Of a DNA stretch of 64,000 bases, positions 1-64,000 are shown piece by piece (position 1 is the stretch's first letter; every line of letters starts with the position of its first letter). The DNA is from Blautia sp. (GTDB taxonomy: Bacteria > Bacillota > Clostridia > Lachnospirales > Lachnospiraceae), in NCBI GenBank assembly GCA_026169535.1, contig JAPFCU010000079.1:1-64000 (forward strand). Direction: 5' to 3'. A program made the position numbers and the translations under genes. The notes below the pieces were generated by a model, which was not told the origin of the DNA, made no database searches, and saw nothing but the letters and a program-made list of their open reading frames with translations.

Positions 1-95
1 TAAGACCCCTTGAAGACGACGAGGTAGATAGGGCAGAGGTGGAAGTGCGGTAACGTATGGAGCTGACTGCTACTAATAGGTCGAGGGCTTGACCA
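1..95 (+). rRNA. rrl: 23S ribosomal RNA, 3' end (partial)
   Basis: The sequence matches the conserved 3' end of bacterial 23S rRNA, including the AGCTGACTGCTACTAATAGG stretch followed by TCGAGGGCTTGACC, which normally pairs with the 5' end of the molecule. The rest of the gene lies left of the window. The exact mature 3' end is approximate. Confidence 0.95.
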
Positions 96-310
96 AAAAG
101 CTGAGACGAGCGGATGGAACAGGATGAAAACAGACCGGAGTGAGTTTACTCACAGAGGGAAGTTTACAGACTGGGACAGACATTTGCGAAGCAAATGACA
201 TCGAGTGACGGAAGTCACGAGATGACCGGCGAGTCGTAGAAAGCAAAGGCTTGGTCACACGATTCCAAATGTCAACATGTATGTAGTTTTGAATATATGA
301 TCCTTAAGAC
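96..310 (+). other. 23S rRNA 3' trailer with tandem hairpins, no 5S gene
   Basis: This 215-bp spacer follows the 23S end. Three tight hairpins are visible: GTGAG-TTTA-CTCAC (140-153), CATTTGC-GAA-GCAAATG (181-197) and GTGAC-GGAA-GTCAC (205-218). The last has a GNRA loop and is flanked by an ATC/GAT extension. I see no 5S rRNA and no tRNA before the terminator at 311. The hairpins are probably part of the transcribed trailer and could guide RNase processing (inference). Confidence 0.6.
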
Positions 311-340
311 ACTGCAGTGTGAAAACACTGCAGTTTTTTT
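311..340 (+). terminator. rRNA operon terminator
   Basis: A perfect 10-bp stem (ACTGCAGTGT / ACACTGCAGT) with a GAAA loop is followed by seven T. This is a textbook intrinsic terminator that ends the rrn transcript. Confidence 0.93.
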
Positions 341-346
341 ATTGCA

Positions 347-376
347 TGAAACTTTTTCTTCTCTTTTGTTATCTAA
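347..376 (+). promoter_or_regulatory. possible ECF-type promoter for the sigma factor operon
   Basis: TGAAACTTTT lies about 16 bp upstream of ATCTAA, roughly 75 bp before the sigma factor gene. It resembles the -35 element (GAAAC type) of ECF sigma promoters. Autoregulation by the adjacent ECF factor would be typical. The -10 match is weak, so this is tentative. Confidence 0.3.
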
Positions 377-452
377 TAAATGTAAAGAAACAAAAGATTT
401 ATACTGCGCGGTATAAATAAAGAAAATCACAAGACAAAAAGGGGGGATTACC

Positions 453-1001
453 TTGAAATATTTAGTGAAACAGGCCATAAAAGGAGATGCGGATGCATTT
501 CTGGAATTAATGGAACAAAATTCCTTGAATATGTATAAAGTTGCCAGAGCTATTCTGCAAAATGATGAGGATGCAGCAGATGCCATTCAGGATACGATAC
601 TTACTTGTTTTGAAAAATTGAATACTCTGAAAAAACCGGAATATTTTAAGACATGGATGACGAGAATTTTAATTAATGAGTGCAATAAAATTCTCAGACA
701 TTATCGCCACATAAAAATGCCTGAATTTATACCGGAACAGTCTATACGGGATTCGTCAATAGCGGAAATTGAATTTAAACAGATGCTGGAACTGGTAGAC
801 GAAAAATATAGAGTAGTTTTGGTTCTTTATTATGTATATGGTTTTAAATTACAGGATATTTCAGAACTTCTGGGAATAAATGAGAATACAGTGAAGACCA
901 GACTTGTCAGGGCAAGAAATCAATTAGGAGAATTGTATTTTGGAGATAGTCAGTCTGTAAAACGTTGTACGGCAGGTGAGAAAGAAGGGATGATTTTATG
1001 A
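453..1001 (+). CDS. ECF-family RNA polymerase sigma-70 factor
   Basis: A 182-residue alternative sigma factor. The region 2 helix runs from about residue 25 to 75 (the ARAILQNDEDAADAIQDT segment, then the TWMTRILINECNKI segment). Region 4, with a helix-turn-helix (LQDISELLGINENTVKTRLV), spans about residues 125-165. There is no N-terminal region 1, as usual for ECF factors. An AAAAGGGGGGAT purine tract precedes the ATG. The stop overlaps the start of the next gene (ATGA), a layout typical of a sigma factor translationally coupled to its membrane anti-sigma partner. It probably responds to envelope stress (inference). Confidence 0.9.
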   Translation: MKYLVKQAIKGDADAFLELMEQNSLNMYKVARAILQNDEDAADAIQDTILTCFEKLNTLKKPEYFKTWMTRILINECNKILRHYRHIKMPEFIPEQSIRDSSIAEIEFKQMLELVDEKYRVVLVLYYVYGFKLQDISELLGINENTVKTRLVRARNQLGELYFGDSQSVKRCTAGEKEGMIL

Positions 1002-2608
1002 GTAAGAGGATAGAATTTTATAACGGAGATCACGGATCTGATAAGGATTCACACAGAAAGGATGAGCACAAGATCAGGGAAATCCTGAATCAGGAATTTT
1101 CTCTTCCTGATGTAGTAAATCAGGCAAAATCAGATGCTTTTGAAAAGATACGTACTAAAGCAGAAACAGGAAAAAAAGATACAAAATCATTAAAAAGAAA
1201 AAGTTACAAAGCAGTTGCAGGAATAGCGGCAGCAGGAGCTGTTTTTTCGACAATTTGTATTACAAATCCCGCACTGGCAGAAGAGATTCCTTTAATCGGC
1301 AGCGTCTTTGCCAGGATTGGGACCTCTCTTGGATTTGCAGGAGATTATGAAAAATATGCTTCAAAACTGGAAGAGCAGACGGAAGATACAGAGGGAGTAA
1401 AAACAGAGGATTCCAAGGGGAAAATAGACAGAGAAGACAGTACTTACAGTAAAACTTCAAATGGAATTACGATAACCATGAATGAGGTTTACTGTAACGA
1501 TACTGCACTCAATCTTGCTTTTACCGTAGAATCAGAAAAGCCGCTTCCCGATACAATGATAAATGAAAATACCGGAGTACCTATTGTATATCTGGGATTT
1601 GCTACTGAAATGCCATTAAGCTATAATACAGATTTTAAACTAAATGATCCTTATCTGGACGGTCAGATGATAGATGAGTATACTTACGCAGGAGTATTGA
1701 GAGTTGACCTGGAAGAAACGAACTATAATGTTGGTGAATCAGAACAGTATTATGAAGCTCAGAAACAGTTCCTGATGGAAAAAGGGGTGGATCAGGATGC
1801 TCTGACAGAAGGAGAAATCAGCTTTGAGGAAGCTGCGGCTATTCTTGGTATTCCGGAATTTACGGAAGAATATCTTTCTTCAATTGGTATGCCGGATCCT
1901 GCAGATTATGAGACAACAGTGGAAATTCCAGAGGAATTTACAGTTGGATTGAAAATAAAATCCATTCACGGTTATTGTCCTGCAGATCAGGATACCACAC
2001 CGGAAATGCCAAGGGAATTGAAAGAAGAATATAATGAGGCGTTAGCGGAAAAAGGGCTTGATATAAATAATTATGAGAGCTTTACAGAAGAGGAAAAAGA
2101 GTTCGTCCATCAGCTTGATACAGAGATGCACAATAAATATATAGAGCTTTACCCGGAAATGTCTGAGATGGATAATGAGCATAATACCTGGACGCTGGAA
2201 GGAAACTGGGAATTTTCACTTCCGGTAAAAAAGAATCTGGAAGATACTGTTACAAAAGAAATTAATCTTGTAGATGAAGATGGGTACGGTGTCATATCAG
2301 TAACAAAAACACCTTTTGAGATCCAGATAAATGAAACTACAGGAGGAGACTATACCTGTACAGTTCTGGATGCTGACGGAGAGCCGTTATCTTATGGAAA
2401 TCAGGGAGGTGACGGCAGGATATTTTCTGTAAAAGACAGGAATGTATCAAAGATTTATGTTTATGTATGTGACTGGACCGAGTATATGGATGAACTGAAA
2501 GGCTATTACTGGTCAGAAGATTACAAAGAAAAAAAGAAAGAAAAGACTTATAAAGAATATTTGGATGAAAGAGCTGTTTTACATACAGAAGTAGTATTTG
2601 AACAGTAA
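998..2608 (+). CDS. DUF4179 membrane protein, probable anti-sigma partner
   Basis: A 536-residue protein with a charged N-terminal cytoplasmic part (residues 1-68), one hydrophobic segment (about 72-90, VAGIAAAGAVFSTICITNPAL) and a large acidic extracytoplasmic domain. The order cytoplasmic arm, single membrane span, extracellular domain, plus the 4-bp overlap with the ECF sigma gene, fits the DUF4179 proteins that accompany ECF factors in Firmicutes. The N-terminal arm would bind the sigma factor. The signal sensed by the outer domain is unknown. Confidence 0.8.
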   Translation: MSKRIEFYNGDHGSDKDSHRKDEHKIREILNQEFSLPDVVNQAKSDAFEKIRTKAETGKKDTKSLKRKSYKAVAGIAAAGAVFSTICITNPALAEEIPLIGSVFARIGTSLGFAGDYEKYASKLEEQTEDTEGVKTEDSKGKIDREDSTYSKTSNGITITMNEVYCNDTALNLAFTVESEKPLPDTMINENTGVPIVYLGFATEMPLSYNTDFKLNDPYLDGQMIDEYTYAGVLRVDLEETNYNVGESEQYYEAQKQFLMEKGVDQDALTEGEISFEEAAAILGIPEFTEEYLSSIGMPDPADYETTVEIPEEFTVGLKIKSIHGYCPADQDTTPEMPRELKEEYNEALAEKGLDINNYESFTEEEKEFVHQLDTEMHNKYIELYPEMSEMDNEHNTWTLEGNWEFSLPVKKNLEDTVTKEINLVDEDGYGVISVTKTPFEIQINETTGGDYTCTVLDADGEPLSYGNQGGDGRIFSVKDRNVSKIYVYVCDWTEYMDELKGYYWSEDYKEKKKEKTYKEYLDERAVLHTEVVFEQ

Positions 2609-2726
2609 AATAATATTCAGGATTCCATAGAAAATACTTGAAAGCCTCTCTTTTCTATAGTATGATTTCTTTTAGTACGCTTATGCGAAAAGAAGATTTC
2701 AAAAGAGAAAAGGGAGGAGGAATCTC

Positions 2727-4136
2727 ATGGAAATGACAAGAACAAAGACAGGTTTCTGGGGAAAATTTGTAGGTGATAAGGCTTTTTATAAGATGGTGCT
2801 TGCCATAGCCATTCCTATCATGATTCAAAATGGAATCACGAATTTTGTCAGCCTTCTGGACAACATTATGATCGGTCGGATCGGAACAGAGCAGATGTCA
2901 GGTGCTGCGATTGTAAACCAGCTGATCTTTGTATATAACCTTTGTATGTTCGGGGGACTTGCCGGAGCCGGAATTTTTACAGCACAGTATTTTGGACAGA
3001 AAGATCACGAGGGTGTCCGGCAGACATTCCGCTACAAATTCTGGATGGCAGTGATACTTACGGTTGCAACAGCTGTTGTATTTCTCACCTCCGGAGATTC
3101 ACTGATACGGATCTATCTTCAGGGGGAGGGAAGCGCAGCAGAGATTACAGCAACGCTGAATTATGGAAAACAGTATCTTTATATTATGCTGATCGGACTT
3201 CCGCCTTTTATGCTGGGACAGGTATATTCCAGTACTTTAAGAGAATGTGGAGAGACAGTTCTTCCTATGAAAGCCGGTGTAACGGCGGTTCTGGTGAACC
3301 TTGTTTTTAACTATCTTCTGATTTATGGAAAGTTTGGATTTCCACAACTGGGAGTTAGAGGCGCTGCCATTGCTACAGTAATTTCCCGTTATGTGGAGGT
3401 AGCGATCGTTTTAATATGGGCCGCACATAATAAGCAAAAGTTTCCATTTATAGAAGGTTTATATCACACCTTAAAAGTTCCAAAAAATCTGGCATGGAAA
3501 ATCTTTATTAAAGGAACGCCTCTGCTTCTGAATGAGGCAATGTGGGCCTGCGGTGTAGCCATCCTTGCCCAGTGCTATTCTGTTCGTGGACTAAACGTTG
3601 TAGCGGCACAGAATATTTCCAATACAATCAATAATGTGTTCAATATTGTATTTATTGCTCTGGGAGATTCTGTTGCAATTGTGGTTGGGCAGCTTCTGGG
3701 AGCTGGTGATATGAAAAAAGCAAGAGATACAGATAATAAAATGATTGCTTTTTCTGTCTTCTGCTGTATAGGGGTTGCTGCAGTATTGCTGATTCTTGCA
3801 CCACTTTTTCCGGAACTTTACAATACAAATCCTGAGGCAAAGAAGCTGGCCTGCCAGTTTATTATGATCAGTGCGTTGTTTATGCCAAATAATGCTTTTC
3901 TCCATGCAGCTTATTTTACACTTCGATCCGGAGGGAAAACAGTCATTACATTCCTGTTTGACAGTGTGTTTATGTGGTGTGTCAGCGTAAGCATGGCATT
4001 TGTATTAAGTCGATATACAGGATTGTCAGTAGTAGCTATTTTTGCGCTTGTCCAGGCGGCAGATATTATTAAATCTATTATCGGCTTTATCCTGGTAAAG
4101 AAGGGTGTATGGCTGCAGAATTTTGTTTCCGGATAA
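2727..4136 (+). CDS. MATE-family efflux transporter
   Basis: A 469-residue polytopic membrane protein with about 12 predicted spans in two homologous halves. The first half contains NFVSLLDNIMIGRIGTEQMS, the family signature in which the transporter packs around its cation and drug path. The usual role is Na+ or H+ driven export of cationic compounds. A strong Shine-Dalgarno (GGGAGGAGG) precedes the ATG. It stands alone between the sigma operon and a terminator, so its substrate cannot be inferred. Confidence 0.88.
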   Translation: MEMTRTKTGFWGKFVGDKAFYKMVLAIAIPIMIQNGITNFVSLLDNIMIGRIGTEQMSGAAIVNQLIFVYNLCMFGGLAGAGIFTAQYFGQKDHEGVRQTFRYKFWMAVILTVATAVVFLTSGDSLIRIYLQGEGSAAEITATLNYGKQYLYIMLIGLPPFMLGQVYSSTLRECGETVLPMKAGVTAVLVNLVFNYLLIYGKFGFPQLGVRGAAIATVISRYVEVAIVLIWAAHNKQKFPFIEGLYHTLKVPKNLAWKIFIKGTPLLLNEAMWACGVAILAQCYSVRGLNVVAAQNISNTINNVFNIVFIALGDSVAIVVGQLLGAGDMKKARDTDNKMIAFSVFCCIGVAAVLLILAPLFPELYNTNPEAKKLACQFIMISALFMPNNAFLHAAYFTLRSGGKTVITFLFDSVFMWCVSVSMAFVLSRYTGLSVVAIFALVQAADIIKSIIGFILVKKGVWLQNFVSG

Positions 4137-4183
4137 AAAATCTGTTTGCCGATATAGTGAAATATTAAAAGTATAATAAAATG

Positions 4184-4230
4184 AAAAGTCTCATTCCGTC
4201 TTATGAAAAACAGGCGGCAATGAGACTTTT
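4184..4230 (+). terminator. terminator after the MATE gene
   Basis: AAAAGTCTCATT pairs with AATGAGACTTTT across a 23-nt loop that itself can pair partly (CCGTC/GGCGG). The T-rich end supports an intrinsic terminator, possibly bidirectional because of the flanking A and T runs. Confidence 0.75.
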
Positions 4231-4287
4231 GTGATTATTTCTATTTTATTCTAATAAGATATGCCGGATATAATCTAGTTGGTTTTT

Positions 4288-4317
4288 TTGACAAATTCGC
4301 TTATAATTAAATAAAAT
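4288..4317 (+). promoter_or_regulatory. promoter of the ROK regulator gene
   Basis: TTGACA and TAAAAT are separated by 18 bp, about 65 bp upstream of the ROK start codon. The -35 is perfect and the -10 is good. Confidence 0.55.
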
Positions 4318-4384
4318 GATTATAAAAGCCTGAAGAGCATTAAAAAACAATTGCCAGGTTAAGAAAATAAGAAGAGGATAAGCG

Positions 4385-5551
4385 ATGAAAAAGGGAGTAG
4401 GAAAAAATCTTATTACTTCAAAACAGTATAACAGAGGGTTGATTTTACAGCTGATCGCAACAGATGAAGCAACATCAAGGATCGAATTAGCTACTACTAC
4501 AAAATTGACAAAGATGACCATCACTAATATTATTTCAGAATATATAGAAAATGGAATTGTAGAGCAATGTGAAGAAAAGATTACAGAAGGATGTGGACGT
4601 AATCCTATACGTCTCAGGATTTCTGATAAAGCCCCCAATGTGATAGGACTCTATATTACACGAGATAAAATAGAGGCAGTTCTTTGTTCACTTAGTTTAG
4701 AGATACTGAATCGTAAAGTGATTTCATTTCAGACACTGAAAAAAGAAGAGGTGAGGCAGTATTCTTATCGGGTGATTGACATGATTCTGGAAGAGACAGA
4801 TTCCAAAGTTTTGGGAATTGGCGTAGCAGTTATGGGACCTGTAGATATCAATAAAGGGATCATTCTTAACCCGCCACATTTTTTTGGTATTGAAAACGTT
4901 AATATTACACAATTTTTGGAAGAACGTTATGGACTTCCCATTGTGGTTGATCATGATCAGAACAGTGCGGCACAGGCAGAAGTGCTTTTTGGAGCTGGAA
5001 AAAATGTTCAGGATTTTATTTTTCTGGGAATTACCCAGGGGATTGGATCCGGATTTGTAAGTGATGGTAAGGTGTTCCATAACAAAATGGGAATGGCATC
5101 TGAACTTGGGCATATCAGTATTGACCGTAATGGAAAAAGATGTGTCTGTGGAAACAGAGGATGCCTGGAAATGTATGCTTGTGTAAATGTAATGGAAGAA
5201 AAGCTATGTAGGGTAACAGGAGAGAAACATACATTTCAGGAATTTTGTAAAATGAGAAAAAGAAGAGATGTAGATAAAGTAATGCGTGAGATGGTAGACG
5301 ACATTGCTGTTGCGGTTGTAAGCGGAATCAATATCCTTCATCCTCAGCTGGTTATTCTGGGTAATGAATGTATGGACTGGGATGATCAGTATGTATATCT
5401 TTTAGAAGAAAAGGTAAATAAAGAAAAATTTATTCAAAATTATGGCAGGGTTCCGATAAGGAAAGCATACTTTGGAAAAGATTCACAACTGCTGGGAGCA
5501 GCGGCGAATGTTCTTTTCCAGATTTTTAGAGGAAAGCTATTACTGTTCTAA
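4385..5551 (+). CDS. ROK-family transcriptional regulator (NagC/XylR type)
   Basis: A 388-residue repressor-type ROK protein. Residues 1-70 form a winged helix-turn-helix (LATTTKLTKMTITNIISEYI). The rest is a sugar-kinase-like fold. It has the ROK sugar and zinc signature ELGHIS, followed by the Cys cluster CVCGNRGCLE near residues 255-265. The kinase-type GIGVAVMGPVD segment is near residue 140. The position directly before the glycyl radical and sugar transport genes suggests it senses the sugar of that locus. The A/T-rich palindrome at 11685-11705 is a possible target (inference). Confidence 0.85.
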   Translation: MKKGVGKNLITSKQYNRGLILQLIATDEATSRIELATTTKLTKMTITNIISEYIENGIVEQCEEKITEGCGRNPIRLRISDKAPNVIGLYITRDKIEAVLCSLSLEILNRKVISFQTLKKEEVRQYSYRVIDMILEETDSKVLGIGVAVMGPVDINKGIILNPPHFFGIENVNITQFLEERYGLPIVVDHDQNSAAQAEVLFGAGKNVQDFIFLGITQGIGSGFVSDGKVFHNKMGMASELGHISIDRNGKRCVCGNRGCLEMYACVNVMEEKLCRVTGEKHTFQEFCKMRKRRDVDKVMREMVDDIAVAVVSGINILHPQLVILGNECMDWDDQYVYLLEEKVNKEKFIQNYGRVPIRKAYFGKDSQLLGAAANVLFQIFRGKLLLF

Positions 5552-5689
5552 TCTCTCTTTTTTGGAGGATTTTAACATATTTTGGATGCAAACTTTGTGA
5601 AAGAATGCAGGAGTGATAGTGTTGACAATTGAACAGTCTCTACGGTATCATAAGATTACAACTAATAGTAAATTCTTTTTATTAATTAA

Positions 5690-5714
5690 ATTGGTATTAT
5701 ATATTGATACCAAT
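5690..5714 (+). promoter_or_regulatory. operator-like inverted repeat before the GRE activase
   Basis: A perfect inverted repeat, ATTGGTAT - 9 bp - ATACCAAT, ends just before the Shine-Dalgarno sequence. Its TTGGTAT..ATACCAA form resembles operators of GntR/HutC regulators, and a GntR gene lies in the same cluster at 9078. Binding there would block transcription of the activase. Confidence 0.55.
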
Positions 5715-5726
5715 ATGGAGGCGGCT

Positions 5727-6599
5727 ATGAAGTTAAAGATTTTTCAGAAAGGATTTAATTATTCTCAGGATGGACAGGGAAACCGTCTAATTCTTCATCT
5801 GCAGGGATGTAATATGAAATGTCCCTGGTGTTCCAATCCGGAAGGAATGCCTCTGGAGGGTGCTCTTTTTATAGAAAAAGACTGGCTGGAAGAAAGCTGC
5901 TGTCCAAAAGGGGCAGTAAGCGAGAGAAGACTTGACCGTAGTGTCTGCAAAAACTGCGAAGAATATGCCTGTGTTCGTGGTCGTAGACAAAAAGGAATCA
6001 GACTTTCTTACAAAGAATATGAAGTGGATGAAATTGTAAAAGAGTGCAGATTATCGAAATCAATGTTTTTTGAAGGAGGCGGGGTGACCCTTACAGGAGG
6101 AGAAATTACGGTACAGTTTGATGCAGTAAAAGAACTTCTTCAAAAACTCGGAGAGGAAGGCATTCACAGGGCTATTGAAAGTAATGGAACTCATCCGAGA
6201 ATGGAAGAACTGATTCCCTGCGTAGATCAGTGGATCATGGATGTAAAACATTATGATAATGAGATTCATAAAAACTGGGTAGGGGTCCCTAATGTATGGA
6301 CAATAAAGAATCTGGAAAAAGTGTCGGCGCAGCATTCTAATGTCTTGGTCAGAGTTCCCCTGATCCCTGGATTTAATGATTCCCGAAAAGATGCGGAAGG
6401 TTTTTCGAGACTTTTTGAAGAACATATCAAAGGGGAGACCACAAAAGTGGAATTTCTTGTTTATCATGAATTTGGTAAAGGAAAATGGGATCAGTGCGGA
6501 CTGGAATATAGAATGAAGTCAGTGCGGATTGAACCGGGAACAGTAGACTATTTTGAAAACGTGCTTAAGGAACATGGGATTTCATGCATTCGTACATGA
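5727..6599 (+). CDS. glycyl radical enzyme activating enzyme (radical SAM)
   Basis: A 290-residue radical SAM activase. The CNMKCPWC motif (CxxxCxxC, residues about 31-38) holds the SAM-binding 4Fe-4S cluster. A Cys-rich insert (SCCPKG..CKNCEEYAC, about 58-85) matches the extra ferredoxin-like domain of activases of the dehydratase class. It would abstract hydrogen from the C-terminal glycine of the partner enzyme encoded just downstream. I chose the ATG at 5727 because it sits 7 bp after GGAGGCGG. The longer upstream reading has no ribosome site and would run through the operator. Confidence 0.9.
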   Translation: MKLKIFQKGFNYSQDGQGNRLILHLQGCNMKCPWCSNPEGMPLEGALFIEKDWLEESCCPKGAVSERRLDRSVCKNCEEYACVRGRRQKGIRLSYKEYEVDEIVKECRLSKSMFFEGGGVTLTGGEITVQFDAVKELLQKLGEEGIHRAIESNGTHPRMEELIPCVDQWIMDVKHYDNEIHKNWVGVPNVWTIKNLEKVSAQHSNVLVRVPLIPGFNDSRKDAEGFSRLFEEHIKGETTKVEFLVYHEFGKGKWDQCGLEYRMKSVRIEPGTVDYFENVLKEHGISCIRT

Positions 6600-6667
6600 T
6601 GAAATAACTGATTTTAAAATAAAAAGATAACTGTATAATTTGTCATCTTAATTTAAGGAGGAAAAAA

Positions 6668-9067
6668 ATGAAAATTACAGAAATTTACAGCCCTCAGGAA
6701 GTTACAGATTTAGCCAAAAACAGATTTCAGGAAGAAAGATCATTGGATCATCTGGAAGGATGGTTTCTTGCAAGAGAAATTGCCATGAGATGTGATAAGA
6801 TTTATAAAAATGAACCGGACTGTATCCGAATTGCAAAGACTCAGGTGGAAATTATGAAAGAAATTCCTCTTACCCTGGGGGAATACCATGTATTTGCAGG
6901 AACTCAGGATGATGCTTTTGCCCGTTCCTATGCATTGATCAACCCATCTTTTACAGTGAACTCTTTTGCCGGCTATTGTGATCCTACGGCAGTTTTTGGG
7001 GATATCGCTCCAATTGGTGATATTACAAAGAAAAGAATTGATCATGTAAAAGACTATTATGCAAAGAATGAATTTGCGAAAGTGCTGACAGCGGCATATA
7101 AACCTGTAGAAAAATATACAAAAGAAGCAGTATTTTTTATAGAACAGGTGACCGGACATGTGATTCCAGATGTTCGCCATCTCCTTGAAAAAGGTGTTTT
7201 ATATGTGAAACAGGAGATTGCAGAGCATCAGGAAGCAACTGATGATCAGAATAAAAAAGATTACTATGAAGCAATGAGCATTACTATGGATGCACTTCTT
7301 GTACTTGCCGGCCGATATGAGGCTATGGCAACAGAAAAAGCCAAGCACAGTAAGGGTAAAACCAAAGAACGTTTTTTATGTATGGCAGAAAGCTTAAAAA
7401 GAGTTCCGGCAGAAGGTGCATCCGATCTTTATGAAGCGATTCAGTCTTTCCTTCTGATATGGCAGACCATGTGTCTGGAGCAGACTCCGAATCCATTTGC
7501 ATTTTCTGTTGGAAATGCTGACAGAATATTTGAACCATACAGGGCGAAAGAAAACCTGGACAGGGATACGGCCGCAGCGCTTCTGAAACATATGCTTGTA
7601 TATTTTAATGTGGCAGACAGAAGCTGGGCAATTTCCCAGAATCTGATTATTGGGGGAAGAGATATAGATGGAAAAGATATGACGAATCCAACTTCCTATG
7701 CACTTTTTGACGCATACTTTGATATGAATCTGCCTCAGCCGATTTTGTCTGTAAAACTTCACAAAAATACACCGGATAAACTTTATGAGGAAATGGGAAG
7801 ATTCTTTTTTACACCAGGTGTGCTTACTCCGTCACTATTTAATGATGATGCCCTGTTTGAAGTACTGGAGACTCATGGTACAGACAGAGAAGATCTTCCG
7901 GATTATTCTGTTGCAGGATGTCAGGAACCACTGATAATGGGAAAAGACAATGGAAATACAACGAACAGCTGGCTGAATCTGCCAAAAGTTCTGGAATTGG
8001 TGCTTCAGGGAGGTAAATCTGAGATTACAGGAGACCAGATTGGAAAAACGAAAGAAGAACTCGGTTATAGCAGTAATCTGGAACTTCTTAAAAATATCAG
8101 GGAGGTATTTTACAAAGAACTGGATTATTATGTTGATGAAATGGTAAGCTCAGCGAATAATGCGTCCAGAGCCATTGGACTTTATCAGGTTCCGTTCCTT
8201 TCTTCAATGATGGGAGGAATTGAAACAGGAATTGATATGCGTGATACAAAGCAGCAGGGAACAAAATATAATGGAAGCGGATGTCTGATTCATGGATTAA
8301 GCGTTTTGGCAGATTCATTTATTGCCATTGATACTCTGCTCAGAGAAAGGCCGGAAGATGCAGATAGGATGTTGGATGCATTAAGAGATAATTTTGAACA
8401 TGACAAAGAAATGCATCAGTATCTTCTGGAATGTGATAAGTTCGGTAATAATATTGAGGAAGTTGACAAAGAAGCAAAAGAAATCGCAGAAAAAGTTTCC
8501 GCAATGATAGCTTCTAAAAAGAATTATCTTGGCAATCCTTTCAGACCAGATTACGCGACTCCGTCTACGCATCTGATGTACGGGCACTGGGTAGGCGCTA
8601 CTCCAGATGGAAGAAAAGCCAGAGAAATGTTAAATTATGGTGTGGATCCCCTTTATGGAGAAGCTTCTGGAGGACTGGGAATGAGAATGCTGTCGAATCG
8701 ACAACTGCCATTCAGAACAATGAATGGTGGATATGCGTCTCATTTTGGTATAAATCCTGGTTATTTTAAAAGCATGACAATGGAAGAAAAAGGACTGGAA
8801 TTTAAGAAAAAAGTTTTTACCCCACTGTTTTTCAATAGTTATGATGAAAAAGAAGTCTCTCCATTTTACCTGTATGTGAATGTAACAACACCGGATATGC
8901 TTCTTAAAGTGTTGGAAAATCCAAAAAAATATGCACCAAGTGGTGTCTATATTGTAAGAATTCATGGAACATTTGTGAATTTTCTTGATCTTTCTCCAGA
9001 AATACAGGAGGATATCATTAAGAGACTGGATCCGAATTCAACTGCATTGAGCGGTTCGGGACATTAA
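6668..9067 (+). CDS. glycyl radical enzyme, pyruvate formate-lyase/dehydratase superfamily, substrate unknown
   Basis: A 799-residue GRE. The active-site loop is GCQEP, with thiyl Cys418 and likely base Glu420. The C-terminal glycyl loop is RIHGTFVNF, with radical Gly767 (consensus RVxGY). The Cys-x-Glu arrangement is that of the dehydratase/lyase branch rather than pyruvate formate-lyase, which has two adjacent Cys. The loop sequences deviate from the common GCVEP and RVSGYA, so this is probably not a standard glycerol, propanediol or choline enzyme. Flanking sugar importer, isomerase, kinase and epimerase genes point to a sugar-derived substrate (inference). The RBS is AAGGAGG. Confidence 0.85.
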   Translation: MKITEIYSPQEVTDLAKNRFQEERSLDHLEGWFLAREIAMRCDKIYKNEPDCIRIAKTQVEIMKEIPLTLGEYHVFAGTQDDAFARSYALINPSFTVNSFAGYCDPTAVFGDIAPIGDITKKRIDHVKDYYAKNEFAKVLTAAYKPVEKYTKEAVFFIEQVTGHVIPDVRHLLEKGVLYVKQEIAEHQEATDDQNKKDYYEAMSITMDALLVLAGRYEAMATEKAKHSKGKTKERFLCMAESLKRVPAEGASDLYEAIQSFLLIWQTMCLEQTPNPFAFSVGNADRIFEPYRAKENLDRDTAAALLKHMLVYFNVADRSWAISQNLIIGGRDIDGKDMTNPTSYALFDAYFDMNLPQPILSVKLHKNTPDKLYEEMGRFFFTPGVLTPSLFNDDALFEVLETHGTDREDLPDYSVAGCQEPLIMGKDNGNTTNSWLNLPKVLELVLQGGKSEITGDQIGKTKEELGYSSNLELLKNIREVFYKELDYYVDEMVSSANNASRAIGLYQVPFLSSMMGGIETGIDMRDTKQQGTKYNGSGCLIHGLSVLADSFIAIDTLLRERPEDADRMLDALRDNFEHDKEMHQYLLECDKFGNNIEEVDKEAKEIAEKVSAMIASKKNYLGNPFRPDYATPSTHLMYGHWVGATPDGRKAREMLNYGVDPLYGEASGGLGMRMLSNRQLPFRTMNGGYASHFGINPGYFKSMTMEEKGLEFKKKVFTPLFFNSYDEKEVSPFYLYVNVTTPDMLLKVLENPKKYAPSGVYIVRIHGTFVNFLDLSPEIQEDIIKRLDPNSTALSGSGH

Positions 9068-9077
9068 TGGAGAATTT

Positions 9078-10103
9078 ATGGAAGAAAAGAGCCTTTATCG
9101 TAATATAAAAACTCAAATATGCCGCATGATCTATAAGGACATTTATAAGGATGGAGAAAACATCCCACCGGAACGAAAACTTGCAGAGGATTTGGGAGTA
9201 AGTCGGGTTACTGTTCGTAAGGCGCTGAAACTTCTTGAAGAGGATCATATTATAGAACGTATTCAGGGCAGTGGGACAAGAGTGGCTCTGGAATATGGTG
9301 CAAGAACAGGAAATATGGATATCATTACTCTTGTAGCTCCGGCTCAGAATGCGTTCTTTTCACGTTTTGTTGATGCGTTTCAAACAACAGCGGAAGCAAT
9401 GGACTCTTTGGTGCTTTATAAACAAAAACCGTCAGGGATGTCTCTGGAGGAATGTCTGTTCAGAATTTATGAAAAAGATCTTCGCAACGTAGTGCTATGG
9501 CTTGAAGATATGGAGATCAGCTATGAAGCATTACGCAAACTGCGCGGACTGGGAATGAATATGGTTCTTTTTGATTCTGCAAGGAAAAATGATTATGCAG
9601 ACGCGGTATGTCTGGATAACAGAGACGCAGTAGATACGCTTATAATGAATCTCAGAAAAGCCGACTGTAATAAAATTGGTTTTATAGGCTGGGATGATGA
9701 AACTGTAGAAAGCGTAAAGATTCGGGAAGAAGAATTTCTGAAATTATGCCCGGGAGGAATTGTAGTACGAATTCCTCGAAAATATCACGATCACCTGGAT
9801 AGACTGGAAGACTCTGAAGTAAAAAAATATATGAGAACAATGAAAGACTGTGAAGGGATACTTTATGCAGTAGGAGAACTTGCAGTTCCATTTGAACGCA
9901 TAGCGGGTGAGCAAAATAATCGTCCGGTGGCTCTTATTGACGAAGCACCGGGTGTTACTGCGAAAGAGATATTTACAGTAGATCAGGATTTTATGGGTAT
10001 GTCGGAAAGAATTTTTGATTGTCTTAAACAGCAAAATCAAAAGGCTGGTGCGTGGAAGGCTGGCTTGTATCAGGTAAAAGGGATAAGGGTAAATCCTGTA
10101 TAA
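9078..10103 (+). CDS. GntR-family regulator with LacI-type ligand domain
   Basis: 341 residues. The N-terminal winged helix (about 5-72) contains the GntR pattern PPERKLAEDLGVSRVTVRKA, followed by GSGTRV. The remainder resembles a periplasmic-binding-protein fold, the AraR-like arrangement in which a sugar releases the repressor. The gene starts 11 bp after the GRE stop codon, so the two are cotranscribed. The palindrome at 5690-5714 is the best candidate operator. The effector is likely the transported sugar or its phosphate. Confidence 0.82.
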   Translation: MEEKSLYRNIKTQICRMIYKDIYKDGENIPPERKLAEDLGVSRVTVRKALKLLEEDHIIERIQGSGTRVALEYGARTGNMDIITLVAPAQNAFFSRFVDAFQTTAEAMDSLVLYKQKPSGMSLEECLFRIYEKDLRNVVLWLEDMEISYEALRKLRGLGMNMVLFDSARKNDYADAVCLDNRDAVDTLIMNLRKADCNKIGFIGWDDETVESVKIREEEFLKLCPGGIVVRIPRKYHDHLDRLEDSEVKKYMRTMKDCEGILYAVGELAVPFERIAGEQNNRPVALIDEAPGVTAKEIFTVDQDFMGMSERIFDCLKQQNQKAGAWKAGLYQVKGIRVNPV

Positions 10104-10111
10104 ATCAAAAG

Positions 10112-10133
10112 GCTGCTGTTTTTCTGCAGCAGC
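10112..10133 (+). other. hairpin between GntR and kinase genes
   Basis: GCTGCTG pairs with CAGCAGC around a short T-rich loop, 20 bp before the kinase start. No T run follows, so it is more likely an mRNA stability or processing element than a terminator. Confidence 0.4.
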
Positions 10134-10153
10134 ATAAAACGGAGGAAAATATC

Positions 10154-11539
10154 ATGCGGGCAATGGGAATTGACATAGGAACAACAACAATCAGTATAAT
10201 TCTTCTGGAAGGGAAGTCCGGAGAGCTTCTGGGCAGCAGGACCATACCACATCAGGCGTTTATTGAAGGAATGCATTCTTTTAATCGTGTTCAGAATCCG
10301 GAGAAACTTTATCGTCTGACAATGGAAGGTGCTTCAGAGCTTGCTGCAAAGTATGGAAAGCCAGACAGTATTGGATTTACCGGACAGATGCATGGTGTTC
10401 TTTATGTAAATAAAGAGGGAAAAGCAGTAACACCTCTTTATACATGGCAGGACGAAAGCGGTAATGAAAAAATGGATGGCGGCAGTACTTATGCAGAGGT
10501 CCTGAGAAAAAAGGTCGGGACTGCAGCCACTGGATACGGTATGACTACACATTTTTTTCTTTGCCATAATAATGAGATTCCGGAAGATGCTGCCTGGATG
10601 ACAACGATCAGTGACTATATTGCCATGAGATTCTGTAACAGAAGGAGGCCGATTCTGGCAGGAGATATGGCTGCCAGCTGGGGATGTTTCGATCTGGAAA
10701 ACAGGGAGTTTCTGAAAGAAAAGTTGGAAGCAGCAGGAGTAAGAACTGACTGCCTGCCGGAACTCTGTAAAGGCCATGAGATTATAGGAAAGTCAGTGGC
10801 AGGTGGACTTGAGGGGATACCGGTAATGGTATCTCTTGGAGATAATCAGGCAAGCTTTATAGGATCTGTACGGAATCTCAGGGACACTGTTCTGTTAAAT
10901 ATCGGAACAGGAAGTCAGGTGTCCTATGGAACAGGGACATTTTACGGAACAGAAGGATATATTGAACTTCGTCCATGTACAAAAGATTCTTATATCCTGG
11001 CGGGTTCCAGTCTTTGCGGCGGGCGTGCTTATGCTATGCTGGAACAGTTTTATCGTCAGATATCAGAAATGTCAGGAAAAAATCCTGCGGAGAATTCTCT
11101 GTATGAAATTATGGAAAAACAGGCCAGAGCCTATATGGAAAAAGCAGGACTTGACAGTGCATGGAAGATTCGAACTACTTTTTCTGGAACAAGAACAGAT
11201 CCGACAGAGAGAGGAAGCATTTCAAATATTGGCATAGAAAATTTTACACCTGGTTCCATGACTGTAGGAATGCTTTGGGGAATTCTGAAGGAACTTTATG
11301 GTATGTATCAGGAAATGTGTCGAATGACAGGAGATAAAGCAATTAATCTTGTCGGATCAGGAAATGGAATTCGCAGAAATAGCCTTATGCAGGAATTGGC
11401 GGAAAAAATGTTTGGGATGAAGCTGAGTATTCCAAAATGTCAGGAAGAAGCAGCTTTTGGAGCAGCGCTTCACTCTCTTGTTTCGGCAGGGCTGGCAGAA
11501 TCACTGCAGCAGGTGCAGAGCATCATTCAATATATATAA
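10154..11539 (+). CDS. FGGY-family carbohydrate kinase, sedoheptulokinase-like
   Basis: A 461-residue ATP-dependent sugar kinase. The N-terminal phosphate loop is GIDIGTTT (residues 4-11), then GFTGQMHGVLY and TWQDES near residues 75-105, which are hallmarks of the sedoheptulokinase (SHPK)/xylulokinase branch. The C-terminal ATP motif LLNIGTGSQVSY and the final GSGNGIRRN complete the FGGY pattern. The start at 10154 follows ACGGAGGAAA. An earlier in-frame start lacks such a site. It probably phosphorylates the ketose made by the isomerase at 15364. The exact sugar is not known. Confidence 0.82.
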   Translation: MRAMGIDIGTTTISIILLEGKSGELLGSRTIPHQAFIEGMHSFNRVQNPEKLYRLTMEGASELAAKYGKPDSIGFTGQMHGVLYVNKEGKAVTPLYTWQDESGNEKMDGGSTYAEVLRKKVGTAATGYGMTTHFFLCHNNEIPEDAAWMTTISDYIAMRFCNRRRPILAGDMAASWGCFDLENREFLKEKLEAAGVRTDCLPELCKGHEIIGKSVAGGLEGIPVMVSLGDNQASFIGSVRNLRDTVLLNIGTGSQVSYGTGTFYGTEGYIELRPCTKDSYILAGSSLCGGRAYAMLEQFYRQISEMSGKNPAENSLYEIMEKQARAYMEKAGLDSAWKIRTTFSGTRTDPTERGSISNIGIENFTPGSMTVGMLWGILKELYGMYQEMCRMTGDKAINLVGSGNGIRRNSLMQELAEKMFGMKLSIPKCQEEAAFGAALHSLVSAGLAESLQQVQSIIQYI

Positions 11540-11654
11540 GAAAAAACTTTAATTTCTGGGCTGCAGATCGGAAAGAAAAACAGGATATTATACATATTTT
11601 ACGGATTAAAATTGTGCAATACTAATAAAAAATGATTAAAGTCACAAGAATGTA

Positions 11655-11683
11655 TTGACGAAAAATACAATACATGCTACTAT
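11655..11683 (+). promoter_or_regulatory. sigma-A promoter of the sugar ABC transporter operon
   Basis: TTGACG and TACTAT with a 17-bp spacer, about 65 bp upstream of the ATPase gene. Confidence 0.7.
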
Positions 11684-11684
11684 T

Positions 11685-11705
11685 TTGGTAAATTAAATTT
11701 ACTAA
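11685..11705 (+). promoter_or_regulatory. operator-like palindrome at the transporter promoter
   Basis: TTGGTAAA - TTAAA - TTTACTAA is a near-perfect inverted repeat that begins 2 bp after the -10 element and covers the start of transcription. It sits exactly where a repressor would block transcription. A partial copy (TTTTACTAAAA) follows at about 11715. The ROK protein (4385) or the GntR protein (9078) could bind here. Confidence 0.5.
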
Positions 11706-11746
11706 TAAAAATGTTTTACTAAAAAGAGCAGTTTGGAGGATAGTTA

Positions 11747-13264
11747 ATGAATGAAGTGATAGTATCAATGACAGATATCTGTAAAAGCTTTCCAGGTGTT
11801 AAGGCACTTGATCATGTTAACTTTGAACTTCGTTCTGGAGAGGTAATGGCTCTGATTGGTGAAAACGGTGCCGGCAAATCGACTTTAATGAAAATCCTCA
11901 GTGGAGTTTACACTAAGTACAGTGGAACTGTTAAGATCAATGGAGATGTATGTGAGGATTTGAATCCTAAAAAGGCACAGCAGCTTGGAGTTGCAATCAT
12001 CCATCAGGAACTGAATATGTGTAAACATCTTTCGGTTGCAGAGAATATTTATCTTGGACGTGAATTGAGAGGAAAGTTCTGTATTGATAACAGAACAATG
12101 GAAGCAGAGGCACAGAAGATTCTGGATGAATTGGGAATTAACATTAAACCATGGGAGAGTGTAGGTAATCTTCCGGTTTCCAAACAGCAGATGGTAGAGA
12201 TTGCCAAGGCACTTTCAATCAATGCAAAAATAATGATTATGGATGAACCGACATCAGCGCTTACTTCTAAAGAAATAGATGAATTATTCCGAATTATTCG
12301 AAAATTAAAAAAAGAAGGACATGGCATTGTATACATATCCCACAGACTGGAAGAATTTCAGCATATTGTAGACAGAGTTACTATTATGCGAGATGGTCAG
12401 TACATTATGTCCGGCGATTTTAAAGAGCTTACTATGGACAAGATGATTTCCTATATGGTTGGACGCGAAATTAAAGAGAAATTTCCACGAGTTCAGTGTG
12501 AAAAGGGAAAAAAAATATTTGAGGTTCGCAACCTGAATGCGGGAAAAATGGTCCGTGATATTAATTTTTCTGTCTATGAAGGAGAAATCGTGGGTTTTGC
12601 AGGGCTGATGGGTGCTGGAAGAACCGAGACCACCAGAGCAATCTTTGGAGTGGATCCTAAGGAAAGCGGTGAGATTTATGTAGATGGCAAGGAGGTTAAA
12701 ATCAACTGTCCTCGGGACGCCATCCGAAATGGTGTTGTACTTGCTCCGGAAGACAGGAAGAAAGATGGTCTCTGCACGAAACTGAGCATACGTCATAATA
12801 TGGCACTGCCCAATCTTGATCTGATCGGAAAACATGGAATTGTAAATTCTGCAAAAGAAGAGAAGTTGTGTGAAAAGATTGTAAAAAATTTTCAGATTAA
12901 GACTCCTAATGTTGAGATTGATTCTGGTAATCTTTCCGGCGGAAATCAGCAGAAAGTAGTAGTTGGTAAATGGCTTGCCAGAAATTCCAGGGTTGTCATT
13001 TTTGATGAACCTACCAGAGGAATTGATGTTGGTGCCAAGGTTGAGATATATAATCTGATGAACCAGTTGAAAAAGCAGGGAATTGCCGTAATGTTTGTTT
13101 CGTCCGAAATGCCAGAGGTTATGGGACTGGCAGACAGGATCATTGTTATGTGTGACGGCAGGATAACCGGAGAACTTACTGCAGCAGAGGCTACTCAGGA
13201 CAGTATTTTGAAAATGGCGACAGCTTTTAAAAACAAAAATATTTCAGACAGTGAAGGGGAATAA
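11747..13264 (+). CDS. sugar ABC transporter ATP-binding protein (RbsA/MglA type, two ATPase domains)
   Basis: A 505-residue protein with two fused ABC domains. Domain 1 has Walker A GENGAGKS (about residue 38) and Walker B IMIMDEPTSAL. Domain 2 has a degenerate Walker A (GLMGAGRTE), a classical signature LSGGNQQK and Walker B VVIFDEPTRG. This is the carbohydrate uptake CUT2 layout. It powers import with the permease and binding protein encoded next, from which it is separated by one base. Confidence 0.95.
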   Translation: MNEVIVSMTDICKSFPGVKALDHVNFELRSGEVMALIGENGAGKSTLMKILSGVYTKYSGTVKINGDVCEDLNPKKAQQLGVAIIHQELNMCKHLSVAENIYLGRELRGKFCIDNRTMEAEAQKILDELGINIKPWESVGNLPVSKQQMVEIAKALSINAKIMIMDEPTSALTSKEIDELFRIIRKLKKEGHGIVYISHRLEEFQHIVDRVTIMRDGQYIMSGDFKELTMDKMISYMVGREIKEKFPRVQCEKGKKIFEVRNLNAGKMVRDINFSVYEGEIVGFAGLMGAGRTETTRAIFGVDPKESGEIYVDGKEVKINCPRDAIRNGVVLAPEDRKKDGLCTKLSIRHNMALPNLDLIGKHGIVNSAKEEKLCEKIVKNFQIKTPNVEIDSGNLSGGNQQKVVVGKWLARNSRVVIFDEPTRGIDVGAKVEIYNLMNQLKKQGIAVMFVSSEMPEVMGLADRIIVMCDGRITGELTAAEATQDSILKMATAFKNKNISDSEGE

Positions 13265-13265
13265 A

Positions 13266-14261
13266 ATGAACAGAAAAGAACAGACAGCATTAAAAAAATT
13301 CTTATCTATCCGGGGAATGGGAGCTGCTCTTACAGCTTTTGCAGGACTGATCATTATTTATATTGTATTCGGTATCATTAATCCTTCAGTGTTTTCCGGA
13401 CAAAACATTATAAATCTTCTTAGATCTATGTCCAAATATTTACTTGTTGGTGTTGCCCAGAGTTATGTTATGATCACTGGAAATGTGGATCTTTCTATTG
13501 GCTCTGTAGTTGCAGTCAGTGCAATGATCTCTGCAACATTGATGACAAAAGGTATGACGCCAGTACTGGCATGTCTGATCGCTCTGGTATGTTGTCTGGC
13601 GCTTGGCGTAATCAGCGGCGTACTGGTTGGAAAGTTTAAACTCCCTCCATTTATTGCAACACTTGGAACCATGTTTGTAGGACGAGGAATCTCCTATATG
13701 GTAAATGGGAACAGAAATACAGATGCTCTTGCAACAGGAATTGGTAAAGAGGCGGCTGACAGATTCTCCAATATTTTTTATTATGGGAAGACCTTTGGAG
13801 TATACAATACTTTCTGGCTTGCATTGATCGTATTCCTTATCTTTTTCTTTATTATGTCCAAGACATTTACAGGAAGACATATATATGCGGTAGGATCAAA
13901 TGTAGATGCAGCTCGTCTTTCCGGAGTAGATGTTGTAAAAACAACTATTAAGGTGTATGTGGTCAGTTCAGTTTGTTGCTGGATTGTAGGTCTGATTCTT
14001 TGTGCACAGGCTGGCATGGGAAACATGGAAGCAGGAAATATGTATGAAATGTATGGTGTCGCATCTGGTGTTATCGGTGGTGTTTCTCCTCTTGGAGGCG
14101 CTGGTATCCTTTTGGGGACATTTGCAGGTGCGGGATTATGGCAGACGCTGGAAAATGGACTGAATATGATTGGTGCACAGGTTGGCATGCAGCGAATTGT
14201 AATTGGCGTTATTGTTGTTGGTGCAGTTCTTCTTTCTGAACTGAGAGCACACAAAAAGTAA
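13266..14261 (+). CDS. sugar ABC transporter permease (RbsC type)
   Basis: A 331-residue permease with 8-10 predicted membrane spans. It carries the BPD_transp_2 family pattern GNVDLSIGSVVAVSAMI near residues 70-90, and GRHIYAVGSNVDAARLSGV near 200-220, the loop that contacts the ATPase. I chose the ATG at 13266 because it has its own GAAGGGGA site. The upstream in-frame reading overlaps the ATPase gene. Confidence 0.93.
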   Translation: MNRKEQTALKKFLSIRGMGAALTAFAGLIIIYIVFGIINPSVFSGQNIINLLRSMSKYLLVGVAQSYVMITGNVDLSIGSVVAVSAMISATLMTKGMTPVLACLIALVCCLALGVISGVLVGKFKLPPFIATLGTMFVGRGISYMVNGNRNTDALATGIGKEAADRFSNIFYYGKTFGVYNTFWLALIVFLIFFFIMSKTFTGRHIYAVGSNVDAARLSGVDVVKTTIKVYVVSSVCCWIVGLILCAQAGMGNMEAGNMYEMYGVASGVIGGVSPLGGAGILLGTFAGAGLWQTLENGLNMIGAQVGMQRIVIGVIVVGAVLLSELRAHKK

Positions 14262-14352
14262 GATTTCAGGTTGTAAAACAGGTATGTTACATCGTAGGGG
14301 TACGATATGTAATATAAAAAACTATATAATGTGAAAAAAGGAGGATTTTAAA

Positions 14353-15270
14353 ATGAAGAAAAAGGTGTTAGCAGTACTTTGCAGTATGGCCGTAGCAGCA
14401 GGATGCTTTACAGGTGCAACAAGTGTATTTGCAAAAGGGGAAAAAATTGCTCTGATCACAATGGACTCTATTGATCAGCATTGGGTAACCTTAAATGAAG
14501 GAGCACAGGAAGAAGCAAAAAAAGAAGAGGTCACTGTTGATTATATGGCTCCGAACACAAAAGATGATGCACAGCAGATTGAATGTGTAAACAATGCAAT
14601 TGCAGGCGGCTATCAGGCTATTATTGTAGCTGCAAATGGACCGGATGCTATTTCAGGGTCTTTGAAAGAGGCTGAAGCAGCAGGTATCAAGATTGTTTAT
14701 GTTGACTCTCCTGCAAATGTGGAAGCAGAAGCTACTTTTTCTACAGATAATAAGGCAGGCGGAGAAAAAGCCGGAGAAGAACTGAAAAAAGCACTGGAGG
14801 ATAAAGGCGTAACATCCGGTTCTATTGGCATTATTAATACCAATGCAGCATCTCAGTCTACGCTTGATCGTGAAGCAGGCTTCAGAAGTGTATTTGAGGA
14901 TACAGATTTTGAGGTTCTTGAAACACAGTACAGTGAAGGTGATGCAGCAAAATCTCAGTCTATTGCAGAAAACTACATCACTCAGGGTGTTGTTGGTATT
15001 TTTGGAACAAATGAAGGCTGTACAGTTGGTACAGGAAATGCAATCAAGGCATCTGGAAGTGACAGTGTTCTTGGAGTAGGATTTGATAAATCTGATACAA
15101 TCCTGAATCTGGTTAAGGACGGATATCTTGTGTGCACAATGGCACAGAATCCAGATGTAATGGGCGCAGAAGGCGTTAAAGCAGCAGTAAAAGCAATCAA
15201 TGGAGAAGATCTTGGAGGTGAAGTGACAGATACAGGTGTTTCTGTAATTAAAGCAGAAGATGTGAAGTGA
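14353..15270 (+). CDS. sugar ABC transporter substrate-binding protein (RbsB type)
   Basis: 305 residues. It begins with a signal peptide (MKKKVLAVLCSMAVAAGCF). VAAGC can act as a lipobox, so it is likely a membrane-anchored lipoprotein. The mature part is a type I periplasmic-binding fold with the ALITMDSIDQHW start and the DGYLVCTMAQNP motif of ribose/galactose-type proteins. It captures the sugar for the CUT2 importer. It is the last gene before a terminator. Confidence 0.9.
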   Translation: MKKKVLAVLCSMAVAAGCFTGATSVFAKGEKIALITMDSIDQHWVTLNEGAQEEAKKEEVTVDYMAPNTKDDAQQIECVNNAIAGGYQAIIVAANGPDAISGSLKEAEAAGIKIVYVDSPANVEAEATFSTDNKAGGEKAGEELKKALEDKGVTSGSIGIINTNAASQSTLDREAGFRSVFEDTDFEVLETQYSEGDAAKSQSIAENYITQGVVGIFGTNEGCTVGTGNAIKASGSDSVLGVGFDKSDTILNLVKDGYLVCTMAQNPDVMGAEGVKAAVKAINGEDLGGEVTDTGVSVIKAEDVK

Positions 15271-15283
15271 TAAATGATAACTG

Positions 15284-15331
15284 CCTCCGGGGACTATCGA
15301 GCTGAATCGATATTCTTCGGAGGTGTTTTTT
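15284..15331 (+). terminator. terminator after the binding-protein gene
   Basis: CCTCCG pairs with CGGAGG, with an inner ATCGA/TCGAT stem, followed by a T6 run. An isomerase and an epimerase follow, so this may be a partial terminator setting a lower level for them. Confidence 0.8.
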
Positions 15332-15363
15332 CTTAAATAATAGAGAGGCAGAGGGCAGATGCA

Positions 15364-16611
15364 ATGGAAAAAAAATATCAGATAGATACAGAGGAAAACA
15401 AAATATTTATGAAAGAGATCCGGGAAAATCTCCTGCATTTTGGGCACCAGTTTCCGGCACCGGATGGAACATGCTATTATCTTGGGGATGACGGTACTCC
15501 ATGGAAATCATATAACAGAGAAACTTATGCAACAAGCAGAATGACACATGTATATACTATTGGAAAATATTTGGGCTGCAAAGACAGTGACAGATTAATC
15601 GATTCAGCTGTAAATGGTCTTTTAGGCGCTGCACGAGATAAGGAAAATGGTGGATGGTATTCTGCGCTGACAGAAGATGGAGGACATTCAGAAAATAAGC
15701 TTTGCTATGCACATGCATTTGTGATTCTTGCAGGATCAGGGGCGGTTCTTGCAGGTCATCCGAGAGGAAAAGAACTGTTGGATATGGCTTTGGAAACCTA
15801 TGATCGTTATTTTTGGAATGAAGAAGAAGGATTATCCTGTGACACATGGAATACAGAATTTACAGTCAAAGACCCATACAGAGGGCTTAATGCAAATATG
15901 CATACAGTTGAAGCTTTTTTGGCTGCAGCAGATGTAACAGGTAATGAAACATATCGTATGAGATGTGGAAGGATTATAAATCACGTTATAGGCTGGGCGG
16001 AGAGTAATGAATGGAGAATTCCGGAACACTATACAAGTGATTGGGAGCCGGATCTGGAATGTAACAAAGATCACCCGGATGATCAGTTTAAACCATATGG
16101 AGCAACTCCGGGTCACGGACTGGAATGGGCTCGTTTGATTGTACAATGGGCACTTTCTTCTTTCAAATATGAGAAAGACAGAGCAGTCCCGTATATAACA
16201 GCAGCTGAAAATCTTTTTAACAGAGCTATTGAAGATGGATGGGATGCAGATGGTGCTGCAGGTATTGTTTATACTACAGGATGGGATGGAAAGCCTATCG
16301 TTCATGACAGAATGCATTGGGTTCTTGCAGAGGCTGTCAATACAGCAGCAGTTCTTTTCCGTGTTACGGGGAAACAGAAATATGCAGATGAGTACTCAGC
16401 GTTTGTTGAGTATCTGGACAGGAAAGTTTTGGATCACAAAAACGGCTCCTGGTTCCATCAGATGGATCGGAATAATGTTCCAAACGGAACGGTATGGCCA
16501 GGAAAACCGGATCTCTATCATGCGATTCAGGCTACGCTGATTCCGTATTATACCCCGGAGCTTTCCATTGCAGTGGCTGTTAAAGAAGGAAAAATACATG
16601 GAAAAATGTAA
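15364..16611 (+). CDS. AGE-family sugar isomerase, YihS-like
   Basis: A 415-residue (alpha/alpha)6-barrel protein of the N-acylglucosamine 2-epimerase superfamily. Characteristic segments are SRMTHVYTIG (about residue 58), GGWYSAL (about 98), GLNANMHTVEAF (about 178), the PGHGLEWARL catalytic His segment (about 242-251) and a late VWPGKPDLYH. These match the YihS branch, which interconverts aldoses and ketoses (mannose/fructose/glucose or sulfoquinovose/sulfofructose). In this locus it likely converts the imported aldose to the ketose used by the kinase. I cannot tell whether the sugar is sulfonated. Confidence 0.8.
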   Translation: MEKKYQIDTEENKIFMKEIRENLLHFGHQFPAPDGTCYYLGDDGTPWKSYNRETYATSRMTHVYTIGKYLGCKDSDRLIDSAVNGLLGAARDKENGGWYSALTEDGGHSENKLCYAHAFVILAGSGAVLAGHPRGKELLDMALETYDRYFWNEEEGLSCDTWNTEFTVKDPYRGLNANMHTVEAFLAAADVTGNETYRMRCGRIINHVIGWAESNEWRIPEHYTSDWEPDLECNKDHPDDQFKPYGATPGHGLEWARLIVQWALSSFKYEKDRAVPYITAAENLFNRAIEDGWDADGAAGIVYTTGWDGKPIVHDRMHWVLAEAVNTAAVLFRVTGKQKYADEYSAFVEYLDRKVLDHKNGSWFHQMDRNNVPNGTVWPGKPDLYHAIQATLIPYYTPELSIAVAVKEGKIHGKM

Positions 16612-16639
16612 TTTTGTAATATAAAAAAGAGGATGAAAT

Positions 16640-17518
16640 ATGAATTATAAAATTTCAAATTCCATACTGACAGTAAAAATATCATCCAGAGGGGGAGAAC
16701 TCCGGTCCATGTGTGATTCAGATGGTCAGGAATATATCTGGCAGGGAGATAAAGAAATCTGGGAAGACAGAGCACCGAACCTTTTTCCTTATATAGGAAG
16801 GATGACTGAAAAAAGTTATCAGTTTCAGGGAAAAAGATATCATATGGATATTCATGGATTTCTTCCAACCTCAGAGATGGAGCTTGTGTCAAAGACGAAA
16901 GAAAGTCTGACATTGAAACTGGATGCATCAGAAGAAACACTGATACAGTATCCTTTTCTTTTCAGTCTGGAAATAACCTGGACTCTTGTTGGGGAAAGGC
17001 TGGAGATTGCTTATCAGGTGAAAAATAAAGATGAAAAGACGATGTATTTTGGAATAGGCGGACACCCAGGATTCATAGTACCAGTAGATCAGGGCGCAGA
17101 ATTTGAAGATTACCGTATTGATTTTGGTGTAAATGCGTCACCAAAAAGGGTGAAAATGTCGGAAGACTGCTTTGTTTTGGAAGGAGATGAATTTCTGGAA
17201 TTAACAGAAAAGCGATATCTTAATTTAAGACATGATTTGTTTGACCATGATGCGATTATTCTGAAAAAAGTACCGAGGGAAGTAAAGCTGAACAGCGAAA
17301 AAGGAGATAGGGAAATCGTGATCAGTTTTCCAGATATGGATTATTTGGGAATCTGGCACAGACCATTAAAAACTCCGAATTATGTATGTATAGAACCATG
17401 GAGTTCTCTTCCTTCCAGAAAAGATATTATAGAAGATATTGCACAGCAGCCTGGTTTGATAGCGCTGGAAAGCGGGGGAGTTTATCGAAACAGCTGGAGC
17501 ATACTGATTAGACAGTAA
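16640..17518 (+). CDS. aldose 1-epimerase-like protein (LacX type)
   Basis: A 292-residue beta-sandwich mutarotase-like protein. Visible landmarks are the APNLFPYIGR loop (about 50), the HGFLP His (about 74), GIGGHPGF with the second catalytic His (about 140) and CIEPWSS with the catalytic Glu (about 255). It interconverts alpha and beta anomers of the sugar before isomerisation. It is the last gene of the sugar locus. Confidence 0.85.
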   Translation: MNYKISNSILTVKISSRGGELRSMCDSDGQEYIWQGDKEIWEDRAPNLFPYIGRMTEKSYQFQGKRYHMDIHGFLPTSEMELVSKTKESLTLKLDASEETLIQYPFLFSLEITWTLVGERLEIAYQVKNKDEKTMYFGIGGHPGFIVPVDQGAEFEDYRIDFGVNASPKRVKMSEDCFVLEGDEFLELTEKRYLNLRHDLFDHDAIILKKVPREVKLNSEKGDREIVISFPDMDYLGIWHRPLKTPNYVCIEPWSSLPSRKDIIEDIAQQPGLIALESGGVYRNSWSILIRQ

Positions 17519-17545
17519 AAAATAAAACAAAAAATGATTCTGCTA

Positions 17546-17574
17546 TTGACAATTGTTCCTTTTGCATGTATAAT
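17546..17574 (+). promoter_or_regulatory. promoter of tRNA-Trp
   Basis: A consensus promoter, TTGACA - 17 bp - TATAAT, starting 46 bp upstream of the tRNA. Confidence 0.88.
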
Positions 17575-17591
17575 TCATAAAGTAATCGCAA

Positions 17592-17662
17592 AGGGGATTG
17601 GTCAAATGGTATGATAGGGGTCTCCAAAACCTTTGGTGGGAGTTCGATTCTCTCATCCCCTG
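17592..17662 (+). tRNA. tRNA-Trp (CCA anticodon)
   Basis: A 71-nt cloverleaf. The acceptor AGGGGAT pairs with ATCCCCT and the discriminator base is G, as expected for tRNA-Trp. The anticodon loop is CTCCAAA and the T arm contains TTCGATT. The 3' CCA is not encoded (GCT follows). Confidence 0.95.
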
Positions 17663-17670
17663 CTATATAA

Positions 17671-17707
17671 AAACCAGAAGTATCTTAAAAGGTATTTCTG
17701 GTTTTTT
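17671..17707 (+). terminator. terminator after tRNA-Trp
   Basis: AACCAGAA..TATC pairs with GGTA.TTCTGGTT around an AAAA-type loop and is followed by T6. Confidence 0.88.
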
Positions 17708-17792
17708 GTTATTAAAAAAAGATTTAGATATACTTTTATCATGAGAGGGAGTACAATGAAGCCAACATCGGATTCGAGAAAGGAGGGCTACC

Positions 17793-18107
17793 ATGTTTTA
17801 CATTATTTTTGATTTATTAATGTCAGTAGTTATGCTTTTATCTGGAATATGGTTTTACAGATCAGATGGAAAAGCGGCAAAATTCTTATCTGGTTATAAT
17901 ATGAAACCAGAAGATGAGCGAAAAAAACATGATGAAAAAAGTATGTGCCAGGCTTATGGAAAAAGAATATTATTAATGGCGCTGCCGTTTGCTGTTGGAA
18001 TAATCATAGATATTCAATATCCAGGAACAGGCTGCCTGTTGGCCTGGGTGATATGGTTTGTTATGTTTATTTTATTACTTATGGAGAGACATAAAAGAGA
18101 ACGTTAA
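17793..18107 (+). CDS. DUF3784-like small membrane protein
   Basis: 104 residues. The first membrane helix covers residues 3-22. A cytoplasmic loop follows with KAAKFLSGYNMKPEDERKKHD, the conserved FxxGYN pattern of DUF3784, then two helices at about 52-70 and 77-95. The function of the family is unknown. It is a single gene with its own AAGGAGGG site, flanked by terminators. Confidence 0.75.
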   Translation: MFYIIFDLLMSVVMLLSGIWFYRSDGKAAKFLSGYNMKPEDERKKHDEKSMCQAYGKRILLMALPFAVGIIIDIQYPGTGCLLAWVIWFVMFILLLMERHKRER

Positions 18108-18136
18108 AAATTGAAAAGTTTTTCATTGGAAAACAG

Positions 18137-18179
18137 GCAGGATATGCTTCCTCTAAATTAGGAAGGTATCCTGCTTTTT
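18137..18179 (+). terminator. terminator after the DUF3784 gene
   Basis: GCAGGATA pairs with TATCCTGC, with an inner CTTCCT/AGGAAG stem and an AAATT-type loop, followed by T5. Confidence 0.88.
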
Positions 18180-18257
18180 ATATACAAAAAGAACAGTTCC
18201 TTATAGTTGATTTTACAAAAAAAAAGATTTATAATTTTCTGGAATAAGGAGAATTTT

Positions 18258-19622
18258 ATGAAAATGAGAAAAACTGTAAATGCGGAAAAAAATCTTACCG
18301 AGGGGAAAATCCTGAAGACCATGCTGATTTTTGCGCTTCCTATGATATTGGGAAACCTTCTGCAGCAGGTCTATAATATTGCAGACACCATGGTAGTCGG
18401 AAGATTTCTGGGAGCAGAGGCTCTGGCGGCGGTAGGCTCTGCTTATACCTTGATGACATTTTTGACCTCAGTGATTATTGGTCTTTGCATGGGAAGCGGT
18501 GCTGTTTTTTCTATTGCTTATGGGGCGGGCAATCAGCAGGAATTGAAAAAAAGCATATGGGTGTCCTTTGTATTTGTTGGAATTGTTACAATTGTCATGA
18601 ATGCAACAGTATTTATCTGGACAAGACCAATTCTGAGACTTCTGCAGATACCGGAGGAGGTTTATCCTCTGATGTATCAATATATACGGATCATTTTTTC
18701 AGGGATTCTGTTTGTTTTTTTATATAATTTTTTTGCATGTCTGCTTCGGGCAGTGGGAAATTCTGTTGTTCCGTTGTGGTTTCTGGCGATATCTTCTGTT
18801 TTAAACATTATCCTGGATCTCTGGTTTGTAGCCGGACTTGGAAAAGGTGTGGAAGGTGCGGCTGCAGCAACAGTGATCGCACAGATGGCAGCTGGACTTG
18901 GAATTTGTGTTTATACATTGTGGAGGGTTCCGGTTCTTAGAATAGAAAAGCAGTATATGCGCATGGAAAAATCTGTTTTGAATCGTGTCATGCAGTATTC
19001 GGTTTTCACCTGTGCCCAGCAGTCGGTAATGAATTTTGGAATCCTGATGATTCAGGGATTGGTGAACAGCTTTGGAACGGTGACCATGGCTGCATTTGCA
19101 GTTGCCGTAAAAATCGATACTCTGGCATATATGCCAGCACAGGAATTTGGAAATGCTTTTTCTCTTTTTGTTTCTCAGAATTTCGGAGCCAGAAAATATG
19201 AGAGGATCAGAAAAGCCTCCGGAATGGCAGTAAAAGTTTCCGTGAACTTCTGCCTCGTCATATCTGTGATCGTATGGATTTTTGCAGCGCCTCTGGTAGA
19301 AATTTTTCTGACGGATCCGCAGCTTGCCATTGTAAGTGCAGGGGTAAATTATCTTCATATTGAAGGTGTTTTTTACTGGGGAATCGGATGTCTGTTCCTT
19401 TTGTATGGATTATACAGAGGGATGGAGAAACCTGTAATGTCGCTGGTTCTGACTGTTATTTCACTGGGAACCAGGGTGGCGCTTGCGTATCTTCTGGCAC
19501 CGATGCCGCAGTTTGGCGTCAATGCCATCTGGTGGGCAATTCCTGTGGGCTGGATTCTGGCAGACCTGACAGGATTTGTTTACTATCTGAGGATCCGGAA
19601 AAATATAGGGTCCGGACAGTGA
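18258..19622 (+). CDS. MATE-family efflux transporter (NorM-like)
   Basis: A 454-residue, 12-span MATE protein. The N-terminal signature PMILGNLLQQVYNIADTMVV is characteristic of the Firmicute NorM/DinF-like group, which exports cationic drugs or metabolites using an ion gradient. The ATG at 18258 follows AAGGAG. A longer frame upstream has no site. It is unlike the MATE at 2727 in sequence, so the two are separate lineages and not a recent duplication. Confidence 0.9.
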   Translation: MKMRKTVNAEKNLTEGKILKTMLIFALPMILGNLLQQVYNIADTMVVGRFLGAEALAAVGSAYTLMTFLTSVIIGLCMGSGAVFSIAYGAGNQQELKKSIWVSFVFVGIVTIVMNATVFIWTRPILRLLQIPEEVYPLMYQYIRIIFSGILFVFLYNFFACLLRAVGNSVVPLWFLAISSVLNIILDLWFVAGLGKGVEGAAAATVIAQMAAGLGICVYTLWRVPVLRIEKQYMRMEKSVLNRVMQYSVFTCAQQSVMNFGILMIQGLVNSFGTVTMAAFAVAVKIDTLAYMPAQEFGNAFSLFVSQNFGARKYERIRKASGMAVKVSVNFCLVISVIVWIFAAPLVEIFLTDPQLAIVSAGVNYLHIEGVFYWGIGCLFLLYGLYRGMEKPVMSLVLTVISLGTRVALAYLLAPMPQFGVNAIWWAIPVGWILADLTGFVYYLRIRKNIGSGQ

Positions 19623-19669
19623 AAGTACAGTTGAAAAATTGGAAAAATATTTTAGGGGAGTTTTGTTTT

Positions 19670-20317
19670 ATGCAGGAAATTATTACTTTTATTATGGAAA
19701 TCATAGGAACCATTGCTTTTGCAGCTTCCGGCGCTATGGTTGGAGTGGGGAGAAGAATGGATATTTTTGGGGTCTGTGTTCTTGGAGTAGTTACTTCGGT
19801 TGGCGGTGGTATGATCCGTGATATTGTTCTTGGAATCATTCCTCCAGGAATGTTCCAGAAGCCGGTATACACTATTGTAGCGACTATAACTTCCTGTGTG
19901 GTTTTTGGAGTGCTGTACCTGAAAAAAGAGCTTCTGGAAGGGCACTTCAGGGAGATTTATGACCGTTTTATGCTGATCATGGATACAATAGGACTGGGGA
20001 TCTTTACAGTGGTAGGGGTTCATACTGGAATTCGTCACGGATATGTGGACAATACCTTTCTTCTGGTATTTGTGGGAACCATCACCGGAGTAGGCGGAGG
20101 GCTTTTGAGAGATATGATGGCAGGTGTGCCGCCATATATTTTTGTAAAGCATATTTATGCCTGCGCATCTATTGTGGGTGCTTTTTCCTGTGTTTATCTG
20201 TACCGCAGTTTTGGTACAGTAGCAGCCATGGTGGGAGCTTCTGCTGTAGTGATCCTGATACGTTATCTGGCAGTGCATTTCAGATGGAATCTTCCGAGGC
20301 TGAAAAGAGAAGAATAA
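19670..20317 (+). CDS. TRIC-type cation channel family protein (UPF0126)
   Basis: 215 residues with seven predicted membrane helices made of two repeats. Each repeat holds the glycine motif GGGxxRD (GGGMIRDI near residue 45, GGGLLRDM near 130), the mark of the UPF0126/TRIC family. Bacterial members form homotrimeric monovalent cation channels. The ATG at 19670 follows AGGGGAG by 7 bp. A longer in-frame reading overlapping the MATE gene is not credible. Confidence 0.85.
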   Translation: MQEIITFIMEIIGTIAFAASGAMVGVGRRMDIFGVCVLGVVTSVGGGMIRDIVLGIIPPGMFQKPVYTIVATITSCVVFGVLYLKKELLEGHFREIYDRFMLIMDTIGLGIFTVVGVHTGIRHGYVDNTFLLVFVGTITGVGGGLLRDMMAGVPPYIFVKHIYACASIVGAFSCVYLYRSFGTVAAMVGASAVVILIRYLAVHFRWNLPRLKREE

Positions 20318-20519
20318 GGAAAAGGTTATTTTTGTTTATAATGTCTATTTGTGTCTAAAAGCCTATATTTAAACTGGAAAATATGGCTAATATATGTTAT
20401 ACTAAATTGTATTAATGCAAGCTGAGTACTTTGTCTGTTATTTTTCCGGGCAGAGGGGAAAATAATTTAAACAAAGAAGCAAAAGGTTTGTGTATCAAAT
20501 GGATAAGGAAGGTGAGCAA

Positions 20520-22484
20520 TTGGAAAACTACACCAAGTATAAGTTAAAAAGTAACGATGAACTGGCAGAATTATTAGCCGATAAAGACAACCTGTTCATT
20601 GTTGCCTGCAACAAATGCTTCAAAGAATTTGAAACTGTGGATGAACCGGAATGTAGTGAGTTTGAAAAATTTGCTGCTGGACAGGGAAAAACAGTTACAG
20701 GCAGTATCAGGGTTGATTTCCTGTGCAACAAGACCCTGACAGAAAAGAAATTGCAGGATATCATTCCAGAGGGAACAGAAAACGTGATCGTGATTTCCTG
20801 CGGACTGGGTATTCAGACTGTTGCAGATCTTGCTGGTAAACCAGTTTATGCAGCAAGCAATTCTCTGAATTATACCGGACATCACGGAATGGCTCTTACC
20901 CAAAAAAGCTGTGATGCATGTGCACAGTGCTATCTGAATATCACCGGAGGTATCTGTCCTATCGTTGACTGCTCCAAGAGCCTTGTAAACGGACAGTGCG
21001 GCGGCGCCAAAGACGGCAAATGTGAAGTTGATGGAAACAAAGACTGCGCATGGGAAAAAATCTACAGAAGACTTGAAAAACAGGGCCGCTTGGAAGAATT
21101 TTTAAATCAGCCGGTTCAGCTTCGTGATTATTCAAAAGTAAATGTCAATGTGATCCGTAATTATGTAAATGCTGTACGTGAAGAACGTTTTGCAGGTTAT
21201 TACGGCGGCGTTCATCCATCTGAGCGTAAGGAACTCAGTGAACATCTTGCACTGGAAAGATTCCCGGAACCAAAGACCGTTGTGATTTCCATGTCACAGC
21301 ATCTGGGCGCTCCGGCGTCGCCTGTGGTGCAAGTAGGAGATACCGTTAAAGTAGGTCAGAAGATTGGTGAAGCCTCTGCTTTTATCAGTGCGCCTGTCCA
21401 TTCCAGTGTCAGCGGAACCGTAGTTGCGGTAGAGCCGCGTCTCCATGCCACCAGAGGCAGCGAGGTCATGGCTGTTGTAATTGAATCTGATGGAAAAAAC
21501 ACTCTGCATGAATCTGTAAAACCGCATAAAGGCTATGAGGAGCTTACACCGGATGAGATCATTGAGATCGTCCGTGAAGCAGGCATCGTAGGTATGGGCG
21601 GTGCTGGTTTCCCGACCGCAGTGAAACTGAAACCAAACAAACCAATCGAAGCAGTTATCCTTAACGGCTGCGAATGCGAACCTCTTCTTACTGCAGACCA
21701 CAGAGTTCTTCTGGAGTTCGCAGATGACATCATTTATGGATTAAAGGCAGTTCTTAAAACTGTGGATGCTCAAAAGGGTATCATTGTAATCGAGGACAAC
21801 AAGCCGGATGCTATTGCCCTTATGGAGGAGAAGCTTGCAGATTGCGACAATATCGAGGTTGTTACAGCCAGAACAAAATATCCTCAGGGTGCAGAAAAGA
21901 GTTTGATCAAGCGTGTAACAGGAAGAACTGTTCCGCGTGGAGGTCTGCCGGCAGACGTAGGGGTTGTAGTCAGCAATATCAGCACAGTCAAAGCAATTTC
22001 TGACGCAATCCGGACAGGTATGCCGCTGATCGAGCGAGTTGCAACAGTAACAGGTGAAAAGATCAAAAATCCTGGAAATTACATTGTGAAAATCGGTACC
22101 AGCGTAAAAGAAATGATCGATTACTGCGGTGGTACGACAGACGATGATGTACAGATTAAAATGGGCGGTCCTATGATGGGATTTGAGCTTACAAATCTGG
22201 ATGTTCCAATGATGAAGGGTTCCAATGGAATCATTGTGGTTGACACTGATCAGACACAGCCAATGGAATGTATCAAGTGCGGACGCTGTGTAGATGTCTG
22301 TCCAATGGAACTTTCACCGCTGTATTTTGCAAAATATGCGGATGAGCAGAACTGGCAGGGAATGAAGGATATGAACGTTATGGATTGTGTGGAATGCCGT
22401 TCCTGTGAGTTCATCTGTTCCTCCAAGATTCCGTTAGTAAGCAAGATCAAAGCCGGAAAAAATGCGATAAGGGAGATGAAGTGA
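20520..22484 (+). CDS. MetV-RnfC2 fusion, electron-input subunit of methylene-THF reductase
   Basis: About 654 residues in two modules. Residues 1-205 resemble MetV, with a Cys-rich zinc/iron segment CDACAQCYLNITGGICPI and LVNGQCGG. Residues 230-654 are RnfC-like. They carry a lipoyl-like hammerhead, the flavin/NADH segment GMGGAGFPTAVKL, NGCECEPLL and two 4Fe-4S motifs (CIKCGRCVDVC, CVECRSC). RnfC2 is known as the NADH-oxidising partner of MetFV in Acetobacterium. Here it is fused to an extra MetV domain. A TTG start at 20520 after AAGGAAGGTGA fits the length of the MetV partner. An ATG at 20499 is the alternative. Confidence 0.82.
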   Translation: MENYTKYKLKSNDELAELLADKDNLFIVACNKCFKEFETVDEPECSEFEKFAAGQGKTVTGSIRVDFLCNKTLTEKKLQDIIPEGTENVIVISCGLGIQTVADLAGKPVYAASNSLNYTGHHGMALTQKSCDACAQCYLNITGGICPIVDCSKSLVNGQCGGAKDGKCEVDGNKDCAWEKIYRRLEKQGRLEEFLNQPVQLRDYSKVNVNVIRNYVNAVREERFAGYYGGVHPSERKELSEHLALERFPEPKTVVISMSQHLGAPASPVVQVGDTVKVGQKIGEASAFISAPVHSSVSGTVVAVEPRLHATRGSEVMAVVIESDGKNTLHESVKPHKGYEELTPDEIIEIVREAGIVGMGGAGFPTAVKLKPNKPIEAVILNGCECEPLLTADHRVLLEFADDIIYGLKAVLKTVDAQKGIIVIEDNKPDAIALMEEKLADCDNIEVVTARTKYPQGAEKSLIKRVTGRTVPRGGLPADVGVVVSNISTVKAISDAIRTGMPLIERVATVTGEKIKNPGNYIVKIGTSVKEMIDYCGGTTDDDVQIKMGGPMMGFELTNLDVPMMKGSNGIIVVDTDQTQPMECIKCGRCVDVCPMELSPLYFAKYADEQNWQGMKDMNVMDCVECRSCEFICSSKIPLVSKIKAGKNAIREMK

Positions 22485-22485
22485 T

Positions 22486-23109
22486 ATGCTGATTACCGAA
22501 CTGAAATCGAAAGAAATTATCGCATCACTGGTGGACGGAAAAAAAGTATTTATGATCAACTGCCAGGGATGTAAGGAAGTCCGTTTCCCGGAACAAGAAT
22601 CCGTAGAACTCCGCAAGGAGCTGGCTGCTGACGGGAAGCTGACAGGATTTATTACAACCGACTATATCTGTAATCCGGAAAACATGAAGCTTCGTCTCCA
22701 GAAACATATGGGGGAGATTGAAGCGGCTGATGTGGTTCTGGTCCTTTCCTGTGGAGTGGGAGTGCAGACAATCGCAGAATATCTGGAAGATAAACCGGTA
22801 TATGCAGCCTGCGATACATATCCTCTTCCGGGATTCCAGGGAGTTACTCCTCTGGAATACGACTGTGACCAGTGCGGCGAATGTTATCTGAACTTAACCG
22901 GAGGCATCTGTCCGATCACTGCCTGCTCCAAGAGCCTTGTAAATGGGCAGTGCGGCGGCTGCAAAGATGGCAAATGTGAAGTAGACAGCGAAATGGAATG
23001 TGGATGGGAACGTATTTACAGACGTCTTGCACAGATTGGACGCTTGGATGTATTGAAGTGCCCCACCCAGATTCGTAATTTTGCAACAGATGACGAAGTG
23101 TCAAAATAA
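22486..23109 (+). CDS. metV: MetV, methylene-tetrahydrofolate reductase small subunit
   Basis: A 207-residue MetV protein that shares with the upstream fusion the segment CPI.ACSKSLVNGQCGG and the Cys cluster CDQCGECYLNLTGG. MetV binds metal or Fe-S and pairs with MetF to reduce 5,10-methylene-THF to methyl-THF in the methyl branch of the Wood-Ljungdahl pathway. It starts one base after the fusion gene with a GGGAGATG site, so the operon is tightly coupled. Confidence 0.85.
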   Translation: MLITELKSKEIIASLVDGKKVFMINCQGCKEVRFPEQESVELRKELAADGKLTGFITTDYICNPENMKLRLQKHMGEIEAADVVLVLSCGVGVQTIAEYLEDKPVYAACDTYPLPGFQGVTPLEYDCDQCGECYLNLTGGICPITACSKSLVNGQCGGCKDGKCEVDSEMECGWERIYRRLAQIGRLDVLKCPTQIRNFATDDEVSK

Positions 23110-23147
23110 GATAACGGTTAAAAATTATAGAGTAGGAGCAATGTACT

Positions 23148-24026
23148 ATGAAAATTACTGAAGCATTTGAACGTGGTGAATTTGCAGTAACAGCGGAAGT
23201 AGGGCCGCCAAAAGGAATTCATATTGAAGGATTGCTGGAAGAAGCAAAAACATATTTAAGTGATATTACAGCAGTAAATGTAACAGACAATCAGTCTTCT
23301 GTTATGCGTCTTGGTTCCCTGGGCGTATGCAAGGCTCTTAAGGATGAGGGACTTACCCCGATCTTTCAGCTGACATGCCGTGACAGAAACCGTATTGCGC
23401 TGCAGTCTGATCTTCTCAGTGCTGCTATGCTGGGAATTGAAAATCTTCTCCTTCTGACAGGCGATCATACAAAGATGGGAGATCATCCTCAGGCAAAGCC
23501 TGTTTTTGACCTGGATTCTGTTTCTCTGATCCATGCGGTAAAACAGCTGGAGGAAGGTGTTGACCTTGGTGGAAATCAGCTTGTTGGAGAGCCTCCTAAA
23601 TTTGCGAAGGGTGCAGTAGTATCTCCGTGCAGCGACTCTGTGGACGCTCAGCTTGCAAAAATGGAGCGTAAAGTACGCGCAGGAGCTGATTACTTCCAGA
23701 CTCAGGCTGTTTTTGAGCCGGAGAAATTCATTAAATTTATGGAAAAAGCAAAACAGTTTGGAAAACCGGTTCAGATTGGTATCATCATTCCGAAATCTGT
23801 CGGAATGGCAAGATTCATGAATGCAAATGTTGCAGGCGTTCATGTTCCGGAAGATATGATCAATGAACTGAAAGCTGATAAAGAAAAGACTAAAGCAGGT
23901 ATTACCGGAGTAGAGATTGCTGCCCGTATCATCAGAGAATGTAAACCATATTGCCAGGGTGTACATATTATGGCATTAGGCTGGGAATCAAAAGTACCGG
24001 AAGTACTGAAACTTGCCGGAATCTAA
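23148..24026 (+). CDS. metF: MetF, methylenetetrahydrofolate reductase catalytic subunit
   Basis: A 292-residue FAD-dependent TIM barrel. Features are the N-terminal VTAEVGPPKG (catalytic Glu region), LTGDHTKMGD (FAD and substrate binding), DYFQTQAVF and the C-terminal GVHIMALGWE. It makes 5-methyl-THF for acetyl-CoA synthesis and methionine. With the MetV and RnfC2 proteins encoded before it, electrons would come from NADH. This gene order supports an acetogenic metabolism. Confidence 0.92.
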   Translation: MKITEAFERGEFAVTAEVGPPKGIHIEGLLEEAKTYLSDITAVNVTDNQSSVMRLGSLGVCKALKDEGLTPIFQLTCRDRNRIALQSDLLSAAMLGIENLLLLTGDHTKMGDHPQAKPVFDLDSVSLIHAVKQLEEGVDLGGNQLVGEPPKFAKGAVVSPCSDSVDAQLAKMERKVRAGADYFQTQAVFEPEKFIKFMEKAKQFGKPVQIGIIIPKSVGMARFMNANVAGVHVPEDMINELKADKEKTKAGITGVEIAARIIRECKPYCQGVHIMALGWESKVPEVLKLAGI

Positions 24027-24060
24027 AAATATGCAGGACTGTTCTTAAGACAGCTTCTGA

Positions 24061-24095
24061 AAAAGGTTGTGGTTCATTTGAGCCGCAGCCTTTTT
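24061..24095 (+). terminator. terminator of the MetF operon
   Basis: GGTTGTGGTTC pairs with GAGCCGCAGCC, followed by T5. Confidence 0.88.
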
Positions 24096-24209
24096 GTTTC
24101 TTTGTCATGAGAGACTTGCCCGCTTTGCTTTAATCAGGTTTTTCCATTGCGTTACAGTGAATTTTAACGTATAATGAAAAGGAGTCAAAAGATAAAGGAG
24201 TAGCAGGAT

Positions 24210-25478
24210 ATGTATTACGAAACAGCAGAGAAACTTCTTACATTTATCAGAAAAAGCCCTACTGCTTTTCATGCAGTAGATACAATGAAAAATATATTGG
24301 CAGAACAGGGATTTCAGGAACTTTCCGAAAAAGATTACTGGAAGCTGGTTCCCGGCGGTCAGTATATGGTCACAAGAAATAATTCGGCGCTGATTGCATT
24401 TTCCATTCCGGAGAATGCTCCCCATCGTTTCCATATAATGGCAAGTCACAGCGATTCTCCTACCTTTAAAATTAAAGAAAATCCGGAGATCACTGTAGAG
24501 AAAGCATATGTGAAATTAAATGTTGAGAAATACGGCGGTATGCTGATGTCCCCATGGTTTGATCGTCCACTGTCTGTGGCAGGCAGAGTCGTTGTTTCAG
24601 AAAATGGAGAAATCAAAGAAAAGCTGGTGGACATTGACAGAGATCTTCTGATGATCCCCAGTCTGGCAATCCATATGAACCGTGAGGTGAATTCCGGCTA
24701 TGCATATAATCCGCAGAAAGACCTTTTGCCTCTTTATGGTACGGCAGGGACAGAGGAAACTTTTGGAAAAACGATTGCAGAGGCAGCAGGAGTACGTGAG
24801 GAAGACATTTTAAGTCATGATTTGTTTCTTTACAGCCGGACAAGGGGAGCAGTATGGGGAGCAGAAAAAGAGTTTGTTTCAGCAGGAAGGCTGGACGATC
24901 TTCAGTGTGCCTTTGCTTCCATGGAAGGCCTTCTTTCAGGAGAAAAAAAGAAAAGTATCGCAGTTCACTGTGTCATGGATAATGAAGAGGTTGGAAGCGG
25001 TACAAAACAGGGAGCTGCATCCACATTCCTGAAGGATACCCTCCTTCGGATCAATTCCGGATTGGGGAGAACCTATGAGGAGTATCTGATGTCTCTGGCA
25101 GACAGTTTCATGATATCCGCAGATAATGCCCATGCCCTTCATCCAAATTATACAGATATGACAGATCCTGTAAACCGTCCGCTTCTTAATAAAGGAATTG
25201 TGATCAAGTATAATGCGAACCAGAAATATTGTACAGATGCTGTTTCTGCGGCAAGATTTAAGGACATCTGTACCAGAGCAGAAGTACCGTTCCAGACCTT
25301 TGTAAACCGTTCAGATATGGCAGGCGGTTCCACTCTTGGGAATATTTCCAATACACAGGTTCCTGTGAATACGGTTGATATCGGGCTCCCGCAGCTGGCA
25401 ATGCATTCTCCTTATGAAACAGCGGGAGTAAAAGATACCTACAGCCTTATCAAAGCGGCGGAACTGTTTTTTGAATAG
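24210..25478 (+). CDS. M18-family aminopeptidase
   Basis: A 422-residue zinc aminopeptidase of the aspartyl aminopeptidase family. Metal and catalytic motifs are ASHSDSP (His, about 86), AGRLDD (Asp, about 228), DNEEVGS (catalytic and metal Glu, about 258) and a late LAMHSPYE (His). It removes N-terminal residues, often acidic ones, from cytoplasmic peptides. The family forms dodecamers. The site AAGGAG precedes the ATG. The gene begins a housekeeping stretch on the same strand. Confidence 0.92.
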   Translation: MYYETAEKLLTFIRKSPTAFHAVDTMKNILAEQGFQELSEKDYWKLVPGGQYMVTRNNSALIAFSIPENAPHRFHIMASHSDSPTFKIKENPEITVEKAYVKLNVEKYGGMLMSPWFDRPLSVAGRVVVSENGEIKEKLVDIDRDLLMIPSLAIHMNREVNSGYAYNPQKDLLPLYGTAGTEETFGKTIAEAAGVREEDILSHDLFLYSRTRGAVWGAEKEFVSAGRLDDLQCAFASMEGLLSGEKKKSIAVHCVMDNEEVGSGTKQGAASTFLKDTLLRINSGLGRTYEEYLMSLADSFMISADNAHALHPNYTDMTDPVNRPLLNKGIVIKYNANQKYCTDAVSAARFKDICTRAEVPFQTFVNRSDMAGGSTLGNISNTQVPVNTVDIGLPQLAMHSPYETAGVKDTYSLIKAAELFFE

Positions 25479-25511
25479 TAAAATGAAACAGAAGATTTGA
25501 GGAAAAGAAAG

Positions 25512-26333
25512 ATGAGTAGGAAAGCAGTATTTTTTGATGCTGACGGAACGGTTTGTGACATAAAAAAAGGTGTGCCGGACAGTGCAGTCAGAGCAATTAC
25601 CCAATTAGTGGAAAATGGACATCAGGCGTGGCTGTGCACCGGGCGGAGCCGTGCTTTTGTTCCCTGGTATCTGGAGCAGATTCCTTTTACCGGAATGATC
25701 AGCGCCTGCGGGGCAACTATTGAAAAAAACGGTCAGAGACTTTTTAACAGGGAAATGCCTGCAAATGTCGCGCAAAAGTCGGTTGAAATCCTGAGAAAAT
25801 ATGGACTGATCCCGGTGATGGAGGGAGCAGACTACATGTATTATGACAAGGACGAGTATACCACGGAGGTAAACTGGTACAGAGATCTTATCACAGAGGC
25901 TTTAGGACAAAAATGGAAACCTATCGCAGGCAATGAATCCTGTCTTCGAATCAATAAGATCAGTGCCAAGATGACAGACGGCTGTGACGATCAGCAGGCA
26001 GTCAGGGAATTATCTTCCTGGTATGACGTGATTCGTCATGAAAACAATGCTTTTGTGGGAACGACAATTGAATTTGTACCAAAAGGATGTAATAAGGCGG
26101 TGGGAATAGCCGCTGTATGCAGGCTTTTTGATATTCCCTGGGAAGATACGGTGGTATTTGGAGACAGCAATAATGATCTTTCCATGTTTGAGTATGCAGC
26201 AACTAAGGTGGCAATGGGAAATGCATCTCAGAAGATTCTGGAGCTGGCAGATCATATAACAACCGATATGTTTCATTATGGAATAAGAAATGGTCTGGAA
26301 GCGCTGGGACTGATCCGTGGAGATCATGTTTGA
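25512..26333 (+). CDS. HAD-superfamily phosphatase, Cof-like
   Basis: 273 residues. It has the HAD nucleophile motif FFDADGT (DxD, residues 7-13), a C2 cap domain in the middle and the C-terminal GDSNNDLSMFEYA, where two acidic residues bind Mg2+. Cof-type proteins dephosphorylate sugar phosphates or related metabolites. The ATG at 25512 follows GAGGAAAAG. It lies between two peptidase genes with short gaps. Confidence 0.88.
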   Translation: MSRKAVFFDADGTVCDIKKGVPDSAVRAITQLVENGHQAWLCTGRSRAFVPWYLEQIPFTGMISACGATIEKNGQRLFNREMPANVAQKSVEILRKYGLIPVMEGADYMYYDKDEYTTEVNWYRDLITEALGQKWKPIAGNESCLRINKISAKMTDGCDDQQAVRELSSWYDVIRHENNAFVGTTIEFVPKGCNKAVGIAAVCRLFDIPWEDTVVFGDSNNDLSMFEYAATKVAMGNASQKILELADHITTDMFHYGIRNGLEALGLIRGDHV

Positions 26334-26387
26334 GTTATACGTTTAAAGAAGCGTTTAGATAGAAAATAGTAAAGAGATAAGAAATTA

Positions 26388-27560
26388 ATGAAAGATTTTG
26401 AAAAATATGAAGAGGAGCTTCTTCAGCACAGACGATATTTTCATATGTATCCGGAATTGGGACTTCAGGAAGAAAAGACATCGGCATATATCAGAACTTA
26501 TCTGGAAAAACTGGGGTATGAGATTACATTCGTTCCGCCTACCGGGATGATCGCTGAGCTGCCGGAACTTAAAAACAGAGAAAAGACAGTAGTTCTCAGG
26601 GCGGAAATGGACGGACTTCCCATGGAAGAAAAGACAGGTCTTCCTTTTGCATCAAGAAATCAGGGATGTATGCATGCCTGTGGACATGATGGGATCCTTG
26701 CGGTGGCTCTTACATTTTGCGGTGTTCTTGCCGAGGAAAAAGACAGCTTTCCGGTTAATGTGCGATTCCTTTTTGAACCAGCAGAGGAGATTGGAGAAGG
26801 AGCAAAAAGAATGATTGCAGCCGGAGCTTTGGAAAATCCGGTGCCGGATGCGTTTCTGATGTTCCATTTTGCTGTAGATATGCCTTTTGGAATGGCTGTC
26901 CATGAGGGACAGGCGTCAGCTATGATAGCGGGGATTGGCATTGATGTAAAGGGGAAAGCAAGCCACTGGAGTGAGGCGAATAAAGGGATTGACAGCATTT
27001 ATGCAGGAGCGAGGGCAATTCAGGAAACACATGATCTGAACAGCAACTATAAAGGTGCAGCTCCCTGCCTTATAGGGATTGGAACAGCTCATGGAGGTGA
27101 ATATACGAATATTATTGCGGATTCCATGCAGCTGACCGGAAATATCCGTGCATGCAGAGAATGTGATTTTCGGGCACTGTATAAAGAACTGGAAAAAAGA
27201 CTTAAAAGAGTTGAAGAAGAAACGGGAGCGGAACTGAATTTAAGTATTCTGAAAGAACCGGTGCTTTCTTTTGCGAATGATCCGGAGTTTACCAGTTATG
27301 CAGAAGAAATTGGAAAGGATGTTTTTGGAGACCGATTTGTTCTGGAGGGAGAGGAAGAACTTTTTCTTGCAGGTGATAATGCCTATCGATATTTTCAAAA
27401 GACGAGAGGAATATTCTTAGTTTTTCTGTCAGCAGTTCCGGGGCATGAACATCCTCTCCATCATCCGCAGATGGAGATTGACGAGAAAATTTTTCCATAC
27501 AGTCTGGAGACTGTTTACCGGATGATTAAAAAAATTGGCGAATGTCAGTCTGAAAATTAA
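26388..27560 (+). CDS. M20D-family amidohydrolase
   Basis: 390 residues. The metal-binding motifs RAEMDGLP (Asp, about 69), HACGHD (about 97) and EPAEEIGEGA (about 128-137) are those of hippurate/N-acyl-amino-acid hydrolases. The first motif reads RAEMD where RADMD is usual. A dimerisation lid domain lies in the middle. It releases amino acids from N-acyl conjugates. The true substrate cannot be told from sequence. Confidence 0.88.
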   Translation: MKDFEKYEEELLQHRRYFHMYPELGLQEEKTSAYIRTYLEKLGYEITFVPPTGMIAELPELKNREKTVVLRAEMDGLPMEEKTGLPFASRNQGCMHACGHDGILAVALTFCGVLAEEKDSFPVNVRFLFEPAEEIGEGAKRMIAAGALENPVPDAFLMFHFAVDMPFGMAVHEGQASAMIAGIGIDVKGKASHWSEANKGIDSIYAGARAIQETHDLNSNYKGAAPCLIGIGTAHGGEYTNIIADSMQLTGNIRACRECDFRALYKELEKRLKRVEEETGAELNLSILKEPVLSFANDPEFTSYAEEIGKDVFGDRFVLEGEEELFLAGDNAYRYFQKTRGIFLVFLSAVPGHEHPLHHPQMEIDEKIFPYSLETVYRMIKKIGECQSEN

Positions 27561-27627
27561 GATATAGTCAAAGAAAAGTAGAATCTGTAGAAAATGCATG
27601 GAGAGGTTTTGGGGTGGAGGAAGCATT

Positions 27628-28680
27628 ATGAAATATGGAAAAATAAAGATTGAAAACGGAAATCTGGTGTTTACCAGACATATGATGACAAACCATCTTC
27701 CATGCAGAGACATTCTGTGGGTATATAAAAGACAGGAGGGCGTGGAAGGCGGCATCCAGAAACAGATCAGCACCAGTTATCTGGTAGTTGTTACAAGAAG
27801 AAGAAAACGATACAAATTTGATATGTCAGACAGAGAAATCCAGGATTGCATCCAGCTTTTGAAAGCTTTGAATCCGAATATTATTATTGGATTTCCAAAA
27901 GGTGGAAAAATCCATCTTCAAAGTCTGCAAAATACCAGAGACCTGGGAGCTTTAGTTACAGAGGACGGAAGACACATACTGCCGAAACGTCTTCTTCGCA
28001 GCGGGAGCCTTTATCACGTTTCTCTGGCTGACCAGGATGTGCTGACAGAAGAATACCACCTGACAGAAGTAATTGATCTTCGGACAAGATATGAAATTCT
28101 GGAAAAACCGGATATTGTTATAGAAGGAGTGAAATATCATGAGATTCCCATTATAGATGAGGAAACAGCAGGAATTTCTCAGGCTGGAAATCTTATGGAT
28201 ATGATAAATAAATTTGACGGAATTCCAGATGAGTTTTTACACAGGCAGTATCAGAATCTTGTTCGTGACCAGTATTCTGTTAGACAGTATGCACGTTTTA
28301 TGGATGTGATTCTGAATCATGAAGAGGGAGCAATACTCTGGCACTGCAGTGCCGGAAAGGATCGTGCAGGAGTAGGAACAGCAATGCTCCTTTGCGCATT
28401 GGGGGTTCCAAGAAAGACTATTCAGGAAGACTTTATGAAAACAAATCTGTATCTGGAAGAAGACATGCAGCATATGATCCGTTACCTGGAGACAAAAACA
28501 ATTGTAGACAGTCGGATCATGGATAAAGTACGGATCTTATATAAAGTAAAAAGTGAATATCTGGATACGGTTTTTAAAACAATAGAGCAGGATTATGGTT
28601 CTGTGGAGAATTTTATGAAGAAAGCTCTTTATCTGAATCCAAAATCAATTGAAACATTAAAAAATAAATATCTGGTATAA
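27628..28680 (+). CDS. tyrosine-phosphatase-like protein (Y_phosphatase3 family)
   Basis: A 350-residue protein. Residues 1-90 form a PH-like or unknown leader domain. The phosphatase domain begins at NTRDLGALVTEDGR (about 105). It holds the P-loop HCSAGKDRAG (C-x5-R, catalytic Cys about residue 239) and a general-acid region near IPIIDE. Such proteins dephosphorylate phosphotyrosine, phosphoserine or phosphoinositides. The ATG at 27628 follows GTGGAGG. Confidence 0.85.
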   Translation: MKYGKIKIENGNLVFTRHMMTNHLPCRDILWVYKRQEGVEGGIQKQISTSYLVVVTRRRKRYKFDMSDREIQDCIQLLKALNPNIIIGFPKGGKIHLQSLQNTRDLGALVTEDGRHILPKRLLRSGSLYHVSLADQDVLTEEYHLTEVIDLRTRYEILEKPDIVIEGVKYHEIPIIDEETAGISQAGNLMDMINKFDGIPDEFLHRQYQNLVRDQYSVRQYARFMDVILNHEEGAILWHCSAGKDRAGVGTAMLLCALGVPRKTIQEDFMKTNLYLEEDMQHMIRYLETKTIVDSRIMDKVRILYKVKSEYLDTVFKTIEQDYGSVENFMKKALYLNPKSIETLKNKYLV

Positions 28681-28696
28681 ATTGTAAAAAAATTCA

Positions 28697-28724
28697 TTGA
28701 CAAATGGACGATTATAGCTATAAT
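28697..28724 (+). promoter_or_regulatory. promoter of ilvN-ilvC
   Basis: TTGACA - 16 bp - TATAAT, starting 94 bp upstream of ilvN. The short leader shows no T-box or leader-peptide attenuator. Confidence 0.85.
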
Positions 28725-28790
28725 TATATTCATGTATAGTTTTTATGAGTTAAAAATTTACAAGATTAAAGTGGTGAAAGCAGGTGTGAT

Positions 28791-29288
28791 ATGCAAAAGA
28801 GAATTTTGTCCCTGTTAGTAGATAATACCGCAGGTGTATTAAGCCGTATTTCAGGGCTGTTCAGTCGAAGAGGGTATAATATTGACAGTCTTTCAGTTGG
28901 TGTTACTGCAGATGAACGTTATTCCAGAATGACCGTTGTATGCAGCGGAGATGAACTGATTCTGGAACAGATCACAAAACAGTTGGCCAAGCTGGTAGAT
29001 GTAAGAGATATTAAGGTCTTGGAGCCGGATAACAGTGTAAGTCGTGAGCTGGTACTGGTGAAGGTAGCGGCAAAACCGGAACAGAGAGAAGCAATTATCT
29101 CTATTGCAAATATTTTTCGTGCAAATGTTATTGACGTAGCAAAGGAATCGCTTGTGATCGAGCTGACAGGAAGCAAAAGCAAACTTGGAGCATTTGTAAA
29201 GCTTTTGGAGGATTATGAAATTCTTGAGCTTGCAAGAACAGGTATCACAGGTTTGTCCAGAGGTGCAGCAGATATAACTTTCCTTTAA
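28791..29288 (+). CDS. ilvN: acetolactate synthase small (regulatory) subunit
   Basis: 165 residues. The N-terminal ACT domain starts RILSLLVDNTAGVLSRISGLFSRRGYNIDSL, where valine binds for feedback inhibition. A second ACT-like half follows (about 80-160). It activates the large subunit that makes 2-acetolactate for valine and leucine. The large subunit gene is not adjacent. ilvC follows at once. Confidence 0.94.
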   Translation: MQKRILSLLVDNTAGVLSRISGLFSRRGYNIDSLSVGVTADERYSRMTVVCSGDELILEQITKQLAKLVDVRDIKVLEPDNSVSRELVLVKVAAKPEQREAIISIANIFRANVIDVAKESLVIELTGSKSKLGAFVKLLEDYEILELARTGITGLSRGAADITFL

Positions 29289-29354
29289 TCGACACAGATT
29301 GCTGAGGGGAATTCCCTTAACGATATATTATGAAAAAATTTATAAAAAGCTTAG

Positions 29355-30386
<1,032 letters not shown>

Positions 30387-30393
30387 AAAAAAT

Positions 30394-30424
30394 AAAACCC
30401 TCTGTCACTTGGCAGAGGGTTTTT
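30394..30424 (+). terminator. terminator after ilvC
   Basis: AAAACCCTCTG pairs with CAGAGGGTTTT around TCACTTGG. The A and T flanks let it work for both strands, including the convergent LysR gene. Confidence 0.92.
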
Positions 30425-30450
30425 GTCAGGAAATGGCGTTAAAATAATTT

Positions 30451-31329
30451 CTAATCGTTTGTGAAAAAATATCGAAGAAGAGGAAAATCTTCTTCTTTTT
30501 TTCTGCATACAAATCCAATTTCTCTTTCAGGGAAAGTAAACCCCATGGGAACTTCTGAGAGACTTCCTTTTTCTAATTCTTTTTCCACGAATTGACGGAC
30601 AACGCCGGCAATTCCAAGACCTGTTTCTGCAAACTGGATAAGGAGATCCATGGTGCTGACTTCCAGTATGTGAACCGGCTCCATGTTATGCTCTCTTAAT
30701 CTGGAATTTATGGTCTGTCGGGAAATATTTTCTTCGCCAAGCATCATAAATACCGCATTATGAGATAGTGGTTCATCAGGATAAAGCTGCTGCTGGGCAG
30801 AGAGATATTGTGTGGCAGCTACAAAAGTATCATTCACTTTCATGATCGGTCGAAAGCAGCATCCATGGAGATTTCGTGGCTTCCCGATGAGACCCACATC
30901 AATTTTTTCCTCTTCCAGAAGGCGCAGGGTCTGGTAGGTATCCTGGCAGGAAATACTGATCCGTACCTGTGGATAAGCAGAGATGTAGGGCTTTAAATAG
31001 GACAGAAGTACATAGCGGCAGAGTGTTGTACTGGTACCCAGTCTCAGGTGAGGTATTTTTCGGGAACGGTTATGAATGATGGAATTTTCTCCTTCTGCAA
31101 CAAGCTCAAAAGCTGCTTTGATCTTGTCAAAGAGGAGTCTTCCGTCGGCGGTCAGAAAAACACCTCTGGAACTTCTTTTAAAAAGCTGAGTGTCAAGATT
31201 TGTTTCAAGTTTTTGTATTGCGCGGCTGACTGCAGGCTGGCTGATATACAGCTCTTTGGCTGCAAGAGAAATATTTCCGGTTTTTCCGACAATATAAAAA
31301 ATATGGTACAGAGATAGATTTTCTTTCAA
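30451..31329 (-). CDS. LysR-family transcriptional regulator, probable leuCD activator
   Basis: 292 residues. The N-terminal winged helix-turn-helix (about 1-65) has the LysR pattern AAKELYISQPAVSRAIQKLE. The C-terminal co-inducer domain is of the CysB type. It is transcribed away from leuC with a 136-bp shared control region, the usual layout for a LysR protein that activates its neighbour. The co-inducer may be a leucine-pathway intermediate such as isopropylmalate (inference). Confidence 0.88.
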   Translation of the reverse strand: MKENLSLYHIFYIVGKTGNISLAAKELYISQPAVSRAIQKLETNLDTQLFKRSSRGVFLTADGRLLFDKIKAAFELVAEGENSIIHNRSRKIPHLRLGTSTTLCRYVLLSYLKPYISAYPQVRISISCQDTYQTLRLLEEEKIDVGLIGKPRNLHGCCFRPIMKVNDTFVAATQYLSAQQQLYPDEPLSHNAVFMMLGEENISRQTINSRLREHNMEPVHILEVSTMDLLIQFAETGLGIAGVVRQFVEKELEKGSLSEVPMGFTFPEREIGFVCRKKEEDFPLLRYFFTND

Positions 31330-31465
31330 ATTGGTTCTCCTTTATATTATAACTTATATGCATAATAAATATGAATAACATATATTTGTATTATAACAGT
31401 GCCTGTGCTAAAATAACAATATAAAAAAGAAATTAATAAGAAAAACAGATGCGGAGGAAAAAACC
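31330..31465 (+). promoter_or_regulatory. divergent LysR / leuC control region
   Basis: The 136-bp spacer is very A/T rich and contains interrupted dyads around ACTTATATGCATAATAAATATG and ATAACATATATTTGTATTATAAC. These fit the T-N11-A LysR box pattern and -10-like hexamers on both strands. I could not single out one promoter. Confidence 0.45.
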
Positions 31466-32734
31466 ATGGGAATGACAATGACACAGAAAATTCTGGCTGC
31501 ACATGCCGGTTTAGATCATGTGGAAGCAGGTCAGCTGATCGAGGCGGATCTGGATCTGGTCCTTGGAAATGATATTACATCTCCGGTGGCAATCCATGAA
31601 ATGGATAAAATGAAAGTAAACTCTGTATTCGACAAAGAAAAGATTGCTCTTGTCATGGATCATTTTATACCTAATAAAGATATTAAATCCGCAGAGCACT
31701 GCAAGTGTGTACGTGAATTTGCATGCCATCATGATATCACAAATTACTTTGATGTAGGAGAAATGGGAATTGAACATGCACTCCTGCCTGAGAAAGGATT
31801 GACAGTGGCAGGTGATGTGATCATAGGTGCAGATTCTCATACCTGTACCTATGGGGCTCTTGGAGCTTTTTCTACCGGAATAGGAAGTACAGATATGGCA
31901 GCGGGAATGGTAACAGGAAAAGCCTGGTTTAAGGTTCCGGCTGCTATCAGATTTCATATTACCGGGAAACCAAAAAAATGGGTCAGCGGCAAAGATGTGA
32001 TCCTGCATATCATAGGAATGATCGGTGTGGATGGAGCCCTTTATAAATCAATGGAATTTGTAGGAGATGGAATCAGATATCTTTCTATGGATGATCGTTT
32101 TACTATTGCCAATATGGCCATTGAAGCTGGTGGGAAAAATGGAATCTTTCCGGTAGATGAGCAGACGGAAGCGTATATGAAAGCACATTCCAGACGACCT
32201 TATAGGGTTTATGATGCGGATGAAGATGCAGTCTATGATGCGGAATATACCATTGATCTCAGTACTTTAGAACCAACCATTGCGTTTCCTCATCTTCCGG
32301 AAAATACAAAGACGATTTCGGAAATCAGTGGAGATGTGGTGATCGATCAGGTCGTGATAGGTTCTTGTACAAATGGAAGAATTGACGATCTTAGGACAGC
32401 AGCAGAGATACTTAAAGGACATAAAGTAAAAAAAGGTGTTCGCTGTATTGTGATTCCGGCTACACAGGGAATTTATCTTCAGGCTATGGAGGAAGGTCTT
32501 CTTAAAACTTTTATTGAGGCAGGTGCCGTTATCAGCACCCCTACCTGCGGGCCTTGCCTGGGTGGTTATATGGGTATTCTTGCAGCGGGGGAAAGATGTA
32601 TTTCAACAACGAACAGAAACTTTGTGGGGCGTATGGGACATGTAGATTCAGAGGTTTATCTGGCAAGTCCTGCAGTGGCTGCTGCCAGTGCGGTAACAGG
32701 CAGGATTTCTGCACCGGAAGAACTGGGCTTATAA
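31466..32734 (+). CDS. leuC: 3-isopropylmalate dehydratase large subunit
   Basis: A 422-residue aconitase-fold protein of the shorter bacterial/archaeal (HacA-like) type. The 4Fe-4S cysteines are in VIGSCTNGR (about 302) and [10 protein letters not shown] (about 360-366). Near the end NRNFVGRMG is conserved. It isomerises 2-isopropylmalate to 3-isopropylmalate in leucine synthesis together with the LeuD protein encoded 12 bp downstream. Confidence 0.94.
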
Positions 32735-32746
32735 GGAGGAAAGAAG

Positions 32747-33235
32747 ATGCAGGCAAAAGGCAGTGTATTTAAATATGGAGACAATGTAGATACAGATGTG
32801 ATTATTCCTGCCCGTTATCTGAATTCCTCAGATCCGGCAGAACTGGCGATTCATTGTATGGAAGATATTGACAAAGACTTTGTGAATAATGTAAAAAAAG
32901 GTGATATTATTGTAGCGGATAAAAATTTTGGATGCGGCTCGTCCAGAGAACATGCTCCTATTGCCATAAAAGCGGCAGGAGTGAGCTGTGTTATCGCGGA
33001 AACTTTTGCAAGGATTTTTTACAGAAATGCGATCAATATCGGGCTTCCTATCATTGAATGTCCTGAGGCCAGCAAGGGAATCCAGGCCGGGGATGAGGTC
33101 GAGGTGGATTTTGATTCCGGTATGATCTATGATCGTACCAGAGGAACAGAATATAAGGGTCAGGCTTTCCCGGAATTTATGCAGAAGATCATCCGGGCAG
33201 GAGGACTTGTAAATTATATAAATGAAAAGAACTGA
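32747..33235 (+). CDS. leuD: 3-isopropylmalate dehydratase small subunit
   Basis: A 162-residue swivel-domain subunit. Motifs are [14 protein letters not shown] (about 9-22), [10 protein letters not shown] (about 61-70) and [17 protein letters not shown]. Its length fits the short LeuD type that pairs with 420-residue LeuC proteins. The downstream leuB gene is not present, because a terminator follows. Confidence 0.95.
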
Positions 33236-33250
33236 ATAAGTAAAAGAACG

Positions 33251-33289
33251 GCTGTCAGTCCTAAAGGGACTGGCAGCTTATTATTTTGT
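33251..33289 (+). terminator. terminator after leuD
   Basis: GCTGTCAGTCC pairs with GGGACTGGCAGC (one mismatch) around TAAA, followed by TTATTATTTT. Confidence 0.88.
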
Positions 33290-33325
33290 CGTATTCTGAG
33301 GGTATAATTTGACGAACGAAATTCG

Positions 33326-33354
33326 TTGACTTTTATGCATTTTAGAACTAGAAT
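33326..33354 (+). promoter_or_regulatory. promoter upstream of the sipW operon
   Basis: TTGACT - 17 bp - TAGAAT lies about 400 bp upstream of sipW. Confidence 0.6.
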
Positions 33355-33359
33355 TAAAT

Positions 33360-33755
33360 TATCTTAACAAGCAGGTATATCCACCTGCAGCCACCTTCTT
33401 CAGAAGGCATATCGGGGAATTTTCCATATATAAAAAGTAAGAAAGTCGTTCAGACATCAAAAATGATTATCTGGATATATAAGCCATGTTGTTTTTTGGG
33501 AGGTTAAAGAAGTCTGACTTCTTTGGTCTTATATAAAAGAATACGCCGCTTTCTATCCTCTGACAGCGAGTCTTTAGAGTAGAGATGCTCTTCTTTTTAT
33601 CTTATTAAAAGTTATCAATCAAAAGTAAATTCAATTATTCAGGTCTGTTATATCCTGTTATGAGGGAAAGCGAGCGTGATCTATGAGAAATTGTATGCGG
33701 GGGAGAGCCCCGCCAGAAAAAATCAAACAATCAATATTTGAAAGAGGATGGATAA
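33360..33755 (+). ncRNA. long structured leader of the sipW operon, or a separate small RNA
   Basis: No gene is visible in this 396-bp stretch. From the promoter at 33326, several hairpins follow: GCAGGT/ACCTGC (about 33370-33387), CCTTCT/AGAAGG, AAAGAAGTC/GACTTCTTT (about 33505-33523) and AGAG/CTCT (about 33575) followed by TTCTTTTT, which looks like an early terminator. A strong GCGGGG/CCCCGC hairpin lies about 40 bp before sipW. It could be an attenuated leader or a terminated small RNA of about 240 nt. It matches no riboswitch I recognise. Confidence 0.4.
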
Positions 33756-34235
33756 ATGAAAAAGGGCAGGTATGATTCAAAGACAATGCTGATAGTAATG
33801 GCACTGATATTATTTGCAATTTTTGCTTTGACAAGGAGATTTTCTGTAAATGCGGTTTTGTCAGGTTCTATGGAGCCTGCTTTAAAAACCGGCGGAATTG
33901 TGATTTCTGACACAAAGAAACGAAAACCGGATACAGGAGATATCATTACCTATCAGCTGGGTGATATGAGTATTACACACAGAGTGATAGGAAAAAGAAA
34001 TTGCAGATACATAACAAAAGGGGATGCAAATGACAGAAAAGATCCTGTTATGGTAAAACCGGAACAGATTACCGGTACCGTTGTTGTGGATATTCCTTTT
34101 TTAGGATATGTGGCTGTGTTTCTTCGACAGAAGTCAGTATTTTGTCTGCTTGCACTTATGCTTATCCAGGAACTTATTTTAATTGGCATTCACTGGAAAG
34201 GAGAGCGCAGAAATAACTGTGCGAAAAAAATATGA
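33756..34235 (+). CDS. sipW: SipW-type (ER-type) signal peptidase I
   Basis: 159 residues. The N-terminal membrane helix covers about residues 11-26. The catalytic Ser lies in SGSMEP (about 37-42). The second box has His (SITHRVIG, about 70), where typical bacterial signal peptidases use Lys. This Ser/His version is the SipW or ER type. A second membrane helix is near 128-145. It would process the TasA-like precursors encoded directly downstream. The next gene overlaps its end by 4 bp. Confidence 0.9.
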   Translation: MKKGRYDSKTMLIVMALILFAIFALTRRFSVNAVLSGSMEPALKTGGIVISDTKKRKPDTGDIITYQLGDMSITHRVIGKRNCRYITKGDANDRKDPVMVKPEQITGTVVVDIPFLGYVAVFLRQKSVFCLLALMLIQELILIGIHWKGERRNNCAKKI

Positions 34236-34882
34236 AAAAAATAAAATCAAATATGAAAAAAGCGGTTATTTTAGCTGGAGCAATCTGTCTTGCAACAATT
34301 GGAGGGATATCTGCGTATTTAACAGACTATGATAAAACGGTGAATCAGTTCACAGTAGGAAAGGTAGATATTCAATTAGAAGAGCCGGGCTGGAAGCCGG
34401 AGGAACATACGAAAATAGAGCCGGGAAAGGATATTCAGAAAGATCCTCAAATTAAAAATACAGGTGTCAATGATGCCTTTGTATATCTGGAAGTAACCGT
34501 TCCTATGGCAGATGTGATCGCCGCAGATCAGGAAGGAAACCGTCTAGAACAAAAAGTACAGGAACTGTTTTCTTTTTCTGCAAAAAACAGCTGGACTAAA
34601 CTGGAAACAAAGAGAAAAGCAGATAATGTTGTATATGTTTATTCATATAACAATATTTTGAAACCAGAAGAAACGACGGAGCCTCTTTTTGATACTATTA
34701 AATTTCTGAATATTATTGAAGGTCAGCTGGATACACAGCAGCTGGATATGCCGGTTAGAGCATATGCGATTCAGACTTCCTATACGGGAGGGGATAAGGG
34801 AACAATTCCGGAACAGGCAAAAGCGGCATATGAAAAATATGTAAACCAGAATAGAGGGCAGGAAGGCCAGGTGACAGAATGA
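34232..34882 (+). CDS. SipW-dependent secreted protein, TasA/camelysin-like
   Basis: 216 residues. The signal peptide (about 1-28) ends in the SipW-type GGISAYLTDYDKTVNQF pattern. The mature start with AYLTD is shared by TasA, camelysin and related proteins. The mature region contains VGKVDIQLEEPGW and the DPQIKNTGVNDAFVYLEV beta strands of the TasA fold, which can assemble into extracellular fibres. It overlaps sipW by 4 bp, so expression is coupled. Confidence 0.85.
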   Translation: MKKIKSNMKKAVILAGAICLATIGGISAYLTDYDKTVNQFTVGKVDIQLEEPGWKPEEHTKIEPGKDIQKDPQIKNTGVNDAFVYLEVTVPMADVIAADQEGNRLEQKVQELFSFSAKNSWTKLETKRKADNVVYVYSYNNILKPEETTEPLFDTIKFLNIIEGQLDTQQLDMPVRAYAIQTSYTGGDKGTIPEQAKAAYEKYVNQNRGQEGQVTE

Positions 34883-34915
34883 CCAATATCTGGATAAGAA
34901 AAAAGGGGACACGAA

Positions 34916-35473
34916 ATGAAAAAAAGAAGGAAAGCAATCGTATGCCTGACCGCTTTAACAATGGCTTTAGTGGGAATTGGAGGAACTGCAGCATATCTGA
35001 CTTCTTTTGACAGCAAAGATAATATTGTGGCAGCCGGAAACAACACGACAGAAATAGAGGAAGAGTTTCCGGATCCGACGCCCACACCAGTAGAAAGCAA
35101 CCCGGAGTTTACAAAAAAAGTGTGGGTCTCTAATTATTCTCCAGGTGAGGATGGATTTAACGTGGACTGTTATGTGAGACTTTCCCTTGGCTATTCCAAT
35201 CATGATATTGGTAAAGCTGTTGTTTTGAAAAATTTGGATCGTATTAACTGGATCTTGAAAGAAGACGGATATTATTATTATCGTTATCCTCTGAAAGAAG
35301 GACAATCTACAACACCTCTGTTTACAGGATTTTATATTGATTTTTCCAGAATGGATAAGACATATCTGAATCAGATAGCGGAATTCAGAATCCAGGTTTA
35401 TGAAGAGTCTGTGCAGGCTGAAGGATTTTCTGATTATCTGAGTGCCTGGAAATATTATCAGGAGCAGATTTGA
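34916..35473 (+). CDS. SipW-dependent secreted protein 2
   Basis: 185 residues. The signal peptide (about 1-27) ends GGTAAYLTSFDSKDN, the same AYLT motif as its neighbour. A Pro-rich spacer (PDPTPTPVESNPE) follows, then a beta-rich domain with tyrosine-rich strands (DGYYYYRYP). It is probably a minor fibre subunit or an assembly partner of the TasA-like protein. No known named family is certain. Confidence 0.75.
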   Translation: MKKRRKAIVCLTALTMALVGIGGTAAYLTSFDSKDNIVAAGNNTTEIEEEFPDPTPTPVESNPEFTKKVWVSNYSPGEDGFNVDCYVRLSLGYSNHDIGKAVVLKNLDRINWILKEDGYYYYRYPLKEGQSTTPLFTGFYIDFSRMDKTYLNQIAEFRIQVYEESVQAEGFSDYLSAWKYYQEQI

Positions 35474-35488
35474 AAGGAGTTGAGGCAG

Positions 35489-36694
35489 ATGAAGAAACTG
35501 GCAAAATTTGCAGCAGCTGCGGCGGCAATGGTATTTCTGGGATTGACAGGTGCGTATGGGTATTTTTCGGACAGCCTGACAGTAACAAATCATATTGCTC
35601 TTGGTGATGTGAATATTGGATTGAAAGAATATCAGAAAAAGGGAAGTACAGAGGTGTTGTATACAAATCCGAAAACTGTGATACCCGGAGAAACGATTTC
35701 TAAGATACCGCGTATCACAAATTTGGCAAAGCCTTGCTGGGTAAGAGCAAGGATCACTTATAAAAATGATCGAAATAATGTAGAGGGATTCCAGGATGAA
35801 ATGATTTTGGGAATGACTGAGGACTGGGTAAAACGTGGGGAATATTATTACTTTACCAGGATATTAAAAAGAAAAGAGTCTGCTGATCTGTTCCAGAAAG
35901 TGACGGTGCCGGCTGTGTGGGGAAAAGAACATTCAGGACAGAAACTGGGAATTGTGATACAGGCAGAAGCAATCCAGGCGGCAAATTTTGTTCCGGATTT
36001 TTCTGGAATGTCTCCGTGGGGAAATCAAAAAATACAGCGTTGTGTGCATGAAGAAGACGGAGCCGCAGCATGCAGAGGCGAGAAGATGGATCTTTCTGTA
36101 GAATTTAAAGGAGAAGCACATAAACTTGTTTCTGTTCCTGGAGATTTTTTTGTTAATCTTGGAACCGCCATGCCTGGAGACCATTTTGAAGATGTGGTAG
36201 ATGTTTCGAATACAACAGAGAAAGAGGCGGAATTATTTTTTCATACGGCAGTGAAAGGACAGGACAGCAGTCAGCTGGAACTGCTGAAAGGAATCCAGCT
36301 TATGATTTTTATGAATGATAAAAAACTGTACAAGGGAACTCTGGATTCTCCTGGACTGGAAAAAGAACATTCTCTTGGAAGCTTTCAGCCGGGTCAGAAT
36401 GGAAAGCTGAGATTTATACTTAAGGTACCATCTGAATGGGACAATTCTTATGCTTTGAGAAAGGCAGACGTCCAATGGATCTTTACTGTAAATGAAGAGG
36501 AACCGGAAGTGCCGGGAAGAACTCCGCAGGGAGGAGGACATGAACCTGAGAGACCTGCCAGTAGAAGATCCCCTGTAAAAACATCAGATGGTTTTGATCC
36601 GGAGACGGCAGTTCTTGTTTTCTTCTGTTCTGGTGTGGCGGCTCTTATTGGTCTGGCATATCTGATATGCAGGAAAGGAGGGCGGAAGGAGTGA
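35489..36694 (+). CDS. SipW-dependent surface protein 3 with C-terminal membrane anchor
   Basis: 401 residues. The signal peptide ends LTGAYGYFSDSLTV, again SipW-like. Two TasA-type beta domains follow (about 30-180 and 195-330). After a linker rich in Pro, Gly and Arg there is PVKTSD, then a hydrophobic helix (TAVLVFFCSGVAALIGLAYL) and a basic tail, a degenerate sortase-type cell wall sorting signal. It could anchor the fibre base to the cell. I chose ATG 35489 after AAAGGAG. Confidence 0.78.
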   Translation: MKKLAKFAAAAAAMVFLGLTGAYGYFSDSLTVTNHIALGDVNIGLKEYQKKGSTEVLYTNPKTVIPGETISKIPRITNLAKPCWVRARITYKNDRNNVEGFQDEMILGMTEDWVKRGEYYYFTRILKRKESADLFQKVTVPAVWGKEHSGQKLGIVIQAEAIQAANFVPDFSGMSPWGNQKIQRCVHEEDGAAACRGEKMDLSVEFKGEAHKLVSVPGDFFVNLGTAMPGDHFEDVVDVSNTTEKEAELFFHTAVKGQDSSQLELLKGIQLMIFMNDKKLYKGTLDSPGLEKEHSLGSFQPGQNGKLRFILKVPSEWDNSYALRKADVQWIFTVNEEEPEVPGRTPQGGGHEPERPASRRSPVKTSDGFDPETAVLVFFCSGVAALIGLAYLICRKGGRKE

Positions 36695-39600
36695 AAAAAA
36701 CAATAGTCAGCTTGCTGCTTGCAGCAGTATTGAGCCTTTCGGCACCTGGTGGGGGACAAATGGAAAGACAGAATCTGGAAGACGGTACAGAAAACTTTGC
36801 AGAAAACGATACGGAAGATATTTTGGAAGAGGATATCTTTGTAGACGAAGAGGAAAATTTGGATTCGGAGGATGCTCCTGATGCAGAAAATGAGACAGGA
36901 TCTTCAGAGGATTCTTCTCTGCAGGAAGATCTTTCTCATAATGAGATATCAGATACCATGGAAGATCAGGAAGAAACAGAAATATTGGAGGAATTTACCG
37001 GTACTTTTTTGACAGAGGACAATGCACAGTTTTTGTCAGGAGAAACTCCTGAGGAGGAACAGATGATAGAGGAGATTGAAGAAGGACGAGTGATAGGCTT
37101 TGCTCCGGCTTCTCTTTCAGCTGTTGGAGAAGAAGAACTGGAATCTGCAGGATATGCGGAGGGAAAAGCATCTGCAGCTCCGTTGAAGCCAGGGCGGTAT
37201 CGTCTGATCTCTACATCAGTAATCGCAAATTGTGATGAGGTATGGACATCCAGTTCTGCTATACATGCCAGGGTAAGGTACATAGAATATGTGGATTCAG
37301 ATGGAAATATAAAAAGAGCTCCTTTATATTGCTTAAAGGCGTCAAAGATGGGAATCGACAATACTGGAGATGCGGGAATCGATCTGAAACCAGAAGCCGT
37401 TCGCTTTTTTTCCAATTCAACTATAAAGAAAATATTATATTTTGGTTATGGAGGACCTGGCGATATCTGTGACGATTATGATCCAAGCTGTTCACACGTA
37501 AACTGGTCAAAATGGCAGAACAGATATGTATTTACACATCAGGCATTATCCAAGGTATATGCCAATGATGTAAATGGAGCTACACAGTCTCAGATCGAAC
37601 ATGTAGGTCTGGTACGTTTTATAAACAAGATCAAAGGTCTGACAATTCCTAATAGAAGCGCAGTAAAGATTCGGGCTATGGATAAAAGCGGAAATATGGT
37701 AACTGCAAATCCACTAAATATCAATATGATCCTTTACAGAAGCAGACCGTTTTCCGGCTTTAGCTGGTTGGAACCAGAGTTTGAAAAAGGGTTCCAGATT
37801 TCTCCCTTATGCTCTGTTGTTGATCAGGGGGGGACAGGAAATGGAATGACAGTCTGGAGAGGAACCAGTGATGCATGGCAGCTGGCATACTGGACCAGTG
37901 AAGCGGAGGCGAAAAAAAATCCGGAAAGACCTGTTGTTTTGAAAAAAGGAAACCGTGTGCAGTTAAAAAACGGATATTGTTTTCGTGTGGTTTACCCCAA
38001 AAAGGTTTCAGGTGTCAAATATTTTTCCTGGAAAATGCTGCTTCGGCCGGTTAAATATATTCTGGTAGACGGATCCGTTCAGACTGGAATGGATATTCAG
38101 GATTTTGGTGCATGCGTGTATCAGGGAGACAGAGGACTTCTGAAATTAAATCTTGTCTTTCAGCCAATGGGAACCATTGTTGTGAAAAAGACCTGTTCAC
38201 AGACAGGACATCCGGTAAAAGGTGCGGTATATTCTTTGTATGCAGCGCAGGATTTGTACAGCGGGGGAATACTGATGAACAAAAAAGATACAGTAGTTGC
38301 TGAAGAAATGACAAATGAAAACGGACAGATTATTTTTAATGATCTGATACCGGGAAATTATTATATTAAAGAAAAAACAGCAGCGCCAGGATATCTGATA
38401 TCATCAGAAGCTGTTCCATGTACAGTATCCGCGGGAAAAACAATACCTGTTTATGTGACAAATGACCCTGATATACAAGGTTCGGTATCTGTAGAGAAAG
38501 TGGCGGAGGGAACAGATATCCATTTGTCAGATGCAGAATTCACACTTTTTACATGGAATAAAACATCCGGAAGATATGAAAATGGGCGTCGGCTGACTTA
38601 TCAAGCAAATCAGAGAAGATATATGGCTGACGGTCTGATCTACAGTGAAAATAATCAGGGAAAATATAAGATCATAGAAACAAAGAACCCTGCTGGATAT
38701 ACCGGAAGCTGGAGTCAGGAGTTTGTACTAACAGAAAACGGGACAAATCGCAGTTTCTTTTATCGTGTAGAGAATACACCAGTAAAGGAACAAAGAGTAG
38801 AAATACGCAAGCTGGATTCTGCGACGGGAAGTTTTTTGCAGGGAGCGGAATTTCAGATTTATGAATGGGATCAGACGATATACGGCTATTGTTCAGAAGG
38901 AAAAATTCTGGAATATGATGCAGATTCAAGAGCGTATAGAAGTGAAAAGCTGCAGATTACAGATGATAACCTTGGAAAATATAAAATTATGGAAACAAAA
39001 AACCCTGAAGGTTATCAAGGGAGCTGGAGTCAGGAAATAAGACTTTCCGATTCGAATGTACAGCTGCAGTTTTATGTAAAAAATGATCCCATACCGGGAA
39101 AATATGGATCTGTTTATATCAGAAAAAAGGATTCTATAACAGGAGAAGTTCTTTCAGGAGCAGAATTCAAAGCATATGCATGGAGTAAAGTAAAAGGAAC
39201 CTATGCAGAAATGGCAGAACCACAAGATTTTATTTTTCATCGTGACAGAAATCTTTACATTTGCTCGGATCTGGAGATTACAGAGGATAACGAAGGCAGA
39301 TTTTTAATAAAAGAGATGAAAGCTCCGGATGGGTATCACGGAAACTGGGAAAAGGAAATCATTCTTGAAAGAGATGGTCAGATTCTGGAATTAGAAGCAG
39401 TAAATAAACCAGAACAACTTCCATTTGGTCAGATCACAGTGATAAAAAAGATTAAAGAAGAAGAGATTATCTGGGCGCATGGAAATCCTGCTTTTTCTTT
39501 TGTGATAACAGGGAGTGACAGTTATGGAATGCAGAGGAGATATGAAGAGACGATAGTGTATACGCCGGGAGGATATACAAGAGATGGAAATGGGAATGCG

Positions 39601-39915
39601 GTTCTTTCTGCAACTGTTAAAGGAATTCCACTGGGTAATTATCAAATATATGAAAAACAGATTCTCCGCTATTATTTGGAAAAGGTAGAAGCAAACACTT
39701 CTAATGTGAATATCATAAATGCAGGAAGACCTCAATATGGAATCAGACCTCAGGATATCGCTTATGGGGAAGCAAGACTTAGTATGGAGAATAGAACTGC
39801 TTCACTTACATTTTATAATCGCAAAAAACGTTATGATGGATATTCTCATAACCATTTTGTGGAAAATATAGTTCCAATCATAAAAAACAGCGAAGTAGCA
39901 GCAGGTACGGATTAA
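36691..39915 (+). CDS. large thioester / SpaA-repeat surface adhesin
   Basis: 1074 residues from a GTG start overlapping the previous stop (GTGA). Order: signal peptide (about 1-20), a strongly acidic region (about 25-140), then a thioester-like domain with Cys214 (LYCLKASK) and Gln284 (THQALSKVY). Four SpaA/Cna-B-like prealbumin repeats follow (about 490-900), each ending in a KIIETKNPAGY or EMKAPDGYHG type motif, then a final beta domain. Such domains bind host surfaces covalently and form isopeptide bonds. It ends without an LPxTG anchor. Confidence 0.8.
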   Translation: MKKTIVSLLLAAVLSLSAPGGGQMERQNLEDGTENFAENDTEDILEEDIFVDEEENLDSEDAPDAENETGSSEDSSLQEDLSHNEISDTMEDQEETEILEEFTGTFLTEDNAQFLSGETPEEEQMIEEIEEGRVIGFAPASLSAVGEEELESAGYAEGKASAAPLKPGRYRLISTSVIANCDEVWTSSSAIHARVRYIEYVDSDGNIKRAPLYCLKASKMGIDNTGDAGIDLKPEAVRFFSNSTIKKILYFGYGGPGDICDDYDPSCSHVNWSKWQNRYVFTHQALSKVYANDVNGATQSQIEHVGLVRFINKIKGLTIPNRSAVKIRAMDKSGNMVTANPLNINMILYRSRPFSGFSWLEPEFEKGFQISPLCSVVDQGGTGNGMTVWRGTSDAWQLAYWTSEAEAKKNPERPVVLKKGNRVQLKNGYCFRVVYPKKVSGVKYFSWKMLLRPVKYILVDGSVQTGMDIQDFGACVYQGDRGLLKLNLVFQPMGTIVVKKTCSQTGHPVKGAVYSLYAAQDLYSGGILMNKKDTVVAEEMTNENGQIIFNDLIPGNYYIKEKTAAPGYLISSEAVPCTVSAGKTIPVYVTNDPDIQGSVSVEKVAEGTDIHLSDAEFTLFTWNKTSGRYENGRRLTYQANQRRYMADGLIYSENNQGKYKIIETKNPAGYTGSWSQEFVLTENGTNRSFFYRVENTPVKEQRVEIRKLDSATGSFLQGAEFQIYEWDQTIYGYCSEGKILEYDADSRAYRSEKLQITDDNLGKYKIMETKNPEGYQGSWSQEIRLSDSNVQLQFYVKNDPIPGKYGSVYIRKKDSITGEVLSGAEFKAYAWSKVKGTYAEMAEPQDFIFHRDRNLYICSDLEITEDNEGRFLIKEMKAPDGYHGNWEKEIILERDGQILELEAVNKPEQLPFGQITVIKKIKEEEIIWAHGNPAFSFVITGSDSYGMQRRYEETIVYTPGGYTRDGNGNAVLSATVKGIPLGNYQIYEKQILRYYLEKVEANTSNVNIINAGRPQYGIRPQDIAYGEARLSMENRTASLTFYNRKKRYDGYSHNHFVENIVPIIKNSEVAAGTD

Positions 39916-39935
39916 AGGTAAAAAAATAATCAAGA

Positions 39936-40109
39936 GTAATCAAAACGTATGTTTACACAATGTCTTGAAGCTCTTGATTTTAAAGGGAAAATCGGGGCAA
40001 CAGGATTTGAACCTGCGACCTCGCGGGTCTCAACACGTATTCAAAACCCTTGATTTTAAAGGCTTTTCAGGGTATAGGTAATCAAAAGTAATCATTTTGG
40101 TAATCAAAA
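39936..40109 (+). repeat. direct repeats GTAATCAAAA flanking the prophage left end
   Basis: GTAATCAAAA occurs at 39936-39945, 40078-40087 and 40100-40109, with a degenerate copy at 40088. Longer repeats CTTGATTTTAAAGG (39973-39986 and 40049-40062) lie between. The arrangement, short direct repeats around a tRNA-end sequence, is that of arm-type binding sites of a tyrosine integrase at an attachment site. No integrase gene is near, so it may lie at the other prophage end. Confidence 0.5.
39992..40026 (-). other. partial tRNA (T arm plus acceptor), probable prophage attachment core
   Basis: Read on the minus strand this is AGGTCGCAGGTTCAAATCCT, followed by the acceptor end TGCCCCGA. That is the 3' third of a tRNA, closest to tRNA-Pro type. 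The 5' part (acceptor, D arm, anticodon stem) is not found upstream. Phages that integrate in tRNA genes leave such truncated copies at one junction. The intact tRNA would be at the other end, outside the window. Confidence 0.6.
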
Positions 40110-40179
40110 TAATTTTACTAATAAGGAAAAGGAGGAAAATCTTGTATGTATGATAAATAAAATATCGAATTTTGTAGAT

Positions 40180-40201
40180 CGCCTAAGGCGGTTATTTTTT
40201 T
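40180..40201 (+). terminator. short terminator at the prophage left end
   Basis: A CGCC-TAA-GGCG stem is followed by GTTATTTTTTT. The loop is short, so efficiency is uncertain. Confidence 0.45.
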
Positions 40202-40228
40202 GCCTTTTTGTTCTAAATGTTATATAAT
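40200..40228 (+). promoter_or_regulatory. promoter of the first prophage gene
   Basis: TTGCCT - 17 bp - TATAAT, 25 bp before the ATG at 40253. Confidence 0.6.
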
Positions 40229-40252
40229 TAATGCAAGAAAGGCGGTGTATAT

Positions 40253-40600
40253 ATGTACGAAGGATTTCATACTTCAGAAGACGTTATGCGAGAATACCTT
40301 ATACAAGGCTCAAATTTGGACGTATACGGGGTACCAGAGCTTTACCCTATAAATGTATCGCCTATGTATGATACAGTCGATTTTAGCACGTCTTTTAATG
40401 TTAGAATGATGCTTAATAAAGAGACTGGCGAAACCTGGAATGATTTTTATACAAATGAAAATTCTTATAAAATTTATGATGATCCAGATATAATTGAAAT
40501 TCCGGTAACCGATATTATAGCAGGAGCATCGGATCATATTCTAAACAATGCAGAAATTGCGGAAGCAATCGAAGGATGGATTTTAAAGAAAATAAAATAG
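40253..40600 (+). CDS. prophage hypothetical protein, 115 aa
   Basis: I do not recognise this protein. It is acidic and soluble, rich in Tyr, Asp and Asn, with no membrane segment or metal motif. It starts 7 bp after AAAGGCGGTG and lies between a promoter and a terminator, so it is a single-gene transcription unit at the edge of the prophage. Such isolated, strongly expressed edge genes are often lysogeny-expressed accessory or defence genes (inference only). Confidence 0.6.
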   Translation: MYEGFHTSEDVMREYLIQGSNLDVYGVPELYPINVSPMYDTVDFSTSFNVRMMLNKETGETWNDFYTNENSYKIYDDPDIIEIPVTDIIAGASDHILNNAEIAEAIEGWILKKIK

Positions 40601-40613
40601 ATAATATATTAAG

Positions 40614-40637
40614 GGCGGGATTGTTACCGCCTTTTTA
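40614..40637 (+). terminator. terminator after the first prophage gene
   Basis: GGCGG pairs with CCGCC around GATTGTTA, followed by TTTTTATTTT. Confidence 0.85.
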
Positions 40638-40656
40638 TTTTGCGTATATATAGCGT

Positions 40657-40829
40657 TTATATAAGTTGGTTATATAAGCTGCTTATATATATTGTTATAT
40701 ATGTTTCTTATATAAGTTGTTTATATAAATAACTTATTGCGATTCTGTATAAGTTTTAAATGCCGATATGACTTGATTTTATTGTGCTTATGGTATATTA
40801 TTGGTGTATAAGTTGCTTATATAAGTTGA
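40657..40829 (+). repeat. tandem 12-13-bp iteron-like array upstream of a DNA-binding gene
   Basis: Six adjacent units of TTATATAAGTTGG type run from 40657 to 40733 (units start at 40657, 40670, 40683, 40695, 40708 and 40721). Two more follow at about 40807 and 40817, close to the ribosome site of the next gene. Unit length is 12-13 bp. Such arrays are operators for ribbon-helix-helix regulators or partition and replication iterons. A TTGATTTTATTGTG region between them may hold the promoter. Confidence 0.75.
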
Positions 40830-40849
40830 ATATATATGGAGGTGTGAGG

Positions 40850-41212
40850 ATGAATAAAACCCCAAATTATACGAAAAACGCAGTAAATAAATACAACAGT
40901 AAATTTGACAGAATAGCGTTAAACCTGCCAAAAGGAACCAAGGAAGAAATAAGGCAATTAACCGGAAAAAGTTGTAATGCCTTTATATCATCACTTGTCA
41001 TCGGCGAATTAGAGCGAATAAAATCAAAAAAAAGAGAAGCTGAAGAGAAAAAAATATATAATCCTAAAAATCAAAAGCCATCTTCCAACCTGCAAGAGCT
41101 GCAGAAGCTTCTGGATCAGAGAAAATCAGATGTTATCCGGGAGAAGAGGATCAACAACGGAGAATTTATGACGGTAGCCAGAGAGGAAGATGAATATTAC
41201 AATAAATTTTAA
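40850..41212 (+). CDS. ribbon-helix-helix-like DNA-binding protein
   Basis: 120 residues. Residues 13-55 (KFDRIALNLPKGTKEEIRQL, then a helix NAFISSLVIGELERI) fit an Arc/CopG-type ribbon-helix-helix: one beta strand that would pair in a dimer, then two helices. A basic helical tail follows. The start ATG lies 5 bp after GGAGGTGTG. The upstream 13-bp repeat array is the likely binding site, which suggests an autorepressor or a partition/replication role. Confidence 0.65.
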   Translation: MNKTPNYTKNAVNKYNSKFDRIALNLPKGTKEEIRQLTGKSCNAFISSLVIGELERIKSKKREAEEKKIYNPKNQKPSSNLQELQKLLDQRKSDVIREKRINNGEFMTVAREEDEYYNKF

Positions 41213-41248
41213 AAATTCTAAAAATGGATTTTTATTTCACTGCCTATA

Positions 41249-41495
41249 ATTTATCCACTAAAGACATTTGAATTGATTTTAGATACAAAAATTATAACGT
41301 GGATAAAGGATTGCGAGAAAGAAAAAACGAGTCAGATTGAAAACATAAGCAATAATCCAGGAAAAAGAAAAGCCGCCAGAGATCAATGAAATCTTTGACG
41401 ACTTAAAATATCTTTTTTGCGACGTTAACGATGGGGGAATTCAAGAGCTTTTACAGACCGCCGCGCATCTGTTATATACAATCTATCATAAATAG
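41249..41495 (+). pseudogene. decayed or frameshifted small gene
   Basis: The last 42 codons before TAG (41493) read EKPPEINEIFDDLKYLFCDV and so on, with protein-like composition but no start codon. The adjacent frame upstream (TWIKDCEKEKTSQIENISNN, then PGK) runs into it at an A5 tract near 41363-41367. Removing one A would join them, yet no convincing start or ribosome site is present. It looks like a remnant of an early phage gene. Confidence 0.4.
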
Positions 41496-41530
41496 AACAA
41501 AATGTCAAGCGAAATTTTTTAATACATGGA

Positions 41531-41559
41531 TTGACTTCTGACGGATCTGATGATATGAT
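41531..41559 (+). promoter_or_regulatory. promoter of small RNA candidate 1
   Basis: TTGACT - 17 bp - TATGAT, a strong sigma-A promoter with no gene start within 400 bp downstream. Confidence 0.75.
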
Positions 41560-41565
41560 ACATAC

Positions 41566-41676
41566 AACGAGGGGCGAGGAACTCAAAGGAGTAGACAAAT
41601 CGTACTTTGATAAATGAATAATTATACATAATATGCAAATAAGCAGACTAACCGAAACTTCGGAAGGTCTGCTTTT
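41566..41676 (+). ncRNA. small RNA candidate 1
   Basis: A transcript from the promoter at 41531 would end at a clear intrinsic terminator: GCAGAC pairs with GTCTGC, with an inner CCGA-AACT-TCGG hairpin, followed by TTTTATT. The length is about 110 nt. There is a purine-rich AAAGGAG, but no start codon at the right distance, so it is probably not coding. The function is unknown. Confidence 0.6.
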
Positions 41677-41689
41677 ATTGTGCAAAAAT

Positions 41690-41866
41690 ACTATATTTTG
41701 CCCCTATAATTATTTACTTTTACTATTGACATTTATTATATATTATACTACTTCTTTAGATTCTGAGCCCTGAGTTAATTACTATAAATTATATATACCG
41801 CGCGCGTAATATATATTTATATATAAAAATTATTAATAGGGTGTATATTATACGTTAAAATTATTA
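41690..41866 (+). other. very A/T-rich spacer with a CG-alternating core
   Basis: About 177 bp, mostly A and T, without a gene. It contains ATATATACCGCGCGCGTAAT (about 41791-41810), an alternating CG core inside alternating AT. Possible readings are an easily melted region such as a replication origin, or only a drifted spacer. TTGACA at about 41726 lacks a good -10 at 16-18 bp. Confidence 0.35.
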
Positions 41867-41895
41867 TTGACAGATAACTGATACTGTGGTATTGT
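41867..41895 (+). promoter_or_regulatory. promoter of small RNA candidate 2
   Basis: TTGACA - 17 bp - TATTGT. Confidence 0.75.
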
Positions 41896-41901
41896 TTAAA
41901 T

Positions 41902-42018
41902 CAATTAAACAAAGTTTGTTCGCATGATGAGAGCTAGAAAGCCTCTTGAAGGAATCTAACTGGTTGGACACGATCCGTAAAATAGGCCAGTCGGGAGAGC
42001 TTACAAGGCTCTTTTTTT
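41902..42018 (+). ncRNA. structured small RNA candidate 2
   Basis: A transcript of about 115 nt from the promoter at 41867. Visible elements: an AACAAA/TTTGTT hairpin, a GAGAGC/GCCTCT hairpin around TAGAAA, a larger hairpin ACTGG/CCAGT enclosing GGA/TCC (41958-41991), and a terminator AGAGC/GCTCT followed by T7 (41996-42018). The Cys-rich protein gene begins 26 bp after the terminator, so it is either a free RNA or an attenuating leader for that gene. Confidence 0.6.
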
Positions 42019-42043
42019 ATTGTTTTTTAGGAGATACGGGAGA

Positions 42044-42200
42044 AATGGCAGAAAGAAAATGTAATTTTGATTGTATATACCTGGATGATTCCGGGGAGTG
42101 TGAAGCTGTGGGAGTGGAGTGTATCGGGGATATGTGCGAGAACTGGAGGTGCTGTCAGAACTGCACCAAAACAGAAGAATGTGATAATGTAAAATATTAA
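42044..42200 (+). CDS. Cys-rich mini-protein, 51 aa
   Basis: The protein has nine cysteines in 51 residues (CNFDCIYL, CEAVGVEC, MCENW, CCQNC, EEC), suggesting a small zinc- or disulfide-stabilised fold. The ATG at 42044 is preceded by AGGAG at 12-16 bp and GGGAGAA closer in. A longer frame begins with TTG inside the RNA candidate upstream and would include its terminator, so I reject that start. Function unknown. Confidence 0.6.
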
Positions 42201-42222
42201 TGTTGTAAAGCGTGGTGAAAAG

Positions 42223-42810
42223 ATGAAAGATAATACAGTTAATGTAAATGGTATTGATGTTTATTTGCATGATATTTATTATTACTCAGATAAATACATT
42301 GCGGAAGAATTAGAACTATCTAAAGATGATCCAGATTATAGACAGATAGTAGCTGATAATTTTGTAAGTATGATTTTGTATATACATGACAATATACAGA
42401 AACCTAGTAATGATGATATTAAATTATTAGATGATATATTTAATATATATATAAGATTGTGCAGTAAATATAGAGTATTACCTACACTGGAATGTTTTAG
42501 CTTCCTGGTTGGAGTGGAAAGAAGGACCTTTACGGATTGGAGTAATGGGAAGACGCGAAGGTCTACGCACTCCGACACGGTCAAAAAATGGTTTGATACT
42601 TGCAAGAGTTTTACAGTAAATCGGCTGAGCAATCAGCGTGGGACAGATGCAAACCTGATCTTTGTAGCAAAGGCCGCTTATGGTATGGCCGAAGCAGTAC
42701 CGACACAGCCGGCAGAACCACAGGGCATCCCACAGCATAGCCGAGAAGAGATTGCGGCCAGACACGCCGGATATATTGGGGCAAAAGAGCCAGAAAGACC
42801 GGAGATATAG
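42223..42810 (+). CDS. phage DNA-binding protein, possible small terminase or replication organiser
   Basis: 195 residues. Residues 85-135 hold a helix-turn-helix-like part (FLVGVERRTFTDWSNGKTRR) followed by THSDTVKKWFDTCKSFTVNRL and NLIFVAKAAYGMAE. This arrangement (DNA-binding homeodomain-like helices, then NxxFxxKxxYG) recalls small terminase-like proteins of Firmicute phages. The C terminus is Pro-rich. It lies far from the large terminase gene at 52776, so this role is a guess. Confidence 0.5.
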   Translation: MKDNTVNVNGIDVYLHDIYYYSDKYIAEELELSKDDPDYRQIVADNFVSMILYIHDNIQKPSNDDIKLLDDIFNIYIRLCSKYRVLPTLECFSFLVGVERRTFTDWSNGKTRRSTHSDTVKKWFDTCKSFTVNRLSNQRGTDANLIFVAKAAYGMAEAVPTQPAEPQGIPQHSREEIAARHAGYIGAKEPERPEI

Positions 42811-43033
42811 CAATAAAATGTAAAAAATAGCAAGGTAAATTTTACATTCAAAAATTATTGTTTTATTTGTGCAATATGACGGGAGAAAAGAGACGTGCAG
42901 ATATTGGAAACAGGATGCGCCTTGTCAACAGCACCTCGGGTAGGGGTCTTATATAGGGGTATCGGCAGCTGGGGTAACCCCCTCAAATTCCTGAAAATAC
43001 AAAAAGGACTTTTTCATACATGGGAGAATAAAC
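42811..43033 (+). other. non-coding spacer
   Basis: A 223-bp gap with short G/C-rich repeats (GGGGTATCGGCAGC, GGGGTAACCCC near 42955-42985). I see no gene or certain promoter. Confidence 0.4.
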
Positions 43034-43324
43034 ATGGTAGTTGATATTACAACAAAACGAACATTTAACGCTGACATAGAACCAGAAGAAGCGTTCAGAA
43101 TTACTTGTAAAACACTTTCAATGGATTTTATCTTGAATGATGATCCAGATTATTTTGTAACCAAAGATGCTTCTGGGCAGAATATAGTTTGCAAGGGTAC
43201 AAATGGAAAAGTTAAGATTGTAGACGATAGAGGGGATTTGTTTATTGCCTTGTGCAATGTGGCGGTAAACATGTTTCCGAATGTGAGTTTTAGAAATGCG
43301 GATTTCATTTACGGAAACCAGTGA
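43034..43324 (+). CDS. prophage hypothetical protein, 96 aa
   Basis: Not recognised. It is a small, soluble, slightly acidic protein with alternating beta and helical stretches and three cysteines. It starts after TGGGAGAATAAAC. It lies before the convergent repressor gene, in the early region. No motif allows a role to be assigned. Confidence 0.5.
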   Translation: MVVDITTKRTFNADIEPEEAFRITCKTLSMDFILNDDPDYFVTKDASGQNIVCKGTNGKVKIVDDRGDLFIALCNVAVNMFPNVSFRNADFIYGNQ

Positions 43325-43374
43325 TTCAGATTTTTCTCCAAAAAATAAAAAAGGCTTTCCCAAAAGAGAAAACC

Positions 43375-43599
43375 TTAAGATATTATTTTTTTGGAAATTG
43401 TATAAGTTACTTCCGGGTTTGGTTGGATGACGAGTTTGCAGTCGAGAATATCAAGTATTTTGATTAACTCATCAACGGTGTACGAATCCCTAAACAGTTT
43501 ATTTGTAAATGATTGGGGTTTTATTCCAAGCAGTTCAGCCATCTGGATATTATTTAATCCTTTGGACTTCATAAGATCTTTAATGATTTCAGATACCAT
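43375..43599 (-). CDS. XRE-family repressor-like protein
   Basis: 74 residues. It is a Cro/C1-type helix-turn-helix covering nearly the whole chain (MKSKGLNNIQMAELLGIKPQ, then SFTNKLF). The start at 43599 follows AGGAGGT; an earlier in-frame start has none. It is divergent from the serine recombinase gene across a 130-bp region with matched operators, so it probably represses that gene and itself and may act as a lysogeny switch element. Confidence 0.8.
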   Translation of the reverse strand: MVSEIIKDLMKSKGLNNIQMAELLGIKPQSFTNKLFRDSYTVDELIKILDILDCKLVIQPNPEVTYTISKKIIS

Positions 43600-43729
43600 A
43601 AAATTACCTCCTAACAAAAGTATAATTTGAAAAGAAATAAAAGTCAAGAATTATACTCACTAAAGCATTGACAAATACTCATAAAAGAGTATAATAATAG
43701 TGGATGATAACATATGGGAGGTATTACAA
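43600..43729. promoter_or_regulatory. divergent promoters and operators of repressor and recombinase
   Basis: Minus strand: TTGACT - 17 bp - TATACT (plus coordinates 43619-43647). Plus strand: TTGACA - 16 bp - TATAAT (43668-43695). A TACTC-ATAAAA-GAGTA dyad lies inside the plus promoter (43676-43691). A further ATACTCAC copy is at 43653, so repressor binding would cover both promoters. Confidence 0.75.
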
Positions 43730-44299
43730 ATGAAAATCGGTTATGTGAGAGTATCAACGGTAGAGCAGAATGAAGATAGGCAGCTGAAGGGATTGGAAAA
43801 ATTCGGAATTGACAAATGGTACATTGAGAAGGTATCTGGGAAAAATACGAACAGACCAGAATTTCAGAAAATGATATCGGAAGTAAAAGAAGGCGATGTG
43901 GTTTATGTCCACGCACTTTCAAGACTGGCAAGGAACGCAAGAGATCTGCTTAACATTCAATATGAATTACAGGAAAAAGGCGTTGATTTGGTCAGCAATA
44001 AAGAGAGTATTGATACCGCTACACCAGTAGGAAGAGCTTTCTTTGGGATGTTAGCAGTTATGAATCAGTTTGAGCGTGAAATCATGCTGGAACGACAGGC
44101 AGAGGCAATCGCAGTCGCAAAAGAAAAGGGGACTTACCGCCATAGAGGGGACAAGAAAATAGACGTTGAGTTGTTCAATGAAAATTACAGTCTTTATATT
44201 GACGGAAACTTAACCAAAGTGGAATTTGCAAAGCGTATGAATTTGTCTAGACCAACATTAGACAAGGTAATCAAAAAAAGGGAGGATGGGGAGATATGA
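43730..44299 (+). CDS. serine recombinase (resolvase/invertase family)
   Basis: 189 residues. The N-terminal catalytic domain has the YVRVST motif with nucleophile Ser9 and the Arg pair in ALSRLARNARDLL (about residue 62). Near the C terminus a Hin-like helix-turn-helix (TKVEFAKRMNLSRPTLDKVI) binds DNA. The small size fits resolvases and invertases, not the large serine integrases. It may resolve dimers or invert a segment. I found no obvious paired sites in the window. Confidence 0.85.
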   Translation: MKIGYVRVSTVEQNEDRQLKGLEKFGIDKWYIEKVSGKNTNRPEFQKMISEVKEGDVVYVHALSRLARNARDLLNIQYELQEKGVDLVSNKESIDTATPVGRAFFGMLAVMNQFEREIMLERQAEAIAVAKEKGTYRHRGDKKIDVELFNENYSLYIDGNLTKVEFAKRMNLSRPTLDKVIKKREDGEI

Positions 44300-44886
44300 A
44301 GAAAAGAAGGATAAATGTTAAACATTCTCAAATATTTGATTACTGGAAAGACAAGGCAATTACGAGAGATGGAAAAATTGTTCCATACGATGATATGTCT
44401 GTCGAAGCGATATCAATTGTATTTGATTGGGGAGAGCCTAGATGTTGGGCTTGCGGAAGAAGTATAGAAAGAGTGTTTGATTATGCCACATACGAAAAAT
44501 ATTTATTATCTGATTTTAGGAAGATTTGGGATTATGCAGAAGTATCAAAGACTTTAAATAAATGCCATATTATTCCGCATAGTGTTGGAGGTTTAGACGT
44601 ACCAGAGAATTTGTTTTTACTCTGCGAAGATTGCCATATAGAATCTCCAGATACTGAGAACCCAGAAAACTTTTTTAGATGGATATATCGTAGAAAAAAA
44701 TCAGAGCCAAGCGCAAACGGTTTTTCAATTTCACAAATGAAAGACGATTTCTTGTATTGGTGTGCTGAAAAGAGGAAAAATCCTTATACAGTTAAACCCG
44801 AATATGCGAATCCAATAGAACATGGAGGGATATGTTCTCAATCATCATTAGTTATGGCATTGGTAGATACTTGTGATTCCATATAA
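44296..44886 (+). CDS. HNH endonuclease-like protein
   Basis: 196 residues. The Cys pair CWACG (about 52) and a later CEDC (about 114) form a zinc site around the HNH core: CHIIPHSVGGLDVPENLFLL, where His-Ile-Ile-Pro-His and Asn-Leu are the catalytic and metal positions. It overlaps the recombinase gene by 4 bp (ATGA). Phage HNH proteins act in packaging or as accessory nucleases. The position beside a recombinase fits an early accessory role. Confidence 0.78.
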   Translation: MKKRRINVKHSQIFDYWKDKAITRDGKIVPYDDMSVEAISIVFDWGEPRCWACGRSIERVFDYATYEKYLLSDFRKIWDYAEVSKTLNKCHIIPHSVGGLDVPENLFLLCEDCHIESPDTENPENFFRWIYRRKKSEPSANGFSISQMKDDFLYWCAEKRKNPYTVKPEYANPIEHGGICSQSSLVMALVDTCDSI

Positions 44887-44920
44887 AATAAAAGCCTATT
44901 ATAGCAGATACATCAGCCAA

Positions 44921-44990
44921 AACCTCACATGAGGTCAATTCCACAAAAGAGGGCTTCAGCCCATAATCTACAAAAGAGAGCAATTCGCTC
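44921..44990 (+). repeat. three consecutive short hairpins
   Basis: ACCTC-ACAT-GAGGT, GGGC-TTCA-GCCC and GAGC-AATTC-GCTC lie about 28-30 bp apart. The second and third are each preceded by ACAAAAGAG. Stem sequences differ while spacing and lead-in repeat, which suggests an RNA element rather than one terminator. Confidence 0.5.
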
Positions 44991-45038
44991 ATAAAATCCA
45001 ACTTAAAAAATTTTTTCAAAAAATAAAAAAGAGGTCGT

Positions 45039-45284
45039 ATGTACGAAGTAAGCAAATATTCATTCTCGTGTCCAGTATGTGGGGAAAAGTTCTGTATAAA
45101 GGGGAACTGGTGGAATCAAGTGATACTTCATCATGTTTTAGACTATTTGTATAGACTTCATTTGACGAAAAGGCATCAAATATCATTTGATAAGAAGTTT
45201 TTGATAGAAACCTTGATATGGATCCCACTCATTATCCTTCAAATTTTGGATATTCCATTGCAGGTATTGAGGAAAATATTATGA
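45039..45284 (+). CDS. small zinc-ribbon and membrane-segment protein
   Basis: 81 residues. A CPVCGEKFC pair near residues 11-19 looks like one half of a zinc ribbon. A hydrophobic stretch (LIETLIWIPLIILQILDIPL, about 55-74) could be one membrane helix. Its stop overlaps the next start (ATGA). Function unknown. The protein is of the type common in phage early regions. Confidence 0.5.
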   Translation: MYEVSKYSFSCPVCGEKFCIKGNWWNQVILHHVLDYLYRLHLTKRHQISFDKKFLIETLIWIPLIILQILDIPLQVLRKIL

Positions 45285-45592
45285 GCCTAGATAAGTCTAT
45301 CCAGTCCGGTCAAGAACATCGTAAGCCATATTCTGGAACAAAAGCCATTGACGCTACTTGCCGGAACCATGGTAGTTGCGAGTGGTGTCATGGAAACCGG
45401 ATTTATAAAAACGAGAAAAGAAATCTGGCATCGGAGCAGAGATTAAAAGAATTTAACCAGGGAAGCTGTAAATGGCGTGATGATTTCACATGGATTTGCT
45501 TCAATGGCGATTCTAAAATGTGTGCAGATATTGCGGATGATGATTACTGCCGGAAATGTGAGATGTTTGAGGTGAAAGAAAATGGAAAATGA
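45281..45592 (+). CDS. Cys-rich phage protein, 103 aa
   Basis: Starting at the ATGA overlap with the gene before it, this protein has C-x5-C-x2-C (CRNHGSCEWC), a later W-C and a final C-x2-C (CRKCEMF), probably two zinc sites. A longer frame from 45218 lies inside the previous gene and lacks a ribosome site, so I did not use it. It is not assigned to a function. Confidence 0.55.
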   Translation: MSLDKSIQSGQEHRKPYSGTKAIDATCRNHGSCEWCHGNRIYKNEKRNLASEQRLKEFNQGSCKWRDDFTWICFNGDSKMCADIADDDYCRKCEMFEVKENGK

Positions 45593-45986
45593 ATTACCAA
45601 GAGTAAGAGTGACAAATCAATATGAGGGTTGGCTTGGTACTGAATGCTACATAGACGGAAAGAAAGTCAAAAAGGTAAAGCGAATTGATTTCAGTGTTGG
45701 GGGTGAGGAAGTCCCGACATTCGTATTTGAAACAATGGGGATTCCAGATATAGATATGCATGGAAGAGTTATTTTAGATTGTAATCCGAAAAATGTTACA
45801 GAGGCGGTAAAAATTCTTAGGAATGAACTTCTGAATCACGAAGATCTGTACGATGGTTTTACCGCCAGTATCACAAGTGCATTGAAAGACCATTGGTGCT
45901 GTGGACTTCCATTTGAACCAGAGGAAGATGTGGCAAAGAAGATTTTGGATTATGTGATCGGAGGAGAGTATGAAGAAAAAGAGTAA
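45582..45986 (+). CDS. prophage hypothetical protein, 134 aa
   Basis: Soluble acidic protein with a beta-rich N-terminal half (RVTNQYEGWLGTECYIDGKK) and a helical C-terminal part. It overlaps the previous gene by 11 bp. A C-C pair is at DHWCCGLP. Not recognised. Confidence 0.5.
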   Translation: MENELPRVRVTNQYEGWLGTECYIDGKKVKKVKRIDFSVGGEEVPTFVFETMGIPDIDMHGRVILDCNPKNVTEAVKILRNELLNHEDLYDGFTASITSALKDHWCCGLPFEPEEDVAKKILDYVIGGEYEEKE

Positions 45987-46173
45987 TGCAGCGGCAACGT
46001 TGGCGATTATATTACTTGTGCTATCAGCAATTGGCGTTTCATGGGGCGTAACCTGTGGACTGCTAAAATTAATCACTATGTGTTTCGGATTGGAATTTAG
46101 TTGGGGAGCATCTACTGGGGTTTGGCTTCTGTTTGTACTCTTTAACTGGATGAGAAAGTCAAATAAGGAGTAG
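45970..46173 (+). CDS. small membrane protein, 67 aa
   Basis: Two predicted membrane helices (about residues 9-33 and 38-59), a basic start (MKKKSN) and a basic end (RKSNKE). It overlaps the previous gene by 17 bp and has GGAGGAG at the right distance. It is followed at once by another single-span mini-protein. Holin-like size, but it lies far from the lysis region. Confidence 0.55.
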   Translation: MKKKSNAAATLAIILLVLSAIGVSWGVTCGLLKLITMCFGLEFSWGASTGVWLLFVLFNWMRKSNKE

Positions 46174-46176
46174 GAT

Positions 46177-46341
46177 ATGTACGCATTTAAAATTGTTACG
46201 ACAACGTTAAACATTCTTATAATGGTGATAATCTTGTGGTTTATGAGTAGCCTTGACTGGAAAAAACACAAATCAAGTATTATCGGATTTTCATTTATGC
46301 AAATCGTGTATCTGATGAATATGTTCTGTATGTGGAGATGA
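46177..46341 (+). CDS. small membrane protein, 54 aa
   Basis: A 54-residue product with two hydrophobic stretches (LNILIMVIILWFM, and IIGFSFMQIVYLMNMF). The ATG at 46177 comes 3 bp after the previous stop, with AAGGAG at the right distance. Function unknown. It likely works with the preceding membrane protein. Confidence 0.5.
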   Translation: MYAFKIVTTTLNILIMVIILWFMSSLDWKKHKSSIIGFSFMQIVYLMNMFCMWR

Positions 46342-46450
46342 AGATATTTGCCCTGTCAGGCTATGAGTTCAGAAGAGAATGGCTGCAAAGAAAAAGCACA
46401 ATGGGGTATGCGGAGAATATAACTGGGAATATCCGCAGTAAAGGAGAAAA

Positions 46451-46609
46451 ATGTTGATTTTTTACTTTGGGATTCTCCAATTTGAAAAGTGTTGGGAGAT
46501 AATATCTCAGCCGGAAGAATTGGTTGAATTTATAAAACCAAAACCACCGTCTGTCAGAGATAGGCTTGGGGTTGCTTATGTGGCGGATCGGTCGAGGCAT
46601 CCAGTTTAG
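46451..46609 (+). CDS. small phage protein, 52 aa
   Basis: The ATG at 46451 is 4 bp after AAGGAGAAAA. The product has a hydrophobic N terminus and a Pro- and Arg-rich end (KPKPPSVRDRLG). An even shorter frame (20 codons, ATG at about 46379) with CGEYNWEYPQ lies just upstream. Neither is recognised, and this one is plausible but not certain. Confidence 0.4.
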   Translation: MLIFYFGILQFEKCWEIISQPEELVEFIKPKPPSVRDRLGVAYVADRSRHPV

Positions 46610-46726
46610 ATGGAGCCTGAATTGATGAAAACAGAATAGATTGAATATGAATAAAACCCCGAATTTCTATAAGTAATTGGTTCAGGCGTAAATTTAAAAT
46701 AATTTGAATTTATAGCAGCTAAAAGG

Positions 46727-46753
46727 AATCGGCGGTATAAATCACCGCCGATT
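46727..46753 (+). other. perfect hairpin directly before tRNA-Gln
   Basis: AATCGGCGGT pairs perfectly with ACCGCCGATT around ATAAATC. It ends 3 bp before the tRNA acceptor. There is no T run, so it is more likely a processing or structural element of the RNA cluster than a terminator. Confidence 0.6.
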
Positions 46754-46756
46754 TAA

Positions 46757-46828
46757 TGGGGTATCGCCAAATGGTAAGGCACAGGATCTTGATTCCTGCA
46801 TTTCTGGGTTCGAGTCCCAGTATCCCAG
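46757..46828 (+). tRNA. phage tRNA-Gln (TTG anticodon)
   Basis: A 72-nt cloverleaf: acceptor TGGGGTA/TATCCCA with discriminator G as in tRNA-Gln, D arm GCC..GGC, T arm with TTCGAGT. The anticodon stem is CAGGA/TCCTG and the loop is TCTTGAT, so the anticodon is TTG. Position 33 is C where almost all tRNAs have U. CCA is not encoded. Confidence 0.88.
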
Positions 46829-46830
46829 TT

Positions 46831-47126
46831 CAGTTATCTTTTTTAGATAACTGCCAATAACTACCTCCTAGCGGAATGCTGACTAAAGGTGCGTCACAAG
46901 TGCCGGGAGGTTTTGCATTGGAGCCTAGGTAATCTAATGTGATGCTTGCCGGAGCAATCAAACCGAGCCTGGACTTGCATACTTCATGGGATGCCCAAGA
47001 TGGTGTATGCACGAGACAAAGTTGTGGGTACGAGCGTTAATTAATCTTATCTTTAAAAAGAGAAAACCCTCTAGTGCCAAGGCATAGCACGAAAAATATG
47101 TTGCTAACGGCAGAAATGCCGTTTAA
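46831..47126 (+). ncRNA. structured non-coding RNA segment A between phage tRNAs (GOLLD/ROOL-like)
   Basis: 296 bp with no gene and dense helices: CAGTTATCT/AGATAACTG (46831-46853), a closed domain CCAAT/ATTGG (46854-46921) with ACCTCC/GGAGGT inside, TGCATAC/GTATGCA around TGGG/CCCA (about 46976-47010), GTGC/GCAC (about 47074-47090) and AACGGCA-GAAA-TGCCGTT (47106-47123) with a GNRA loop. GNRA loops and nested long-range pairs mark a folded RNA. Position next to phage tRNAs is the known setting of GOLLD and ROOL RNAs. I cannot classify it without a covariance search. Confidence 0.6.
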
Positions 47127-47199
47127 GCAGGGAAGGTGATGTGGTACGTTGCACCTGGCTTATATCCAGTGATTGTGGGTTCGATTCCTACTCCCTGTA
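47127..47199 (+). tRNA. tRNA-Ile-like (TAT anticodon), somewhat degenerate
   Basis: Acceptor GCAGGGA/TCCCTGT, T arm GTGGG/CCTAC with TTCGATT, discriminator A. The anticodon stem has a 4-bp core CTGG/CCAG with loop CTTATAT, giving anticodon TAT (Ile, AUA). The D arm is poor and the fifth anticodon pair is mismatched. Charging is plausible but not certain. Confidence 0.6.
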
Positions 47200-47512
47200 C
47201 TTTTCCATATAGCAAGGCAACTTATACCTGCTGAAGAATCTTGCAAAAAAACTTTTCCAGAGAGATAAGACCACAGACCGTGAGTAGCAGTAGTCGGTAA
47301 TTCTGGAACGTTCCTGGAAGTGCATGATTAGTTCACACCTTTTTAAGGTTAATCAAGCTGAACAAGTGGTTTTATAAGGGGATGTCGTAAGACGATGCAT
47401 AAGTCATGTCAATTATATGGCAACGATCACATGGATAAGCAACTTGTGATTTGCGGGACGCCGGACTTATATCGCAGACAAAGCATCAACAAAAAGACAT
47501 AGTATATCCGGT
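47200..47512 (+). ncRNA. structured non-coding RNA segment B between tRNA-like elements
   Basis: 313 bp without a gene. Visible pairings: GCAAG/CTTGC (about 47211-47243), CCAGA/TCTGG enclosing about 45 nt, ACCTT-TTT-AAGGT (about 47337-47348), TCGT-AAG-ACGA (about 47385-47395) and ATCAC/GTGAT (about 47426-47449). It continues the fold-rich region of segment A past the embedded tRNA-Ile. The pair A plus B may be one RNA interrupted by a tRNA. Confidence 0.55.
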
Positions 47513-47581
47513 TGCCATGTAGCTCAGTTGGAAGAGCAATCTACAAAAGATATGTCGGTGGTTCGATTCTGCCCATGGCAA
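47513..47581 (+). tRNA. degenerate tRNA-like element
   Basis: Acceptor TGCCATG/CATGGCA (7 bp), perfect D stem GCTC/GAGC and good T arm (GGTGG/CTGCC around TTCGATT). Only about 20 nt lie between D and T stems, so the anticodon arm and variable loop are too short for a normal tRNA. No U33 or convincing anticodon is seen. It is a tRNA mimic or a decayed tRNA. Confidence 0.55.
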
Positions 47582-47616
47582 TTAGGCTTTGTGTAATGAG
47601 CCAATAATCAATGCAT

Positions 47617-47695
47617 ATCTGTGGAGGGAGAAAAAAGGCAGGCAGCGCCTTACTATAGTCGGCTCGGCTCCGGCACACAGATTTATTATTTTTTT
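47617..47695 (+). terminator. possible terminator of the RNA cluster
   Basis: ATCTGTG pairs with CACAGAT (47617-47623 / 47676-47682), with G/C-rich inner helices (GGCTCGGCTCCGG region), then TTATTATTTTTTT. It would end the transcript carrying the tRNA-like elements just before the next gene. Confidence 0.5.
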
Positions 47696-47710
47696 GTGGG
47701 AGAAAGCAAA

Positions 47711-48190
47711 ATGACAGAGGTTGAAAAATTAAAAAAGGAAATAGAGAACCTTAAAACTGAATTAGAAAAAGAGAAAAAATGTTATTTTAAAATTGATGAA
47801 AACTTTTTTTATGTAAAAGTAAGAGAAGCAAATTTGTTGAAAAAAAATCAAAATCTACAATATGAATTAAATCGTATGCAGGAAGAAAATGCTCATTTAG
47901 AAAAAGAAAATGCAGATATTCAGAATAGCCATATGAAACTGTACAACGATACAAAAGATGAAATCCGGGAATTAAAAGCAGAAATTGAAAGATTGAGAAA
48001 AAAGTGCGGAGAGGTTCCGTGTGAAGGTTGCGATTGCAAATCAGAAGGAATGAACCTTGAAGCGTTGGTTTACGAACTCCAAGACCAACATCAGCAGGAT
48101 TGCATCCGGTACAATGATATGAGGACAGCGTTTCTGAAAACAGTTGATGAGTTAGCTTTGTTGCGGAAACATTTCGGAGTGGGACAGTAA
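47711..48190 (+). CDS. coiled-coil phage protein
   Basis: 159 residues from ATG 47711 (GGGAGAAAGCAAA before it). Residues 1-100 are a long charged coiled coil (MTEVEKLKKEIENLKTELEK, LRKKCGE). A CEGCDC cluster is near residue 110, followed by a short helical tail. A longer frame from 47621 would translate the terminator hairpin and is rejected. Possibly a multimeric structural or regulatory protein. Confidence 0.6.
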   Translation: MTEVEKLKKEIENLKTELEKEKKCYFKIDENFFYVKVREANLLKKNQNLQYELNRMQEENAHLEKENADIQNSHMKLYNDTKDEIRELKAEIERLRKKCGEVPCEGCDCKSEGMNLEALVYELQDQHQQDCIRYNDMRTAFLKTVDELALLRKHFGVGQ

Positions 48191-48212
48191 TGTATATATA
48201 TGAATCACACAT

Positions 48213-48413
48213 ATGGACAATCAAGAAATGATTGAAGCAAGCCCTCTTGATGATATGGAACTTGAATTAAATCTGAAAGATATAACACCTGTAGACGGAT
48301 TGACAACGGATGATTTATTTCTGATTTTGTTTTGTGGGTGCGATATTGAGAAAGTAAAACAGAACAATCGGCGTAAAATGCACGGGATTCCTATGAGGAG
48401 GAAGATAAAGTGA
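48213..48413 (+). CDS. prophage hypothetical protein, 66 aa
   Basis: Acidic N-terminal half (SPLDDMELELNLKDITPVDG) and a basic C terminus (NNRRKMHGIPMRRKIK). No clear ribosome site is visible, so the start is uncertain. The stop overlaps the GTG start of the next gene. Confidence 0.4.
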   Translation: MDNQEMIEASPLDDMELELNLKDITPVDGLTTDDLFLILFCGCDIEKVKQNNRRKMHGIPMRRKIK

Positions 48414-48577
48414 AAATAGCTAATAAAGAAATCAAAGATGAGTGCCAATATTGCGGAGAAGTTCTTCAATGTGAATTATTCCGCCAAGGACATGGAATAA
48501 AACAGGAACGGTGCAATATCACAGAAATGCTGAAATGCCAGTTTAGGCATAAAGAGGAGAGGAAAAAGACAGAATGA
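48410..48577 (+). CDS. mini zinc-finger protein, 55 aa
   Basis: A GTG start overlaps the previous stop (GTGA), after GGAGGAAG. The product has C-x2-C (CQYCGE) and later single cysteines (QERCNITEMLKC), a possible zinc site. Its end overlaps the next start (ATGA), so it sits in a tightly packed chain of small Cys proteins. Confidence 0.5.
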   Translation: MKIANKEIKDECQYCGEVLQCELFRQGHGIKQERCNITEMLKCQFRHKEERKKTE

Positions 48578-48810
48578 GCATGACAGAAGTAATACAGGAA
48601 ATGTCTGGACGGGATTTCTCGGAATTTATGAACGTTCCGACATGGAACGGAGAAGCAGAAACAAAAAGATTTAATGACGGACTTTGGGTAATCTGCCCTT
48701 TTTGCCAAAAAAAATTGATTAAGATTCTTCCGGATACGAAGATACATAAAATGCCGTATATTTGTAAGGCGAGTAAATGTAAGCAGACTTTTATTGTGAA
48801 TGTAGAGTGA
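48574..48810 (+). CDS. zinc-ribbon-like phage protein, 78 aa
   Basis: C-x2-C (CPFCQKK) and C-x4-C (CKASKCKQTF) about 25 residues apart form a likely zinc ribbon in the second half. The N-terminal part is helical. DNA or RNA binding is plausible. Coupled by ATGA to the preceding mini-protein gene. Confidence 0.6.
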   Translation: MSMTEVIQEMSGRDFSEFMNVPTWNGEAETKRFNDGLWVICPFCQKKLIKILPDTKIHKMPYICKASKCKQTFIVNVE

Positions 48811-48814
48811 GGAT

Positions 48815-49111
48815 ATGAATTGCGAAAATTGCAGATATTATAATGTTGATTATGAATGGGACGATGATTACGAAGAAGAAATTGAGGTTAATACTTGCAG
48901 AAAAGGACATGAGATTGATTTTGCACTCAAGAACATTTGTCCGGATTTCCAAGAAAGTAAACCGATGAAATATATTGAAAAAGATACGGAATGCGATAAA
49001 TGTGAGCTTTTGTCAGATTGTAAAGAAAATGGGTGTGTATTTAATGTCTCAACTTCAATGGACAGCAGAGAACATTTCATTCCAGGTCTAAGGTTATCAT
49101 GCAAAAAATAA
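48815..49111 (+). CDS. Cys-rich acidic phage protein, 98 aa
   Basis: Eight cysteines: an N-terminal CENC, CRKGHE and NICPDF, and a second set CDKCELLSDCKENGC with a final SCKK, so likely two zinc knuckles. The linker is very acidic. It follows the zinc-ribbon gene by 4 bp. Not assigned to a family. Confidence 0.55.
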   Translation: MNCENCRYYNVDYEWDDDYEEEIEVNTCRKGHEIDFALKNICPDFQESKPMKYIEKDTECDKCELLSDCKENGCVFNVSTSMDSREHFIPGLRLSCKK

Positions 49112-49127
49112 TGGGAGGTCAAACAAA

Positions 49128-49670
49128 ATGAAAAATTGGAAATTACCGTTGATTATCATTGGAACAGTGTTGGTGGTGATTTTGGTGTGCGTGTTTGGGG
49201 TGCAGTCATCACAAAACAAAGCCATAAGTCTTGAAGAGTCTGTTTATACTGCTGAATCTGATATTAAGGTTCAAGAGAAGCGCAGAGTTGATTTGGTTTA
49301 CAATCTGGCTGATTGTGTAAAACAGTACGACAATCATGAATCAGAAACATTGACCGGACTTGCAGACGGAATGAGTAAAGGAAACAGCGTAGAAGATGTA
49401 AATACGGCACTGGCGGCAGTTACATACGCTTACCCGGAATTGAAAAGTAACGAGAATTACAAACAGTTGATGAATGAACTTTCTATTACTGAAAACATGA
49501 TTGCGCAGTACCGGGAGAATTACAATAAATCCGTAACAGCTTATAACCGATATGTAAAGAAGTTTCCAGCAAGGCTATTCCTCGACTGGACAGGATATGA
49601 GGTTTTGGAGTTTCAGAGGTTAGATTATCAAGCACCAGTTGACGCACCACAGAATCTTTTTGGAGAATAG
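49128..49670 (+). CDS. LemA-family membrane protein
   Basis: 180 residues with an N-terminal membrane helix (about 4-25), then a helical bundle with LemA features: RRVDLVYNLADCVKQY (compare RxDLxxNL in the family), TYAYPELKSNENYKQLMNEL, TENMIAQYRENYN and the final FQRLDYQAP. LemA proteins project a coiled helical domain outside the membrane. Their role is unclear. Finding one in a prophage is unusual. It is immediately followed by a second membrane protein gene, and the two may form a complex. Confidence 0.8.
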   Translation: MKNWKLPLIIIGTVLVVILVCVFGVQSSQNKAISLEESVYTAESDIKVQEKRRVDLVYNLADCVKQYDNHESETLTGLADGMSKGNSVEDVNTALAAVTYAYPELKSNENYKQLMNELSITENMIAQYRENYNKSVTAYNRYVKKFPARLFLDWTGYEVLEFQRLDYQAPVDAPQNLFGE

Positions 49671-49673
49671 TTT

Positions 49674-50423
49674 ATGGAAATAACTAAGCGTGAAATCATA
49701 ATCAGCGTTTCAATAGCAGCAGTCATGCTGATAATTGGATTCTTTATATCTGGAAAAATCACGGATATGCAGAATGACAAGAACGCTGAATATCAGAAAG
49801 CAGTACATATCGAAAATTCAGAATTGTTTCGGTATGGTATGGACACAAATGTTGGAAATGCCTTTGTATATGGAGATTTGCAAGCGGTAGACACTGTGAC
49901 TTTTGATGAAATTGGTGGGGAATATCTTCATGTGGAGAAAATAGAAGAACGATATGAACGCCATGAGAGAGAAGTAACAGAAACCGATTCTAAAGGCAAA
50001 AAGCACACAAAAATAGAAGTTTATTATGAATGGGAAACCGAGGACAGAGAGAGCAAACATTCGGAAAATATTATGTTTTGTGGTATTGAATTTCCGTATG
50101 ATAAAATCCCGTATTCTCTGGACAATCACATAAAGACAATAAAATCTGATAGAGAGTACAGTTGGAAGTCCGGGGAATACGTAAAAGTGCGGTTTAAATA
50201 TTATGGTACACCGGCAAAACATACTGGAACAATATATACCAGATTATCAGATGGTACTATTTCTGACGGTTCACAATTTTTTAAGGACTATACCATTGAA
50301 CAAGCCTTAGATAGTTGTACTTCTGGTATTGGAAATGTAGTGTTCTGGGTTTTCTGTGTAGCGCTGACAATTGGCGTTGTGATTGGATTCTGCTATTTGG
50401 ATAATAAGTGGTTGGAAGATTGA
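49674..50423 (+). CDS. two-span membrane protein paired with the LemA-like protein
   Basis: 249 residues. Helix 1 is about residues 8-26 and helix 2 about 219-242, with a 190-residue soluble domain between them. That domain has a highly charged stretch (KIEERYERHEREVTETDSKG) and beta strands (EVYYEWETEDRE, GEYVKVRFKYYG). Topology resembles TMEM43-like or other LemA-associated proteins. The gene begins 3 bp after lemA. Confidence 0.65.
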   Translation: MEITKREIIISVSIAAVMLIIGFFISGKITDMQNDKNAEYQKAVHIENSELFRYGMDTNVGNAFVYGDLQAVDTVTFDEIGGEYLHVEKIEERYERHEREVTETDSKGKKHTKIEVYYEWETEDRESKHSENIMFCGIEFPYDKIPYSLDNHIKTIKSDREYSWKSGEYVKVRFKYYGTPAKHTGTIYTRLSDGTISDGSQFFKDYTIEQALDSCTSGIGNVVFWVFCVALTIGVVIGFCYLDNKWLED

Positions 50424-50457
50424 ACCTGTAATAATTACTTATAAGTTTGGAGTGAAT

Positions 50458-50859
50458 ATGGACTTTAAACAATTTTATAATCAAAACATAATTGAACCAG
50501 ATATATATTTTAAGTTTGTTTGCTTTTATAATGCAAAAACAGAATTGTATGACAGGACACTTACAGATATGAGAGGCCCGCACGATAATACAGAAGCATA
50601 TATCGTAGGACAGAATAGAGTTTATTCTAATTGTTTTGCAAAACGATTATATGATTGGACTGTGAATTATATTAGATTTTATACGAACCAGTCATTTAGT
50701 AAAGAAAGATGGAACAGATCACAAAAATCATTTCACTATTCTGCACAAGGCTGGATTGATATGTTTAATTATCTAAAAAAAGAAAATGATAAAATCATTA
50801 TTGACATAGTAAAAAGTTGGGAGGAAAAATATGAAATTTCTGAAAAGGCTGTTTTGTAA
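50458..50859 (+). CDS. prophage hypothetical protein, 133 aa
   Basis: Aromatic-rich soluble protein (many Tyr, Phe, Trp) with no metal motif. ATG 50458 follows TTGGAGTG. A longer frame that starts inside the preceding gene is rejected. Function unknown. The end overlaps the small zinc-ribbon gene by 29 bp. Confidence 0.5.
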   Translation: MDFKQFYNQNIIEPDIYFKFVCFYNAKTELYDRTLTDMRGPHDNTEAYIVGQNRVYSNCFAKRLYDWTVNYIRFYTNQSFSKERWNRSQKSFHYSAQGWIDMFNYLKKENDKIIIDIVKSWEEKYEISEKAVL

Positions 50860-50962
50860 GCACGATTACGAATACGAATATTTACACATGGTATATGGCG
50901 GTATGGCTAAATTATATTGTTGTACCTGTAAGAAGTGCGGAAAGGTGGTATATAAAACATGA
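50831..50962 (+). CDS. phage zinc-ribbon mini-protein, 43 aa (DUF1660-like)
   Basis: Begins MKFLKRLFCKHDYEYEY and ends YCCTCKKCGKVVYKT. The CKH start and C-x2-C end, with basic first residues, match the small phage DUF1660-like zinc proteins. GGAGGAAAAAT precedes the ATG. The stop overlaps the exonuclease start (ATGA). Confidence 0.6.
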   Translation: MKFLKRLFCKHDYEYEYLHMVYGGMAKLYCCTCKKCGKVVYKT

Positions 50963-51513
50963 ATTTATTTTTTGATTGTGAGTTTACTGGACTTTGCAAA
51001 GACACAACGCTTATCAGTTTAGGAATTGTGTCTGAAGACGGAAAAAAGTTTTATGCGGAATTTACGGATTATGACGAGAAGCAGTGTGATGATTGGATAA
51101 AGAAAAATGTAATTGGTCACCTGATATTAGGACATGAAAATATTGTCACAACTAAAAACGGAGATGTTTTTATAAGAGATAACAGAAAAGAAATTAGAAG
51201 AGCACTTTTGAGTTGGATACGGAGAGATGTTGTACTTCAATTTGTCTCTGATGTATGCCATTACGATTTTGTTCTTCTGATCGACCTTCTGACAAACGGT
51301 GGAACCGCACTTGACCTTCCGTTGAATATTCCTGCTGTATGCCATGACATAAACTATGATATTGCAAGGCATTATGGAATTTCTGAAAGAGAAGCATTTG
51401 ATAAGTCCAGAGAAGAAATTGTTTCTGAATTATGTGGACATGAAATTATTGGAAGAAAGCATAATTCTCTGTATGACGCAGAAGTGATTAAAGCTATTTG
51501 GGAGGAAGTATGA
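50959..51513 (+). CDS. DEDDh 3'-5' exonuclease (DnaQ/RNase H fold)
   Basis: 184 residues with all DEDDh motifs: Exo I FDCEFTG (Asp and Glu, residues 5-11), Exo II around CHYDFVLLIDLL (about 97-108) and Exo III HNSLYDAEVI with His and Asp (about 168-177). The compact form resembles the Rv2179c-type RNase/DNase family. Start and stop overlap both neighbours by 4 bp (ATGA), so it is translated together with the RtcB-like ligase and probably acts in the same RNA pathway. Confidence 0.8.
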   Translation: MNLFFDCEFTGLCKDTTLISLGIVSEDGKKFYAEFTDYDEKQCDDWIKKNVIGHLILGHENIVTTKNGDVFIRDNRKEIRRALLSWIRRDVVLQFVSDVCHYDFVLLIDLLTNGGTALDLPLNIPAVCHDINYDIARHYGISEREAFDKSREEIVSELCGHEIIGRKHNSLYDAEVIKAIWEEV

Positions 51514-52703
51514 GCGATTTAAAAATTTTTACGGATAACATAGGACCAGAAGCACTTAATCAGATTCATACCCTTGTAAAGCAGTCAGCTTTTTTCGATT
51601 GCAAAGTAAGAATTATGCCAGATGTCCATGCTGGTAAAGGGTGCGTAATCGGATTTACCGCAAATTTGGGAGATAAAGTTATTCCTAATATTGTTGGTGT
51701 AGATATTGGTTGTGGTATGCTATGCTGTGAAATTGGAAAAATTGATATTGATTATGAGAAATTAGATTGTGTTATTCGCAAACATATTCCGGCAGGACGA
51801 GCGGTAAGGGAAGAAGAAATTAACTTTCCACAATTGGAAAATTTATACTGCAAAGACCAACTGAAAAACATGGAATGGCTAAAATGCAGCCTTGGAACTC
51901 TTGGTGGAGGAAACCACTTTATAGAGGTTGACGAGGACGCTAAGGGGATGAAATACCTCGTTATCCATACAGGTAGCCGGAATCTCGGAAAACAGGTTGC
52001 AGAGATTTATCAGCAAATGGCTATTGATGATATGCGAGGAATGAACAAACTGTCTGAGGAAAGACAAAAGCTGATAAAGGAATACAAGGTATCTGGAAAA
52101 CAAAAAGATATTCAAAAAGGTCTTATAGAACTTAAAAGAAAATGGAAACCTGATAAGTTGAATATACCAAAAGAACTTTGCTATTTGACTGGAGAACACA
52201 GAGATATGTACTTGCATGATATGAGGATATGTCAAAGATTTGCAAGTCAGAATCGAATTGAAATTATGAGAACAATATTTAATAAGATGGGGTGGGGAAT
52301 GGATTTTGATTCGTTTGAAACCGTTCATAACTACATTGACCATGATACCAATATTGTTCGCAAAGGTGCTATATCAGCCAAAAAAGGAGAAAAGGTCTTA
52401 ATTCCTATCAATATGCGTGATGGTTGCATTATAGGAATTGGAAAGGGTAATGAAGATTGGAATTTCTCTGCTCCTCATGGTGCAGGAAGAATAATGAGCC
52501 GAAGAAAGGCAAAGGAGTCGGTGTCCATTGAAGAATATAAATCGTCTATGACGGGTATTTACACAACATCAGTTAATCAGTCTACGATTGATGAAAGTCC
52601 TATGGTGTATAAACCTATTGAGGAAATTATACATAATATACAGGAAACATCGGAAATATTAAAAATCATTAAGCCAGTGTATAATTTCAAAGCAAGTGAA
52701 TAA
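51510..52703 (+). CDS. rtcB: RtcB-family RNA ligase
   Basis: 397 residues. Recognisable RtcB motifs: PDVHAGKG (37-44), GVDIGCGM with metal ligands Asp65 and Cys68, GGGNHFIE with His136, HTGSRNLG with His153, HNYIDH, and the guanylated His323 in HGAGR. RtcB seals RNA with 2',3'-cyclic phosphate (or 3'-phosphate) and 5'-OH ends using GTP and Mn2+. All key residues appear intact. It is the partner of the exonuclease gene it overlaps. It could repair phage or host tRNAs cut by anticodon nucleases. Confidence 0.9.
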   Translation: MSDLKIFTDNIGPEALNQIHTLVKQSAFFDCKVRIMPDVHAGKGCVIGFTANLGDKVIPNIVGVDIGCGMLCCEIGKIDIDYEKLDCVIRKHIPAGRAVREEEINFPQLENLYCKDQLKNMEWLKCSLGTLGGGNHFIEVDEDAKGMKYLVIHTGSRNLGKQVAEIYQQMAIDDMRGMNKLSEERQKLIKEYKVSGKQKDIQKGLIELKRKWKPDKLNIPKELCYLTGEHRDMYLHDMRICQRFASQNRIEIMRTIFNKMGWGMDFDSFETVHNYIDHDTNIVRKGAISAKKGEKVLIPINMRDGCIIGIGKGNEDWNFSAPHGAGRIMSRRKAKESVSIEEYKSSMTGIYTTSVNQSTIDESPMVYKPIEEIIHNIQETSEILKIIKPVYNFKASE

Positions 52704-52727
52704 AACAAAGTCGCAAGAGCCGAAATC

Positions 52728-52774
52728 AAGAGCCGGACTTTCCTGAATAAAAATGGGAAGGAGGCTCTTTTTTT
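52728..52774 (+). terminator. terminator-like hairpin overlapping the terL ribosome site
   Basis: AAGAGCC pairs with GGCTCTT and CTTTCC with GGGAAG, followed by T7, just before the terL start. The descending strand contains the AAGGAGG ribosome site. Read-through is required for terL expression, so this is a probable control point between early and late genes. Confidence 0.7.
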
Positions 52775-52775
52775 G

Positions 52776-54488
52776 ATGGAAGGAAGTATGGAATGGTACA
52801 AAGGACTGTTCCAACAAATTATAAGTGATGGATTGAAGAACAAAATCAACCAGAGGGATTGTCTGGACTTGCTTCTGAACATGAGAGAGGACTTTGCTTT
52901 CTCTGAAAACAAGGAAGTCCGGGACTACGCCATGAAAATCAGCAAGTACGCACATGAGATGGCAGGATACATGGCGGCTCAAACCGGAAGTGGAGAATTT
53001 GATGATTTGTACTGGAAGTATTTGCTGTTGGAAGCACAAAACTATCAGGTAGACAGCGGATTGCTTTATCTCGAAAAAAACAGACTTCCAAAAGAACGGT
53101 TTTATGAACCAAGACGGGAAGTGTTCGTAAAACATCAGATTATACAGAGCTTGCAAGATTTAATGGATGATGAATTGGATATATTTGGCTTGAGTGTCCC
53201 GCCCGGATGCGGAAAATCCACACTTGAAGATTTTTTTCTTTCACTTGTCGGAGGGTGGTTTCCGAACGATTTCAACCTTTCATCAGCACATAGTAGCATT
53301 TTGACCCGTTCCCTTTACGATGGGGTACTTGAGATTATCAATGATCCGGTGGAATATACATGGCATGAAATTTTCCCAACAGTACAGCTTACCAATACCA
53401 ATGCGAAAGAAACAACTGTAAACCTTGAAAGAAATGGACGATTTAAGACGTGGACATTCCGGTCTATAGACGGTTCTCTTACAGGTGCTACCCGATGTAA
53501 TAGATTTCTTACAGCTGATGACCTTGTGTCTGGTATTGAAGAGGCATTGAACAAAAACCGATTAGAAACCCTTTGGACAAAGGTTGTCAACGATTTACGT
53601 TCCAGACGATTAGAGGGGTGTAAAGAAATTTATATAGCGACTAGGTGGTCGGTACACGATCCAATAGGTAAGCTACAACAACTTTATGAAGGGAATCCAA
53701 AAGCTAAATTCATAGCTATTCCAGCTTTAGATGAAAACGGAGAAAGTAACTTCATGTTTACTGTAAATGGGTTCTCTAAGAAATATTTTATGGATGCTAA
53801 AGAGTCTATGGATGATATTTCTTTCAACTGTTTATATCAGCAGCAACCGATTGAAAGAGAAGGATTGCTTCTCCCTGCATCTGAGTTGAGAAGATTTTTC
53901 TTTTCAAAAGATCAAGTACCAGAGAAACAAATGCAATTTACTATTTTTCCGGATAGAGAACCTGACGCCATATGGGGAATATGTGATACAAAAGATAAGG
54001 GAACAGACTTTGAATCATTACCAATTGCCTATCAGTTTGGAGAAGATTTTTATATTCCGGCAGTGGTGTTTGATGATAATACAGACTACGATACCTTAGA
54101 CAGGAAAACAGCGGACATAATTATTGAGCATAACCCTCATAAGATGAGGTTTGAGTCAAATCAAGCCGGAGGACGTATTGCAGACAATATCGAAAAAATG
54201 GTTAAGGGAAAATGTAGGACAAGTATTGAAACGAAATATACTACAGCGAATAAAGAAACCAAAATACTGGTTAATGCAGACTGGATCAAAAAACATTGCC
54301 TCTTTTTAGAGCCAAGTCTTTACACGCCGAAATCCGATTATGGATTGTTTATGGGGAACGTTTGCAGCTATACAACAAAAGCAAAAGTGCCTCATGATGA
54401 CGGAATAGATTCACTCAGTATGTTGGCGGAGTACGTGCAAGATATGTTTGGAAGAAAAGAATCCAGAATCATAAAAAGTCCCTATTAG
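52776..54488 (+). CDS. phage terminase large subunit
   Basis: 570 residues. The ATPase part has Walker A PPGCGKST (about 146), a Walker B-like region near FLTADDLVSG (about 248) and a DEDD-like RNase H nuclease domain in the second half (the WGICDTKDKGTDFES strand near 400, and LSMLAEYVQD near 555). It pumps DNA into the prohead. The 120-residue N-terminal extension is helical. A start at 52788 is also possible. No small subunit gene is adjacent. Confidence 0.88.
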   Translation: MEGSMEWYKGLFQQIISDGLKNKINQRDCLDLLLNMREDFAFSENKEVRDYAMKISKYAHEMAGYMAAQTGSGEFDDLYWKYLLLEAQNYQVDSGLLYLEKNRLPKERFYEPRREVFVKHQIIQSLQDLMDDELDIFGLSVPPGCGKSTLEDFFLSLVGGWFPNDFNLSSAHSSILTRSLYDGVLEIINDPVEYTWHEIFPTVQLTNTNAKETTVNLERNGRFKTWTFRSIDGSLTGATRCNRFLTADDLVSGIEEALNKNRLETLWTKVVNDLRSRRLEGCKEIYIATRWSVHDPIGKLQQLYEGNPKAKFIAIPALDENGESNFMFTVNGFSKKYFMDAKESMDDISFNCLYQQQPIEREGLLLPASELRRFFFSKDQVPEKQMQFTIFPDREPDAIWGICDTKDKGTDFESLPIAYQFGEDFYIPAVVFDDNTDYDTLDRKTADIIIEHNPHKMRFESNQAGGRIADNIEKMVKGKCRTSIETKYTTANKETKILVNADWIKKHCLFLEPSLYTPKSDYGLFMGNVCSYTTKAKVPHDDGIDSLSMLAEYVQDMFGRKESRIIKSPY

Positions 54489-54499
54489 GAGGTAGAACA

Positions 54500-54907
54500 T
54501 TGAAAAAGCGAACCTTAACATTACAAAAATATGGAATATCGGCAAAAAGATATAAAGAACTCTGCGGATTCTGCGAGCAGTACCCGGAATGGAAAGAAGA
54601 ACTTTTAGGGCTTGAACCATCTGCGAAAACACAAAAAGTAGATGGACTTCCATTTTCTCAAACAAATAACACTAGTGATGAAACTTCTGAGCTGGCAATC
54701 AAAAGAATTGGCATATTAAAAAAAATTCAGTTAATAGAAGACACTGCAAAAGCGGCATCTCCTGAAATGTGGGAGTACATAATAAAATCAGCGTGTTATG
54801 AACAACCTTTCTGGTATCTCCGGGATATTGCAAAAATACCCATGAGTGAATCAGCATTTCTAGACCGAAGACGGTATTTTTTCTATCTTTTGAGTAACAA
54901 ACGATAA
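54500..54907 (+). CDS. phage protein next to terminase, 135 aa
   Basis: The TTG start follows TAGGAGG by 7 bp. Soluble helical protein with the C-terminal pattern SESAFLDRRRYFFYLLSNKR, similar to small proteins of many Firmicute phages that are sometimes called ArpU-like regulators. No DNA-binding motif is certain. Confidence 0.5.
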   Translation: MKKRTLTLQKYGISAKRYKELCGFCEQYPEWKEELLGLEPSAKTQKVDGLPFSQTNNTSDETSELAIKRIGILKKIQLIEDTAKAASPEMWEYIIKSACYEQPFWYLRDIAKIPMSESAFLDRRRYFFYLLSNKR

Positions 54908-54965
54908 AAAGTGAACTCCTAGGGGGCGTTAAAATAAGGTACAATAGTATTGTGAAAAATTAATT

Positions 54966-54998
54966 AAAGCACTTGGTTAAAAACCAGGTGCTTTTTTT
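54966..54998 (+). terminator. terminator before the portal genes
   Basis: AAAGCACTTGGTT pairs with AACCAGGTGCTTT around AAA, with T7. It splits terminase from the head genes, so a promoter or antitermination must serve the following genes. TACAAT at about 54943 is a possible -10 without a clear -35. Confidence 0.85.
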
Positions 54999-55011
54999 AT
55001 TAGGTGGGTAA

Positions 55012-55152
55012 ATGAAAAAAACAGAAAAAAATAAAGAAAAAGACAGAAAAAAGCATATTGGTAAAATTTGGGTTGATGAGCATACACCGTTTGAAAAAAG
55101 AACAACTGGATCTGGTTTGACTTTTTCGGGCAAATACAAAAACAGGATGTGA
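55012..55152 (+). CDS. small basic phage protein, 46 aa
   Basis: Very Lys-rich N terminus (MKKTEKNKEKDRKKHIGKIW), then DEHTPFEKRTTGSGLTFSGK. GGTGGG precedes the ATG. It ends just before the portal start. Role unknown. The basic tail suggests nucleic-acid contact. Confidence 0.45.
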   Translation: MKKTEKNKEKDRKKHIGKIWVDEHTPFEKRTTGSGLTFSGKYKNRM

Positions 55153-55166
55153 CTGGTGGTGATGTT

Positions 55167-56681
55167 ATGGGTTTGCTTGGCAGACAAAAAATATATACAG
55201 ATGTAGAAAAAATAGATAAAAATAATGTGATTGATGTTTTGCAAAAAGCTTATGCAAAGCATAGGCAGAATGTATTGGACATTCAATACCTCATAGATTA
55301 CGAACGTGGAGAACAGCCACTTAAAAGACAAAAAACAGTGAGAGCTGATATTGACATAAAAGTCAATTCAAGTTTACCGAATTATATTAAAAAGTTCAAA
55401 AAGGGATATAACTGGGGAAGTCCAATCCTTTTAGTCCAGAGAGGAAATAAAGAAATTCATAACACCGATTCGAATACGGATGATTCTGGAATTTCCGGAT
55501 TAAATGAAATCCTTAAAAACGGGGAAAATATTTCATTTAAAGATCAACAGATGGCAGAGTTCATTGAAATTTGCGGAATTGGTCATAGAATGATTGAACC
55601 AAAAACGTTTCCAAAAGAAATCAATGAAGTTCCAGAATCGCTTGTGAATATTTACACATTGGATTCAAGATTTGCCTTTATGGTATATCAAAATGGCCCA
55701 GGTCAAAAAGAAATGATGGGCGTATCGTATACGAAAAGGTCTGGAAAGAACTATTTTACCTGTTTTACAGATACAGAAAGATTTGAAGTTGAATCAGGAG
55801 AAATAAAGAGGCATACGGTAAATATTCTTGGAGAAATACCTATCGTAGAATATGAACGTTCAGTTGACCGGACAGGATGTTTTGAAAGAAAGATTAAAGA
55901 GATTGATGCTTTAAACATCTTGGAATCGGATTTTACAAATGACGTCAGTCAAAGAACTCAGGAAATGTGGTGGGGAGATAATATTGATTTTAAAGAAGAC
56001 GAAAAGACGGGAGAACCATTAAAACCAAAATCTGGTGACTGGATTCTCACATACAGTTCAGATGGAAAAGTCGCTAAAATTGCTCCACTGTCCAGTACAT
56101 TTGACGGAACAAGTACATTAAATGCGATTGGTCGTCTAAGAACAACAATTCTCCAAGATTGTTATGTACCAATCCAGTACGAAAGTTCGGGCGGTGGTTC
56201 CACAGGCACGGCCACAGATATGTCTTCCGGTTGGAGTGCTGCGGAATTAGATGCGTTGCAAGAGCAGCAAATGACAGAACGTGGAAAACGAAAAGAGTTA
56301 TCTTTAATACTCAAAGCCATTAAAACTGTTCCGACAAGAGCTTTACCGGAGAACAGCCCGATAAGAATGGTTCATAACAGTGATTGCGACTTTCATTTTA
56401 GCCGAAGACGCAATTATGACCTGATAAACAAAGCAAATTTCCTTGTTCAGCTTGCAAACATCGGAGTTAGCGGTCAACACCTATTTAAACAGTCCGAAAT
56501 TTTCCCAGATCCGGTTCAGGCATGGATGGATTCAAAGGATATGTTTGAAGCAATTCAGAAATCTAAAATTTCCGAAACATCATCATCTGACACTCGAATT
56601 TCATCTGATGGTTCAGACCAGACAGGAAACAGCCCGATTTTAGATGGGATAAACACAAGCAACAGTAAACAGGTGATTTGA
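55167..56681 (+). CDS. phage portal protein, SPP1 gp6 type
   Basis: 504 residues. The N-terminal HRQNVLDIQYLIDYERGEQP and NSSLPNYIKKFKKGYNWGSP segments, the central wing and stem region with TYSSDGKVAKI, and the late LVQLANIGVSG/LFKQSEIF match the SPP1-type portal family. It forms the dodecameric ring through which DNA enters the head. An ATG at 55167 is chosen over a GTG 18 bp upstream. Confidence 0.88.
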   Translation: MGLLGRQKIYTDVEKIDKNNVIDVLQKAYAKHRQNVLDIQYLIDYERGEQPLKRQKTVRADIDIKVNSSLPNYIKKFKKGYNWGSPILLVQRGNKEIHNTDSNTDDSGISGLNEILKNGENISFKDQQMAEFIEICGIGHRMIEPKTFPKEINEVPESLVNIYTLDSRFAFMVYQNGPGQKEMMGVSYTKRSGKNYFTCFTDTERFEVESGEIKRHTVNILGEIPIVEYERSVDRTGCFERKIKEIDALNILESDFTNDVSQRTQEMWWGDNIDFKEDEKTGEPLKPKSGDWILTYSSDGKVAKIAPLSSTFDGTSTLNAIGRLRTTILQDCYVPIQYESSGGGSTGTATDMSSGWSAAELDALQEQQMTERGKRKELSLILKAIKTVPTRALPENSPIRMVHNSDCDFHFSRRRNYDLINKANFLVQLANIGVSGQHLFKQSEIFPDPVQAWMDSKDMFEAIQKSKISETSSSDTRISSDGSDQTGNSPILDGINTSNSKQVI

Positions 56682-56682
56682 T

Positions 56683-57318
56683 ATGTTTGAGCATATGACA
56701 TTTGACGAACTGAATAGGATTGTGGGCAAGAATAGGAGCGAACCATATCAAACCTACTTTGGCGAAATGGATTTGACCGAAGAAGAAATTGAAGAACGTA
56801 TTGTGCTGGCTGAAAAGTTGGAAGAAAACTTTCTTTTTGTATTAGCTCTTTTATTTACGATGGTGCAATACAATTCCGTGAATTACGAACAGATAAGGAA
56901 TAGATTTGAAAAAAGCTATTTAAAAGCTATTGGTGGAACAATTGTAGCTGATGACTACATAAACCAATATATAAGAAATTTTTCTTACGACATAATTGAT
57001 TCAACGAAAGCCCATGCAGATGATATGTACTACTATTCATCCGACAGGGCTATTTTTATGGCTGAAAACGAATCACTTAGCTGTTGGAATCATCAGGATT
57101 TTGCAGACGCAATAAAATCCGGAAAAAGAAAGAAACAATGGATGGACGTACGGGACAAAAAAGAAAGAGAAACGCATTTACAGGTTGGAAGAACAATTAA
57201 GCCTATTGATCAGCCTTTTGTTGTCGGAGGCTTTCTTATGCAGCATCCAAAAGATACTTCGTTAGGTGCGAATAGTTCTCAAATTGTCAATTGTAGATGC
57301 ACAATTAAATATTTTTAG
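56683..57318 (+). CDS. phage head morphogenesis protein, SPP1 gp7 / Mu gpF-like
   Basis: 211 residues. The C-terminal domain carries the family signature KKQWMDVRDKKERETH, then a P-F motif and SSQIVNCRCTI with the conserved Cys pair. These minor head proteins bind the portal and are packaged in few copies. The gene follows the portal stop by one base. It is shorter than SPP1 gp7 (about 300 residues) at the N terminus. Confidence 0.82.
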   Translation: MFEHMTFDELNRIVGKNRSEPYQTYFGEMDLTEEEIEERIVLAEKLEENFLFVLALLFTMVQYNSVNYEQIRNRFEKSYLKAIGGTIVADDYINQYIRNFSYDIIDSTKAHADDMYYYSSDRAIFMAENESLSCWNHQDFADAIKSGKRKKQWMDVRDKKERETHLQVGRTIKPIDQPFVVGGFLMQHPKDTSLGANSSQIVNCRCTIKYF

Positions 57319-57460
57319 TTAATCATCACTGGGGAAACCTAGTGCTTTTTATACGTCAGAGAAGACGTTAAAACACAAACGTTCAGAGAAGAACGGAAAC
57401 CAAACACAAAATAATAGCTGAGAGAACAGCTTTGAAAAACACAGAAAGGTAGGAAAGAAC

Positions 57461-58129
57461 ATGAAGTATATGAACAATCACTTTGGAAAGAACAGAATCC
57501 CAATGAATTTACAGATTTTTGCCGAATCTGGAGAGAGTAAAGGTGGAGAAAATGGAGAAACAGATGGGGAAGACGGAACCGGCGGTGACAAACCTACATA
57601 TGAACAGCTTGTAGAAGAACTGGCAAAAGCCAGAACCGAGGCATCACAGGCAAACGCGGATAAAGAACGGTTTAAAAATTCCGTAGACAGATTGACTCGA
57701 CAGAATGGAGAACTCACAAATCAGGTTCGTGAGCGAATGAGCGCAGACGAAAAAGCCGCGGCTGAAAAAGCAGAAGCAGAAGCAGCTAAAGATGCAAGAA
57801 TCCAGGAACTGGAATCAAAGTTCCGCCTTATGGATTATAGCAAACGGTTTATGGGAGTTGGCATGGATGAAACATCAGCTACGGAACTGGCAGGACTGAC
57901 CGGAGAGATTGCAGAACCAGATAAGTTCTTTTCTGCACTGGATAAATTTGTAAAAGCAACAATCAAAAAAGCCGGAGAAGATTCCGTGGAAGCTCTTATT
58001 AAAAGCAATCCAAGCATCAAAGCAGGAAACGGAGACGGAGGCGGAGAGTCCTTGGCTGTTAGAAAAGCAAAAGAACTTTCCAGAGGTAACAGAACAGTAA
58101 ATCAGGACATTCTTAAAAATTATATGTAG
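57461..58129 (+). CDS. phage capsid scaffold protein
   Basis: 222 residues. Acidic Gly/Glu-rich start (GESKGGENGETDGEDGTGG), then a long coiled coil (about 45-110) with KDARIQELESKFRLMDY, typical of siphovirus scaffolds placed before the capsid gene. It assembles the prohead and is then removed. The start follows GGTAGG. Confidence 0.82.
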   Translation: MKYMNNHFGKNRIPMNLQIFAESGESKGGENGETDGEDGTGGDKPTYEQLVEELAKARTEASQANADKERFKNSVDRLTRQNGELTNQVRERMSADEKAAAEKAEAEAAKDARIQELESKFRLMDYSKRFMGVGMDETSATELAGLTGEIAEPDKFFSALDKFVKATIKKAGEDSVEALIKSNPSIKAGNGDGGGESLAVRKAKELSRGNRTVNQDILKNYM

Positions 58130-58141
58130 GAGGAATGATGA

Positions 58142-58546
58142 ATGGCAAGAGGAGATATGAAGATTGACACTCTGGCGGTTAACGCAGAGGAAGAAATTCT
58201 TAACAGAAAAGAATTTCAGGCAGTAGCAAATACAGTAGATTTTGCAGATGTTTCAGATATTGCAGCTAATGGATTAAAGGTAGTAAAAGCAGGAACCCCA
58301 GTTGACAAGGATGGAAAACCTGTGAAGTCTACGCCATGGGCAAATTCAGTAGGAATTTTGCTCCACGATGTATATGAGGATAGGCCACAAACAGCAGTTT
58401 TAAAACAGGCGTATATTCATGTAGCCAGAGCGCAGAAAAATAGCGGACTCACTTATGACGGAGCACTTGCAGCCGCTCTGAATTTGGCAGGATGCAGGAT
58501 TGTATTTGAGGAACCGGTGATTCTGGCTACCGTCGGTGGGGCGTAA
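58142..58546 (+). CDS. phage head decoration protein
   Basis: 134 residues, beta-rich, with GDMKIDTLAVNAEEEILNRK at the start and a Gly-rich HDVYED segment. Its position between scaffold and capsid genes matches small capsid decoration or stabilising proteins of related phages. Family membership is inferred from gene order. Confidence 0.65.
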   Translation: MARGDMKIDTLAVNAEEEILNRKEFQAVANTVDFADVSDIAANGLKVVKAGTPVDKDGKPVKSTPWANSVGILLHDVYEDRPQTAVLKQAYIHVARAQKNSGLTYDGALAAALNLAGCRIVFEEPVILATVGGA

Positions 58547-58620
58547 GCAACAGTACCGATTAAAAAAATGAAATTTAATTGCTGACTTCGAATAATTGAG
58601 AGGTAGAAAGGATTGGTAAA

Positions 58621-59691
58621 ATGAGATTAACAGATGTATTTTCCGCAGAAGCGGTAGCAATCAGACAGACTTCCGACGCAAGCAATCGGATGCCATATGT
58701 TGGACAGGCTTTCTGGCCGAATAAAAAGAAAATGGGAATCGACTTAAAGTGGATTAAAACACACAAGGGGCTTGGTATTGCCCTGAAGCCATCTGCACTT
58801 GATTCCCTGGCAACCATCAGACCGAGAAAAGGATTCGAGGCTATCACTCAGGAGATGCCGTTTTTTCGTGAATCCATGACAATTAAAGAACAGGATTTAG
58901 CAGAAATCCAGAGAGCACAGGAATCAGATGACCCATATCTGAATGAAGTTTTGGAACATATTTTCAATGATGCGGATGAACTGGTTATGGGTGCTGATAT
59001 TTCTGTTGAGCGTATGAGAATGAATCTTCTTGCACCGCTTAATGGAGAAATGAAACTTACTATTGGAATGGCTGACAACACTTTGTACAGTTATAATTAT
59101 GATGCAGATAGTAGCTGGAAAAAATCAAATTATCTGTCTATTGATTCTGAAGGAGATAAGTGGAGCAAAACAGAAACATCTAAACCACTCAACGATATTC
59201 AGAAAGCAAAAGATTCACTTGCAGCTAATGGTGTAATTGCTACATATGCAATGATGACAACAAAGACGCTGAATTATTTGGTGGAATCTAGTCAGATTAA
59301 AAGTGTATTTATTACCACATCAGGAAAACCAGTTGATTTTATTGATACTGAAATGGTTAAAGAGTTATTCAAACGTAAAACTGGTCTAACACCGATTATT
59401 AACGATAAGAAGTTTACGGATTACGATGGAAAGCAGAAAGGATTTTTCCCGGATGACTATGTTTCCGTAATTGGAGCAGGAACACTTGGAAATACATGGT
59501 ATGGTGTAACCCCAGAGGAAAGAACTCTTCTCGGAGATCCGAAGGTTGATGTATCTATTCTTGATAGCGGAGTTGCGGTTGCTGTACAGACAATCTATGG
59601 ACCGCCGGTACAATATTCTACAACTGCATCACAGATTGTACTTCCATCTTATGAAGGAATGGACAGCGTCTACGTTATAAAAGTTGCTTAA
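58621..59691 (+). CDS. phage major capsid protein
   Basis: A 356-residue protein in the capsid position, with the pattern of HK97-fold E-type capsids: MRLTDVFSAEAVAIRQTSDA at the start, DDPYLNEVLEHIFNDADELV in the spine helix and the P domain DDYVSVIGAGTLGNTWYG near residues 280-300. The RBS is AGAGGTAG. It forms the icosahedral shell. Confidence 0.85.
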   Translation: MRLTDVFSAEAVAIRQTSDASNRMPYVGQAFWPNKKKMGIDLKWIKTHKGLGIALKPSALDSLATIRPRKGFEAITQEMPFFRESMTIKEQDLAEIQRAQESDDPYLNEVLEHIFNDADELVMGADISVERMRMNLLAPLNGEMKLTIGMADNTLYSYNYDADSSWKKSNYLSIDSEGDKWSKTETSKPLNDIQKAKDSLAANGVIATYAMMTTKTLNYLVESSQIKSVFITTSGKPVDFIDTEMVKELFKRKTGLTPIINDKKFTDYDGKQKGFFPDDYVSVIGAGTLGNTWYGVTPEERTLLGDPKVDVSILDSGVAVAVQTIYGPPVQYSTTASQIVLPSYEGMDSVYVIKVA

Positions 59692-59706
59692 GGAGGCAGT
59701 GTTTAC

Positions 59707-59862
59707 ATGATATATGACCATGTAGTAAAAATAAACGGAGAATATTACCAAGCAGGCGAAGAAGTACCAGAACTAAATCAAGATACAATAGAGACTTCTG
59801 AATTTAATTCAGAAATCAACGAAACAGAACCTGTTAAAAGAGGAAGACCAAGAAAAAGTTGA
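59707..59862 (+). CDS. small phage protein with AT-hook-like tail, 51 aa
   Basis: Begins MIYDHVVKINGEYYQAGEEV and ends KRGRPRKS, an AT-hook-like basic end. It starts 15 bp after the capsid gene (GGAGGCAG). Similar small proteins are common next to capsid genes. Function not known. Confidence 0.5.
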   Translation: MIYDHVVKINGEYYQAGEEVPELNQDTIETSEFNSEINETEPVKRGRPRKS

Positions 59863-59873
59863 GGTGACAATCT

Positions 59874-60215
59874 ATGGAAGAACTGCTTCGAGAATTAATT
59901 GAATACATAGGAGACGATTATAGCCCGGAGCAGGAATCCTTCCTGCTTACGCTTCTTTCTGATGCTACGGATGAGATTGTATCAGAAATGTATCCTTATG
60001 GTTTTTTTTCGGATAAAGAAGAAATTTCAGTAAAGGAACGAGCAATAAAACGATATAAAAGTAAAATAAGAAAAATAGCTCAGTATCATTATGATAAACA
60101 AGGGCGAGAGGGTGCTACTGGTTGGTCTGAAAATGGCACAAGCGTATCTTATGATGCTTCAGGAACTCCTTCTAGTTATTTGCGTGGAATTATTCCGATA
60201 GCAAGAATTGTTTAA
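59874..60215 (+). CDS. phage head-tail connector protein, gp15/gp6-like
   Basis: 113 residues, mainly helical, with EELLRELIEYIGDDYSPEQE and RAIKRYKSKIRKIAQYHYDK. The fold type and place after the capsid gene fit the connector that sits below the portal. It ends the recognisable head module. GAGGTGACA precedes the ATG. Confidence 0.65.
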   Translation: MEELLRELIEYIGDDYSPEQESFLLTLLSDATDEIVSEMYPYGFFSDKEEISVKERAIKRYKSKIRKIAQYHYDKQGREGATGWSENGTSVSYDASGTPSSYLRGIIPIARIV

Positions 60216-60225
60216 AAAAGACGGA

Positions 60226-60250
60226 GCGTGTCTGACTCCTCCCGGTCGGA
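60226..60250 (+). other. hairpin after the connector gene
   Basis: GCGTGTCTGAC pairs with GTCGGACGC around TCCTCCCG, without a T run. It may affect mRNA processing between the connector and XhlA-like genes. No promoter is seen in the gap. Confidence 0.35.
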
Positions 60251-60326
60251 CGCAGGGGTGCTTATTAAGGAGGTTGGGGAAAGCACAGTCTTAAAAAGGG
60301 AGAAAAAACAATGAGGTGTTTGAATT

Positions 60327-60638
60327 ATGGGATGTGAAAATAATTGCATAAATGAGCATCGTTTTACCGCACTCCAAAAAGAATTGGATACTTTAAAAGA
60401 AAAGAATTCTAATGACCATGAAAAGTTTTTCAATCGAATTGAAGAAAACAGAGAAAAAATGGTCGAATCGCAAAGCGACAGACAAAATATCAGAGAAAAA
60501 CTTGACGAAATTGGAGTTGATGTTAAAACCATAATGCAGACCCCGGCAAAGCGATATGACATGATTATAACAAGTGTCTTGACCGGAGTTATCGGAGCAT
60601 TGATTGGATTTATTATGAGCGGTATATTGCCGATGTAA
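60327..60638 (+). CDS. XhlA-like hemolysin/holin-associated protein
   Basis: 103 residues. A soluble coiled coil (about 10-65, RFTALQKELDTLKEKNSNDH) is followed by one membrane helix (MIITSVLTGVIGALIGFIMS, about 80-98), the XhlA layout. XhlA helps cell lysis. Here it lies in the middle of the structural region, unlike most phages where lysis genes come last. Confidence 0.65.
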   Translation: MGCENNCINEHRFTALQKELDTLKEKNSNDHEKFFNRIEENREKMVESQSDRQNIREKLDEIGVDVKTIMQTPAKRYDMIITSVLTGVIGALIGFIMSGILPM

Positions 60639-60666
60639 AATATTCCACTAAAGGGAGGTTGGTGGG

Positions 60667-60921
60667 ATGGATTTTAGCAAAAGAAATTATTACGCAGATT
60701 TTATAAAAGAAGAAGTAGATTTTTATTTAAAAGAAGCCAATTTCGATTCGCGAGAGCGGCTTCTTTTTTTGTTACGAAATGAAAAAGTTCCTATTGAAGA
60801 AGCTGCGGAAAAAATGAATTGTAGCGTAAGCACAATAAATAGAATTAACAGAACCATGAAAAAGAAAATAATAAAATCATCCGATGGATATTATCCTGGT
60901 ATTTCCAAGACATGGAAATGA
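60667..60921 (+). CDS. sigma region-4-like DNA-binding protein
   Basis: 84 residues. A helix-turn-helix of the sigma-70 region 4 kind: RLLFLLRNEKVPIEEAAEKM then NCSVSTINRINRTMKKKI. It may act as a late-gene activator. The gap before it is short. A following A/T-rich stretch with TATAAT near 60955 could be a promoter for the next genes. Confidence 0.65.
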   Translation: MDFSKRNYYADFIKEEVDFYLKEANFDSRERLLFLLRNEKVPIEEAAEKMNCSVSTINRINRTMKKKIIKSSDGYYPGISKTWK

Positions 60922-60992
60922 CACTTAACTGATATGGAAAACCTCTATTTTTCTATTATAATATAGGTATAAGGAAAAAGGGAGGTAACGAT

Positions 60993-61499
60993 ATGCAACC
61001 TTATCCAACAGTACAGAATTATGGATATGGAAACAATCAATATGGTTATCAGCAACCAATAAATCCATATCAAGATAGATTAACACAGCTTCAAAATCAA
61101 TACAACCAGTCAACACCATATAACCAGCCTATGGTTCAACAACTGCAGCAATTATCAATGTTAAGCGGTCAAATGGTCGGAAGCTTGGATGAAGTTAAAG
61201 GAAAAGATGTTGATTTATCTGGAAACCCCACATGGTATCCAAAAGTGGATGGTACAGAAATATATAGAAAACAGCTTCAACCAGACGGAACGAGTAAAAT
61301 CCTTACTTACACGCTTTCACAGGGCGGTATGCAGGAAAATTCAAAACAAATGGTTGATGCGGACATACTAAACTCTCTTTTGGGACAATTAAAGCAAGAT
61401 TTAATGACTGAGATTTCTGGAATTAAGAACTTGGTTGAGTCATCAATGGCGTTGCCAGAAGAATCTCCCAAAGCGCAGAGAGGAGGTAGCCAGAAATGA
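60993..61499 (+). CDS. Gln/Asn/Tyr-rich phage protein
   Basis: 168 residues. The first 60 are low-complexity (NYGYGNNQYGYQQ, QLQNQYNQSTPYNQP), like surface-adhesive or amyloid-type segments. The rest is soluble (VDLSGNPTWYPKVDGTEIYR, a QLQPDGTSKILTY strand pair and a C-terminal helix). AAAGGGAGG precedes the ATG. Unassigned, possibly virion-associated. Confidence 0.55.
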   Translation: MQPYPTVQNYGYGNNQYGYQQPINPYQDRLTQLQNQYNQSTPYNQPMVQQLQQLSMLSGQMVGSLDEVKGKDVDLSGNPTWYPKVDGTEIYRKQLQPDGTSKILTYTLSQGGMQENSKQMVDADILNSLLGQLKQDLMTEISGIKNLVESSMALPEESPKAQRGGSQK

Positions 61500-61741
61500 T
61501 GAATTTACCACCTGTAATTCAGCAAAGAATGCAACAAATGATTCAACAGAAGTATGGAACACCTGAAAATATGTTGAATGATATGAAGAAGTTTGCTGGA
61601 AATAATCCGGCGTTAAAAAATGCTTTGGATTTATTTGAAAAAGGTGATACAAAAGGATTAGAGCAAATTCAAAGCAATTTGTTTGAGCAAAAGAAAATAA
61701 ATCCGATAAACATGATGCAAAACTTTTTTGGAATGAAATAA
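61496..61741 (+). CDS. Gln/Met-rich phage protein, 81 aa
   Basis: Starts 4 bp inside the previous stop (ATGA), after AGAGGAGG. The N terminus is Gln/Met-rich (QQRMQQMIQQK) and two amphipathic helices follow. Coupled to the preceding low-complexity gene, so they are probably made in a fixed ratio. Confidence 0.5.
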   Translation: MMNLPPVIQQRMQQMIQQKYGTPENMLNDMKKFAGNNPALKNALDLFEKGDTKGLEQIQSNLFEQKKINPINMMQNFFGMK

Positions 61742-61811
61742 ATATGGCAAATAAGCCATCTCCTCAAAATTGAGTGATTAAAAACGCTACAATTTTGGAG
61801 TCAGCCCGGGA

Positions 61812-61846
61812 TGTCTCCGATTTGTAAATATATAAGATTGGAGACA
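61812..61846 (+). promoter_or_regulatory. hairpin covering the ribosome site of the Gly-rich gene
   Basis: TGTCTCC pairs with GGAGACA, and the second arm contains the GGAG ribosome site 7 bp before the ATG at 61852. Closed, it would block translation. The loop is A/T-rich and easily melted. A CAAAATTG/CAATTTTG dyad lies just upstream at 61767-61797. Confidence 0.5.
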
Positions 61847-61851
61847 ATATT

Positions 61852-62670
61852 ATGATGAATGGAAGTAATTATAGTCTTAGCGATATTGCCGCTGCTACAG
61901 GCTCTAATCGTGATGGAAACGGTATGTGGGGCGGAGACTGGGCTAGCTGGATAATCCTGTTCCTCATTTTCGGAATGTTCGGATGGGGTGGCTTTGGCGG
62001 TTTCGGCGGTGGCTTCGGTGGTGGAGCAAACAATCCAGGATTACAAGGATTGGCAACCAGAGCCGATATTAACGAAGGCTTTGCTCTGAATGGTATTGAA
62101 CGTTCCCTTGCAGGAATCACACAGGGAATCTGTGACAGCACTTATGGTCTGACCGTAGCAATTAACAATGGTTTTTCCGCAAATCAGTTACAGCTCTGTA
62201 ACGGTTTCAATGGAGTAAACCAGGGATTTAATGCTTTGCAGGCGCAGTTGGCTCAGTGCTGCTGCGATAACCGTGAAGCGGTTGCACAGGTTCGATACGA
62301 CATGGCTACACAGTCTTGCGATACCAGAAATACAATCCAGAACACAACCAGAGACATTATTGATAACCAGAGTGCTGGAACAAGAGCAATTCTTGAAAAA
62401 CTCGGTCAGATGGAATACAATAATCTGAACGACAAGTATCAGGCAGCTTTATCTGAAAATCAGTCTCTGAAATTTGCGGCAAGCCAGAATGCACAGAACG
62501 CTTTCATTACTGCAAACAACAGTGCACAGACAGCAGAACTGATTCGTAGACTTGGCGCGGACTGTCCGCAGCCTGCCTACATCGTACAGCCACCGACTCC
62601 GGTAAATTTCCCGGTAAATAACTGTGGAACATTTACAGGATGCGGAAACGGCTGCGGCGGTTGTTGCTAA
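61852..62670 (+). CDS. Gly-rich phage protein with one membrane-like segment
   Basis: 272 residues. Start MNGSNYSLSDIAAATGSNRD, a hydrophobic stretch WASWIILFLIFGMFGWGG (about 25-43), a Gly/Phe run (GFGGFGGGFGGGANN), a long helical part with paired CCCDNR (about 140) and NTIQNTTRDIIDNQSAGTRA, and a Cys/Gly-rich end (CGNGCGGCC). The architecture recurs in Lachnospiraceae prophages as far as I recall, but the function is unknown. It could be a membrane-spanning injection or virion protein. Confidence 0.6.
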   Translation: MMNGSNYSLSDIAAATGSNRDGNGMWGGDWASWIILFLIFGMFGWGGFGGFGGGFGGGANNPGLQGLATRADINEGFALNGIERSLAGITQGICDSTYGLTVAINNGFSANQLQLCNGFNGVNQGFNALQAQLAQCCCDNREAVAQVRYDMATQSCDTRNTIQNTTRDIIDNQSAGTRAILEKLGQMEYNNLNDKYQAALSENQSLKFAASQNAQNAFITANNSAQTAELIRRLGADCPQPAYIVQPPTPVNFPVNNCGTFTGCGNGCGGCC

Positions 62671-62749
62671 GTAATTCGCCTTTAGAGGTTGACTAATTTC
62701 TAAGAGGTGGGTTACGGCTCGCCTCTTATTTGATTGAGAGGTAGAAGAT

Positions 62750-63184
62750 ATGAATTGTAAAAATGTATGCTCCCTTTGCTCGAAATTGGTACTGTCTGAA
62801 TCTGTAGCGTTTACTGATGGAAACTTGGTTATCACAATTCCGGCAGGAAGTTATCAGGATGGATGCAAATATTGTATCGTTGTGGCACAAAGAATCCCGG
62901 ACGAAACCACGATTGTCGCCCCGGTAGTTATTGAAATCTCTGGTGGAACAGAACAATATCCCCTTACAAAAGCAGGATGCCAGCAGGTAACAGCGTGTGG
63001 CATCAGAACCCGTACAAAATATAGTGTTGTGGTATCTACAAACGCAACAGGTGGTGTGTTCAAGATGCTTGGCAAGCCATATTGCACACCGGATAATAGA
63101 TTAACAGCTATTAACGGTACAGCTCCAACACCGGCTCCTGCACCAGGACCAGCAACGGCAGCAGTAAGAAAGGGGGACAAGTAG
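62750..63184 (+). CDS. Cys-rich beta protein, phage, 144 aa
   Basis: The N terminus has C-x2-C repeats (MNCKNVCSLCSKL). Beta-strand-rich middle (GNLVITIPAGSYQDGCKYCI, VVIEISGGTEQYPL), then a Pro/Ala tail (TPAPAPGPATAA). Likely a virion surface or decoration protein that travels with the Gly-rich gene before it. Not assigned to a family. Confidence 0.55.
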   Translation: MNCKNVCSLCSKLVLSESVAFTDGNLVITIPAGSYQDGCKYCIVVAQRIPDETTIVAPVVIEISGGTEQYPLTKAGCQQVTACGIRTRTKYSVVVSTNATGGVFKMLGKPYCTPDNRLTAINGTAPTPAPAPGPATAAVRKGDK

Positions 63185-63185
63185 T

Positions 63186-63881
63186 ATGCATAAGTTCGCA
63201 GAGAAGATCATGGAATGTGTAAAATCCAAAGTCGAAGCTAGAGGAATTGATAATGTCAGTTATGAAGAGGCTAAAGAGCTTGGAGAATGGGTTGACATTG
63301 CAAAAGATATCGTTTGCTATGATAAGGATATGAGACTTATTGAAGCAATGGACGAAGAAGAAAAGTATGGAGACATGGACTACCGCATGGGCTATCGCGG
63401 CAGAGATTCCAGAGGAAGATTTGTCCATCGTCCGGGCAGAGGTCGTTCCGCAGGGTATACGCCATATGTTCATATGATGCCACCTTTTATGGATGGAATG
63501 TATGATGAATATGATGGTATGTTGCCGGAAGATTATCGCATGGGCTATTCTGAAGGTAGAGGTGGACGTTCTGGTAATTATGGCAGTTACAGCAACTCTG
63601 GAAATTCTGGCGGACAGGAAAGTAACTCTGGCAGTTACGGATATTCCGAAGGAAATCGCGGAGGTTCCAGATATGGCGAAAGCTACGATGATTACCGGAA
63701 AGCCAGACGCCATTATACCGAAACCAAATCTCCTGAACATCAGAAAGAGATGCGCGAGAAGATCGGGGAAGTTTTCGATGATATGGAATCCATTACCATT
63801 GATATGGTAAAAGACATGACGCCAGAAGATAAGCAGAAATATCAGCTTAAACTTCAGAAGATGATGCAGAAAATTCAGTAA
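63186..63881 (+). CDS. phage protein with Gly/Ser/Tyr/Arg-rich low-complexity centre
   Basis: 231 residues. A helical N terminus (about 1-55), a low-complexity middle with GRDSRGRFVHRPGRGRSAGY and GGRSGNYGSYSNSGNSGG, and a helical C terminus (HQKEMREKIGEVFDDMESIT). It starts one base after the previous stop. It ends before a hairpin terminator. It may bind nucleic acid or form phase-separating assemblies (inference). Confidence 0.55.
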   Translation: MHKFAEKIMECVKSKVEARGIDNVSYEEAKELGEWVDIAKDIVCYDKDMRLIEAMDEEEKYGDMDYRMGYRGRDSRGRFVHRPGRGRSAGYTPYVHMMPPFMDGMYDEYDGMLPEDYRMGYSEGRGGRSGNYGSYSNSGNSGGQESNSGSYGYSEGNRGGSRYGESYDDYRKARRHYTETKSPEHQKEMREKIGEVFDDMESITIDMVKDMTPEDKQKYQLKLQKMMQKIQ

Positions 63882-63887
63882 TACAGA

Positions 63888-63918
63888 TAAGGGCTTGCTA
63901 TTTTTAGCAGGCTCTTTT
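63888..63918 (+). terminator. terminator after the unusual phage cassette
   Basis: GGGCTTGCTA pairs imperfectly with AGCAGGCTC around TTTTT, followed by TTTT. It marks the end of the transcription unit. Confidence 0.65.
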
Positions 63919-63940
63919 CGTTATAAAAGGTGGTAAAATC

Positions 63941-64000
63941 ATGACAAGAAAAAGAAAAGAGAAGATTAAAATTGATTTTGTGTGTGAAAAATGTGGAAAA
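63941..64000 (+). CDS. partial phage protein (cut by window end)
   Basis: An ATG with AAAGGTGG upstream opens MTRKRKEKIKIDFVCEKCGK and runs off the window. The basic start and C-x2-C suggest a zinc-finger mini-protein. Confidence 0.5.
   Translation, partial: MTRKRKEKIKIDFVCEKCGK

Follow-up and report, generated by a model that had tools for sequence, protein, structure and literature searches.

The window analysed here is a stretch of 64,000 nucleotides (64 kb) at the start of one contig of a Blautia sp. genome, which is assembled as 2.6 Mb in 85 contigs. Its first 96 positions are the 3′-terminal part of a 23S rRNA gene. The window also carries a prophage, with a resolvase-type recombinase, an HNH protein, an RtcB RNA ligase, a 3′-5′ exoribonuclease-like protein, a terminase and a portal protein. 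An earlier, sequence-only reading of this DNA had also placed the region in a prophage. Its description of a gene-free region also agrees with what is seen. From about 46610 to 47710 there is no convincing gene; open reading frames reach at most 60 amino acids, and one longer frame enters with its GTG end, its likely start being the ATG at 47711. This ATG and the end of a small upstream reading frame at 46609 form the borders of the gene-free stretch, which has a GC content of 0.439 against 0.382 and 0.357 in the flanks. Downstream on the + strand lie the phage RtcB gene (51510–52700; PF01139, E 2.3e-57) and the open reading frame of the terminase large subunit (52773–54488; phrog_38, E 1.7e-50), which serves as the landmark 3′ of the island.

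Three tRNA-like elements had been noticed within the gene-free stretch, all on the + strand, and two of them are called as tRNA genes by ARAGORN. These are a tRNA-Gln with anticodon TTG (46757–46828; Rfam tRNA model, 57.0 bits) and a tRNA-Ile with anticodon TAT (47127–47200; 37.5 bits). The third (47513–47581) matches the Rfam tRNA model at 45.1 bits and has a counterpart in the related locus L006, but its anticodon arm is abnormal. ARAGORN calls no tRNA at 47513–47581, two anticodon-stem pairs are broken in the Rfam alignment, and the element departs from the canonical cloverleaf; it is probably degenerate. In other loci, Rfam tRNA matches 120–127 nt long are found at L010 4568–4818, L012 872–1122, L016 8805–8930 and L024 765–890, as if these tRNAs held an insertion of about 50 nt.

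The two spacers are 298 nt (46829–47126) and 312 nt (47201–47512) in length, with tRNA-Ile between them. Both had been described as fold-rich, which holds for spacer 1 (z −2.81, with 2 of 200 shuffles as good) but not for spacer 2 (z 0.30, 60 of 100 as good). Perfect hairpins lie exactly where they had been placed. One (46727–46753, +) is just 5′ of tRNA-Gln and is terminator-like on the − strand only, according to a terminator scanner. Another (46831–46853, +) has a 9-bp stem, starts 2 nt past tRNA-Gln, and is the predicted 5′ end of spacer RNA 1 from the sequence and its fold. The third (47106–47123) has the GNRA loop ascribed to it, GAAA, in the window, but the loop varies among homologues. 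The terminator-like end proposed at 47617–47695 is not borne out: the segment 47582–47697 is no more stable than its shuffles (z −0.31, 76 of 200 as good), and no + strand terminator is called in 45900–48300 under a rule that admits loops of at most 8. From its fold and alignment, this tail (47582–47695, +) consists of a short hairpin GGCTT...GAGCC, a weak long stem and then T-rich DNA, a terminator function being unsupported. A promoter scan of the + strand of 45900–48300 called nothing.

We compared the island with catalogued RNAs, since it had been assigned either to the giant phage RNAs GOLLD and ROOL or to a new large RNA class. The covariance models gave no match in the window at the membership cut-offs of 99.1 bits for ROOL (RF03087) and 150 bits for GOLLD (RF02032). 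A cmscan of 46300–48300 with lax filters and E-values up to 5 returned the three tRNAs and two chance-level matches only. The ROOL model finds nothing in the window's genome and matches three of the 31 genomes or records searched: L037 (345.5 bits), L016 (340.7 bits) and L024 (203.5 bits). All three have terminases related to that of the window, and in two of them a small conserved element of the island, element A, stands 5′ of ROOL, at about 170 nt in L037 and about 240 nt in L016. The island thus resembles ROOL in being structured RNA of a phage tRNA island; it differs in that the ROOL model describes one RNA of 574 positions, whereas the parts in the window are small, separable and split by a tRNA. 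The ROOL of L037, used as a query, has no match among phage records. GOLLD is described as a phage and prophage RNA near tRNA islands (PMC12286853), the same niche as that of the island in the window; its model is unmatched in the window and in all 14 genomes or records searched (the window's and 13 others), a search in which no positive control matched. The Rfam models for DUF3800 RNA and skipping-rope RNA, and those for self-cleaving ribozymes and RAGATH motifs, have no match in the window. Among the related phages, Dulem virus 39 (L026) carries two type II hammerheads and a RAGATH-27 motif, at 1654–1721 (−), 3863–3927 and 8033–8116, and L025 carries RAGATH-18 at 12204–12276; these ribozyme-bearing phages have related terminases.

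What had been seen as a nested domain at 46854–46921 corresponds to element A (46863–46911, +), a conserved three-way junction of about 50 nt defined by a covariance model and alignments. It is composed of a 7-bp stem P1, a 3–5-bp arm P2, a linker (GACTAAA; most copies have 7 nt here) and a 5-bp arm P3. The model match in the window extends to 46915 and scores 64.0 bits, the window being among the sequences from which the model was built. A structure descriptor found the common 7-bp stem, 3–5-bp arm, linker and 5-bp arm and missed the copies in L016 and L029. The junction is the RNAfold minimum in four of five copies tried; the minimum of the window copy keeps P1 only. In its 5-bp stem and 7-nt loop, P3 is reminiscent of a tRNA T arm or anticodon arm, and the loop reads KUCANAW in the core set. 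Position 5 of the T loop is constant in tRNAs. In element A this position varies and the loop is lost in divergent copies, and we rejected the identification with a T arm; element A is no tRNA.

Conserved base pairing among homologues is found for element A. In a MAFFT alignment of 15 sequences, 97.2% of cells are paired and 13 of the 17 pairs are changed on both sides. A 28-sequence alignment, which was fitted to the model so that its counts lean towards it, gives the same 97.2% of paired cells, and here 15 of the 17 pairs show changes on both sides. Shuffled versions of this alignment average 67.9% paired and slid versions reach at most 46.3%. The set has 121 cells changed on both sides, and none of 500 shuffles was as high on any of five measures. 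All 28 sequences share a U-G pair at the P1 base and an A-U pair as the first of P2. Because the U-G pair would become a mismatch on the other strand, we assign the element A RNA to the strand of the tRNAs. The window copy has the three covarying helices and the invariant U-G and A-U junction pairs by which we recognise the family. The 28-sequence set (A4) omits the near-duplicates L032, L047, L067, L072 and L131 and the weaker model matches L038, L040, L045, L049, L051, L052, L055, L070, L071 and L103:4598. Copy counts are not independent, since the relatives have common ancestry.

The search pattern for element A was taken from five copies and relaxed once; stretches found with it score well with the model in 11 of 13 cases from IMG/VR and in 3 of 17 from GTDB (L047, L050 and L054). 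Under strict filters, which lose weak matches, the model (R1) finds element A in four of 397 genomes of the family, the source genome included, and in two of 391 genomes of the class, the source genome and one other at 23.1 bits. It is present in 27 of 31 genomes or records, mostly as one copy per record; this search missed copies in L008 (30.3 bits) and at L103 6011 (28.4 bits), both of which rest on cmsearch alone.

Homologues of the locus were found in IMG/VR with the terminase as anchor. Element A occurs in 17 of 88 anchored loci; where the upstream sequence exceeds 8 kb, it occurs in 9 of 29. In all 17 it lies 5′ of the terminase and on the same strand, at distances of 0.28 to 8.1 kb, and the window has the same arrangement at 5.9 kb. 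None is downstream of the terminase in the anchored loci, where 522,707 downstream and 473,924 upstream bases were covered. The sample was picked by its terminase, so that closeness is built in and the side alone is informative, and it includes close relatives (L120/L131 and L019/L022). Copies found by the pattern have a related terminase 0.5 kb (L035) and 1.7 kb (L037) downstream, and in Dulem virus 39, whose record is circular, one lies about 3 kb downstream when the sequence is read through the origin. Elsewhere the setting differs. No related terminase turned up in the stretches searched around seven copies detected by pattern or by model, those of L029, L030, L031, L032, L050, L054 and G442. 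In L030, element A stands between portal and minor capsid genes, and in G442 it precedes scaffold and major head genes. In L032 it is followed by a DUF2828 protein and then, 6.4 kb downstream, by a RecT-like recombination protein. The few reading frames typed in L050 and L054 encode, besides an HNH protein and a host-like Cas protein, products of unknown function. The seven stretches in which no related terminase was found and the RecT-like gene of L032 indicate that the association of element A with packaging genes is not universal. Some copies, for example in L030, L035 and L123, have no tRNA called from 600 nt before to 900 nt after them; tRNA punctuation is therefore not the sole setting of element A.

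In some phages the island with element A is followed by genes for DUF2828/DUF7788 proteins (L010 3091–4551, L181 433–1935 (−) and L184 13484–14938 (−)). These DUF2828/vWA proteins belong to L010, L031/L181 and L032/L184, and that of L184 also matches phrog_850, an RNA-binding protein. A Ro60/Y-RNA system was considered and rejected: the TROVE domain was found in 0 of 28 records, with 1 of 14 control genomes matched.

A pyrimidine tract commonly adjoins element A. The motifs CTCCT, TCCTTT or CCTCC are found within 16 nt 5′ of the element in 22 of 28 copies, compared with 0.97% of random 16-mers nearby, the pattern having been chosen after viewing the copies. The tract is absent from the window, from one copy each in L005 and L100, and from L030, L035 and L103. 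In the window, the P1 strand itself reads ACCTCCT. The letters of the tract are complementary to Shine-Dalgarno sequences (CUCCUUU-like), and the 3′ tail of 16S rRNA holds an anti-Shine-Dalgarno sequence like it. Pairing of the tract with element A was rejected, since it is possible in 13 of 26 copies against 10.9 by shuffling, with 129 of 500 shuffles as high (L054 and L019 were left out of these 26 rows). Reading the tract from the opposite strand as a ribosome-binding site was also rejected, since by eye the start codons show no consistent placement.

Spacer 1 ends in a second conserved element, element B (47072–47126, +; 58.9 bits with its model), found by a pattern of the form UAGUG...CACGAWAAA followed by a variable GC hairpin (47106–47123). 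The pattern occurs in the window, in L006, L023, L032, L059, L078, L084 and L087, and twice in L029; other pattern matches with different surroundings were dropped by eye. A covariance model (R2) searched against 65 chosen sources added a copy in L080, and 11 of its 12 matches were kept, the one dropped scoring 14 bits at window position 16665. In the window the hairpin ends 3 nt before the start of tRNA-Ile. The 3′ edge of element B was set by eye at the tRNA, and placement was measured from the strongest hairpin alone; on this measure, 0–4 nt separate the end of the hairpin from the start of a tRNA in 10 of the 11 copies. Six of these tRNAs are called by default ARAGORN (0–3 nt), three by permissive ARAGORN (1–4 nt) and one by Rfam, in an L029 copy that lies 3 nt before a 30.6-bit tRNA match. 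The L080 copy does not fit this placement. The hairpin covaries in part. Twelve cells are changed on both sides, a number equalled by none of 500 shuffles, and the three pairs changed on both sides do not rise above shuffling (325 of 500), in an alignment with one misaligned L029 row. A small upstream stem is invariant in all copies and hence gives no covariation signal.

Neither element A nor element B matches a family of Rfam 15 in the window or in the other copies scanned, a set that leaves out L078, L080, L084, L087, L100, L103, L120, L123, L131–L133 and L136. No Rfam ribozyme lies at either element in the other loci scanned. In the literature searched, no title or abstract describes either of them. 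Anonymous candidate lists, such as the 3161 candidate RNAs that PMC8040213 says it places in supplementary tables, lie outside that scope and may hold them. The two elements are best filed as new families among the small structured RNAs of phage non-coding islands. The undescribed RNA system of the sequence-only reading is supported in a smaller form, as two conserved elements without an Rfam match in the scanned copies, of which A covaries strongly and B more weakly.

The remaining parts of the island are also modular. Module M (46912–47071, +; about 160 nt), delimited by alignments and a two-sequence consensus fold, lies between A and B in L006 as well. Its stem at 46975–47012 (+) pairs in both sequences, in agreement with the long-range stem previously noted near 46976–47010; the pairing is kept in L006 with three pairs changed on both sides, a count from two sequences only. 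Spacer 2 holds module E (47201–47377, +), with the conserved core TTTTCCAGAGAGATAAGA...GTAGTCGGT.ATTCTGGAA, and module C (47387–47478, +), which runs ATAAGTC...GGGACGCCGGACTTATATCGCAG; each was aligned over four loci, with mean column identities of 74% for E and 84% for C. In C, 6 of 26 predicted pairs are changed on both sides, mostly in a side hairpin, and in E 7 of 30, mainly in the leading hairpin, which is broken in some sequences. In L006, E contains a 16-nt gap, which speaks against a reading frame in this module. C forms the 3′ end of a more extended conserved stretch, 79% identical between L029 and L059 over 329 columns. Pattern matches to C in L058 and L060, and to E in L061 and L063–L066, have coding-like surroundings and were dropped by eye as chance.

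The order of the modules changes from one relative to the next. In L006, whose terminase is 76% identical to that of the window, tRNA-Gln is followed by A, M, B and tRNA-Met, and then by tRNA-Phe, E and C. In L059, C precedes B and tRNA-Tyr, and E follows behind the next tRNA-like gene. E is immediately 5′ of tRNA-Gln in L062, and in L029 A joins B directly and M is absent. These differences in order among the window, L006, L029, L059 and L062 show that the region is a mosaic, with modules that can move. At the DNA level, spacer 1 matches only its own genome among 392 genomes of the order, and spacer 2 matches its own genome and three stretches of 25–28 nt among 397 genomes of the family. The window query matched 23 phage records, and the 20 listed all match over tRNA-Gln; plasmids gave no DNA-level match. 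Two interleaved stems that apparently co-vary, possibly an H-type pseudoknot module, were noticed by eye in L006 (about 2830–2870), in L026 (about 8950–8995) and at the end of L029, but not in the window.

A stretch of L006 just before C matches the gap between yonN and yonK of the Bacillus phage SPBc2 (84% over 63 columns). This gap (L187 1326–3006, 1.7 kb) contains a DUF3800-VIII RNA (RF03075) and a sub-cut-off match to skipping-rope RNA (RF02924). It is similar to the island in being gene-free in the SPBc2 annotation, in holding more than one RNA module, and in the stretch common to L006; another SPbeta-derived record annotates a 135-nt reading frame in it. It differs in that no tRNAs are called in the gap and element A is unmatched there. 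The window region itself has no match to the gap.

We consider this region to be a mosaic tRNA island 5′ of the prophage terminase, in which tRNA maturation frees the spacer RNAs, and we give this reading a probability of about 0.5. A transcript started upstream would cross tRNA-Gln, spacer RNA 1 (A-M-B), tRNA-Ile, spacer RNA 2 (E-C) and the decayed tRNA. Host RNase P, at the 5′ ends of the tRNAs, and RNase Z or exonucleases, at their 3′ ends, would cut at the tRNAs and free the spacers. Spacer RNA 1 (46829–47126) would then start with the hairpin 2 nt past tRNA-Gln and end in the GC hairpin of element B, and both hairpin-sealed ends may resist exonucleases. We infer release by RNase P and RNase Z from anatomy, namely the B hairpin at tRNA starts and the hairpin 2 nt after tRNA-Gln. 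The modules, their conservation and covariation and their places were observed; transcription, cutting and function of the spacers are proposed. For element A, the frequent position before a terminase and the anti-Shine-Dalgarno-like tract suggest that its most likely role is in the expression of phage genes or in translation.

The island could instead encode one large RNA of the GOLLD or ROOL type, with embedded tRNAs, that assembles itself into a cage. The niche is the same, and in two loci with terminases related to that of the window, L016 and L037, element A is followed by ROOL. Yet neither model matches here, C and E can be separated and change their order, E stands ahead of tRNA-Gln in L062, and in L029 A and B adjoin without M. 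This reordering disfavours one large RNA, which we regard as very doubtful, and the occurrence of the modules apart and in other orders leaves a new large RNA class unsupported as stated. Another explanation is decay, under which the region is functionless debris of tRNAs and mobile elements. The damaged third tRNA, the unstable module order and the unremarkable stability of spacer 2 are consistent with it, but A covaries strongly and keeps its junction pairs invariant in divergent phages, and this, like the placement of B hairpins at tRNA starts, argues otherwise. We consider debris improbable for the region, and for A and B it is already disfavoured. A self-cleaving ribozyme at A or B, with products joined by the phage RtcB ligase, is suggested by the presence of RtcB near the island in both the window and Dulem virus 39, the latter with its hammerheads and RAGATH-27. 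Against this, of the 27 records searched besides the window, many being fragments, Dulem virus 39 alone has RtcB, a result on which we rejected a fixed RtcB partnership, and no Rfam ribozyme matches A or B in the scanned copies; a ribozyme is very improbable.

Other explanations concern the action of element A itself. It may be a cis-acting leader of the late operon, passing transcription through untranslated RNA into the packaging genes, either by antitermination like that of put or EAR, or by other control of polymerase or ribosome. Its position 5′ of the terminase and on the terminase strand in 17 of 17 anchored loci, with the pattern-found L035 and L037 in agreement, its proximity to head genes in L030 and G442, and its mostly single copy per record all fit a leader. 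However, the anchored sample was selected by terminase, no terminator partner was found, and L029, L031, L032 (with its RecT-like gene), L050 and L054 show no related terminase or known head gene in the stretches searched, where some of the reading frames were typed; we judge a leader unlikely. Element A might also act in trans, mimicking the 3′ tail of 16S rRNA by pairing with Shine-Dalgarno sequences or binding ribosomal factors. The tract beside P1 in 22 of 28 copies speaks for this, as does the finding that its pairing with element A does not exceed chance, but the window and five other copies lack it and a pyrimidine tract has other possible uses, which makes mimicry rather improbable. 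A further reading, which is very unlikely, makes element A a dedicated RNA component of one clade of tailed phages, a three-way junction with a 16S-tail-like arm, mostly placed before terminase or head genes, that switches translation of phage genes or serves as an RNA cofactor of packaging. To our knowledge, the latter role is known only for the packaging RNA of the phi29 type. That RNA, too, is a small phage RNA with a three-way junction, and element A is often near packaging genes; the likeness is one of general resemblance, not of compared sequences or structures.

Giant RNAs of unknown function, such as ROOL and GOLLD, are known to reside in the tRNA islands of phages. The mosaic island described here shows this niche occupied by small, interchangeable RNA cassettes. 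One of them, element A, is associated with ROOL in two phages and frequently with the gene block of the terminase; it is short and defined by covariation, and mutational tests on it would be far easier than on a 600-nt cage. Element B suggests a tRNA-bounded release route for such RNAs, and SPbeta is a laboratory phage in which comparable RNA arrays could be studied.
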